A DNA stretch of 36,828 nucleotides, taken from the IMG/VR virus record IMGVR_UViG_3300046517_000041, positions 1 through 36,828 of that record; one strand, written 5' to 3'. Made by a program: the position numbers and the translations under genes. Below the pieces are notes generated by a model. That model did not search any database. It saw only the letters and a program-made list of their open reading frames with translations, and was not told the origin of the DNA. Source of the DNA: a virus. Below, piece by piece: positions 1-36,828 of this stretch; position 1 is the stretch's first letter, and each line of letters opens with the position of its first letter.

Positions 1-2
1 TA

Positions 3-563
3 AATGCCGAGCGCGAGCGAGCCAAGGATGTTATTGCAGTTAATAGCATTTTGAAGCAAGCTCAGAGTATTGACAACAATATTCAGATTAAAGCAGACTT
101 GTTCAATGCGGAAACGGTCGCAATCTATGATATCGCTCAGGCTATTCATGCCGATGCGAACGTGCTTGACAAGCACGGAGCGGTGGCTGAGGCAATGCTT
201 AAGCGATATCAACTCTATAAAGAGAAGATATTCGCTAATACGGCTGAAAACGTAGAACTTGCGAATAAACAGAACGCTATTCACAAGTATCTAAACGAAC
301 TAAAGGCAAAGCTCACTGAGGAAGAACGTGAGAAGTATCATCTTCTCAATATCGATTACAAGCCGAATCAGGTTAAGATTAAGCCGATTAATAGTCCTGC
401 TAAGCCTAAGAAATGGGATAAAGCAGATATCGTTAATGCGGCTAAGCGTGCTAACGTTCCGACTAGTGTAATTCAAATGATTTGCGTAGCTAAGAATATG
501 ACTCCTATGCAGGCGTCAGACAGTTTGCTTAATGCAGGGAGTAAGACAATCGAAGGTGAATAA
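3..563 (+). CDS. Hypothetical phage protein, 5' end missing
   Basis: The reading frame is open from base 3 with no stop, so the gene very probably starts before the window. An internal TTG at 51 is possible but has no clear Shine-Dalgarno site, and the residues upstream (NAERERAKDVIAV...) continue the same charged helical character. The visible protein is about 186 residues, mostly alpha-helical and rich in Lys, Glu and Ala, with a basic Pro/Lys linker in the middle (KPKKWDKAD). The C-terminal part (NAAKRANVPTSVIQMICVAK) could be a small helical DNA-binding unit, but I do not recognise a family. It overlaps the next start by one base (TAATG), so it is the first visible member of a translationally coupled early operon. 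Function unknown. Confidence 0.7.
   Translation, partial: NAERERAKDVIAVNSILKQAQSIDNNIQIKADLFNAETVAIYDIAQAIHADANVLDKHGAVAEAMLKRYQLYKEKIFANTAENVELANKQNAIHKYLNELKAKLTEEEREKYHLLNIDYKPNQVKIKPINSPAKPKKWDKADIVNAAKRANVPTSVIQMICVAKNMTPMQASDSLLNAGSKTIEGE
161..177. repeat. 17-base perfect palindrome with CTTGACAAG core
   Basis: CGTGCTTG-A-CAAGCACG is a perfect inverted repeat with a single central A. It shares the nine-base core CTTGACAAG with the palindrome on the promoter at 1490-1502. It lies inside the first coding sequence and has no -10 box at 16-18 bases, so it is not itself a promoter. It could be a second operator or chance within coding DNA. Confidence 0.4.
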
Positions 564-766
564 TGAAATGTCAGCAACTAATCGCTGATAATGATATCGA
601 GGGGCGATACGTTAGAACTTGTAAAAGGAATGCTACTCATGAAATAGTAGCAAAGAAATCTAGTCACTATCCAGAACAGGTATACGAATATCTGTGTAAT
701 ATCCATACTGCTAAAGCAGTTAAGATTGGATTAGCAGTAGATGTATTCGCTAGGAAACTTAAATGA
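563..766 (+). CDS. Small hypothetical protein with Cys/His residues
   Basis: A 67-residue protein whose ATG overlaps the previous stop (TAATG) and whose TGA overlaps the next ATG (ATGA), so it is sandwiched in a coupled operon. Four Cys/His-type positions (C3, C19, H25, then C45 with H48) could bind a metal, but the spacing does not match a zinc ribbon I can name. The C-terminus is basic (FARKLK). No signal peptide or membrane segment is visible. Function unknown; the tight coupling is the main evidence that it is a real gene. Confidence 0.65.
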   Translation: MKCQQLIADNDIEGRYVRTCKRNATHEIVAKKSSHYPEQVYEYLCNIHTAKAVKIGLAVDVFARKLK

Positions 767-981
767 GTGAGAAGATTATAAGAATCAGTTTTCCATTAAA
801 TCTAGAAGATAGACAATGGAATCTATTAGATGAAGGTGATGAAGTAACAGCAAAAGCAATCGAAGTAATGCTTAGACTTAAGCTAAATGCTGTTAGTATT
901 CCATGCGAAACACTTCATCTTGATGGAGTATGGGATAGTTGGGATGATGCGGGATGGGGCGATATAGACCTGATGAGGTAA
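763..981 (+). CDS. Small acidic hypothetical protein
   Basis: A 72-residue protein starting at the ATGA overlap with the preceding gene. The N-terminal half (IIRISFPLNLEDRQW) looks like a beta-strand/helix unit, and the C-terminal 25 residues are Trp- and Asp-rich (GVWDSWDDAGWGDIDLM). No family is recognised. The stop at 979-981 lies four bases before the next ATG, which has GAGG upstream at 974-977 inside this gene. The gene is supported by operon position and codon-phase continuity only. Confidence 0.6.
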   Translation: MSEKIIRISFPLNLEDRQWNLLDEGDEVTAKAIEVMLRLKLNAVSIPCETLHLDGVWDSWDDAGWGDIDLMR

Positions 982-984
982 CTA

Positions 985-1245
985 ATGAAACAACGTATTA
1001 ATCGGATGAATCACAAGTATACGTTGCAACAAATTAATGATAGCACTATCATTAAACGGGACGGAACGGAAGATTCCATTCTAGTGCATGAACATGTAGA
1101 AACAATCAGTCAAAGCTGGTATCATTGGCTGAGTGGGGTAAACATTCAACAGGCATTCCCGTATCTAAACGCGGACGAACGCGAATTTCTACTCACTGGC
1201 ATTACAGCAGAGAGATGGAATTCGATGTTCAATACTGAACGCTAA
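985..1245 (+). CDS. Small conserved-type phage protein
   Basis: An 86-residue protein with a well-placed GAGG Shine-Dalgarno site. The C-terminal half (IQQAFPYLNADEREFLLTGI) matches a pattern I associate with small phage and plasmid proteins of unknown function in which an 'ADEREFLLTGI' helix is followed by a W/F-x-x-F end. That recollection is not checked by search. A central YHWLSGV segment precedes it. No catalytic residues or membrane segment are evident. A strong hairpin follows the stop codon, so this may be the last gene of the first visible transcription segment. Confidence 0.65.
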   Translation: MKQRINRMNHKYTLQQINDSTIIKRDGTEDSILVHEHVETISQSWYHWLSGVNIQQAFPYLNADEREFLLTGITAERWNSMFNTER

Positions 1246-1252
1246 TACTTGC

Positions 1253-1282
1253 AATCCTCCCATTCTACGGAGTGGGAGGGTT
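1253..1282 (+). other. 10-bp hairpin between two small genes
   Basis: AATCCTCCCA (1253-1262) pairs with TGGGAGGGTT (1273-1282), with one G-T pair, around a 10-base loop. No T-run follows, so a classical rho-independent terminator is unlikely. The right arm contains GGGAGGG, a Shine-Dalgarno-like sequence 12 bases before the ATG at 1292, and the alternative site AGAGG (1283-1287) abuts the stem. The hairpin could therefore limit ribosome access to the next gene or mark an RNA-processing site. Confidence 0.55.
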
Positions 1283-1291
1283 AGAGGTATT

Positions 1292-1489
1292 ATGAAGATT
1301 CGATACCCGATATGGTTTGAATCACTCTCAGCATATGCGGTTCAAGGCATATATGAGATAATGAATTTCTTCCTTCCAATAAAGATTGATTGTGAGATTT
1401 GTAGTGATAGAATGGAAGTAAAAGATATTCATGAACATGTAATGAAACATGTAAAGACTGAACGTAGTCGGGCGAGTGTCTCAAAATAG
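1292..1489 (+). CDS. Small putative zinc-finger protein
   Basis: A 65-residue protein with ATG at 1292, close behind AGAGG. A CxxC pair (C34, C37) is followed by several His residues (IHEHVMKH, about 47-53), giving a plausible C2H2-like metal site; this is inference from spacing, not a recognised family. The N-terminal half is hydrophobic and aromatic, and the C-terminus is basic (KTERSRASVSK). The gene ends just before a strong promoter. A reading frame on the opposite strand covers the same bases but has no supporting signal. Confidence 0.5.
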   Translation: MKIRYPIWFESLSAYAVQGIYEIMNFFLPIKIDCEICSDRMEVKDIHEHVMKHVKTERSRASVSK

Positions 1490-1502
1490 GACTTGACAAG
1501 TC
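1490..1502. promoter_or_regulatory. Palindrome covering the -35 box, candidate operator
   Basis: GACTTG-A-CAAGTC is a perfect 13-base inverted repeat that wholly contains the TTGACA -35 box. A dimeric repressor bound here would block the promoter. No repressor gene is identified; the ribbon-helix-helix-like protein at 5634-5876 is a possible regulator by inference only. A related palindrome with the same CTTGACAAG core lies at 161-177. Confidence 0.45.
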
Positions 1503-1521
1503 GCCCAAAGTGTGCTATACT
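1493..1521 (+). promoter_or_regulatory. Near-consensus sigma70 promoter with extended -10
   Basis: TTGACA (1493-1498) is a perfect -35 box. After a 17-base spacer comes TATACT (1516-1521), matching TATAAT at five of six positions, with TG at 1513-1514 giving an extended -10 (TGCTATACT). Transcription should start near 1528. It faces the gene at 1557 and the SprT-SNF2 gene. This is the best promoter in the window and suggests a transcription unit read early by host RNA polymerase. Confidence 0.85.
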
Positions 1522-1556
1522 GAAGTGTAAAATCGGAGTTTGCGGAGATTACATGT

Positions 1557-1784
1557 ATGAAATATTCGTTTAATGAGATAGTCGCACAAGCATTAAAAGA
1601 CCGCGACACACTAAATGCAGGAACTAAATACGATAAACATGCATTCTATGCGGACATAGATGCTAATCGAATTGAAGTAATCGTGCATCCTCAGAATGCT
1701 CACGGTTCACAAATTGCAATCGGACGTTACGTGTATAGAGAAATCCACGGACTAATCGAACGGTTTAGAATCAATCATCTGTAA
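1557..1784 (+). CDS. Small hypothetical protein, first gene after the strong promoter
   Basis: A 75-residue protein starting at ATG 1557, with GGAG at 1544-1547 nine bases upstream. A nearby ATG at 1553 gives only a six-codon frame and is discounted. The sequence mixes helices and strands (NRIEVIVHPQNAHGSQIAIG) and ends in a helix (REIHGLIERFRINHL). No family is recognised. As the first gene of the strongest promoter in the window it should be made early and in quantity, which makes a host-takeover or regulatory role plausible but unproven. The SprT-SNF2 gene follows 11 bases later. Confidence 0.65.
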   Translation: MKYSFNEIVAQALKDRDTLNAGTKYDKHAFYADIDANRIEVIVHPQNAHGSQIAIGRYVYREIHGLIERFRINHL

Positions 1785-1795
1785 TAGAGGAGTAA

Positions 1796-3898
1796 ATGGA
1801 ACGTAGTAAAGCAGTAGAATTGCTACGGGCTGAGTTAGACCAACATGGTCTGACGGATTGGGGCATTCGTCTCAATCAGAACATTAATGCTCCATTCTTA
1901 GGATTGTGCAGCTACAAGGACAAATGCATTATACTTAATGCACATCATGTAGACCAGCATCCTGAAGTGGAGCTAATCAACACAATCAAGCACGAAGTAG
2001 CTCATGCATTAACGCCTGGTAACGGACATAATAGTGTATGGGCGGAAAAAGCTAGAGAGATTGGTTGTGACAATGTGAATCCTTGTGCTGGATTCGGATT
2101 ATCACCAAATATCATCGATGCTATTCGTAGTGGCGCTGATATTGAAGTGACAATCGATGAAACGGTTACAAGGAATTTCAATTACAAAGTAACACGCTTG
2201 CAAGATAAGTGTGAAACTTGCGGTAAAGTTGCGGTATTCGACAGGGAAATGACGGTTCCGGGTAAAACGGAAACGGACCATGAAGTTAAGATTACATTTC
2301 TAAAGTGTGGTCATATCAAATCAGTAGTTCTGCCGAAGGCAACTCCATTTCACTTAATGACGTGGGGCGGCAGTCTGACATGCAAGCACGAATGGCTACG
2401 TAATACTTGCTTAGAATGTGGCGCAAATCGTCCATTCCCATTCCAAGTAGAAGGAATGAAGTTTGGTGAACGCGCATTAATGATGGGCAAGGGCGTAGGA
2501 ATAATGGATGATATGGGACTGGGTAAAACAGTCCAAGCGGCTGGAATAGTTAAGCATCATCCAGAATTAGGTAAGTTCTGTCTAGCAGTTAAATCAGCAG
2601 TAAAGTTTCAATTCTTCAAGTCATTCCTTAATATCTGTGGTGATGAATTCCTGCCGCAGATAATCAATTCGTCAAACGATTTCCTGATTCCTCAGTTAAA
2701 AGTCTACATCATTAGCTACGATATGCTAGTGTTCAAGACGAAAAAGCTGAAGAGTGGGAAAACGGTCAAGCAGGGATTCGACGTTCAGAAGTTAATTGAT
2801 GCTGGCGTAAAATGCCTCATCATGGATGAATGCCAGCAGATTAAGAATCCAGATAGTAGTCGAACACAGGAAATGCGGAAACTTGCTAAGCATTGCAAGA
2901 TAATCGCATTGTCAGGAACTCCGTGGAAGAATAATGGTAGCGAATTCTTCTCAGTGCTGAATATGATTGACCCGATTAGGTTCAATTCATACGCTGCATT
3001 CTGTGATAGATGGGTAGCTACATACTGGGACGGAAACAAGTATAAGACAGGCGGGATTAAGAATCCTAAGCACTTCCAAGACTTCACTAAAGACTTCATC
3101 ATTAGACGCGAGCGCGCGACTGTCCTACCAGAACTACCGATTATCAATCGGCAGAAGCTGTTAGTTCAAATGAACGAGATTGAAGAGAAAACGTATAATG
3201 ATGAAACGAGTGACTTCGTAAAGTGGTGGAACGATAAAGTTCTCAGTGGTGAAGATACCAAAGCTGATACTGGAATGCAATTGTTAGCGAAGCTCAGTAG
3301 ATTGCGTCATATCAGCGGACTGGCAAAGATTCCAGCTACATTGGAATTCATTGAACAGTTCATGGAGCAAGCTGATAATAAGAAACTACTGATTGGTGTT
3401 CATCATATCGATGTAGGTAACATATTGTATGATGAACTAAAAGAGAAGTTCGAGCCGCTCGGTGTGAAAGTATTAAAGATTACAGGCGCAATGAATAGCA
3501 TGGATAAATACCATGCACAAGAGGAATTCAATAAGCATCCTCAAGTTCTGTGCGTAGCATCTACATTGGCAGCAGGTGAAGGAATGAATCTTCAGACTGC
3601 TAACAATATCCTAATGCACGAACGGCAATGGAATCCTGCGAATGAACAGCAATTCGAGGATAGAATCATTAGAATCGGTCAGACAGCTAATAATGTGACT
3701 GGCACGTATGTGCTAGGCATAGATACAGTAGATGACTTGTTTGATGGAATCGTGAATCAGAAGCGGAATCAATTCCACAAGTCAATGAATCAGAATGAAT
3801 TGTCTAATCCGAACTGGAATGAATCAGACCTGCTGAAAGAACTGGCTAATCTGATTGTATCCAAGTTCCAAAAGAAGCAGAAAGGAATCGCTGCATAA
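1796..3898 (+). CDS. SprT-like metalloprotease fused to SNF2-family DNA translocase
   Basis: A 700-residue protein with two enzymatic parts. Residues ~1-115 resemble the SprT/Spartan metalloprotease fold: HEVAH at 66-70 is the HExxH zinc site, H78 is the likely third ligand, and W82 follows as in SprT proteins. Two Cys pairs (C139/C142 and C205/C208, with C171, H173, C196 and H198 nearby) suggest zinc ribbons linking the parts. Residues ~213-640 are an SF2/SNF2 motor: Walker A MGLGKT (240-245), Walker B DECQ (344-347) instead of DEAH, SGTP (373-376), motif V AGEGMNLQ (593-600) and motif VI QQFEDRIIRIGQ (618-629). SprT proteins cut proteins cross-linked to DNA, and SNF2 motors move along duplex DNA or strip proteins. 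The fusion suggests DNA-protein crosslink removal or clearing of host DNA-bound proteins, by inference. RBS is GAGG at 1788-1791. Confidence 0.88.
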   Translation: MERSKAVELLRAELDQHGLTDWGIRLNQNINAPFLGLCSYKDKCIILNAHHVDQHPEVELINTIKHEVAHALTPGNGHNSVWAEKAREIGCDNVNPCAGFGLSPNIIDAIRSGADIEVTIDETVTRNFNYKVTRLQDKCETCGKVAVFDREMTVPGKTETDHEVKITFLKCGHIKSVVLPKATPFHLMTWGGSLTCKHEWLRNTCLECGANRPFPFQVEGMKFGERALMMGKGVGIMDDMGLGKTVQAAGIVKHHPELGKFCLAVKSAVKFQFFKSFLNICGDEFLPQIINSSNDFLIPQLKVYIISYDMLVFKTKKLKSGKTVKQGFDVQKLIDAGVKCLIMDECQQIKNPDSSRTQEMRKLAKHCKIIALSGTPWKNNGSEFFSVLNMIDPIRFNSYAAFCDRWVATYWDGNKYKTGGIKNPKHFQDFTKDFIIRRERATVLPELPIINRQKLLVQMNEIEEKTYNDETSDFVKWWNDKVLSGEDTKADTGMQLLAKLSRLRHISGLAKIPATLEFIEQFMEQADNKKLLIGVHHIDVGNILYDELKEKFEPLGVKVLKITGAMNSMDKYHAQEEFNKHPQVLCVASTLAAGEGMNLQTANNILMHERQWNPANEQQFEDRIIRIGQTANNVTGTYVLGIDTVDDLFDGIVNQKRNQFHKSMNQNELSNPNWNESDLLKELANLIVSKFQKKQKGIAA

Positions 3899-3900
3899 TC

Positions 3901-4116
3901 ATGTCATTACTTGAACAAGCAAAGAAATTATCGAGAGGACGAGACGTAAAAGGAATTTCTGAAGAGCATTTGGAATTAGTTGAAGCATGGTTAAATGATG
4001 AAATTAATGGTGTCCAATTGAGAAAAGTTCTCAAGATATCAAATGGTGTTGGACACTATATATTGATAGCCAATGCAGCTAAGACTATCTTTCTTAGAAA
4101 GAAAATGGGAAAATAA
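3901..4116 (+). CDS. Small hypothetical protein, possible DNA-binding helices
   Basis: A 71-residue protein starting two bases after the SprT-SNF2 stop. It is helical, with 'ISEEHLELVEAWLNDEINGVQLRKVLKI' followed by a basic end (FLRKKMGK). This resembles a small helix-turn-helix-type protein, but no exact family is recognised. Its stop overlaps the next start (TAATG). Codon use matches the neighbours. Function unknown. Confidence 0.6.
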   Translation: MSLLEQAKKLSRGRDVKGISEEHLELVEAWLNDEINGVQLRKVLKISNGVGHYILIANAAKTIFLRKKMGK

Positions 4117-4316
4117 TGAATCAATACAAAGAAGATGATTTGCTGCGTGATATTAACGCGATTAGAAGCACGATAAAGGAATTCAGAGCGTTCACTACGC
4201 GGCTTCTGAATCATGTTAATGCAGCTTCAGCTAATGAAATTACCCATGTGGAAAGTAACATCATTCTCATGGAAATGGAAATCCTGAATACGAATATCAA
4301 GCGGATTATAAAGTAA
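4116..4316 (+). CDS. Small coiled-coil hypothetical protein
   Basis: A 66-residue, almost entirely helical protein with heptad-like spacing of Ile/Leu residues, suggesting a coiled coil or small helical bundle. It is joined by TAATG overlaps to both neighbours, so its translation is coupled to the nuclease that follows. No catalytic motif, Cys cluster or membrane segment is seen. It may be a small partner of the nuclease, by position only. Confidence 0.6.
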   Translation: MNQYKEDDLLRDINAIRSTIKEFRAFTTRLLNHVNAASANEITHVESNIILMEMEILNTNIKRIIK

Positions 4317-5269
4317 TGGACATAATCGAATCACCTAAGAAGAACGTCATATTCGACGCTACTCTGGTGAACGGTTTGGCATGTCCAAGATTCTTTGACC
4401 TGAGATACAATCGTCTACTTCAGCAAAGAACGGGTAAGTCAAATAGTCTTGAATGTGGTTCAATCGTTCACACAGTACTTGAAGTTTACTTCAACAGTAC
4501 AATTGCAGGTATTAAGAAGTCGGACGCGATTCAATATGGTCTTACAGCTGGTCAGCAGTATATTGCTGGGTGTATCCATTGTACTGATTTCCAACCTACT
4601 GATTCTATCTTGGTTCCTAGTTGTGGACACAAGATAAATCAGTATCCTGGTGTACACAATACTCCGCCTGATAACGAAGGCTACAGCATCGGATGGAAGT
4701 GGGTACTCGAAACGATGGAGCAATACTTCGAGTACTACAAGAATGATTTCTGGGTTCCATTAGAAGTTGAAATAGTTAAACGAGAAGTAATCTACGAAGA
4801 CGATAATATCCGTGTAATGTGGAAAGCTAAGCTAGACACACTCATGGATACGCTTCAAGCTATTCTGCCGATGGATCATAAGACGATGAAGCAGAATAGA
4901 GATACTGTGGACTTGAATATTCAGTTCATGGGTCAGGCGTTCTTAGCTAAGTCTCGACACGTTGTAGTTAATAAGATTGGATTCCAAAAGTCACTTAAGC
5001 CGGAGCAGAAATTCCTCCGTCCAATCATTACATACACCGCTGATAGGTTGTTAGAGTGGCAGAGTGAAATCATTCCAAGTTATGCGTATCGTATCTTGGG
5101 ATATAGTGAAAGTGAATACTGGCCTCCTGATTATTCAAGATGTGAAGGTAAGTTCGGCAATTGCGTATTCATGGATTGTTGTAAGTTAGACCGGAATATG
5201 CGAGAGCAGGAACTCAATATTAACTTTATCACTGGTCCCAAGTGGGACGTGAGAAATGATAATGACTGA
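4316..5269 (+). CDS. RecB/Cas4-like PD-(D/E)XK nuclease with Fe-S-type cysteines
   Basis: A 317-residue protein with the core of the PD-(D/E)XK superfamily in the expected order: GSIVHTVLEVYF (H52), WKAKLDTLMDT (D174) and ILPMDHKT (D187, K189), followed by a Q-containing helix near 203-207. One Cys near the N-terminus (C23, LACPRFFDLRY) and a cluster near the C-terminus (C276, C283, C288, C289) match the arrangement that holds a 4Fe-4S cluster in Cas4 and AddB nucleases. Such phage proteins are exonucleases for end resection and recombination. No CRISPR genes or arrays are present, so a CRISPR-adaptation role is not supported. The Sak4-like ATPase at 6062 suggests a shared recombination role. 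Confidence 0.85.
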   Translation: MDIIESPKKNVIFDATLVNGLACPRFFDLRYNRLLQQRTGKSNSLECGSIVHTVLEVYFNSTIAGIKKSDAIQYGLTAGQQYIAGCIHCTDFQPTDSILVPSCGHKINQYPGVHNTPPDNEGYSIGWKWVLETMEQYFEYYKNDFWVPLEVEIVKREVIYEDDNIRVMWKAKLDTLMDTLQAILPMDHKTMKQNRDTVDLNIQFMGQAFLAKSRHVVVNKIGFQKSLKPEQKFLRPIITYTADRLLEWQSEIIPSYAYRILGYSESEYWPPDYSRCEGKFGNCVFMDCCKLDRNMREQELNINFITGPKWDVRNDND

Positions 5270-5498
5270 TGAGAAAGACGGACTAGTTCATGATTTTAAG
5301 AGTCCGCGTAAAGCGCATATTATAGACTATAGGATTCACGTCAAGTTCATTCAAGACGGAATCACAGGAGTAATGAATGGTGAAGGAGTTGACTTCATTA
5401 AAGATGAACCGGCTGCCATCATTCGGCATAAGCACATGCGGCTATTTACCGGATTGTCCGGTGTAATTGGTGACTATATCCGGAATAACAAGGTATGA
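5256..5498 (+). CDS. Small hypothetical protein
   Basis: An 80-residue protein overlapping the nuclease gene by 14 bases. Two starts are possible, ATG 5256 and ATG 5262 (MTDEKDGL...); neither has a strong Shine-Dalgarno site, which fits coupling to the upstream gene. The protein has a strand-rich centre (HIIDYRIHVKFIQDGITGVM) and a C-terminal helix with Gly (FTGLSGVIGDYIRNNKV). No family recognised. Its TGA overlaps the next ATG (ATGA). Confidence 0.6.
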   Translation: MIMTDEKDGLVHDFKSPRKAHIIDYRIHVKFIQDGITGVMNGEGVDFIKDEPAAIIRHKHMRLFTGLSGVIGDYIRNNKV

Positions 5499-5731
5499 GG
5501 ACGATTAAGGTTAATGCAATCGTAGAGTTTGAGGAACTCCATTCGATTCCAATGCTAGTAAACGTTCTAAAGACTGTAATCGAGAAGGCTTTCTTTCTAG
5601 GAAGCAAAGTAATTTTGTTAGAGGTAACTGAAGATGTTATTCCAGCCGAAGGGCTACAAGAGACAGGCGACGTACGCGAATCCGACATTGGAACTCCGGC
5701 GTCGCTTAGATACAATGGCAGCAATGAATAA
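5495..5731 (+). CDS. Small hypothetical protein overlapping a downstream gene
   Basis: A 78-residue protein starting at an ATGA overlap. The first 55 residues form a plausible alpha/beta unit (IKVNAIVEFEEL, then VLKTVIEKAFFLGSKVILLEV). The last 32 codons are shared, in another frame, with the gene starting at 5634, which has its own ribosome-binding site, so the tail is probably under dual constraint. Function unknown. Confidence 0.55.
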   Translation: MRTIKVNAIVEFEELHSIPMLVNVLKTVIEKAFFLGSKVILLEVTEDVIPAEGLQETGDVRESDIGTPASLRYNGSNE

Positions 5732-5876
5732 TTGCAGCCGGTCATATGTAATCACTAAGTTGTTAGCTAAGAGTCTTGGACTCGATGAATTGTGGAGAGA
5801 ATATGAAGAACTTGAAAGAAATTACAACAGAAATAATGCTAATCGGCGCGGTAAAAAGGCTCGAAGAACTAAATAA
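5634..5876 (+). CDS. Ribbon-helix-helix-like small DNA-binding protein
   Basis: An 80-residue protein with AGAGG at 5620-5624 before its ATG. Residues ~17-50 (PTLELRRRLDTMAAMNNCSR, then SYVITKLLAKSLGL) have the strand-helix-turn-helix layout of Arc/CopG-type ribbon-helix-helix proteins, and the C-terminus is strongly basic (NRRGKKARRTK). Such proteins bind palindromic operators as dimers, so it is a candidate regulator of this operon or of the palindromic promoter at 1490; this is inference. It overlaps the upstream gene by 98 bases and the downstream gene by 74 bases, an unusually dense arrangement. Confidence 0.6.
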   Translation: MLFQPKGYKRQATYANPTLELRRRLDTMAAMNNCSRSYVITKLLAKSLGLDELWREYEELERNYNRNNANRRGKKARRTK

Positions 5877-6078
5877 CGAAACAGATCAACTTAAAAAATT
5901 GATCGAAAAGTTACAGCCATCTCCGTTAAAGATGGCAGATTTCGCCAGTCTTCCAAAAACTAAAAATAAGAAGTACACAAGGGCGAAGCCTCATTGGACT
6001 CAACTGCCTGAAAATCAGGAAAAGATGAAGAAGCAACTTCTCAAAATGAGAAAGGCTAGGGATGCCAAATCTAGGTAA
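5803..6078 (+). CDS. Basic coiled-coil hypothetical protein
   Basis: A 91-residue protein from ATG 5803, chosen over an upstream in-frame TTG at 5776 because GGAGAGA (5794-5800) sits just before it. Residues ~1-40 form a helical, coiled-coil-like region (AVKRLEELNNETDQLKKLIE). The C-terminal half is strongly basic (KTKNKKYTRAKPHW, then MKKQLLKMRKARDAKSR), suggesting nucleic-acid contact. It overlaps the gene before by 74 bases and the ATPase after by 17 bases. No named family. Confidence 0.6.
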   Translation: MKNLKEITTEIMLIGAVKRLEELNNETDQLKKLIEKLQPSPLKMADFASLPKTKNKKYTRAKPHWTQLPENQEKMKKQLLKMRKARDAKSR

Positions 6079-6895
6079 TGTAGACCCCACAATACAATAC
6101 GTAATGATGAAAGGCGAGCCAGGTACTCGTAAGAGTACAGCCGCGCTTAGTTATCCTGGTAAACAGTATTGGTTTAGTTGGGATCGTAAGATGTCAGGTA
6201 TCCTAATTCCTGCTAAGAAATGGGGACTTGACCTTAAGCAGATTGATTTCGACGATTACGATGACTGGTCTAAAGCAGCAGCGAAGCTACAGAGTTTCCA
6301 AGTAAACTGTCCATACAAGACTCTAATATTCGATTCAATTACTTCTTGTGCAGATATGACATTGCGTCAGACTCTAAGCATGAAGAAAGGTAAGAATAGG
6401 CAAAGTGGTGCAGCCGCGGGTAAGCAGATTGCGGGTATCGCAGTGAATGAAATCGAAGACTATAATGCGGAGTCTTCAGCATTGAATGAACTAATCGCAT
6501 TAACAAAGGACATCAATAATTTCCATAAAGTGAATATCATTCTGATCGCTCACGTTATGGAAGCATCCTATCAGAATGTAACGAATGGGGAGAATCGGAT
6601 TAGTCGTACGATTGTCACTGCGGGCAAACGTGTTGCTGCTAAGATTCCGGCTTATTGTACTGAAGTGTATCATTTCAATATTAAGAAAGGTTTTGATGTC
6701 TCGGCAGGAGGACAATATGCATTACTAACTGAGCATACCGGAGACGATTTCGCACGTACAGCACTCGGATTGCCGAAAGAAATTATCATCGGCGATGACC
6801 CTTTGTACAGCAAGTGGGTAGCACCAGCTATCCAGAAATTAAAAGACCTTCCAGACGAACAACAAGTAAAAACTTTCTCACCTACAAAAGCCTAG
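6062..6895 (+). CDS. Sak4/RecA-like phage ATPase (AAA_24 type)
   Basis: A 277-residue P-loop ATPase. Walker A is GEPGTRKST (18-26), Walker B is TLIFDSIT with D91, and a later strand ending in His (NIILIAHV) fits the sensor position of RecA-core phage ATPases. The compact size and the ssDNA-binding-like gene just downstream fit the Sak4 group of single-strand annealing/recombination proteins. It probably works with the PD-(D/E)XK nuclease and the next protein in recombination-dependent repair or replication. AGGCTAGGG lies before the ATG. An AAA_24 protein of other role is the alternative; sequence alone cannot separate these. Confidence 0.8.
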   Translation: MPNLGNVDPTIQYVMMKGEPGTRKSTAALSYPGKQYWFSWDRKMSGILIPAKKWGLDLKQIDFDDYDDWSKAAAKLQSFQVNCPYKTLIFDSITSCADMTLRQTLSMKKGKNRQSGAAAGKQIAGIAVNEIEDYNAESSALNELIALTKDINNFHKVNIILIAHVMEASYQNVTNGENRISRTIVTAGKRVAAKIPAYCTEVYHFNIKKGFDVSAGGQYALLTEHTGDDFARTALGLPKEIIIGDDPLYSKWVAPAIQKLKDLPDEQQVKTFSPTKA

Positions 6896-6918
6896 TGAGA
6901 ATGGAGAGGGATTAGACA

Positions 6919-7308
6919 ATGACTATTGCAGTCGGATTTCAGGAAAAAGACTTTCTCCGTGGTAAGCTCGTTGCCCCCGCATGGTATCGTATGCGTATCG
7001 AAGAGGTCGGAGAGAAGCCATCTAAGGATGGTGGATCTACGAACTATACCGTAGAAGGTATCGTTCTGAAGAACGCAGACGATGACAGCGAAGATTACGC
7101 GGGCGTGCCGATCATGTGGAATTTCAATAGCAAGGCTATGGGATTCATGATCGGTTTCTTCCAGTCGTTAGGTCATGAACCTAAGCCGGGTCAGCGTATC
7201 GATCTGGAAGCTGCCGTAGGCGGTACACTGGAGGTATACGTCGAGAACAAGACGTATGAGGGTCGTATCCTCAATTCGGTTAATCACAAGTATCGTCCGG
7301 CTAAGTAG
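6919..7308 (+). CDS. Putative phage ssDNA-binding protein (DUF669-like)
   Basis: A 129-residue acidic, strand-rich protein with GGAGAGGG upstream. The pattern 'WYRMRIEEV....GSTNYTVEGIV....VPIMWNFNSKAMGFMIGFFQSLG' and a conserved-looking C-terminal strand-turn (YEGRILNSVNHKYRP) resemble the DUF669-type proteins found directly next to Sak4-like ATPases in many phages, thought to bind single-stranded DNA. Here the order ATPase then this gene is the same. The assignment rests on pattern and context, not on a strict motif. A large inverted-repeat structure begins eight bases after the stop. Confidence 0.55.
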   Translation: MTIAVGFQEKDFLRGKLVAPAWYRMRIEEVGEKPSKDGGSTNYTVEGIVLKNADDDSEDYAGVPIMWNFNSKAMGFMIGFFQSLGHEPKPGQRIDLEAAVGGTLEVYVENKTYEGRILNSVNHKYRPAK

Positions 7309-7315
7309 TTAGAGT

Positions 7316-7405
7316 TTATGTAAGTAGGATGACTACCGAATATATTGAATAGGTAGACGCATGGTCCCTTTGGCTCGTTGCGCTGTGAACATCCTACTTA
7401 CATAA
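7316..7405 (+). ncRNA. Candidate structured RNA closed by a 16-bp perfect stem
   Basis: Bases 7316-7331 and 7390-7405 are perfect 16-base inverted repeats. The 58 bases between can form two further hairpins: CTACC (7333-7337) with GGTAG (7352-7356), and CGCA (7358-7361) with TGCG (7379-7382), giving a three-way junction. No open frame of note and no T-run occurs. It sits in an intergenic gap between the ssDNA-binding gene and a strongly translated acidic microprotein. It is not a recognisable tRNA (no T-arm) or named ribozyme. It could be a stable small RNA, a 5'-leader regulator, an RNase III processing site or a DNA cruciform such as an origin element. Confidence 0.5.
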
Positions 7406-7406
7406 T
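7378..7406 (+). promoter_or_regulatory. Weak candidate sigma70 promoter for the acidic microprotein
   Basis: TTGCGC (7378-7383, four of six -35 bases) is followed after 17 bases by CATAAT (7401-7406, five of six -10 bases). It overlaps the right arm of the inverted repeat, so RNA structure and promoter use would interact. Start would be near 7413, ahead of the RBS AAGGAG. Weak on sequence alone. Confidence 0.3.
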
Positions 7407-7431
7407 AATTGTTTAGACTAAAGGAGAGAAA

Positions 7432-7596
7432 ATGGATCTGAATGATATGTACATTCGCTATTGTGTAGGCGAGAAGCCTGACACTACGAATGAAGTAGAC
7501 ACGGATGAAGATGACGATGTGTTAGAAGGTGAAGACGACGAAGAGGAAGATGAAGGTGATGAGCCTGAATCTGATGAAGACGCTAAAGACGAGTAA
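7432..7596 (+). CDS. Highly acidic 54-residue microprotein
   Basis: An open frame of 54 codons with the strong ribosome-binding site AAGGAG (7421-7426) six bases before ATG. The first 20 residues (MDLNDMYIRYCVGEKPDTTN) are mixed. From residue 21 the protein is almost only Asp, Glu and a few small residues: 28 of 54 residues are acidic against three basic. Such composition is seen in DNA-mimic anti-restriction or anti-repair proteins and in acidic tails that bind OB-fold or basic proteins. Which applies cannot be told from sequence. The leading structured element and strong RBS suggest regulated, high-level translation. Simple-sequence drift in a short acidic protein is the dull alternative. 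Confidence 0.6.
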   Translation: MDLNDMYIRYCVGEKPDTTNEVDTDEDDDVLEGEDDEEEDEGDEPESDEDAKDE

Positions 7597-7695
7597 TTGA
7601 AATCTATCACTCATCTTGTCCATTTGACTAGTCCGATTACACCGTACAAGCGGCAGTAGAAAGCGCGCGACTGGAATATAGTGGGAGTGGTAGTA

Positions 7696-7742
7696 GGGCG
7701 CCTGTCAAATACCCACAAACATGGGAAAACTGACGGGCGCCC
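7696..7742 (+). promoter_or_regulatory. 12-bp leader hairpin upstream of the cold-shock gene
   Basis: GGGCGCCTGTCA (7696-7707) pairs along its full length with TGACGGGCGCCC (7731-7742), one G-T pair, and the loop holds a second small hairpin (CCCA with TGGG). GCCTTTATCT follows, a weak T-rich tail, so it may act as an intrinsic terminator or attenuator. GTGGG (7681-7685) could instead pair with CCCAC (7712-7716), an alternative fold. It lies 37 bases before the GTG start at 7780. The rest of gap 7597-7695 shows nothing clear. Confidence 0.55.
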
Positions 7743-7779
7743 GCCTTTATCTAACGGAAGAATAAAACGGGGTAATAAA

Positions 7780-8073
7780 GTGAGCGAAGCTCAAAGTGGT
7801 GAGAAGTTTCCATTTGGAAACGAAAGAATTGAAGGGAAGATTATTGCTATTAATCAAAGGGGATTCGGATTTATTTCAACAATGAAGGTTCCATTTACTC
7901 GGATCTATTTCCACTGGACGAATCTAATTCCTACCACGATCAATTTTAAGGAACTTAAACGAAATGATCCGGTAGATTTCGTTCTGGAAATGAAAGAGAA
8001 TGGAACGTACAAAGCAATTAAGATTGACGTACTCGAACGCGAAACGCAAACGACTCAGGAAGCAAAAGGGTGA
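7780..8073 (+). CDS. Cold-shock-domain nucleic-acid-binding protein
   Basis: A 97-residue protein from GTG 7780, preceded by CGGGG. A longer in-frame start at 7681 would translate through the leader hairpin into a low-quality sequence and is rejected. Residues ~18-85 match the cold-shock domain: a first strand (GKIIAINQ), RNP1-like RGFGFI (27-32), RNP2-like RIYFHWT (41-47), and a final strand (TYKAIKIDVLE). Cold-shock proteins bind single-stranded RNA or DNA and act as RNA chaperones. In a replication operon it may serve as an ssDNA or mRNA chaperone. An acidic/Gln tail follows. The stop overlaps the polymerase GTG (GTGA). Confidence 0.8.
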   Translation: MSEAQSGEKFPFGNERIEGKIIAINQRGFGFISTMKVPFTRIYFHWTNLIPTTINFKELKRNDPVDFVLEMKENGTYKAIKIDVLERETQTTQEAKG

Positions 8074-9791
8074 GCGATAACTACGTACCGGGGATGGGTC
8101 CAACTAGTCCCCGAATAATGCTATTGGGTGAAGCCCCCACTACAATGGACGTAATAAAGAAGCGTCCATTTGCTAACACCCGTGAATTAGATTTACTATT
8201 AAAAGATGCAGGTATCCAAAAGGGTAACTGCTGGATGACGAACGTCTTCAAAGAACCTATTCCAGCATCACCAACTAAGAAGAAGATACCAGCATTTGTT
8301 AGAGCTGAACAAGCCGGACTAAATATTAGGCAGTCCCTTCTAGAACTCCAGACGGAGATTAACGGTGTTAAACCGAATATTATAATCGGACTTGGTGGCA
8401 CAGCACTGTGGGCACTAACCGGAATTAAACCTAGAGGTAAGAAAAAGAAAAATGAAGACGACCGCGTTTCTCTCCCTCATGGTGGGATTACTGATTATCG
8501 GGGTTCTATTCTGTTTGGAATGGGACGAAAAGTAGTCTGTACATATAATCCAGCACAGCTAGATTGGAATGCATCAGATATTGAATTTAATGGTTACTGG
8601 AATCGTCAAGTAATCATAAACGATTTGAAACGGGGACTTGAAGAATCGTTCGATGAGAAGTTAAATCTGCCACAGCGTACCATTGAAATCTGTAAGTCTT
8701 CTGAACAGTTTGCAAGGTTCAGAGAGATGTACAAGAATAAGATGGAGATGGCAGTAGATATTGAAGCAGGCGGACATTTCCTTCCAGCCGCTATTGGCTT
8801 TGCATTTACTAGAACGCATGCGATGGTCGTTCCACTCTGGAATATAAACGAGTATAAGTTTATTCCAGATAGTGACATGGCTCGGATGTGGCTTCATGTG
8901 AGTGAATTATTATATGAAAAAGAAATCATCGGGCAAAACTTCAATTACGATCGAGATAAAATTAGGAGAATTGGATTCATCATCCGAAGACTTAAGTCTG
9001 ATATCATGCTTAAATGTCATGCAATTAACCCAGAGCTTCCAAAGAGTCTTGCTTTCAACACTTCAATATATACCAAGGAGCCCTTCTATAAAAATGAAGG
9101 TATGTACGAAGGATCGTTTGACGACTTACTACTTGGATGCGGACGGGATTGTTGCGTCACCAAAGAGATTGACGAAGTTACGGAGCCTGAACTTGAAGAA
9201 ATCGGACAAAAATCCTACTTCTACAACTTCATGATGAAGTGGCCGGAACTGTATCTTCTTATGGAGAATACCGGCTTTAAGGTTGATTACGATAAGCGGG
9301 ATGATTTACTTCGTAAATATGTAGCATGGACGGAGAAACTACAATATGAACTCTTCCTTCTCACAGGGTTCAATCTTAATGTCAACTCGCCTAAACAGGT
9401 TAACTTTCTTTTATTCGAAGAACTCAAACTTCCTCGCCGTGCAGGTACAAGTGAAGAAGAACTTACGAGTTTGCTTAATCTACAGTCCTTCACTGACGAG
9501 AGTAAACGCACTATCGTTGAGAAGATTTTGGAAAAGCGGAGGGTTGATAAAAGTATCGGGACTTATCTTATGGCGCTTCCGGATTACGATGGTAGGATGA
9601 AAACTACATACTTCCCTTGTTTAGATACGGGGCGGAGTAAGACGGGTCAGCAGGAGCCTCCGATTAGACCGACTATTGATATTGTAGATAACGGTAAGAA
9701 GAAAAAGAAATGCATGGGAACTGCATTCCAAACTATTACTAAGCATGGAGACATTGGACAGGACATCCGTTCAATGTACATTCCCGGTTAG
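8070..9791 (+). CDS. Family A DNA polymerase, N-terminal part: UDG-like domain, 3'-5' exonuclease, thumb
   Basis: A 573-residue protein starting at GTG overlapping the previous stop. Residues ~13-185 resemble the family 4 uracil-DNA-glycosylase fold (MLLGEAPTTMD..RPF at 17-34, IIGLGGTALWALTG at 105-118, VVCTYNPAQL at 155-164). The usual HP in the last motif is NP here, and the N-terminal CxxC of Fe-S UDGs is absent, so glycosylase activity is doubtful. A UDG-like domain is established on SPO1-type phage polymerases. Residues ~205-370 carry exonuclease motifs: D230xE232, N290xxxD294, and D360 in RDCCVT. Residues ~390-573 are the thumb and start of the palm (NVNSPKQVNFLLFEELKLP; R-x-x-K at 490-494). 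The protein stops at IRSMYIPG, just before motif A. The rest of the polymerase is at 10017-10886. Confidence 0.9.
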   Translation: MSDNYVPGMGPTSPRIMLLGEAPTTMDVIKKRPFANTRELDLLLKDAGIQKGNCWMTNVFKEPIPASPTKKKIPAFVRAEQAGLNIRQSLLELQTEINGVKPNIIIGLGGTALWALTGIKPRGKKKKNEDDRVSLPHGGITDYRGSILFGMGRKVVCTYNPAQLDWNASDIEFNGYWNRQVIINDLKRGLEESFDEKLNLPQRTIEICKSSEQFARFREMYKNKMEMAVDIEAGGHFLPAAIGFAFTRTHAMVVPLWNINEYKFIPDSDMARMWLHVSELLYEKEIIGQNFNYDRDKIRRIGFIIRRLKSDIMLKCHAINPELPKSLAFNTSIYTKEPFYKNEGMYEGSFDDLLLGCGRDCCVTKEIDEVTEPELEEIGQKSYFYNFMMKWPELYLLMENTGFKVDYDKRDDLLRKYVAWTEKLQYELFLLTGFNLNVNSPKQVNFLLFEELKLPRRAGTSEEELTSLLNLQSFTDESKRTIVEKILEKRRVDKSIGTYLMALPDYDGRMKTTYFPCLDTGRSKTGQQEPPIRPTIDIVDNGKKKKKCMGTAFQTITKHGDIGQDIRSMYIPG

Positions 9792-9799
9792 GAGAATCA

Positions 9800-10024
9800 A
9801 TGGCTATAATTGCAGATGACTGGACAATCATTAATACAATGGGTATTAGATATGTTCAAAAAAGTAATGCCGATGAAGCATATGCTAGAAATCCATTAAG
9901 TATTTATGGATTAATTGTACATTACAAGGGTACTCATGTTCATTATATGTATCCAACTGCCGCGCTTCGTGATGCTCAATTTGATGCCTTGAGAGCTGCA
10001 ATGGCGACTAAGAAAAATGGCTGA
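9800..10024 (+). CDS. 74-residue protein inserted between the two polymerase parts
   Basis: The ATG at 9800 follows AGGAG (9790-9794), which overlaps the stop of the polymerase N-part; its own stop overlaps the start of the C-part by eight bases. The protein is strand-rich with a C-terminal helix (VHYKGTHVHYMYP, then RDAQFDALRAAMATKK). It has no HNH, GIY-YIG or LAGLIDADG motif, so it is not a recognisable homing endonuclease. The insertion from 9792 to 10016 is exactly 225 bases, and the two polymerase parts lie in the same frame. It may be a small gene that jumped into polA, a linker or assembly factor for the split enzyme, or an ORF in a very small intron. Function unknown. Confidence 0.7.
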   Translation: MAIIADDWTIINTMGIRYVQKSNADEAYARNPLSIYGLIVHYKGTHVHYMYPTAALRDAQFDALRAAMATKKNG

Positions 10025-10886
10025 GATATTCGTACAGGCTGATAGTAGTCAGGCAGAGGCAAGAATCGTCTTCTTGTTAGCTAATGATGAACAAGCACTA
10101 AAGGATATAGACGAACATGATTATCACGCTCTCACTGCTTCTTGGTTCTTCGGCGGCACTGAATTTGATTATTCTAAAAAAGTGTTGGGATATGAGCATC
10201 CGATTAGATTTGCTGGCAAGACTCTCAGACACGCCGGACATCTCGGAGCAAGTAAAAATCGCGCCACTGTTGAACTTAATACTCAGGCGCGGAAATACAA
10301 AATTCCCATCAAAATAGATCCTGCGACTAGCGACCGCGCTCTTAAGATATTTCATAAGAAGCAGCCGAAGATTCAGGGCGTATTTCAGAATGGAATCGTC
10401 GAATGTCTCAAACGTAATCGTACACTTGTGGCGCCAATACCGTGGGGATTTGATATCGAATACGGAGGTCGGCGTACTTTCTTTGAAAGATTTGGAGACG
10501 ATTTGTTCCGAATGGCCTTCAGTTATATCCCCCAACGGGGAGTATCTGATAATACTAAAGCCGCTGGGATCAGAATCCTTCGTATCATTGAGGATATCAA
10601 GATCATAATGGAGTCACATGATGCTCTTTTATTCTCTTTCGACGACAAGTATTTGGACACTTACTGTCCTATCATTAAACGTGAGATGGAGCGTCCAATC
10701 AATTTCGAGAATTGTAGTCTTAAACGGCGCGCTCTCAAGATACCGTGTGATGTGGAAATAGGCTACAATTACCAAGACTTCAAAAAGTATAAACAGATTA
10801 AGGAACTCGAAAATATAGAAATAGAAATACCGAAGGAGGAAGTATGCAAGAAAAAATCATTTATCGTGGACGAGAATACCCTATAG
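10017..10886 (+). CDS. Family A DNA polymerase, C-terminal part: palm and fingers with motifs A, B, C
   Basis: A 289-residue protein continuing the polymerase split at 9791. Motif A is FVQADSSQAEARI with catalytic D9. Motif B is R64-x3-K68 then RHAGHLG (71-77), where His sits at the position of E. coli Pol I Phe762 and Leu at Tyr766. Motif C is ESHDALLF with catalytic D202, the usual E replaced by A. The palm-fingers order is therefore complete, so the two chains could rebuild an active enzyme. There is no strong Shine-Dalgarno site before ATG 10017, so translation probably depends on the inserted ORF. The last ~20 residues are acidic/basic and overlap the next gene by 43 bases. Confidence 0.88.
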   Translation: MAEIFVQADSSQAEARIVFLLANDEQALKDIDEHDYHALTASWFFGGTEFDYSKKVLGYEHPIRFAGKTLRHAGHLGASKNRATVELNTQARKYKIPIKIDPATSDRALKIFHKKQPKIQGVFQNGIVECLKRNRTLVAPIPWGFDIEYGGRRTFFERFGDDLFRMAFSYIPQRGVSDNTKAAGIRILRIIEDIKIIMESHDALLFSFDDKYLDTYCPIIKREMERPINFENCSLKRRALKIPCDVEIGYNYQDFKKYKQIKELENIEIEIPKEEVCKKKSFIVDENTL

Positions 10887-11050
10887 TAAATGAGTCCCGG
10901 ATAATTGGATGTAAGGATCTTAATCTTAAGGCAAGATATATAATATGTGAGTATTGCATATATGCTGTTCAGACTACTTTAGCAGGTGTAACCTGTCTAC
11001 ATTGCTCTAGTAATCTTATTACTGTCATTGGAAACGATGAACTGGCTTGA
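10844..11050 (+). CDS. Small zinc-ribbon protein
   Basis: A 68-residue protein with a very strong ribosome-binding site (GGAGGAA just before ATG). Two CxxC knuckles, C35xxC38 and C51xxC54, form a classical zinc ribbon. The N-terminal 30 residues are basic with a YRGREYPIV strand. It overlaps the polymerase C-part by 43 bases and the DUF3987 gene by 14 bases. Zinc-ribbon microproteins in replication operons often contact DNA or a polymerase; here the role is unknown. Confidence 0.7.
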   Translation: MQEKIIYRGREYPIVNESRIIGCKDLNLKARYIICEYCIYAVQTTLAGVTCLHCSSNLITVIGNDELA

Positions 11051-12311
11051 TGAAATTGTTAAACAACACTCCGAACTGGAAAGTCCGCTAAGTTTCTGGA
11101 GATGGGCAGGAATAGCTTCAATTTCGGCGGTAGTGAAGGATAATGTATACTTAAATCGACAGATTTATAACTTATATCCGAACATCTACGTCATGTTACA
11201 TGCTGATTCTGGACTGAAGAAAGGTCCACCTATTAGCATGGCTAAGCAACTCGTCAGTAAGGTTGCTAATACTAAAGTTATCTCTGGACGATCAAGTATC
11301 CAAGGTATCTTGAAAGATATGGGATCAGCCCATACCGAAAAGGGAACTGGTAAAGTAGTTGTAGGATCGACCGCATTCATCTGTTCTAATGAGTTGACCA
11401 GTTCAATAGTAGGAGATAAGGTCGCGGCTGACATTCTCACTGACTTATATGACCGAAGTTACAATATAGGTCAGTGGCGTAGCCTACTCAAGATGGAATC
11501 TTTCGAGCTTAAGAATCCTACAATAACAATGTTGACAGCTACGAATGAGGCACATGCTAACGAATTTTTTGGAAATAAGGATGTCCAAGGCGGCTACTTC
11601 GCTAGAACGTTTGTCGTCTTTGAGAATAAGAGGAACAAGATTAATTCGCTTTTGGCTCCTCTCAGTGAACCTCCTAATTACGATAAGTCTGCTGAATATC
11701 TTAAAGTCTTGGCAAATCTTAAGGGAGGATTTACGCCTCTGGCACAATTGGATGAGTCTGATTTACACACTTGGAAGAAAACGAAAGACGGACGTGATTT
11801 ATACTTTACAGGAGCAGGTAGAATTTATGATGAATGGTACGACGAGTTCACCCATTCAATCGACAATCTCGAAGAACGCGACGAAACGGGCACATTAAAC
11901 AGATTCGGAGACTCAGTACTTAAAGTCTCTATGATATTAAGTTTAGCGGAACATCCGAAGTTAGAGATAACTGAAGATGCAATGAACGAAGCGATTCGAG
12001 TATGTGAAAGACTAGTTGGTAATATTAGACGGACGACAATGGGTAGGAAGGGACTATCCGCGTCCGTCCATTTGAAGGGAAAGATAATCAATGAACTTTT
12101 ACATAGGCCAAATCATATCATCAGTCAACAGATATTGATGAAGAAGTTATGGATGGACTATGCAAGCGTTCAGGAGTTCGCGGACATAATGAACTCATTT
12201 GATTCAGCAGGAATCATATCAACTAAGAATATTGGAAATCAAATAGTATACGAAATGAATGCTAAGCACGCTGAGGAACTTAAGAAGTTCCTTGAAGGGA
12301 AAAATAAATAA
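11037..12311 (+). CDS. DUF3987-type primase/helicase-associated ATPase
   Basis: A 424-residue protein from ATG 11037, preferred over an in-frame TTG at 11028 because GGAA (11030-11033) precedes the ATG and MNWLDEIV is a typical opening. The P-loop region reads MLHADSGLKKGPPISMAKQ (residues ~54-72), a 'SGLKKG' variant of Walker A seen in phage DUF3987-like proteins, and a Walker B-like strand ends in SNEL (~117-120). A later strand (ITMLTATNE) resembles the sensor region, and the C-terminus has a winged-helix look. Such proteins stand where replicative helicase-primases are expected, and no other replicative helicase is in the window, so it is the best candidate helicase or loader. Confidence 0.72.
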   Translation: MNWLDEIVKQHSELESPLSFWRWAGIASISAVVKDNVYLNRQIYNLYPNIYVMLHADSGLKKGPPISMAKQLVSKVANTKVISGRSSIQGILKDMGSAHTEKGTGKVVVGSTAFICSNELTSSIVGDKVAADILTDLYDRSYNIGQWRSLLKMESFELKNPTITMLTATNEAHANEFFGNKDVQGGYFARTFVVFENKRNKINSLLAPLSEPPNYDKSAEYLKVLANLKGGFTPLAQLDESDLHTWKKTKDGRDLYFTGAGRIYDEWYDEFTHSIDNLEERDETGTLNRFGDSVLKVSMILSLAEHPKLEITEDAMNEAIRVCERLVGNIRRTTMGRKGLSASVHLKGKIINELLHRPNHIISQQILMKKLWMDYASVQEFADIMNSFDSAGIISTKNIGNQIVYEMNAKHAEELKKFLEGKNK

Positions 12312-12454
12312 TGGATGAATTAATCGATCGCCTGTGGAAAGATTGGCTCGAATTAATGACCATTGATGCACAAATCAAAAAAATACTTGACAAAGCTCGC
12401 GTGAATCCTCCAGTAATTAAGCTGGTTGATTCAAAACCCGAGGTGGACAGATGA
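12311..12454 (+). CDS. 47-residue hypothetical protein
   Basis: ATG 12311 overlaps the preceding stop (TAATG), and the stop at 12452-12454 overlaps the next ATG, so this short frame is held between two coupled junctions. The protein is helical (MDELIDRLWKDWLELM, then QIKKILDKARV) with a Pro-rich end. Its 3' part carries the ribosome-binding site GAGGTGG for the secreted protein that follows. A TTGACA at 12387-12392 has no matching -10 box. Function unknown. Confidence 0.55.
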   Translation: MDELIDRLWKDWLELMTIDAQIKKILDKARVNPPVIKLVDSKPEVDR

Positions 12455-12759
12455 AGAAGTTGTTAAGTGGCATCGCAATCGCGTCGATCTTAACTCTCGT
12501 TGTCTCTACAAAGGTTACAGCAAAGGATGAATGTAGTGATCTAGTTGCGGCTGCTAATGGCTATGCAGCAGATGCAATGGATTGCATGGATGAAGCAAAC
12601 AACTGGATGGACATCCTATCAAATGATGTTGCTAATAATGAATCAGATGCAGTGCTAGGTGCTGATCAATCCGAGATTGGATTTTGGCAAGGATCTGCAA
12701 CTTATGCTGCTGGTGTAGCATCAGCTTATGCAAAGCAGGCTTCTGCAGTGTGCATGTAA
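12451..12759 (+). CDS. Small secreted (signal-peptide) protein
   Basis: A 102-residue protein with a clear Sec signal peptide: MKK, a hydrophobic core (LLSGIAIASILTLVV) and a predicted cleavage site after VTA at residue 24. The mature part is ~78 residues, Ala/Asp-rich and helical, with three Cys (C28, C45, C101) that could form a disulfide in the periplasm. Secreted proteins coded outside the virion module in phages are often accessory factors such as superinfection exclusion or envelope modifiers; this is inference. The RBS GAGGTGG is strong. It sits directly before a tRNA gene, in what looks like a small accessory (moron-like) cassette. Confidence 0.7.
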   Translation: MKKLLSGIAIASILTLVVSTKVTAKDECSDLVAAANGYAADAMDCMDEANNWMDILSNDVANNESDAVLGADQSEIGFWQGSATYAAGVASAYAKQASAVCM

Positions 12760-12773
12760 GCTAAACTAGGCTA

Positions 12774-12857
12774 CCCTCCGTGGCGAAACAGGCAAACGCA
12801 TTGGACTTAAAATCCAACGTCCGTAAGGACTTCTCAGTTCGACTCTGAGCGGAGGGA
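12774..12857 (+). tRNA. tRNA-Leu (anticodon TAA)
   Basis: A complete class II tRNA. Acceptor stem CCCTCCG (12774-12780) pairs with CGGAGGG (12850-12856), with discriminator A at 12857. The anticodon stem TTGGA/TCCAA (12801-12805, 12813-12817) encloses CTTAAAA with anticodon TAA at 12808-12810. The long variable arm GTCC-gtaa-GGAC is typical of leucine tRNAs, and the T arm is CTCAG/CTGAG around TTCGACT. CCA is not encoded (CTT follows), so the host must add it. It reads UUA and possibly UUG, codons common in this phage. No integrase or attachment repeat is visible, so an att-site role is not supported. Confidence 0.95.
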
Positions 12858-12864
12858 CTTTAAT

Positions 12865-13098
12865 ATGAATAAGGGAAAGAGACTTAGATTCTGTAAAGCA
12901 TGTGATCGTAAACGATTTTGTAGCCGTGTTCCAATTCCAGGATTTAATTTCAAGATAACATGTTCAAAAGGACATACTTGGATAATCCAGGGAATAACTG
13001 CTGAACGGTTACAAGCAGCATTTGAAGAAGTAATGCTTCCCAAAATAAAAGATTTATTTAACCGAGACGATATTTTTTATCGGTCAATAAAGAGATGA
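12865..13098 (+). CDS. Zinc-ribbon protein with a C-terminus like the phage's own capsid N-arm
   Basis: A 77-residue protein. The N-terminal half has Cys/His residues (C10, C13, C19, C33, H37) consistent with a small zinc ribbon. The C-terminal residues 58-77 (LPKIKDLFNRDDIFYRSIKR) align without gaps to residues 38-57 of the major capsid protein at 32296-33606, with 12 of 20 identical (P, K, I, L, F, R, D, D, F, Y, I, K). Codons differ at many positions, so the likeness is at protein level and not from recent DNA copying. It could bind coat protein, act as a decoy, direct a protein into the head or be a degraded duplicate. It lies seven bases after the tRNA, far from the late genes, and on the other strand. 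Confidence 0.7.
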   Translation: MNKGKRLRFCKACDRKRFCSRVPIPGFNFKITCSKGHTWIIQGITAERLQAAFEEVMLPKIKDLFNRDDIFYRSIKR

Positions 13099-13331
13099 TT
13101 ATAATCAAAACTAAACATCTTGAATTCAAATATTATGGAGCATGTCTAATCTTATTCCATGAAGAGGATAAACTTTACATAGAAAGTCATGGAACAATTC
13201 CTAGACATGAATCCGATGAAATGATCATCTGGGCTAATGATGTATTCGATTGGTTCTGGACGAAAGATATAATCTCAATAGTAGGAATTGATGAACAAGG
13301 ATCTGCTGATAAAGCTAACGAAGTTAGCTAA
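13095..13331 (+). CDS. Small hypothetical protein
   Basis: A 78-residue protein starting in an ATGA overlap with the previous gene. It alternates strands (MIIIKTKHLEFKYYGACLIL, then KLYIESHG) and ends in an aromatic helix (ANDVFDWFWTKDII) with an acidic tail. No family recognised. Its last 41 bases overlap the next gene in another frame. Confidence 0.55.
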   Translation: MIIIKTKHLEFKYYGACLILFHEEDKLYIESHGTIPRHESDEMIIWANDVFDWFWTKDIISIVGIDEQGSADKANEVS

Positions 13332-13773
13332 TAATAATCCAAATGATCATGAAGCGAATTCAGCCGCGCGTCGTGTCTGTAGGATGCTGGAAGAAGCCAA
13401 TTGGAAACTAGACGGAATCCATCGGACTACTAAGCCAGATTTTAAGTCTACAGTTCCGCCCACTAACAAGCAGACCGGTTATGGGGCATGGGAAGATTTA
13501 TTCAATGCTTATGGTCAGAGTAGGCACAGGTATCGTGATCCTTTCAGGGATGGCTATGAATCGTGGAAAGAGGCTTGGTACGACGAGCCTAAAGTAAATA
13601 AAGAACCCCCAAATGAACCTGATTGGACAAAAGCGAAGTGGACATATAATGCAATGAAGGATATGGTCCGCTGTCCTAAATGCAAGAGTATATATCCATT
13701 AACTAATGTAAGGGCAAATGCTTACTTCAAGTGTAACTGTGGTCAACCGTGGAATGGAGCAGTGGAGGGGTGA
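13291..13773 (+). CDS. DUF2786-like N-terminus with C-terminal zinc ribbon
   Basis: A 160-residue protein from ATG 13291, with AGGA at 13283-13286; an in-frame TTG at 13288 is less likely. The N-terminal ~35 residues (LIKLTKLANNNPNDHEANSA, then ARRVCRMLEE) match the DUF2786-type helical motif ('LANNPNxHEAxxAARxxxxLL') seen in many phage proteins. A polar, aromatic middle follows, and the C-terminus has a zinc ribbon (C128xxC131, C148xC150). DUF2786-type proteins are of unknown role; the zinc ribbon suggests nucleic-acid or protein binding. It overlaps both neighbours. Confidence 0.6.
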   Translation: MNKDLLIKLTKLANNNPNDHEANSAARRVCRMLEEANWKLDGIHRTTKPDFKSTVPPTNKQTGYGAWEDLFNAYGQSRHRYRDPFRDGYESWKEAWYDEPKVNKEPPNEPDWTKAKWTYNAMKDMVRCPKCKSIYPLTNVRANAYFKCNCGQPWNGAVEG

Positions 13774-14009
13774 GAGCTAAGCTACCAATCGAACTTAACC
13801 AGGTATATGGTAAGTTAACGGTAATAGCTTGTGGCGATGCTGATGATTGGGGGCATCAGGGGGTACTTGTTAAATGTGAGTGTGGAAATAGTAAAACTGT
13901 CCGGGCATCCTATCTAGTAAGTGGTCATACTAAAAGCTGTGGGTGTATTCAACCTAAAGGACTTAAGAGGAGCCGATGGCAAAAAAACTACGAAGAGAAG
14001 AAGTCGTAA
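13770..14009 (+). CDS. Small phage DNA-binding-like protein (AP2/HNH-associated Cys motif)
   Basis: From GTG 13770, in a GTGA overlap and with GGAGG just upstream, the protein is 79 residues; an in-frame GTG at 13749 would add seven. It follows the pattern 'YGKLTVIA ... VKCECGN ... V..SYLVSGHTKSCGCI' (C36, C38, C57, C59), the small beta/zinc domain commonly attached to HNH endonucleases and AP2-like DNA-binding proteins in phages. Here there is no nuclease domain, so it is either a stand-alone DNA-binding module or the remnant of a homing endonuclease. The C-terminus is basic (KGLKRSRWQKNYEEKKS). Confidence 0.65.
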   Translation: MRAKLPIELNQVYGKLTVIACGDADDWGHQGVLVKCECGNSKTVRASYLVSGHTKSCGCIQPKGLKRSRWQKNYEEKKS

Positions 14010-14398
14010 CTCATGTGACGGGCGCGAAACGATCAGCGCGTAAGCCACGTTACGACTTAATTCCTACTATTGCAGTTTTTAGACTTGCAGAGAGATTTAC
14101 AGGCGAAATGGGTCCAGACGGCCCTACAGGTGGAGCACTTAAGTATGGTGCTAATAATTGGCGAAATGGACTGCCTACATCCGACGTATATAACCATGTT
14201 ATCGACCATCTAATTCACTGGGCTAGACAATTCCAAGATGCCCAGTTCTTATACGGAGATAACATGGTATCTATCCGTAAACACATGGAAGAGTATAGCG
14301 CCATTGATGACCATCTCGCAGGCGCTATGTGGGGACTCTGTGTGCTAATGCATCAGGAAGATACTACGATGTATTTCGACCCCCACTATCGTCCTTAA
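13976..14398 (+). CDS. DUF5664/MazG-like nucleotide diphosphohydrolase candidate
   Basis: A 140-residue protein with AGAGGAG before its ATG. It shows the DUF5664 layout, a family now named for dATP/dGTP diphosphohydrolases: RYDLIP (25-30), ALKYGANNWRNG (54-65), a His-rich helix (YNHVIDHLIHWARQF, 72-86) and DDHLAGAMW (111-119). Related MazZ enzymes edit the dGTP/dATP pool in phages with modified adenine, but no PurZ or DatZ gene is seen in this window, so base replacement is not supported here. The likely role is removing an unwanted nucleotide during replication. It overlaps the upstream gene by 34 bases, and its stop overlaps the stop of the opposite-strand gene at 14395. Confidence 0.65.
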   Translation: MAKKLRREEVVTHVTGAKRSARKPRYDLIPTIAVFRLAERFTGEMGPDGPTGGALKYGANNWRNGLPTSDVYNHVIDHLIHWARQFQDAQFLYGDNMVSIRKHMEEYSAIDDHLAGAMWGLCVLMHQEDTTMYFDPHYRP

Positions 14399-14598
14399 AA
14401 GGGTGCTGGCGGATCAGGTCCAAAGAACACATAGATTAGAATCAAACAGGCGAACGCGAACTTAAGCAATGTAATAGCTGGTCCAAGCGTTGGAATGCTA
14501 ATTCCTACCATTTGAAATAATAGCGGAACGATCACTATTAAAATAACAACTAGGATCACCGCATATACAACGCGCCAAAGCAAGGACTTAATATTCAT
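14395..14598 (-). CDS. Two-TM holin-like membrane protein
   Basis: A 67-residue protein with two hydrophobic helices (about residues 9-31 and 37-60), a short Gly/Ser/Pro turn between them and a Pro-rich tail (GPDPPAPF). GGAG precedes the start. It is the last gene of the late operon, after the internal virion proteins, and the operon contains a peptidase (21337-21759), so a holin role is plausible. It lacks any motif specific to one holin family, so a general inner-membrane protein is possible. Confidence 0.5.
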   Translation of the reverse strand: MNIKSLLWRVVYAVILVVILIVIVPLLFQMVGISIPTLGPAITLLKFAFACLILIYVFFGPDPPAPF

Positions 14599-14610
14599 TC
14601 TGTTCTCCAG

Positions 14611-17600
14611 TTATCGTCCGTAGGTTTGAGTACCTAATCCAGCGATAGATGCTCCAGATGCTAAAGCTCCTTGGAATGCAGACGGCGCTCCAGTATGATT
14701 CGGCTTACCCATATATTCCTGAACGATCTTAGGAATATTAGGTGCAATAGACGGATCATCTTTCCAGATATCGTATAGATCCTGAGCTACAATAGGAGTG
14801 ATACGTTTAGCCATAGCAACTTTAGCATCGAATGGTGTACCATCAAAGTCTTTACCAGCCATCCAACTCCAGACAAAAGATGGTACAGGCGCCAACTTAT
14901 TAGCTACGAAACGTTCGGCTACATCCTTCCTAGTTTGGCCCCCGAATTTAGGATGGGTTAAGTCGGACGTTTTTCCCGTAATAGAACTCGTAGACTGGCC
15001 CATTGCAATACGAGAAGCAGCTACTAAATACTGCTGGTATCCATCGAACGGATCAACTCTAGTACTACCAAACCGAATCTTTCCAAAGTCAGTATTATAC
15101 GGATCGTTATTTACAGTAGCTCCAATCTGCTTAGCTAACTGTCCCATTAGCAGTCCAGTTCCAGCTAATCCAATTACCGACTTTAACATATTAGTACGTA
15201 CAACTGGAGGTACGTTCATGTAGTAGCGTGGATTAAATGCCCTGCCCCACATCTGTAGACGTGAAGCCTGGAATCTAGGTGCAAAGAACATATCAGCTAA
15301 CATTGGAGCAGCCGCATCGAACTTAGCACCTAAACTACCACGTCCTGTAGTGACATTGATGTAATCAGCAATCTTTCCTGCATCTACTAGATTATTCTCA
15401 GCTCCTGCCTGCTTAACCATCGACTTAAAGGTATCAGCACGGAGCTTATTGATATAAGCAGTATATGCACGAATAGACGGACGCGCTCCTAACATCTTCT
15501 CTGCAAGATGAGACTGGAAATATTCTTCTCGATGATTAGCTGCATCGGTCAGTTCTAATCCCGCCTTACGAGCAAATGACCCGCCTTTAGCATCTTGGAA
15601 GAATCCAGATGGATCATCCTTGATACTCTGCATAATATTATTATAGGCACCTTCTGATCCCATAGCTTCCATCATGGGCTTCCATGATTTCCACCATTCG
15701 GGACGCATGATTAATCCAAGTCCCTGCTTACCGGGCGCACTTAAATCATACGCAGTAAGCATAGTACGTTGGAAATTAACCATCTGACGGATAATTCCAG
15801 CTTTTTCTTTAGGCTTAGCAGTCTTTAATGCTTCAACACCATGTTGACCAATATTAGCAATACGCTGTGGTATTTCATGCTGTGGAACATTCTGCTGAAC
15901 CTGCTTTACTGATTCTGTGGTAGATTGTTCAAGGGGGTGGCGTTTTCCGAAAAGTTGTTCTTCTGGAGTGGTTGCTGTGGAAGCAGTTCCGCCTCCATTT
16001 GCTGTAGCATCGCCCTGAACGCTTTTCCCTCTACCTCTGGAAGCGTCTGACTTGATGCCTGTTCTGTTAAGAAGATTTTCCGGAGTGCTAACTCTCCCTT
16101 CTCTTTCAGAATAGATCCGTAATAGGTCCGGAATCGTTGCATCATTTGCACCACCGGATTGGTTGTAGTCGATGACATCTTTTAATGCTCCAGATGCTTC
16201 TTCAAATTTATCGGGGCCAAAATTATCATAGATATGCGAGAGACTATTTAACCAGTTTAGTCCATGTCCCGCATCCCTGACAGTATGTGAATGAGATACT
16301 TCACTCACATAATTCTTCATATAGGGGCCAATATCGGGATGACTCATATCTACATTATCCCATTTGGCTTGATCCCTAATATCACCAATATGACCTACTT
16401 CATGCAATGCTGTAGCAATGTTAAAGTCTGCCGCAGCTTCAGGAGTCATACTACCCATTGAAATGAATGGGTTAATTAGAATAGTCGATTTTCCTGATTT
16501 ATCAGGATTAGGAATATGGATACCATGATGATCAGGATCCATAGAAATTCCGATTTTCTCTAATCCTGCTCCCCAACCCTTTTGACCAGCAGCTTTAACA
16601 GCAGTATCAATAACACTATCCATTAAAGTGCTAAATGCATTGATAAATGGACTACTCTTAATAGCAGCATGTTCTCCTTGAGTTAGGATATCTCCAGGAT
16701 CGTACAGAACTACCGGACGCTTAGTAGGTGTATCCGTCTGAATCGGAGTCATGTCTTTATACATGGCCCGTAGACGATCCTTCTGCTTCTCAAGCGCGCC
16801 CGAAATCAAGTTGTCATTAATCCACTTATTAACAGCCTCATGAGCCGCCTGACTCATATTTTCACGACTACTGTTAAATGGATATCCTTCTTCTCCTTCA
16901 ACTACATTAGCACGAACGTCAGCGGTAACTTTTCCAGGCACACTTCTTAATGGACCATATTCACTATATCGTCCACCTTCATTAAATTGGTGAAGTCCAT
17001 TATTCTGTACATCTAGGCCGAAATTTTGATGAACATCAGCATCAGTCGGCTCATCATAATGAATATTAATATCAGCTCCAGGAATATGAATAGTATCTTG
17101 TAATTTGGGCTTAGACTTAGGAACATAAGTATCAGAATACTTAGATTCAAGTTCAGTTCCAGGTTCACCTTTTAAGAATTTGTTCTGTTCAGAATCCGTA
17201 TGCATAATATTACGGCCAGCAATAATAGGAGAATCATTATTTAATGAATTCTCACCCATATTCTTAATCTGTCTACTTGCATAATAAAAATCATTCGTTT
17301 CAGGATAATAAACCTTAGCCTGAAATCCAGTAGGCGTACCCGGAGGCATCTCAGTCGTAGTAATCGGAACTCCTTCATCCTGATTCTTTAACTGTTCAGG
17401 AGTTCCTTCAAATGTATGTTTAAGTATCTTTCCACCTTCTTTAACAATTGATTCATACTTAGAATAAGTTCCACCGAGCATAGGAGCAGCTTTAGCGAAG
17501 CCAAATCCCCCCGATGCATCTTTTTCATCCATCTTGCCAGATTTGCCAAGATCAGTTAATACAGTATAAATCTGATCCTTAGTTAAGCCTCTTCCCTTAT

Positions 17601-19308
17601 CTTTAACTGTAAGAGAATTGGCTCTTTTATTTGTAACTGGATCTATATCATACTCATTTGTTAAAGTACGAATTGGTTCTTTCGTACCAGAAATACGATG
17701 TTCATCAGCCGCATTCTGAATCAATTCTTTTGCAGCAATTAACGGACGATCACTCTTATACAGAGTTGTACCAATAATACTCAATACACGAGGATCAGCC
17801 CCTCCCATTGCTACGTTTTCAGGCTTATTCTTAGCTCTCATTTCCTGCGGGAATAAATTCCTCATTTCACTATCAGATTCCCGAGCAAGTCTATCCTTTT
17901 CTAAAGACTGTCGGAATCGGTCTAATAATTCAGGATCTACTTCAGGATGATTAGCTAGTTCTTCTGCTACTTGAGGATCTTCCTTAGCTTTCTCTACAAT
18001 ATCTTCTTCAGGTGCAGGAGTTTCGCGTGGAGGCTCAGGACTAGTTTCCTTCCTCTTAGCCATAGCATCTGCAACTTGCTTATTACTCGGAATCTCACCC
18101 GGCTTAGGTCCGAATTCTTCCCATCCTTGCTTATTGGTAAATGAAGAATTAAATTTAGTTCCCTTCTCTAAATCAGGTGGAGTACCAAAGAACGGCGGAC
18201 GGGCTTCAGGTAAATGGGCACCATCGGGTAAGAATTCATTCGGCATGAATGTATTCCCACCCATATCAAGTCCCTGTTGCTGAGCACCAGAAGTAAACTT
18301 AGTAGGCTCCTGTGGTAAATCTCCAAAATCTAACTGTGTAGGCCGGGTAAATGGAGCAGGATCACCAAAAGCAGGTTGATGCGTTTGCGGTACATTATAA
18401 TCAAGTAAATTCATTCCAGGCGGAGCTTCACCTTCAGTCTGTAATGTTAGGGGCTTATTAAACTTGGTAGTTAATGCCTTACCACTAGGACTCTTAGCAG
18501 GAGGTGTAACAGGCTCCCCTGCTGGAGTAGGTCTAGTTTCTTTAGTTAAATCGATTGGCTGATTAAACTGATGAGTTAAAGCATCTGCTGGAGTAGGACC
18601 ATGCATTACTTCAGGAGGTGCAGGTGGCATTTCCTTAATAGGAGCGTGAGGACTATGAAACGCGCCCGCAACTCCACCCGCAATTTCAGGAATAGCCTGT
18701 AATTTCTCTTGCCAAGACTTATTAGGATCTAATTCTGTACCCGCACCATGAACAGCAAACGCGGCTCCTCCTAATCTACTTAATGTACGTATTGCCGAAC
18801 TTAAGAGAGGAATATCTCCACCTGTCGGAGCAGCAGTAAGTAATCCTAAATCAGAGGTATATCCTGAAGCAGTATCAGCTAATCCCTTTAATCCACCTGA
18901 TAAAGCACCCTGTTCCATAGCAATCGCTTGCTGTGCCTTATCTGCTAAATTAGGAAAATTCTTTTTTACAAAATCAGGAATAGAACGGCTGGCAGCATTG
19001 GGATCAGTTAATGCTTCTTCAGCGGGTTTGGTATAATCTCCGAAATTAATATGGGGACGATTTAATTCATCCCAAATAGCTTTTCCCGGAGGCGTATCAG
19101 GCGGAGCTTCAGCAGGCAATCTATCAGGATTACCTGTATATGGAGTTTGAGCTTGGACAGGAGGCGTAGCTGTAGGCTCCTGAACAGGCTCAAAACTACT
19201 CATATCCGGTTCTGGAGAAACCGGCTCAAAACTACTTAAATCCGGTCCTTGTGGCTTACGAGCGGGCTTAGGAAAGCCGGATGCATCCTGTAGAATAGGG
19301 GGATACAT
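14611..19308 (-). CDS. 1565-residue polyvalent internal virion protein with GHKL ATPase and metalloprotease domains
   Basis: The largest gene. Residues 1-500 are Pro/Gly-rich with short repeats (SSFEPV twice; ALTxxFNxPxxL twice). Residues ~505-650 have the Bergerat/GHKL ATP-binding signature: N-box E528..Q531-N532..D535 (KELIQNAADE), G1 box D570xG572xG574 (DKGRGL) and G2 box GGFGFA (600-605). Residues ~880-1075 hold a zinc metalloprotease: HEVGH (969-973) and a downstream SEREGR with E1068/E1070 as candidate third ligand. Residues ~1130-1565 resemble an LPD-type 'large polyvalent protein' C-terminal region (MFFAPRFQASRLQMW near 1340) with a hydrophobic segment near 1375-1395. The position after fibre and peptidase genes matches T7 gp16, so it is probably packaged and ejected with the DNA. 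Joined to the upstream gene by TAATG. Confidence 0.8.
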   Translation of the reverse strand: MYPPILQDASGFPKPARKPQGPDLSSFEPVSPEPDMSSFEPVQEPTATPPVQAQTPYTGNPDRLPAEAPPDTPPGKAIWDELNRPHINFGDYTKPAEEALTDPNAASRSIPDFVKKNFPNLADKAQQAIAMEQGALSGGLKGLADTASGYTSDLGLLTAAPTGGDIPLLSSAIRTLSRLGGAAFAVHGAGTELDPNKSWQEKLQAIPEIAGGVAGAFHSPHAPIKEMPPAPPEVMHGPTPADALTHQFNQPIDLTKETRPTPAGEPVTPPAKSPSGKALTTKFNKPLTLQTEGEAPPGMNLLDYNVPQTHQPAFGDPAPFTRPTQLDFGDLPQEPTKFTSGAQQQGLDMGGNTFMPNEFLPDGAHLPEARPPFFGTPPDLEKGTKFNSSFTNKQGWEEFGPKPGEIPSNKQVADAMAKRKETSPEPPRETPAPEEDIVEKAKEDPQVAEELANHPEVDPELLDRFRQSLEKDRLARESDSEMRNLFPQEMRAKNKPENVAMGGADPRVLSIIGTTLYKSDRPLIAAKELIQNAADEHRISGTKEPIRTLTNEYDIDPVTNKRANSLTVKDKGRGLTKDQIYTVLTDLGKSGKMDEKDASGGFGFAKAAPMLGGTYSKYESIVKEGGKILKHTFEGTPEQLKNQDEGVPITTTEMPPGTPTGFQAKVYYPETNDFYYASRQIKNMGENSLNNDSPIIAGRNIMHTDSEQNKFLKGEPGTELESKYSDTYVPKSKPKLQDTIHIPGADINIHYDEPTDADVHQNFGLDVQNNGLHQFNEGGRYSEYGPLRSVPGKVTADVRANVVEGEEGYPFNSSRENMSQAAHEAVNKWINDNLISGALEKQKDRLRAMYKDMTPIQTDTPTKRPVVLYDPGDILTQGEHAAIKSSPFINAFSTLMDSVIDTAVKAAGQKGWGAGLEKIGISMDPDHHGIHIPNPDKSGKSTILINPFISMGSMTPEAAADFNIATALHEVGHIGDIRDQAKWDNVDMSHPDIGPYMKNYVSEVSHSHTVRDAGHGLNWLNSLSHIYDNFGPDKFEEASGALKDVIDYNQSGGANDATIPDLLRIYSEREGRVSTPENLLNRTGIKSDASRGRGKSVQGDATANGGGTASTATTPEEQLFGKRHPLEQSTTESVKQVQQNVPQHEIPQRIANIGQHGVEALKTAKPKEKAGIIRQMVNFQRTMLTAYDLSAPGKQGLGLIMRPEWWKSWKPMMEAMGSEGAYNNIMQSIKDDPSGFFQDAKGGSFARKAGLELTDAANHREEYFQSHLAEKMLGARPSIRAYTAYINKLRADTFKSMVKQAGAENNLVDAGKIADYINVTTGRGSLGAKFDAAAPMLADMFFAPRFQASRLQMWGRAFNPRYYMNVPPVVRTNMLKSVIGLAGTGLLMGQLAKQIGATVNNDPYNTDFGKIRFGSTRVDPFDGYQQYLVAASRIAMGQSTSSITGKTSDLTHPKFGGQTRKDVAERFVANKLAPVPSFVWSWMAGKDFDGTPFDAKVAMAKRITPIVAQDLYDIWKDDPSIAPNIPKIVQEYMGKPNHTGAPSAFQGALASGASIAGLGTQTYGR

Positions 19309-20489
19309 TACTCATCGCCTCCCGGTCCAATTAAGTTAGTCAACTGAGGATAATTGGTAAAAGTCTGTGGAGCAGTAGATGGCTTAGTAGATTGAGTACC
19401 AGGATTAACAATCTCTACACCGGGATGCTGTGCAGCAGTTGGGTCCATATAACCTAACTGTCCATTTACACGAACTAAGACTTTACCATCAGGACGCTGA
19501 CCGGGAGTAGGCTGAGCCGAAGACTGCTGACTAGGATTATTCTTATCCACATAAGATGGATTCTGAGCAGGCTGTGCATTAGGCTCACCAAGATATTTCT
19601 TAATTAATGCCCTTTGTGCATCTGTAGGTCCAGTAGGACCAGTAAACACACCTCCAGGAGTAGTTTCATTAATAGATACTATACCACTATTAGGATCTCT
19701 AGCAGTCATTGCAGCTAATTCAGGATGATCGATCTGCAACTTCTGATAAGCATTATTAAATCGTACCTTATCCTGACTAGGTAGCATAGTCGGATTATAA
19801 GCACCCGGAGTCTGCTTCAATTTAATGGCATTTGCACCCTTAGTATTAGCTACATCCTGAGCACCCTGATTACGTAGTTTAATATTAGTCTCTCGATTGG
19901 GCTGTTTAGTATTTTCAAGATTAACAGCATTCTGACCACGGGCGCCAATCTGATTCATTACATCAGCAGCTTTTTCAGTACCAGTTTCAGTACCCTGAGC
20001 TACACCCGTATCAACGATTCTACCCGTCTTAGAATCAATATAATAAGCATCCCCACCAGCCGTCTTCATCTGAATATACTTCGGCTGCTGAGAAGTCTGG
20101 GACTTAATATCAAGTCCTTCTTGACCTAACTTATTCTTATCAGCTTCAGTTTTCTGAGCTAATTGTAATTTCTGTCGATCAGTTTCTTCCTTCTCAAATG
20201 GATTAAGTTGGAATCCACCATTTCTTAATCCTGGAGCACTAACTGCACCCCCATTAACATTACTAGGTGAAGTAGGCTGCGGCCCTCCAGAAATACCATT
20301 AGATTGCAGGGCATTCATTTTTGACATATCCTGAAATCGCTGATTTCTCTGGAGATTCATTAAATCAGTTTGTTGTTGAATATGACGGTCTTCTTCACTT
20401 TTCTTAAGTGCTAAGAAATCACCAATAGAAGGAACATCAGTCTTAAGTACTTGGGGGGCACTAAACATGGATGTATCAAACATTCCCAT
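19308..20489 (-). CDS. Q/N-rich internal virion protein candidate
   Basis: A 393-residue hydrophilic protein rich in Gln, Asn, Thr and Pro. The N-terminal ~115 residues form a helical, coiled-coil-prone region (LKKSEEDRHIQQQTDLMNLQ), then a low-complexity stretch with one folded-looking segment (YIQMKTAGGDAYYIDSKTGR). The C-terminal half is Pro/Gln linkers and a small strand-rich unit (KVLVRVNGQLGYMD). No enzyme motif is seen. The start (TAATG, with GGGAGGC upstream) and position between the 282-residue protein and the giant protein match the second ejection-protein gene of T7-like order. The assignment is by context. Confidence 0.6.
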   Translation of the reverse strand: MGMFDTSMFSAPQVLKTDVPSIGDFLALKKSEEDRHIQQQTDLMNLQRNQRFQDMSKMNALQSNGISGGPQPTSPSNVNGGAVSAPGLRNGGFQLNPFEKEETDRQKLQLAQKTEADKNKLGQEGLDIKSQTSQQPKYIQMKTAGGDAYYIDSKTGRIVDTGVAQGTETGTEKAADVMNQIGARGQNAVNLENTKQPNRETNIKLRNQGAQDVANTKGANAIKLKQTPGAYNPTMLPSQDKVRFNNAYQKLQIDHPELAAMTARDPNSGIVSINETTPGGVFTGPTGPTDAQRALIKKYLGEPNAQPAQNPSYVDKNNPSQQSSAQPTPGQRPDGKVLVRVNGQLGYMDPTAAQHPGVEIVNPGTQSTKPSTAPQTFTNYPQLTNLIGPGGDE

Positions 20490-21337
20490 TATAAGCCTCC
20501 CACTGCACTTAAGACGCGTAGTTTATTATTAGTATCCTGTTGATTAGCATTCTGTTCTAACTGTGCCTGATTCTGTGCTCCACTCTGCATTAATGCTGTA
20601 GTTGCAGGAGTAGTACCATATAGACTAGTCATTCCACCTAATGCATTACCCTGTAATTCAAATGGTAATGAAAGTGACTTAAATCGATTCTCAAGATTAG
20701 CTAAACTAAACTGATTCTGCATTCCAGCAGTATCAAGATTAAACTTATTATGAGCATCCTGTTCACCAGCAGTAGTATTAGCCAATGGTACAGAAGCTGC
20801 AAGACGATTCTGAGCCTGATTCTGTGCAATTCCAGCATTAACATTAGTAGTGGCATCAGAGAGTTCACTACCCATCTCTCTTGCCATTTTAGCAGTTACA
20901 GCCGTGAGATTCGGGCTATATCCTCCTTGCAACGCTTTCTGTCTCTGTAAATCTTGCTGAGCGTTAGCATACACAGAACGAATAGGACTAACCCCACGGG
21001 CGCGCATATTATCAATATCTGCCGCACTATATCCTCCCGTTTTAGACAGATCACTTAGATTTGATATTGCACCTTTATAGTCCGAACTAGTCTGATATGT
21101 TGGAATAGTGGCAGTAGCAGTGAGATTCTGAGTTCCCATACTACCTTCCCTATTATATAAATCATTATACTTACTCATAATATTAGAATAATCATTTCCC
21201 TGCGTTTTAGCCGCAGATCCATATGCTGCATATGCATTTTGAGTAGGAGTATTAGTCTGTCCGACTTGTGTACCACTGGCGGGTACACCTGCATTAGGTT
21301 GTGTATATCTTGGATTCTGAGATACCATTCCAGCCAT
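20489..21337 (-). CDS. N/Q/A-rich internal virion protein candidate
   Basis: From ATG 21337, whose first base is the last base of the preceding stop (TAATG) and which has AGGAG upstream, the protein is 282 residues (MAGMVSQNPRY...). A longer frame to 21364 is not used because it would lie inside the previous gene and lacks a Shine-Dalgarno site. The protein is rich in Ala, Asn and Gln with predicted long helices (AQQDLQRQKALQGGY; AGIAQNQAQNRLAAS), like first internal head or ejection proteins (T7 gp14 position). No motif. The order 282, 393, 1565 residues parallels gp14-gp15-gp16. Confidence 0.6.
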   Translation of the reverse strand: MAGMVSQNPRYTQPNAGVPASGTQVGQTNTPTQNAYAAYGSAAKTQGNDYSNIMSKYNDLYNREGSMGTQNLTATATIPTYQTSSDYKGAISNLSDLSKTGGYSAADIDNMRARGVSPIRSVYANAQQDLQRQKALQGGYSPNLTAVTAKMAREMGSELSDATTNVNAGIAQNQAQNRLAASVPLANTTAGEQDAHNKFNLDTAGMQNQFSLANLENRFKSLSLPFELQGNALGGMTSLYGTTPATTALMQSGAQNQAQLEQNANQQDTNNKLRVLSAVGGL

Positions 21338-21759
21338 TATGCATTCACTCCTGCTCCGTACCAAAGAGCTAAATGATCACCCGGACGGACATCCACATGG
21401 ATAAAGGTCTTGTACTTACCAATACCTCGAATTTGGGATGTTTTAGCAATAATACGGATTACAGAGTAGAATTCATTTAGACTAATATGTGGAGGCGGAC
21501 GCAAATCAATAGCTCTGCCCTGAATATGCTGACTATTCTTGGCACCTCCGACACTAGCATTATACGTAGGCGTTCTATAAGCTGAAAGAATCGTAATTGG
21601 AGAATTTCCACAAGCTGCACGAACTAACTCGAATGCTTCACCCAATATAATGGCTCGATTAGTACGCCATTCATTAGGATAAATCGTTCCATCGTGACAA
21701 GCCAATTCTTTCCAACTTAAATGGGCTGATGGCCCTATACTAGTGTCGATAGGTGTCAT
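21337..21759 (-). CDS. Peptidase M15-type endopeptidase
   Basis: A 140-residue protein of the M15A/DUF882-like fold. The signature is SAYRTPTYN (59-67), GGAKNSQHIQGRAIDL (71-86) and FIHVDVR (119-125). Likely zinc ligands are H78, D85 and H121, with D123 nearby. Such enzymes cut peptide cross-links in the cell wall. It could be the lysis endopeptidase, or a virion-bound enzyme that opens the wall at entry, since it lies between tail and internal-protein genes. No signal peptide is seen, so a lysis role would need the holin candidate at 14395. Joined to the 282-residue gene by TAATG. Confidence 0.85.
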   Translation of the reverse strand: MTPIDTSIGPSAHLSWKELACHDGTIYPNEWRTNRAIILGEAFELVRAACGNSPITILSAYRTPTYNASVGGAKNSQHIQGRAIDLRPPPHISLNEFYSVIRIIAKTSQIRGIGKYKTFIHVDVRPGDHLALWYGAGVNA

Positions 21760-22127
21760 TAACCAGCGACTCCGATCTCGCCTTCAATTTCGATAGAAAG
21801 TGCAGTTGCAGTATTAGCTCCACCCACAAGAAACTGAGTGGAATCAATACGCTTCATTCCGTACCAATCAAGGTAGGAGTTAGCAGCAACAGTTGTACCC
21901 TGCCAGAGAACTTCAGTACCGGCTACGTTAGAGTTACTAGCTCCAAGCCAGAATGAAGCAGTCGCGCCCGCAGTAGTCTTATTCACTAGACGAATATGTC
22001 TAGCGATAATATACTGAGCCGATGATCCTCCGTTTACACCGCCTGAAGCAGCAGGAGGATTGAGAATATTAGTCGTTAATGTTGTCGTAAGCGCGATCGG
22101 TCCTGCACCAAATGCCTTATTCTGCAT
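21759..22127 (-). CDS. Small beta-rich structural protein
   Basis: A 122-residue strand-rich protein with AGGAG before its ATG. Segments such as AQYIIARHIRLVNKTTAGAT and ATALSIEIEGEIGVAG suggest a beta-sandwich, with Gly/Ala-rich loops (PPAASGGVNGGSS). The type is common among small tail or decoration proteins. Position after the fibre suggests a fibre-tip or base-of-tail component. No enzyme motif is visible. Confidence 0.55.
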   Translation of the reverse strand: MQNKAFGAGPIALTTTLTTNILNPPAASGGVNGGSSAQYIIARHIRLVNKTTAGATASFWLGASNSNVAGTEVLWQGTTVAANSYLDWYGMKRIDSTQFLVGGANTATALSIEIEGEIGVAG

Positions 22128-22138
22128 CTCAACTCCTA

Positions 22139-24187
22139 CTATGGAATTTCTTTGAACGAAAGTAAAGTAAGTCCATTATTATAAAGTGTTTGTCCAGAAT
22201 TTGCACCAAATCCCCATTCATCTGGAGCAGTCGTGAACTGTGATGTTTTTGCAATTGAGAGTAATTGAACCCAATTCTGACCATCAACAGATGATTGATA
22301 CAGAAGATTTGCACCTGAGATTGCAATTGCAAGCCACAAAAATCCTCTAACCGAGAGAGCAATATTAGTAGCATCATTTGCAAGAAAAGTAGTCGGATTA
22401 GTCCAATGCTGAATTGCTATTGTATTACCATCACTTAAAGACATTGTGGCTAATTTACCAGTACCACTTTCACGGAATAAAAGTGCAGTCTGTGACCCCG
22501 TTCCATATGTATGGGGTAACATTAGAATTTCTAATCTAGTAAATCCTGATAAAGCCTTTTTACGAACTTTCCAACTTGTACCAGATGCAGCAACTACTGC
22601 AAGAGCAATTGCATCTTTATCTGCCGTAACTGTAGCTGTACCTTGATTAACCCATGCAAAGTTAGCATCAATAGGTGCAGTAAGTGCATATAATGGGCCA
22701 AATGGACTCCATGCACTTCCAGTGTCAAATCCTTGTGAAAATCCGTTATTAGGTAAATATAATCTACCTAATGAACCTGCTGCCGGACGCGCGCTGAATG
22801 CTCCGGTACTAATACCACTACCATTGCCTGCAGCGATTTCTAATGCAAAATAAGTACTAGTTCCGCCTACTACAGTCTGATTTAGACCGGAAGTTTGAAT
22901 TACTTTTAATTCGATATAATCAGTAGCAGATAATGATACTTCAGCAGTTACAGAAGTAGTAGCATTTGCATCAGCTAACGGTACATAACCTTCACCAACT
23001 AAAGTAGAACCATTCTTATAAATTCGAGTAAAGCAAGGTCCGCCACCCGGAGAAGAAGTTACCGTTGCGATAGCCGAAAGATATGTATTACTACCTCCAA
23101 CTACTGTTTGACTAGATCCAGTTACTTGGAATACCTGTAATTCAATAAAATCACTTGTAACTAAATCTTCCTCGCAAGCGACATTCGATGTACTATTTGC
23201 ATTTACCGTTTCAATATAAGACTCACCAATTATAGTAGTTCCATTCTTAAAAATTCGAATAAATGCTGGTCCTGAAGCACCTACACTCCACTTAATTTGT
23301 CCAACTATAACATATAATCCTTCTCCCCCAGAAGGTATAGTTAATCTAGTTGGACTACCCGCACTCCAGAATACATTTGTATCAAATTCAGTTCCACTAA
23401 ATGAAATCTGTGTAGCTGAATTATTATTAATAGTCTGATTCGTTGATCTATTGACTTTTCCACCAATAATTGCAGCCGGAGTTACTGCACCCGTTACTGT
23501 CCACTTAACCTGACCATGAACGATGTATTTACCATCTTGTCCAGCAGGAACGGTAAGTCTAGTAGGAGATCCGGCACTAAAGTAGCCATTAGTATCATAA
23601 ACGACTGTATCTAGTGTTATTGCAGTCTCAGATGCAGTACTAATAGTCTGATTAGTTGAACGATTTACTTGTGCTGCACCCGCTACTAAAGGTTGTGGTG
23701 AATTACCTGCTGGACCCTGTACACCGGGTATAGCATAAGTTTCTCCATCTCCACCATCAAATCCTTGTAATCCTGGAGGTCCAGCCGGTCCAGTTAATCC
23801 ATTAGTTCCAGCATTACCTGTTGGTCCTTGTACTCCCGGAATTGCATAAGTTTCACCATCTATACCATCTTCACCAGATAATCCTTGTGGGCCTGCCGGA
23901 CCTGTAGCACCATCATGTCCAATAGTACCATCTGTACCTCTAGGGCCAGGAGATCCCATCTCTCCATCAATACCATCCTCTAACATCATCTGTTGAATGA
24001 CATTAGTGATATTATTTACAACATTACCAGTAGTTCCCCCACCCGATCCAGCCTGTTTACCAACTACATTAACTAATGTACCAATCAAATTGTAGAGAAG
24101 CTGGTATAATACCGGATCTTTTGCACGTAATGCTGTGCGATCCAGTGTAGAATATAAACGAGAAGGATCTACGCCTGCATTAGCCAT
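22139..24187 (-). CDS. Collagen-like tail fibre with nested duplicated beta domain
   Basis: A 682-residue fibre. Residues ~1-70 are an attachment region, followed by Gly-X-Y collagen-like repeats (72-161) in which the unit GETYAIPGVQGPxGN occurs twice. Next comes a beta domain split in two: an N-half at ~174-235, a complete second copy at ~245-370 (both N-halves begin VNRSTNQTI), then a second C-half at ~386-450 (FTRIYKNGSTLVGE, matching FIRIFKNGTTIIGE at 309). The halves run N1-N2-C2-C1, a nested insertion rather than a tandem repeat. The C-terminal ~230 residues look like a lectin/LamG-type beta-sandwich (SGANLLYQSSVDGQNWVQLL). It should bind the host surface. ATG overlaps the upstream stop (TAATG). 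Confidence 0.8.
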   Translation of the reverse strand: MANAGVDPSRLYSTLDRTALRAKDPVLYQLLYNLIGTLVNVVGKQAGSGGGTTGNVVNNITNVIQQMMLEDGIDGEMGSPGPRGTDGTIGHDGATGPAGPQGLSGEDGIDGETYAIPGVQGPTGNAGTNGLTGPAGPPGLQGFDGGDGETYAIPGVQGPAGNSPQPLVAGAAQVNRSTNQTISTASETAITLDTVVYDTNGYFSAGSPTRLTVPAGQDGKYIVHGQVKWTVTGAVTPAAIIGGKVNRSTNQTINNNSATQISFSGTEFDTNVFWSAGSPTRLTIPSGGEGLYVIVGQIKWSVGASGPAFIRIFKNGTTIIGESYIETVNANSTSNVACEEDLVTSDFIELQVFQVTGSSQTVVGGSNTYLSAIATVTSSPGGGPCFTRIYKNGSTLVGEGYVPLADANATTSVTAEVSLSATDYIELKVIQTSGLNQTVVGGTSTYFALEIAAGNGSGISTGAFSARPAAGSLGRLYLPNNGFSQGFDTGSAWSPFGPLYALTAPIDANFAWVNQGTATVTADKDAIALAVVAASGTSWKVRKKALSGFTRLEILMLPHTYGTGSQTALLFRESGTGKLATMSLSDGNTIAIQHWTNPTTFLANDATNIALSVRGFLWLAIAISGANLLYQSSVDGQNWVQLLSIAKTSQFTTAPDEWGFGANSGQTLYNNGLTLLSFKEIP

Positions 24188-25638
24188 TACTGTGGATATC
24201 CAGTGTAAATCGACTTCGAGAAGATAACTAACGTGCTAACATTCATGAAATCATCTAATGCATCCATATAAACTCGAAGAGATGCATTTTGATCAATAAA
24301 ATTAGCGATTGTAAAAGGATTCAAATTATTAGAAGTTCTAAGAGGAAAAGTCGATAGAACTTGAGTATTAATATAATCTAATGACTGGAATACCTGCTTA
24401 AGCGTTCCTGCACCAGTAACACGCATTCTAGTACCAGTGTAGTGAAGAACTTCGATATCCGGATTGTCAATAAACGCAGTAACAAAAAATGGGGGCGTGA
24501 TCGCCACGTTTTGTGTCGTAACCGTAGTAGAAGTAGTAGTTCTGGCATATAATTCATCATGATGAGTATCCTCATCAAATGTATAGATACCGGAGAGATC
24601 AGTATTAATTACTGTTAATGCACCTAAACTAACAGATCCACTAAATTCCGTACCAACGAAATCTACATCAACAGTAGTAGTATCAACATCTGGAGGAAGA
24701 TGGATGATAATTAGAGTTAAAGTCCAAAGAACTACCCAAGGGTCATTTGGCTTAATCTTTTTACTCTTAACAGTTACAGCTTCGATCTGCTGTGTATCGT
24801 CAGGCGGTGGAACATGTGGGTCAGGGCGACTTAATTGAAGAATGTCATCCGGCTTTGTAATCGTAGGAGTATCAATCGTCCACTGGCTTGTAAATGGCAA
24901 TTGCCACGTCACAGTCATCTGCCAATTGGTAGTTTCGATGCCACTTTGAACATCAACACTACCAGTAGCGGAAGTAGAACCTCCAGGAGGTGTAGTATCC
25001 CACGCACTAAATCCTTGAGCTTGAGCTATATAACCAAATACCATATTAGCAAAATTATTAATAAAATCTCCATAAGTACTATAACCAAGTGGAAATGATC
25101 CTCCTGGATTAGTAGTAAAATCAAATACTACATGTGCAACTGCTCCACTGCGACTTAAACTGGCAGATTGTGTCTGAGCACCCACATAACTAAAAGCACT
25201 TTGATGAGTATCTGTAATACTAAAATTATCATTAGGGGATGCCCAAAACTGATTGGCTGCAGACGGCAGCATATTTAATTGAGCTTTACAAAAAGCTCTA
25301 ATTGTTCCACCTAACGTTCCCCCAGGATATGTTAATGTTATATTAGAAGCTGCAGTAAGTGCAGCAGTTTGTATTTGAATATCAACTTTGGTAATTTGAG
25401 CATTCGTAGGAACTGCTCCAGGAGGACTAGAATGATTAACATCATATATGTAAATAATTTCACCACTTGCTTCTAAAGTTTTATTTATATCTGATACTAA
25501 CATTGCATAAGAATTATCAATAGCACTGGCCTGAAGATTACAGCCCGGAGCCGAACCAATATCTACACAATTAATTAAATCATGTTGAACAATAACTTGA
25601 TTGATTAGATCAAGACTAGTATATACTGTGACACCCAT
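24187..25638 (-). CDS. Tail structural protein, unknown
   Basis: A 483-residue protein with strand-rich, Thr/Ser/Asp-rich composition and many T-T-x repeats (TTTVDVDFVG; TTTSTTVTTQN). The N-terminal ~60 residues are helical, and the C-terminus again helical (DQNASLRVYMDALDDFMNVS). No enzymatic motif. Between the tail hub-like protein and the fibre, a tail tube, tip or fibre-adaptor role is likely. It is coupled at both ends by TAATG. Confidence 0.6.
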   Translation of the reverse strand: MGVTVYTSLDLINQVIVQHDLINCVDIGSAPGCNLQASAIDNSYAMLVSDINKTLEASGEIIYIYDVNHSSPPGAVPTNAQITKVDIQIQTAALTAASNITLTYPGGTLGGTIRAFCKAQLNMLPSAANQFWASPNDNFSITDTHQSAFSYVGAQTQSASLSRSGAVAHVVFDFTTNPGGSFPLGYSTYGDFINNFANMVFGYIAQAQGFSAWDTTPPGGSTSATGSVDVQSGIETTNWQMTVTWQLPFTSQWTIDTPTITKPDDILQLSRPDPHVPPPDDTQQIEAVTVKSKKIKPNDPWVVLWTLTLIIIHLPPDVDTTTVDVDFVGTEFSGSVSLGALTVINTDLSGIYTFDEDTHHDELYARTTTSTTVTTQNVAITPPFFVTAFIDNPDIEVLHYTGTRMRVTGAGTLKQVFQSLDYINTQVLSTFPLRTSNNLNPFTIANFIDQNASLRVYMDALDDFMNVSTLVIFSKSIYTGYPQ

Positions 25639-27140
25639 TAGAATATATCCGATCCGATGATATCTTCATCAATATTCGTGACAGCAATAGTATTAATTGG
25701 CTGTGTGAATGTCCACTGTTCCCATTGCATCGCTTGGGGATTTAATCCATTCTGATAGAAGCCAACTAAGAGATATCTATCAGGAAGTACGATATAGATA
25801 CGCTTTTTAGTAGCATTATTGACGATTTGAACATTATTGAAGTCCGTTCTACTAAGAGATTTCCAAAAATCTTCAATTTTCCAACTTAATTCTGGACTTT
25901 GATAGCCGCCAGTGAATAATGATACTCCCTGATAGGTACAAATGACAAGAAAATCGATACTTTGAGTAGCAGAATTAAGAAATTGTGAAATTCCATGAGG
26001 TCTTGTACCTAAAGCTGCGTCCATTTCCACTAACGGCCATGAAGATGGTACATCTCCATTATCCGTAAATGACATTGAACTGTTTGGACGAAAAACGTAT
26101 AGAACATCTCTAAATTCTGCCGCGTTTGAGACTGGAAATCCGTTAGGTTGAGTAGCTAATAAGCCATCAATCTGACTAATAGCCTCTGGCTCACCTTGAG
26201 CGGATACAAGAACTAGATTAAAATCAGTATGAGTAGCTCCGAGTACTAAACGTCCATGATATTCGGTGAGGAAAGCGCCCGCAGGAATCTCACTATAATT
26301 ATCAGACAAATGCGAAGCATCTTCCAGAAGATCAGCGTCAAAAAATGATACATTATTAAGAGACGTAGACGTATTATCATTGATCACTCCATTAGGAATG
26401 AAGAAAAGGGTATATCCTAATGGATCTCCATTATAATTAGTAATAGCAATACTAGCTACAAGATGACGTTTGACTACGTTTGGATCGCCTGAAGTTGGAA
26501 TATTACCAAAAGATACAGATTGACCCGGAATATTAGTAAATGTAGTTAAAGATCCCGGAGGACTTAAATATCCTGAAATTGTCTCACTAACTACGCCATA
26601 AACGTGTAATCCTGCATCGGTATGGCCTGCCGCGCCTGCCGCTACAGTCATACCTGCACCAATAGCAGCCCCCGCAGCTTTCCTAGCAGCAGTACCATCT
26701 CCAGCATAAACGTACAGAAATTCGCCTGTTAATCCTTGTTCAATTCCGTTAGATGAAGCAAATGGACTGATATAAGCGCGTCCGCCAAATGGCATGAACG
26801 CGAAATCTTTCATTCCAACGATTGAAAGAACTGGTCCATGTTGCGTTGTGGAATTAACAACATGATAAATGTTCCCAGTATTAGTCCCAGGATCATAAGA
26901 CAGGATAATAAGAGTATTAGCAGTAAGAGTGGGGTAGTTATAAATACGTCGTATATTTTGGAGAGGAACTTGCGCATCAACGTCCTGTGATGGAATGATA
27001 CCGTCACGAGTTAATACCGAACGTCCTCGATGACGTATATTATTACTACCCTGAAAATGATCGATGGGAGTATTCTCAGGATCTCCACGGTCAAATAGAC
27101 CGTTGAAGTTGTCGATTGGTTGTCCCTGATGATCTCTCAT
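25638..27140 (-). CDS. Tail hub/nozzle-like structural protein
   Basis: A 500-residue protein with repeated strands suggesting a propeller-like fold. The N-terminus (NNIRHRGRSVLTRDGIIPSQ) and the distribution of short strands resemble the P22 gp10-type hub or packaged-DNA-stabilisation proteins that follow the adaptor in podoviruses. It lies directly after the adaptor gene with an ATGA overlap. The family match is inferred from context, not from a diagnostic motif. A myovirus or siphovirus tube protein is unlikely given the size and neighbours. Confidence 0.55.
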   Translation of the reverse strand: MRDHQGQPIDNFNGLFDRGDPENTPIDHFQGSNNIRHRGRSVLTRDGIIPSQDVDAQVPLQNIRRIYNYPTLTANTLIILSYDPGTNTGNIYHVVNSTTQHGPVLSIVGMKDFAFMPFGGRAYISPFASSNGIEQGLTGEFLYVYAGDGTAARKAAGAAIGAGMTVAAGAAGHTDAGLHVYGVVSETISGYLSPPGSLTTFTNIPGQSVSFGNIPTSGDPNVVKRHLVASIAITNYNGDPLGYTLFFIPNGVINDNTSTSLNNVSFFDADLLEDASHLSDNYSEIPAGAFLTEYHGRLVLGATHTDFNLVLVSAQGEPEAISQIDGLLATQPNGFPVSNAAEFRDVLYVFRPNSSMSFTDNGDVPSSWPLVEMDAALGTRPHGISQFLNSATQSIDFLVICTYQGVSLFTGGYQSPELSWKIEDFWKSLSRTDFNNVQIVNNATKKRIYIVLPDRYLLVGFYQNGLNPQAMQWEQWTFTQPINTIAVTNIDEDIIGSDIF

Positions 27141-27838
27141 CGTCCAGTCCGAGTTTTATAGCCAGCCATGAAAGGCTTACGACGAGTCTGAATATCCTGC
27201 TTACCTTTTACAGCAATTCCAATTAAACGATCTTTAGCATTCTGTCCATCATTATCTAAACTATCTGCACGGGTAGGATTCTCACCAATGTATCTTGCAC
27301 ATAATGCAGCCGTCCTAAATTCAAGAAACGTCCTTGAATTCATTACATTGATTGCAGTTGTAGTGGAAGATACAGTATTGGTGAAAACTTGTTTAATATA
27401 GTCGATTTTAACATCTCTAGGAGTAGTAGCACCAAAAGTCTGAACTTCTTGCTCTAACCACGTCCAATAAATCAAATCACTGACCGGCAGATCATCTAGA
27501 TAATGGGGAAGGAAGTCTCTCTTATACATGGGTACGTAAGGATCACTAGATCCCGAGAGTCTTTCCCACAATTGCTGAATTTCTACCAAATCAAGCGGAA
27601 GATCATTGGACGTGGTGCCCTGAGCAATAATCTTAGTACCTACAGTTACAGTAATTGCAGCATTCGTCTTTTCCATTACAGGAATCTCGCTGAGCTGTAA
27701 TTCCTCCTGAAGTTCAGCAAGTGCAATGTTAAAATACGGCAACATAGCCGTATAGGTATAGCTAGTCTTCGCTGTATCATTCATTAGCGAAGCTACTAAA
27801 TCTAGAATATCTGATACTGTAACTGCGTTTGTAGCCAT
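27137..27838 (-). CDS. Head-tail adaptor/connector protein
   Basis: A 233-residue protein with the layout of phage adaptor proteins of the DUF6682-like/P22 gp4-like type: an N-terminal helical opening (SDILDLVASLMNDTAKTSYT then YFNIALAELQEELQL), a central strand-rich region (DLPLDLVEIQQLWERLSG), and a C-terminal helix (TFLEFRTAALCARYIGENP) with basic tail (TRRKPFMAGYKTRTGR). It attaches under the portal ring. The order portal, capsid, adaptor, hub supports this. The start lies two bases from the upstream stop. Confidence 0.72.
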   Translation of the reverse strand: MATNAVTVSDILDLVASLMNDTAKTSYTYTAMLPYFNIALAELQEELQLSEIPVMEKTNAAITVTVGTKIIAQGTTSNDLPLDLVEIQQLWERLSGSSDPYVPMYKRDFLPHYLDDLPVSDLIYWTWLEQEVQTFGATTPRDVKIDYIKQVFTNTVSSTTTAINVMNSRTFLEFRTAALCARYIGENPTRADSLDNDGQNAKDRLIGIAVKGKQDIQTRRKPFMAGYKTRTGR

Positions 27839-27840
27839 GT

Positions 27841-28533
27841 TTATGCAGAGAACTTAATACCGAGTGACTTAGCCTTTTCAGGATCGTCGATAGCTTTGCA
27901 ATTCGGACAAACAGGATACAGAGGATTCTTAAGACTTCCGCAAGCCTTACAATTAACCATTGCAATAGCCTGGAAGTCTTTCAACCAGACTTTATCAAGA
28001 GTTAATTCCTTTGCAGCAATCTTCATGTCGTCAGAGATAGTTAGGGGATTACCATTGGTACGTGCCCATAACACATCTGCCATCTTCACTAATTCAGTGA
28101 ACCAATTACGCTGACGAATATTAGCCTGTTCAATTAATGCTTGATGTTCAGGCTTCTTCAAGTCTTCTAGGGTATGATTACCCGGAATATAGAAAAGTCC
28201 CGGACGCTTATCGCCCATATCACATCCAAGAATACCCGTCATAAAATCACGGACAACTGAATGTGCTACAGTAATTGAAGAATGCGGAATTTCTAGGAAA
28301 GGCTGACCTTCATCAGTTTCCTTCCACCAACTAGATCCACCTACTATAAGAATAGCAGGTTTAGCATAACTACCTGCAGGAATATCAAAGATTCCAGGCT
28401 GAATAGTATGCTTAACTTCGTGAATAGGCTTTGGAAGAATAGAAACGATTGTAGTCTTATCGAGTTCATTGACGGGCGCACGAATAGTCATGCGCTTCAT
28501 ATCAATTCCTGGGAATGATCCTACGGCTCCCAT
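27841..28533 (-). CDS. Late protein with C-terminal zinc ribbon
   Basis: A 230-residue protein. The first ~190 residues are an unknown alpha/beta domain (SYAKPAILIVGGSSWWKE; SSITVAHSVVRDFMTGILG), and the C-terminal ~40 residues hold a zinc ribbon with C195xxC198 and C209xxC212. Zinc ribbons are rare in virion proteins but occur twice here (also the portal). It is joined to the 187-residue gene by TAATG. It may be a minor head protein. Confidence 0.6.
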   Translation of the reverse strand: MGAVGSFPGIDMKRMTIRAPVNELDKTTIVSILPKPIHEVKHTIQPGIFDIPAGSYAKPAILIVGGSSWWKETDEGQPFLEIPHSSITVAHSVVRDFMTGILGCDMGDKRPGLFYIPGNHTLEDLKKPEHQALIEQANIRQRNWFTELVKMADVLWARTNGNPLTISDDMKIAAKELTLDKVWLKDFQAIAMVNCKACGSLKNPLYPVCPNCKAIDDPEKAKSLGIKFSA

Positions 28534-29096
28534 TAGTTCACCTTCTCTTTTTCAAAGTTACGCGGAACTACAATAGCTTCTCCATGAGCTAATGCATCTC
28601 CTGTATCAGTTTCATTACCGAATAGTTCCTGTTGAATCGTACTGACTCTCTGCTGAGTCTCTTCTAAACTACCTGCGTTATCATCCTTATACTTACGGAG
28701 TGAATGATCTCCATAAATAGAAGCATGAATCGTATCAATCACAATCTTACAGACTTCGTAACGTGGAGGAAGTGCATTTAGTTTGTTATCCACAAATGAC
28801 CAGATTGGCTCATAGCTAATGCTATTAACCGTCATCTGAGCATTCTCCCCACTCGTATCCACGTAACTTAACCGTTCGAGAATGTATCTGTCAGCCGCCC
28901 ACTGCTTGTATTTCGGAACTTCAAATACTTGTGGCTGAAGTAATTCAACTCCTTCTGGAGTGTATTTGGACATTCTCTTTTCGAGTTGATCATTTGACCA
29001 AACAACTCTATAGATTGGTCGATCTGAGGTCAATTCAATACCAAACTCATCTCTGAGTCTTTTATTGATTGTTTCAACAGATTCTAAGAGTTCCAT
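28533..29096 (-). CDS. Hypothetical late protein
   Basis: A 187-residue mixed alpha/beta protein with charged helices (MELLESVETINKRLRDEFGI) and a segment of strands followed by a long helix (PPRYEVCKIVIDTIHAS). The C-terminus is acidic then basic (GNETDTGDALAHGEAI, PRNFEKEKVN). No family recognised. It has TAATG junctions at both ends and belongs to the head-gene group by position. Confidence 0.55.
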   Translation of the reverse strand: MELLESVETINKRLRDEFGIELTSDRPIYRVVWSNDQLEKRMSKYTPEGVELLQPQVFEVPKYKQWAADRYILERLSYVDTSGENAQMTVNSISYEPIWSFVDNKLNALPPRYEVCKIVIDTIHASIYGDHSLRKYKDDNAGSLEETQQRVSTIQQELFGNETDTGDALAHGEAIVVPRNFEKEKVN

Positions 29097-29884
29097 TACT
29101 TCATATCCCTAAATTGCTGTCCACCTGACATAGCAGGTTCGGCAAAGGGAGATCCAATCGTTACTCCCTGTTTAGCAACTTCAGCATCAACTTCTTCTAA
29201 TGAAGGAACATGCTGCGGAAGTTCAAATACATTCTTCTGATCAAATGTAGCTGCTGTTACCCACGTTCCATCTGGTTTACGCATCGGAAATATGGTAGCA
29301 GAAAGCATGTGACCAACAGGACACTCCAAGTCACACCAGATTTCATATTTATAAAGGTCACGAGCGCGATTAAAGAAATCGATGTCATCGCACCAATGAT
29401 CTTTTTCGCATTGACCCAAACGGACCCAGGGTAAGTCATCAGACATTTTACGGAACACGTCAGTTTTAATAAGAACTGCGCCTAATCCCGTATTCTTGAC
29501 TTGGACTAAACCCTTTAGGCCCGGTCGAAGTACTGAAAATCGGCAAGCACCATTAGTAAACGACTCATCGAATAAAATCGGAAGATGAGGATGACTCCGC
29601 ATTAAGTATAAGCCAGTAACGATATCCTTGTTATGAGAAAGAAGCTGTTTAAGGATATCCGGACGCGGAACGCAATCATCATCAATAAAGAGAATGTGAC
29701 TGCAATCGTTCTTCAGGGCGATATCAATCATCGTATTACGATTACGAGCAGGTGACTGCCCATGTGCAAATGACATGATAACAGTCGTATCAGGAATATC
29801 CTTATCAATCATATTAATATAATCATAGAAATCGGCCCTTCGAGCCATTTCAAGCGTAGGAACACCAATCATTACCTTATTCAT
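29096..29884 (-). CDS. GT-A fold glycosyltransferase (family 2-like)
   Basis: A 262-residue protein with the GT-A pattern: N-terminal nucleotide-sugar strand (MIGVPTLEMARRADFYDYI), a metal site DDD at 68-70 (HILFIDDDCVPRPDIL), an acceptor-side acidic motif (CDDIDFFNRARD, D166/D167) and a later D-x-E-C-P-V-G-H (H192) matching the metal-binding His of such enzymes. It would transfer a sugar from a nucleotide donor to a virion protein, DNA or glycan. The co-transcribed radical SAM and methyltransferase genes suggest a joint modification pathway, not proven by sequence. The C-terminal ~45 residues are an acidic/Gly extension. Confidence 0.8.
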   Translation of the reverse strand: MNKVMIGVPTLEMARRADFYDYINMIDKDIPDTTVIMSFAHGQSPARNRNTMIDIALKNDCSHILFIDDDCVPRPDILKQLLSHNKDIVTGLYLMRSHPHLPILFDESFTNGACRFSVLRPGLKGLVQVKNTGLGAVLIKTDVFRKMSDDLPWVRLGQCEKDHWCDDIDFFNRARDLYKYEIWCDLECPVGHMLSATIFPMRKPDGTWVTAATFDQKNVFELPQHVPSLEEVDAEVAKQGVTIGSPFAEPAMSGGQQFRDMK

Positions 29885-29893
29885 TTCTAACTC

Positions 29894-30841
29894 CTAGTAA
29901 TTCGGAAAGAAAACTGGTTGGGGGGCAGCAGGTTCTAATCCGTTCAGGATATAATCCGTGCTCCTATTAACGGTACCTTCTAACTTTTCAAGTGAATCGA
30001 CTATTACCATCTCCTTGTTCTTGAGTTTGAGTTTAGCAATTGGGAGATATGTTCTCGATACATATTCTTTTGTACCAGTAACGGCGAGACTTCCTTTTCC
30101 CTTAAGTGGTACACCACATTGGAAGCAATGGTATCTGATTTGATCTTCAAAAGCAGTAATTGGTAACTTCCACCAATCGTCTGTGGGATATAATCCACTA
30201 AACTTGTCATTTCTTAACATCGCTTGAGCGCCTGCAATTTCGCAGAAGAACGCTCGTAATGAACCATCTACCTGACAAAGCATCGCTGACCATAACTGAT
30301 TAATATCACAGTTATTAATCAGTTTAACCTTCATTTCATAGGTTAATTCAGGAATATCATTCATTGAAACGTAAACTGGAGAATGTCCACTATCTTTAGT
30401 TCCGATAGGATTACATTCCGGCCAGTCGCGCTTCATTTCAGCATATTTTTCCATATCCGTATGAACATTTAGGTTCGATACGGCTGGATTGAACGTTTCA
30501 CGACAAATTTGACCATATCCTCGAAGATTATTACTCCAAAGTCCACGATTCTCGAATGGAATATACATTCTAAGAATCTGACAAATCTCTTTGAACTGTG
30601 GATGCATCGTCGGATTTCCACCAAAGATTCCGACTACACCCCAATAATCCTTTAGAGTCTGACAGGCCCATTCAAAGTTCTCAAGACTCATCATTATTGG
30701 CTTACCGCCAAAATTAGATCCTTGAGTACAATGTGAGCAAGCTAAATCACAGGCACGAGTAATATGAATCTGAATGATTCCATTACGCCAAGTTGGTCGC
30801 TTGTCGCCGGGGGCTTTCATATTACCGAACTCAAAACTCAT
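29894..30841 (-). CDS. Radical SAM enzyme with C-terminal Cys-rich region
   Basis: A 315-residue protein with the CxxxCxxC cluster C31, C35, C38 (CDLACSHC) for 4Fe-4S and S-adenosylmethionine, and a GGNP motif (74-77) where GGEP is usual. The second half has further Cys (C177, C188, C199, C238, C241), with CxxC at 238-241, resembling SPASM-type auxiliary cluster regions used for peptide or protein substrates. A maturase acting on a phage or host protein is therefore possible. It overlaps the upstream methyltransferase by an ATGA. Its place in a late phage operon, between capsid and adaptor genes, is unusual. Confidence 0.85.
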   Translation of the reverse strand: MSFEFGNMKAPGDKRPTWRNGIIQIHITRACDLACSHCTQGSNFGGKPIMMSLENFEWACQTLKDYWGVVGIFGGNPTMHPQFKEICQILRMYIPFENRGLWSNNLRGYGQICRETFNPAVSNLNVHTDMEKYAEMKRDWPECNPIGTKDSGHSPVYVSMNDIPELTYEMKVKLINNCDINQLWSAMLCQVDGSLRAFFCEIAGAQAMLRNDKFSGLYPTDDWWKLPITAFEDQIRYHCFQCGVPLKGKGSLAVTGTKEYVSRTYLPIAKLKLKNKEMVIVDSLEKLEGTVNRSTDYILNGLEPAAPQPVFFPNY

Positions 30842-31398
30842 AGTTTAATCCACCAAATTGATTCGTGAGTTTGTATTCCGGGGCCAAATATATCATCGAC
30901 CGCATTAATTACTCCGGGCCAATTACCAGAATAATCGTGCCCGCACAATAATCCTCCTTCTCTCATTAAATTAATTGCATGAAGAATATCAGCCTTAGCT
31001 TTATCAAAAGTATGGATCGCGTCTATAAAAATCATGTCAGTGTATGGAACACTGAACTTCGTAAACTTTGTTTTGTGCGGGATGACTTTCCTAGTTACAA
31101 TATAATCAAATAAATTCGTGGTAAATTCAGCGTAGATTGATTTCGGATTATCCTGACTCTTTCTATAATTCTGTAATGCAATATCTGTATCTAAATCAAG
31201 TCCATCATATAAACCGTCCCAAGGGTCAATGGCATGAATTATCCCTGATAGGGTATTATCAGCCATTGCCCTTGTGGAGCGGCCCTTGTATGAACCTGCT
31301 TCTAATATAACTTTCTTATCAGTCGCATGTTCAGCAAGGAAACGTAGCTCCCCGATACTCATCCATCCTTGAATATTATCTGCGGCAGCTACGTTCAT
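30838..31398 (-). CDS. Class I SAM methyltransferase (Methyltransf_24-like)
   Basis: A 186-residue Rossmann-like enzyme. Motif I is LEAGSYKGRST (32-42), an acidic motif ends the second strand (IHAIDPW, D58), and motif IV region is MIFIDAIHTFDKAKAD. GGLLCGHDY follows as a later strand-loop. This resembles the Methyltransf_24/TylF-type group that methylates sugars or small molecules. With the radical SAM enzyme and glycosyltransferase it may decorate a glycan, peptide or nucleobase. The stop overlaps the next ATG (ATGA). Confidence 0.82.
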   Translation of the reverse strand: MNVAAADNIQGWMSIGELRFLAEHATDKKVILEAGSYKGRSTRAMADNTLSGIIHAIDPWDGLYDGLDLDTDIALQNYRKSQDNPKSIYAEFTTNLFDYIVTRKVIPHKTKFTKFSVPYTDMIFIDAIHTFDKAKADILHAINLMREGGLLCGHDYSGNWPGVINAVDDIFGPGIQTHESIWWIKL

Positions 31399-31402
31399 TA
31401 GA

Positions 31403-31750
31403 CTATGGCGCGGTTGTAGTCAGTACAGCGTACGACGGGTAGTACTTAGCCGACGCAGGATCATACACGAAGAAGTTAGGACGATTATTCCAAGTCGTCC
31501 CATTCGTGATGCTCGCTACAAGAATATTACCCGTAGTCAATACACCAAGCCAATTGGTCGTCTTGGCAATAATGCACAGCATATGCTGTCCCGTAACGGG
31601 AGGGGTAATTGTAACAAGCGCGGTCGTACCTGTAATGAAGGTAACGAACGTAGTAGGTGCAATCGTAGCTACAGCCGTCAGCGTAACCGGAGCAGGCTGT
31701 AAGTTGCTCTGTACTGTACTTAAATTCTGAAAGTTCAGATCACTCATCAT
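31403..31750 (-). CDS. Small beta-rich decoration-like protein, paralogue of the next upstream gene
   Basis: A 115-residue protein beginning with two ATGs (31750 and 31747) behind AGGAG. It is a paralogue of the 96-residue protein at 31758-32048: shared pieces are LTAxATIAP, GTTAxxTIxPP, LTTGNI and K-Y/W-YP near the end. The residues are strand-rich and small, as in head decoration or fibre-foot proteins. The extra N-terminal ~20 residues (SDLNFQNLSTVQSNLQPAP) distinguish it. Role by position: head decoration. Confidence 0.6.
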   Translation of the reverse strand: MMSDLNFQNLSTVQSNLQPAPVTLTAVATIAPTTFVTFITGTTALVTITPPVTGQHMLCIIAKTTNWLGVLTTGNILVASITNGTTWNNRPNFFVYDPASAKYYPSYAVLTTTAP

Positions 31751-31757
31751 CTACTCC

Positions 31758-32048
31758 TTACGAAATCGCGCCAGGATACCACTTCGAGTTAAGCGAACTA
31801 TAAACAAAGGCACATACCTTGCTTGTAGTAAGCGAAACTGCTAAAGCGATATTACCCGTAGTTAACGTGGATACTCCTGCCGCGTCAGTCGCTACAAGAA
31901 ATAGGACTCCACCAAATCCAGCGAAGGGTGGAACGATTGTAGCAATTGCAGTAGTACCCGCAATGATTACTAAATCTCCCCGTGGAGCAATAGTAGCCGC
32001 TGCAGTTAACTTAACTTCACTGATACGAGTTGTTAATCCAGGAATCAT
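31758..32048 (-). CDS. Small beta-rich decoration-like protein
   Basis: A 96-residue strand-rich, Ala/Thr/Val-rich protein, paralogous to the gene at 31403-31750 and arranged in tandem with it. Gly and Pro at turns (VPPFAGFGG) suggest a compact beta-sandwich. It follows the capsid protein group in the late operon, as head decoration genes do. No enzymatic motif. Confidence 0.6.
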   Translation of the reverse strand: MIPGLTTRISEVKLTAAATIAPRGDLVIIAGTTAIATIVPPFAGFGGVLFLVATDAAGVSTLTTGNIALAVSLTTSKVCAFVYSSLNSKWYPGAIS

Positions 32049-32069
32049 GCCTCCAACCTCCTTATGATT

Positions 32070-32294
32070 CTAGGACAGTGTTAACGTGTAAGTACTACCA
32101 GCGGTAGTACCTGAGACAGTAGCAGCAATCGTGCTGTAACCAGCAAACGTCTGCTGCTTACTTGCCCCCGCAAAAAAGACTGTACAGGTATTACCTAAAC
32201 AGTCAAATACGAAGGAAGTAACATCTGAAAGCGTCAACGAAGTAGCTGTCTGACCAGCACCCGTCTTAGCTGTAATTGTAGCTGTACTCGGCAT
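32070..32294 (-). CDS. Small Thr/Ser-rich beta protein
   Basis: A 74-residue protein almost wholly Thr, Ser, Ala and Gly with alternating strands (ATITAKTGAGQTATSLTLSD) and a Cys pair (C32, C37). It ends one base before the capsid stop. Size and composition fit a capsid cement or spike-like protein. No family recognised. Confidence 0.55.
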   Translation of the reverse strand: MPSTATITAKTGAGQTATSLTLSDVTSFVFDCLGNTCTVFFAGASKQQTFAGYSTIAATVSGTTAGSTYTLTLS

Positions 32295-32295
32295 A

Positions 32296-33606
32296 TTAGT
32301 ACCCCGATGGAACAGCTAAGTTATCAATGTAGGCAGTAGCAGCAGGATTAGAAACGAATACCTGCATACCGACCACCATGTAGAAGATATCTGCGGCCAT
32401 CACGCCACCTGAAGCAGCGCGAATCTCGAAGATATTACGTCCATCCGTCTTGTAGAATCCGATCGGAAGGATTTCTCCACGGCCCCAGATATCATCCGTG
32501 ACGAAATCAATACGAGTCTTATCCCAGTTGAACGAACACTTAACAGGCGCACCTGCCATCTGCATTGAATCGAAGTACATATCCAATGCTTCTTCTTTAG
32601 CCTGCTTATGAATGACGGACACTAACTGTCCAATCTCTTCATACGCCTGCTTCTGTGCAGGATGCATCCATGCGTTCGGACTGAAATCGTTATCCAATCC
32701 CGTACGATTACCGATCTTGTTAATCGCTAAACGGGGGAAAGGAAGAACGAGTGCAGAACTATTCGCATTAACACGATTCGAGAGAATCTCAGGAGTCGTA
32801 TTACGTGCGAATCCGAGCCACGTACCAGTGGTAGCATTGCTATCATGATACGGCACTCCGAATAGTGCAGGAAGCGAAGTGGGCGAGCTAATACCATTGG
32901 TAACAATTAAGTCACCGCCAGTAACACTAGCAATCTGCGGAGTCAGGTTAATCGTCTTGTTTTCAACGTCCCACGTAGTAATAAGCGCGCTACCGCGATT
33001 AGTAGCTAACGTGGAGTCGAAAATCTGAACGGTCTGACCATAACGCATTAAGCGTACGCCGAATCCATCGGTAGTACACACAATGACGTTCTGTCCACCC
33101 GCAGGCGTATCAGTAGTAACCGTACCGATAACACCATTACCACTCTGCATTAACTGTGCATCAAGCTGACGACGCAGTTCATCAATAGCAGTAGCAGTAA
33201 GACGACGAACAGCATTGACGATTGCCTTACGGTCATCATCAGTGCTCCACTGCGCTAACTTCGTGTATTCAATATTCTCTGATAAGAATACCGAAGTGAG
33301 TACAGCCTTATCAAACGTCGGCCCGCCTCCACGTCCTAAATCTCCACCGTTAGGATCAAAATACTGGAAGCTGCCACCGGGACGAATTTCCAGCGGCACG
33401 CGCATCTGCCTACTAGAAATCTTTTCTACGTCACGCTTCTTAATATTGGCGTAGAACTTATCGTCCCGCTCGAACAGTACCCTAATCTTCGGAATTACAC
33501 GCTCTAATTCAAGAGCTGTAACCTGCGACTCGACCAAGGCGTGAAATCTATCCTGCCCGTTGCAAGCAACGACTGCAGAGATAAATTTCGGTAAAAAACT
33601 ATGCAT
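32296..33606 (-). CDS. Major capsid protein (HK97 fold likely)
   Basis: A 436-residue protein directly after the scaffold, in the portal-scaffold-capsid order. It has a helical N-arm (residues ~28-58: ALELERVIPKIRVLFERDD, FYANIKK), a Gly-rich loop (PNGGDLGRGGGPTF), a long spine-like helix (AIVNAVRRLTATAIDELRRQ) and strand-rich P-domain-like segments. The residue 38-57 arm is echoed in the small protein at 12865-13098. RBS AAGGAC lies before the ATG. The alternative of a minor capsid protein is unlikely given size and place. Confidence 0.85.
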   Translation of the reverse strand: MHSFLPKFISAVVACNGQDRFHALVESQVTALELERVIPKIRVLFERDDKFYANIKKRDVEKISSRQMRVPLEIRPGGSFQYFDPNGGDLGRGGGPTFDKAVLTSVFLSENIEYTKLAQWSTDDDRKAIVNAVRRLTATAIDELRRQLDAQLMQSGNGVIGTVTTDTPAGGQNVIVCTTDGFGVRLMRYGQTVQIFDSTLATNRGSALITTWDVENKTINLTPQIASVTGGDLIVTNGISSPTSLPALFGVPYHDSNATTGTWLGFARNTTPEILSNRVNANSSALVLPFPRLAINKIGNRTGLDNDFSPNAWMHPAQKQAYEEIGQLVSVIHKQAKEEALDMYFDSMQMAGAPVKCSFNWDKTRIDFVTDDIWGRGEILPIGFYKTDGRNIFEIRAASGGVMAADIFYMVVGMQVFVSNPAATAYIDNLAVPSGY

Positions 33607-33608
33607 TT

Positions 33609-34868
33609 TCAGTCCTTCATGAGGTAATCTCGACTAGACATTCCTTTTGGTAAAGCTCGCGCTTTATCCTTATCGGAATTTCCAGACGATTTACGTTCGG
33701 TAGTTTCCCTCTTAACTGTAGACGGACGGCCCACAGGAAGAGGATTATTCCTCTCATTAGGACGATTGTTGCCCCGTCCTTTAAGGGCTTCGTTGCGTGT
33801 CTTACGAATAATATCAGGTAATAACCCTTTAGCCTTGGACAAGTAGGCAGAACGAATTTTGTCCAGGGATTCCTGATTGAAATTTACTTCAGCAGCTTTC
33901 TCCCAAAGTTTATCTAAAATGCTACGGAATCGAGTATCTTTATCGATTTGCTGTGCAAGATTATCTGCACAATCCCGTAAAGCCTTCTGCTTCTGCCAAT
34001 CATTCATTGATTCTTTAGGATCAAGATTCTTATCAATGATTGACTTCACAGTATTGTCGATTCGGGTATTAACCGTATCAACATGCGTGTTTAACTGAGT
34101 CGTCCTAAATTCCTGCTCACGCTGATCTAATTCAGCTTCCTTAGCATCCTTAGTAGCAGGACGATTAGAAAGTCGGACGGGCGGCTCGAATTTATCAGAG
34201 TTAAAGATGAACTTGTATAATAAAGCCGCAGCCGTCTTAGTATCAGCGTCTTCCGAACGATGCATCATTACAGTAATATTCTTGACTACGTTGCCAAGAA
34301 CTGTGTAATAAGCATTCGGATCTACCGATTGCAACTGTTCAAGATAAGTATCAGCCAATGAACCAAATGCTTCAGGATCATCCTCTTTAAGCGCCTTGAG
34401 GATTGTTGTAGCTTTACCCTGAGATAGTTCTTCAGCAAATTTGTCTAACGTGCCAGCTTTATCAACAGCTAACTTTGCATCTGCAAGACTTGGCAGAAGT
34501 TCGGAATACTTCTGTTCACGATAAACTGCCTTATCGAGATGCGGAAATTCTTTGAAGATTTGTGGATATTTAGCTAGAACTTCCTTACGACGAACCGGCA
34601 TAACCAGTTCATCTTCATCTACTTTATCATCTAATTCTTCTTCGAGTTCGTCTTCGAGAGACTTTTCTTTCGTTTCTTTATCGTCTTCTTCTGTTGTTTC
34701 TTCAGGATCTTCTTCATCAGTTTCTGTAGTTTCTTCCAGTTTAAGGTCAATTGGCTCATCATCTTTTAAGTAGTCTGCCATATCTGAGACAGACATCTTA
34801 CCTGATTCAATTGTAGCCGAATCGTCCGATGAATAAAAAGGTTGAAACTTATGATTGAGTGGGAACAT
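33609..34868 (-). CDS. Scaffold protein
   Basis: A 419-residue protein with an extremely acidic segment at ~40-90 (TTETDEEDPEETTEEDDKE), then helical regions (RRKEVLAKYPQIFKEFPHLD; AELDQREQEFRTTQLN) and a basic C-terminus (RKTRNEALKGRGNNRPNERN) of the kind that contacts coat protein. AAGGA precedes ATG 34868, which lies inside the portal gene end (20-base overlap). Such proteins guide capsid assembly and leave or are cut before DNA packaging. No protease is recognised next to it. Confidence 0.8.
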   Translation of the reverse strand: MFPLNHKFQPFYSSDDSATIESGKMSVSDMADYLKDDEPIDLKLEETTETDEEDPEETTEEDDKETKEKSLEDELEEELDDKVDEDELVMPVRRKEVLAKYPQIFKEFPHLDKAVYREQKYSELLPSLADAKLAVDKAGTLDKFAEELSQGKATTILKALKEDDPEAFGSLADTYLEQLQSVDPNAYYTVLGNVVKNITVMMHRSEDADTKTAAALLYKFIFNSDKFEPPVRLSNRPATKDAKEAELDQREQEFRTTQLNTHVDTVNTRIDNTVKSIIDKNLDPKESMNDWQKQKALRDCADNLAQQIDKDTRFRSILDKLWEKAAEVNFNQESLDKIRSAYLSKAKGLLPDIIRKTRNEALKGRGNNRPNERNNPLPVGRPSTVKRETTERKSSGNSDKDKARALPKGMSSRDYLMKD

Positions 34869-36828
34869 TATCCTTCTCCGCTAATGGGGTTGCATTCCCT
34901 TTAGGCGCAGGTTGACTACCTTTATTGGGGGCACCTGCTGCAACTGGTGGAGGTCCGGGATTTACAGTTATTAACTGCATATGCGCTTGCATATGTAAGA
35001 GAATATTCTGATATCCGTCCTTGTTAGCACTATTCTTTAATTGTCTACCTGCTTCACCTACGAGGAACTTTCTGCAAATTGCTGCATGAATTTCATGATC
35101 ATCTACAGTAGGTTCAACAGGTACAGATGGTCCCATTGTAGGCTGACCATCCGGTCCCATTCCTTCTGGAGTAGGAGCACCAATCATTAACTCTTTAATC
35201 TCTTCTAACTGTTTCTCTCTGTCGTCTTCTCCGGGTATATTAAAGTCAGTGAGGCCAATAGCAGTCTGTAAACTATCAATGTTAGAAGGATCAGCGACAA
35301 CCTTCGCAACAATTGGATTAGGATTCTGAAGGAGTTCCATAATGGTATCCTTCTGCTGACTCCAATTGAGCGGAATATTCTCATTAGCTTCTAATTCGAT
35401 TCGTCCTATCTTTCCCTCAGTCTCGGCTTTCTTAATGAAGACGTTAAAAAAAGATCCCGCCTCGTCCTGACGAACTTCTTTCTCGTCTTCCTGCATTTCC
35501 TGAATGAACATTGGAATAACTTTGCCAAAGATATCCTTCCACCATGAGGTGAATATCTTCCAAGTATTCTGTTGCCTCTGCATAGCCTGAGCACGACTCA
35601 TACTGTATTCAGAAGCCGTGCGTCCGCCATTAGTCTGCTGCCCACCGAATAGACTTGGTAATGCACCAGAAACTAACTGACCTAATTCCTGTACCTTCTG
35701 GAAGAATGGTAGGACTTCAGGACTTAGATTAGCAGTCTTTAATTCATAGAATGCTTCATTAAGCGGTTTACCTGCCTTAGCTCTAACAGGATAAATAGAT
35801 CCCGGAGCTACTTCAGTCTGCTGATACTTCTTAAAGTTTAATACATCAGGGTCCGCGAAAGTTTGGCCGATACCGTGTTCAATTGTCTGGAGGACCAGAC
35901 TGATAATGTCGTTAGTGATGTCTTGAATGGAGACAAGCTGAGAACCTGAAGGATCAAAGTGAATATAATCAGAGAGTGGATTGTAGGTGAGAGTCCAACA
36001 ATCGTCAAGACTTTCATTACAAGCATCCGCGAATTCATCATTAACTAATACAACTTTAGCTCCATCGGGGAACTTCTGTTGTAATTCCTTAATTAAGTCT
36101 TCATCATTCAGTACGTTGAACGATGATGGACGAAGCCAGCAATTACGTACTGTAACAGTATTTAGCGGATATTCTCCGTGGTATTGCGGATTAAGACGTG
36201 CCCACTGGTCGTATTGGTCAGGTCCACTAATTCCACCTCCCGGTTGTATTTTAGAATTCCCACTTCCTTTATTTCTAAGGGAGGGGTACATTGCAATTGC
36301 ATTGGAATAATGAGTTTCATAGGCTTGGATGAGATAAGGACAATCTTCTTGCTTACGAGCATAATTTGGTACCTTAACTACAAGCCCACCGTAAATCTCT
36401 AAACAGATCCGGCTCTTTGGAAACTCATCCGTTGATACTAAACGAGTTACAATAAGTGGAGACTTCTGTAACTCTGGATCTAATTGTGCCGCACACTGTG
36501 GACAGATTGGACCCTTATTAAGTGTATCATCTAATAAAACATCGTCGTTGTCTGGTTGAAATTGATTCTCAAGAGCACTTGACAAAACATCGTCAGGAAG
36601 TTGCTGCTGACAGTTAGGACAGAGATACGCTTCACCATCTTGCTGATCTTCATAATTATTAACCTTGTAAGTTCCATAAGCCTTATCAGACTTAGGATAA
36701 CTATAGCAAGCAGTCATTCCCTCTGTGCAAAATACATAGAGAGCATGAAGCCACAGAAGCGATACGTTATTGTGCCGGTAAACTAATGCACCAATCTGAT
36801 CACCAGCTTTAGCAGTGATACAGTCTAG
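34849..36828 (-). CDS. Portal protein, N-terminus beyond the window
   Basis: At least 659 residues; the frame stays open to the right edge, and the residues before Met 36717 (LVYRHNNVSLLWLHALYVF...) are protein-like, so the gene starts outside the window. The C-terminal part has portal features: a helical stem with SGALPSLFGGQQTNGGRTAS then EYSMSRAQAMQRQQNTW, a further helix (WWKDIFGKVIPMFIQEMQED) and a Pro/Gly-rich tail. Near the visible N-terminus two Cys pairs (C33xxC36, C72xxC75, counted from Met 36717) form a zinc-ribbon-like insert, not usual in portals. The portal ring is the DNA entry vertex and binds terminase, which is not in this window. Confidence 0.83.
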   Translation of the reverse strand, partial: LDCITAKAGDQIGALVYRHNNVSLLWLHALYVFCTEGMTACYSYPKSDKAYGTYKVNNYEDQQDGEAYLCPNCQQQLPDDVLSSALENQFQPDNDDVLLDDTLNKGPICPQCAAQLDPELQKSPLIVTRLVSTDEFPKSRICLEIYGGLVVKVPNYARKQEDCPYLIQAYETHYSNAIAMYPSLRNKGSGNSKIQPGGGISGPDQYDQWARLNPQYHGEYPLNTVTVRNCWLRPSSFNVLNDEDLIKELQQKFPDGAKVVLVNDEFADACNESLDDCWTLTYNPLSDYIHFDPSGSQLVSIQDITNDIISLVLQTIEHGIGQTFADPDVLNFKKYQQTEVAPGSIYPVRAKAGKPLNEAFYELKTANLSPEVLPFFQKVQELGQLVSGALPSLFGGQQTNGGRTASEYSMSRAQAMQRQQNTWKIFTSWWKDIFGKVIPMFIQEMQEDEKEVRQDEAGSFFNVFIKKAETEGKIGRIELEANENIPLNWSQQKDTIMELLQNPNPIVAKVVADPSNIDSLQTAIGLTDFNIPGEDDREKQLEEIKELMIGAPTPEGMGPDGQPTMGPSVPVEPTVDDHEIHAAICRKFLVGEAGRQLKNSANKDGYQNILLHMQAHMQLITVNPGPPPVAAGAPNKGSQPAPKGNATPLAEKDNVPTQS

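Follow-up and report, generated by a model that had tools for sequence, protein, structure and literature searches.

Genomic context of the P0001 gene

The window, by which we mean the whole 36.8-kb stretch of DNA analysed here, is a piece of a phage. It carries on its minus strand the gene for a giant protein, P0001 (Table 1). The original prediction had described an open chain of 1565 residues without naming the strand, and an ORF check confirmed this chain. The motifs listed in that prediction were also found at exactly the positions given for them, namely KELIQNAAD at residue 527, DKGRGL at 570, GGFGFA at 600, HEVGH at 969, and SEREGR at 1067. HEVGH (969-973) is the sole HExxH sequence in P0001.

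Table 1. Features of the P0001 locus, listed by position in the window
Feature	Position	Strand	Basis or remark
Polyvalent protein P0001, whole gene	14611..19308	minus	ORF open, 1565 aa, ATG start
Conserved C-terminal polyvalent (LPD-type) backbone, aa 1157-1565	14614..15840	minus	family sharing, model, Foldseek
Zincin-like domain, aa ~861-1105 (HEVGH 969-973, probable third ligand H1015, invariant R1072)	15994..16728	minus	alignments, predicted secondary structure
HExxH motif codons	16390..16404	minus	alignment, motif positions
Hsp90-type middle (S5-like) domain, aa ~701-860 (YPFxxSREnM, aa 809-818)	16729..17208	minus	hhalign, Foldseek
GHKL (Bergerat) ATP-binding domain, aa ~495-700 (N-box 527-536, G1 570-575, G2 600-605)	17209..17826	minus	profile searches
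N-terminal region, aa ~35-230, common to members without the cassette	18619..19206	minus	phmmer
Candidate internal virion protein B, 393 aa, conserved neighbour	19308..20489	minus	stop codon overlaps P0001 start by one base
Candidate internal virion protein A, 291 aa, conserved neighbour	20489..21364	minus	homologue upstream in family loci

P0001 was also encoded, with 100% identity, on a second contig, IMGVR_UViG_3300046642_000056 (47,482 bp). The overlap of both its ends with the window implies that the map is circular, at ~47.1 kb. Its large terminase showed ~28% identity to the terminases of HMO-2011-type and Roseobacter podoviruses.

Genes for two candidate internal virion proteins, B and A, lie immediately upstream of P0001. 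Among the GHKL-positive loci of the P0001 family (defined below) with enough upstream sequence, a homologue of protein B was found directly upstream in nine of 11, and a homologue of protein A upstream in all 11. Both are therefore conserved family neighbours, as expected from the proposed slot after two internal-protein candidates. T7-type ejection proteins are encoded at this position. From this gene order, we infer that P0001 is packaged and delivered with the DNA into the host. P0001 is best explained as an internal virion protein of the polyvalent kind, encoded by a podovirus and presumably carried in the particle. Elsewhere in the structural operon (29096-31398, minus strand), we noted a radical SAM protein, a putative glycosyltransferase-like protein and, by eye only, a possible methyltransferase-like protein.

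P0001 contains a GHKL ATP-binding domain and an Hsp90-type middle domain

When P0001 was searched as a single sequence, the Pfam HATPase_c_3 model gave an E-value of 0.011, below the cut-off. The NCBIfam HSP90 family gave 2.9e-7, also below its cut-off, and the curated NCBIfam HSP90/HtpG scores were far below theirs. An Hsp90 chain was matched among PDB sequences at 5.6e-5, and the PHROG RIIA family, the best PHROG neighbour, at 2.6e-8. In contrast to the weak Pfam signal from the single sequence, the GHKL assignment became secure once relatives were added to the search. A family profile built from 15 GHKL sequences matched Hsp90 chains in the PDB at 7.6e-16. Of the 19 aligned members, the 15 with a GHKL domain all gave HATPase_c matches, most of them weak (the other four have the zincin only), and one distant relative, L124, scored above the Pfam cut-off for HATPase_c_3.

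Several residues were invariant throughout the 15-member GHKL alignment: E528 and N532 of the N-box, D570 and the two glycines of G1, the G2 glycines, and R815-E816. This invariance indicates that the motifs are more than chance matches. P0001 thus has the N-box E/N, the G1 DxGxG, the G2 glycines, and the Bergerat-fold homology of the GHKL superfamily, and it is predicted to hydrolyse ATP.

Using hhalign, columns 21-384 of the module were aligned with an Hsp90-family profile at 98.7%, and the invariant YPFxxxREnM motif (R815, E816) was placed on the SRE motif of that family. In Hsp90, the SRE motif holds the catalytic-loop arginine. The predicted structure of aa 471-1125 (pLDDT 79, pTM 0.69) matched TRAP1, HtpG, and GRP94 in the PDB and RIIA proteins in the viral structure library BFVD when searched with Foldseek. 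The best viral match, A0A516L4L2 (TMq 0.54 over 751 columns), probably has the same architecture as the P0001 module.

Because the family-profile searches, the confident structure model, and the conserved Hsp90-like SRE arginine motif agree, we conclude that the ATP-binding part (aa ~495-860) is a GHKL domain followed by an Hsp90-type middle domain, with RIIA and Hsp90 as its closest relatives. The Bergerat-fold ATPase of the original prediction was therefore recovered, with HATPase matches and active-site residues retained in homologues. Its typing as Hsp90/MutL/MORC held for Hsp90, now joined by RIIA; the MORC/MutL type was rejected, as sequence, profile, and fold all favoured Hsp90/RIIA.

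A zincin-like domain follows the middle domain

The middle domain is followed immediately by a region of ~245 residues that carries the HExxH motif. In the alignment of 19 members, H969, E970, and H973 were invariant, as was R1072 within SEREGR. Downstream of HExxH, the members read had either H or E at one column, occupied in P0001 by H1015. Three subtypes were distinguished at this column: GHGxxW/F (that of P0001, as GHGLNW), EGAxFT (found with HEFNH), and HEQAHIPGGPH (in L039). The structure model predicted a helix, three strands, the HExxH helix, and a second helix starting near H1015. The aligned H/E column favours H1015, so the third zinc ligand is probably at this position and SEREGR was rejected for that role, though R1072 is invariant.

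None of the Pfam peptidase models matched this domain above the cut-off, and its profile matched no PDB sequence. MPTase-PolyVal membership was also rejected, since the Pfam model had no match in any of the 19 aligned members at E<=1. As neither a Pfam model nor a PDB sequence recognises the domain, we regard the zincin assignment as strong but not final. Of the HExxH metalloprotease that had been proposed, the conserved HExxH was confirmed and the MPTase-PolyVal match was not; the class comes from the motif, the third ligand, and the predicted secondary structure.

In two other polyvalent ORFs, L039 and L044, the C-termini are 87% identical; L039 has both GHKL and zincin, and L044 the zincin only. 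Their zincin subtype, HEQAHIPGG(P/G)H, fits the metzincin-type spacing HExxHxxGxxH.

P0001 belongs to a polyvalent protein family

We defined a family by the last ~410 residues of P0001, which yielded 89 unique phage ORFs; the 77 complete ones span 623-2377 aa. The predicted structure of this C-terminal domain (pLDDT 83, pTM 0.85) matched, in Foldseek, phage proteins annotated 'large polyvalent protein associated domain'. A weak resemblance (prob 0.38 and 0.21) to proteins carrying the annotation internal virion protein D was also seen. No significant sequence match to the C-terminus was obtained with LPD38 or the other Pfam LPD models; a Pfam LPD identity by sequence was therefore rejected, and the LPD support comes from the fold. 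A tblastn search of named phages with the zincin and C-terminal pieces found nothing.

At the other end of the chain, aa 1-240 matched four ORFs (L028, L060, L071, and L040) in phmmer, and the N-terminal ~230 residues are common to some family members without the ATPase/zincin cassette. P0001 thus combines a giant chain and an LPD-like C-terminal fold with a middle that varies among the 89 members, as polyvalent proteins do. The claim that an ATPase and an HExxH domain occur in one giant polyvalent protein was accordingly borne out. According to an earlier proposal, polyvalent proteins are delivered when the phage invades; zincins are frequent among them (PMC5512222). In one locus (L103:3450-9161), the same slot encodes a Pyr_redox_2 domain (pyridine nucleotide-disulphide oxidoreductase; 4.8e-11) instead of the GHKL-zincin cassette.

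The GHKL-zincin pair behaves as an exchangeable cassette

A GHKL domain was detected in 14 of the 89 family members, and in every one of these a zincin followed immediately. Four members had a zincin without GHKL, none had GHKL alone, and neither domain was detected in the remaining 71. This distribution bears on the idea that P0001 is an assembly or ejection machine, in which the Hsp90-like clamp would remodel internal proteins or drive DNA ejection and the zincin would act as a maturation protease. Such a role would suit a gene that lies in the structural operon and adjoins candidate internal proteins. However, the cassette is dispensable, being missing from those 71 same-backbone relatives, and a part of such a machine would be expected to be conserved, not swapped. 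We consider this explanation very improbable; the suggestion that P0001 drives DNA ejection found no support, and the lack of the module in most family members argues against it.

Co-occurrence of adjacent domains can stem from joint inheritance. On the C-terminal tree, GHKL underwent ~9 gain/loss changes, and in independent pairs, which are too few for significance, the zincin changed in the same direction as GHKL or not at all, never in the opposite one. GHKL and zincin identities were correlated with each other (rho 0.59), and neither tracked backbone identity (rho -0.09 and -0.11, respectively). In the pair L084/L089, the backbones (C-termini) are 80% identical, while GHKL is 23% and the zincin 25% identical; as judged from the sequences, this difference is a clean cassette swap. 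Both domains are under purifying selection, with dN/dS of 0.28 and 0.38 in the one pair tested.

These patterns also weigh on self-processing, the main rival to the effector role proposed below. Here the zincin would cut the polyvalent chain in the head or after entry, and the freed GHKL part would serve as an anti-defence factor resembling RIIA; ATP binding may be no more than the trigger. Processing is a role proposed for polyvalent-protein zincins, with P1 DdrB as precedent (PMC5512222), and it would agree with the location of the zincin, which separates the C-terminal backbone from the GHKL part, and with the constant presence of a zincin beside GHKL. On the other hand, no zincin was detected in the 71 members noted above, some of them >1800 aa, so there is no general need for processing. 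In addition, four zincins occur without GHKL, and the zincin diverges and exchanges with GHKL rather than with the backbone. On balance, we find self-processing somewhat unlikely.

The GHKL domain of P0001 is closest to those of L084, L039, and L037, whereas its zincin groups with those of L056, L104, and L066, which indicates that partners were re-paired and yet kept together. Recombination of partners might also be read as a sign that one chain holds two effectors acting independently, a host-targeting zincin and an ATPase like RIIA, neither of which regulates the other; polyvalent proteins often join unrelated activities (PMC5512222). Independent effectors would be expected to separate sometimes, yet GHKL without zincin was never seen and the two domains are always directly adjacent. 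Moreover, an unrelated backbone carries the pair as well. L124:7740-15494 encodes a 2584-aa protein on an unrelated 114.8-kb phage contig; this protein lacks the C-terminal backbone and has, near its N-terminus, a GHKL domain, the YPFxxxRE motif, and an HExxH with EGAxFT. We therefore regard two independent effectors as distinctly unlikely, below self-processing. The L124 protein had no named phage relative by tblastn, and it carries a second HExxH, HEFSH, at aa 854.

In a scan of bacterial and prophage contigs for the module, only the GHKL part was matched, and all 11 proteins inspected were without HExxH. The named-phage relatives of the ATPase part were RIIA proteins or unlabelled proteins adjoining rIIB. 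At the level of sequence comparison, the GHKL-zincin pair is a unit that is exchangeable between near-identical backbones.

A proposed ATP-gated protease effector

The reading that we prefer, and to which we give almost an even chance, is that P0001 is a virion-delivered, ATP-gated protease effector. In this model, the conserved N- and C-terminal parts would package P0001 and deliver it with the DNA. Between these termini would lie an exchangeable effector cassette composed of the GHKL-middle ATPase and the zincin-like protease, the latter occupying the place of the Hsp90 C-terminal dimerisation domain. ATP would be absent in the virion, leaving the module idle. After entry, ATP binding would make the clamp close around a client, and this closure would both present the client to the zincin and allow its cleavage. 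The client is most likely a host protein, of defence or of regulation, that endangers the first stage of infection.

The effector role is probably anti-defence. RIIA, a phage GHKL protein with a variable C-terminus that has been described in counter-defence, is a precedent (PMC7824862). The swapping of cassettes on constant backbones fits an arms race. Control of a fused enzyme by a GHKL domain has likewise been proposed for VcSduA, in which the enzyme is a nuclease (PMC12137116).

A broader proposal, which we put forward tentatively and hold less probable than the effector role itself, is that P0001 represents a non-AAA+ ATP-dependent protease, gated by an Hsp90-type (GHKL) clamp and borne by the particle against host proteins at infection. 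The well-known ATP-dependent proteases use AAA+ unfoldases. If the proposal is true, the coupling of a zincin to a GHKL-middle clamp would depart from this design. RIIA, the product of a classical phage gene with a poorly understood molecular role, would gain a relative with a built-in catalytic readout, and the swapped cassettes would provide a set of candidate anti-defence effectors that act early.

Comparison with known systems

P0001 resembles the polyvalent phage proteins described by Iyer et al. 2017 (PMC5512222) in its giant size, in its multiple domains, among them an HExxH domain and a C-terminal domain with an LPD-like fold, and in its exchangeable effectors. It differs in that no Pfam LPD or MPTase model scores above its cut-off on the C-terminus or the zincin. 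The main text of that paper mentions neither GHKL nor HSP90.

Phage RIIA, the rIIA lysis inhibitor associated with RexAB resistance, shares the GHKL domain and a middle domain with an SRE-type motif, and is the best neighbour of P0001 in BFVD as well as in PHROG. However, RIIA is a separate protein, encoded beside rIIB in three of four records read, whereas the P0001 module is embedded in the 1565-aa chain. HExxH, present in P0001, occurred in none of the four RIIA proteins read, and the window proteins that were scanned included no rIIB.

Hsp90, HtpG, and TRAP1 have the same N-terminal GHKL and middle domains with the catalytic-loop SRE motif. Unlike them, P0001 has a zincin where their C-terminal dimerisation domain would be, and its module is part of a polyvalent chain. 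VcSduA, a Shedu protein with a GHKL N-terminus, is similar in fusing a GHKL clamp with proposed regulatory function to a catalytic domain; it differs in that this domain is a nuclease, not a protease, and in belonging to bacterial defence rather than to a phage (PMC12137116). With T7 gp16 and podovirus internal virion protein D, P0001 shares its place in a structural operon as the large last protein after candidate internal proteins. No homology of P0001 to T7 gp16 was found, and the C-terminal fold is only weakly like internal virion protein D.

We found no description of a GHKL-zincin fusion in the open-licence papers searched, in agreement with the original prediction that the combination was a candidate for an undescribed system. 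Polyvalent proteins, their zincins, and RIIA were already known; the GHKL-zincin cassette is a real, undescribed module.

Other genes in the window

The DNA polymerase A gene is split, just before motif A, into two plus-strand ORFs (8070-9791 and 10017-10886), and the split is found in both the window and IMGVR_UViG_3300046642_000056. The 225-bp stretch that separates the two parts had no Rfam intron match and encodes a ~74-aa ORF (about 9800-10024). In the relative L030, the corresponding UDG-PolA ORF is unbroken and spans 874 aa. On the plus strand at 1796-3898, the window also encodes a 700-aa protein in which a SprT-like metallopeptidase region at the N-terminus is fused to an SNF2-type helicase.
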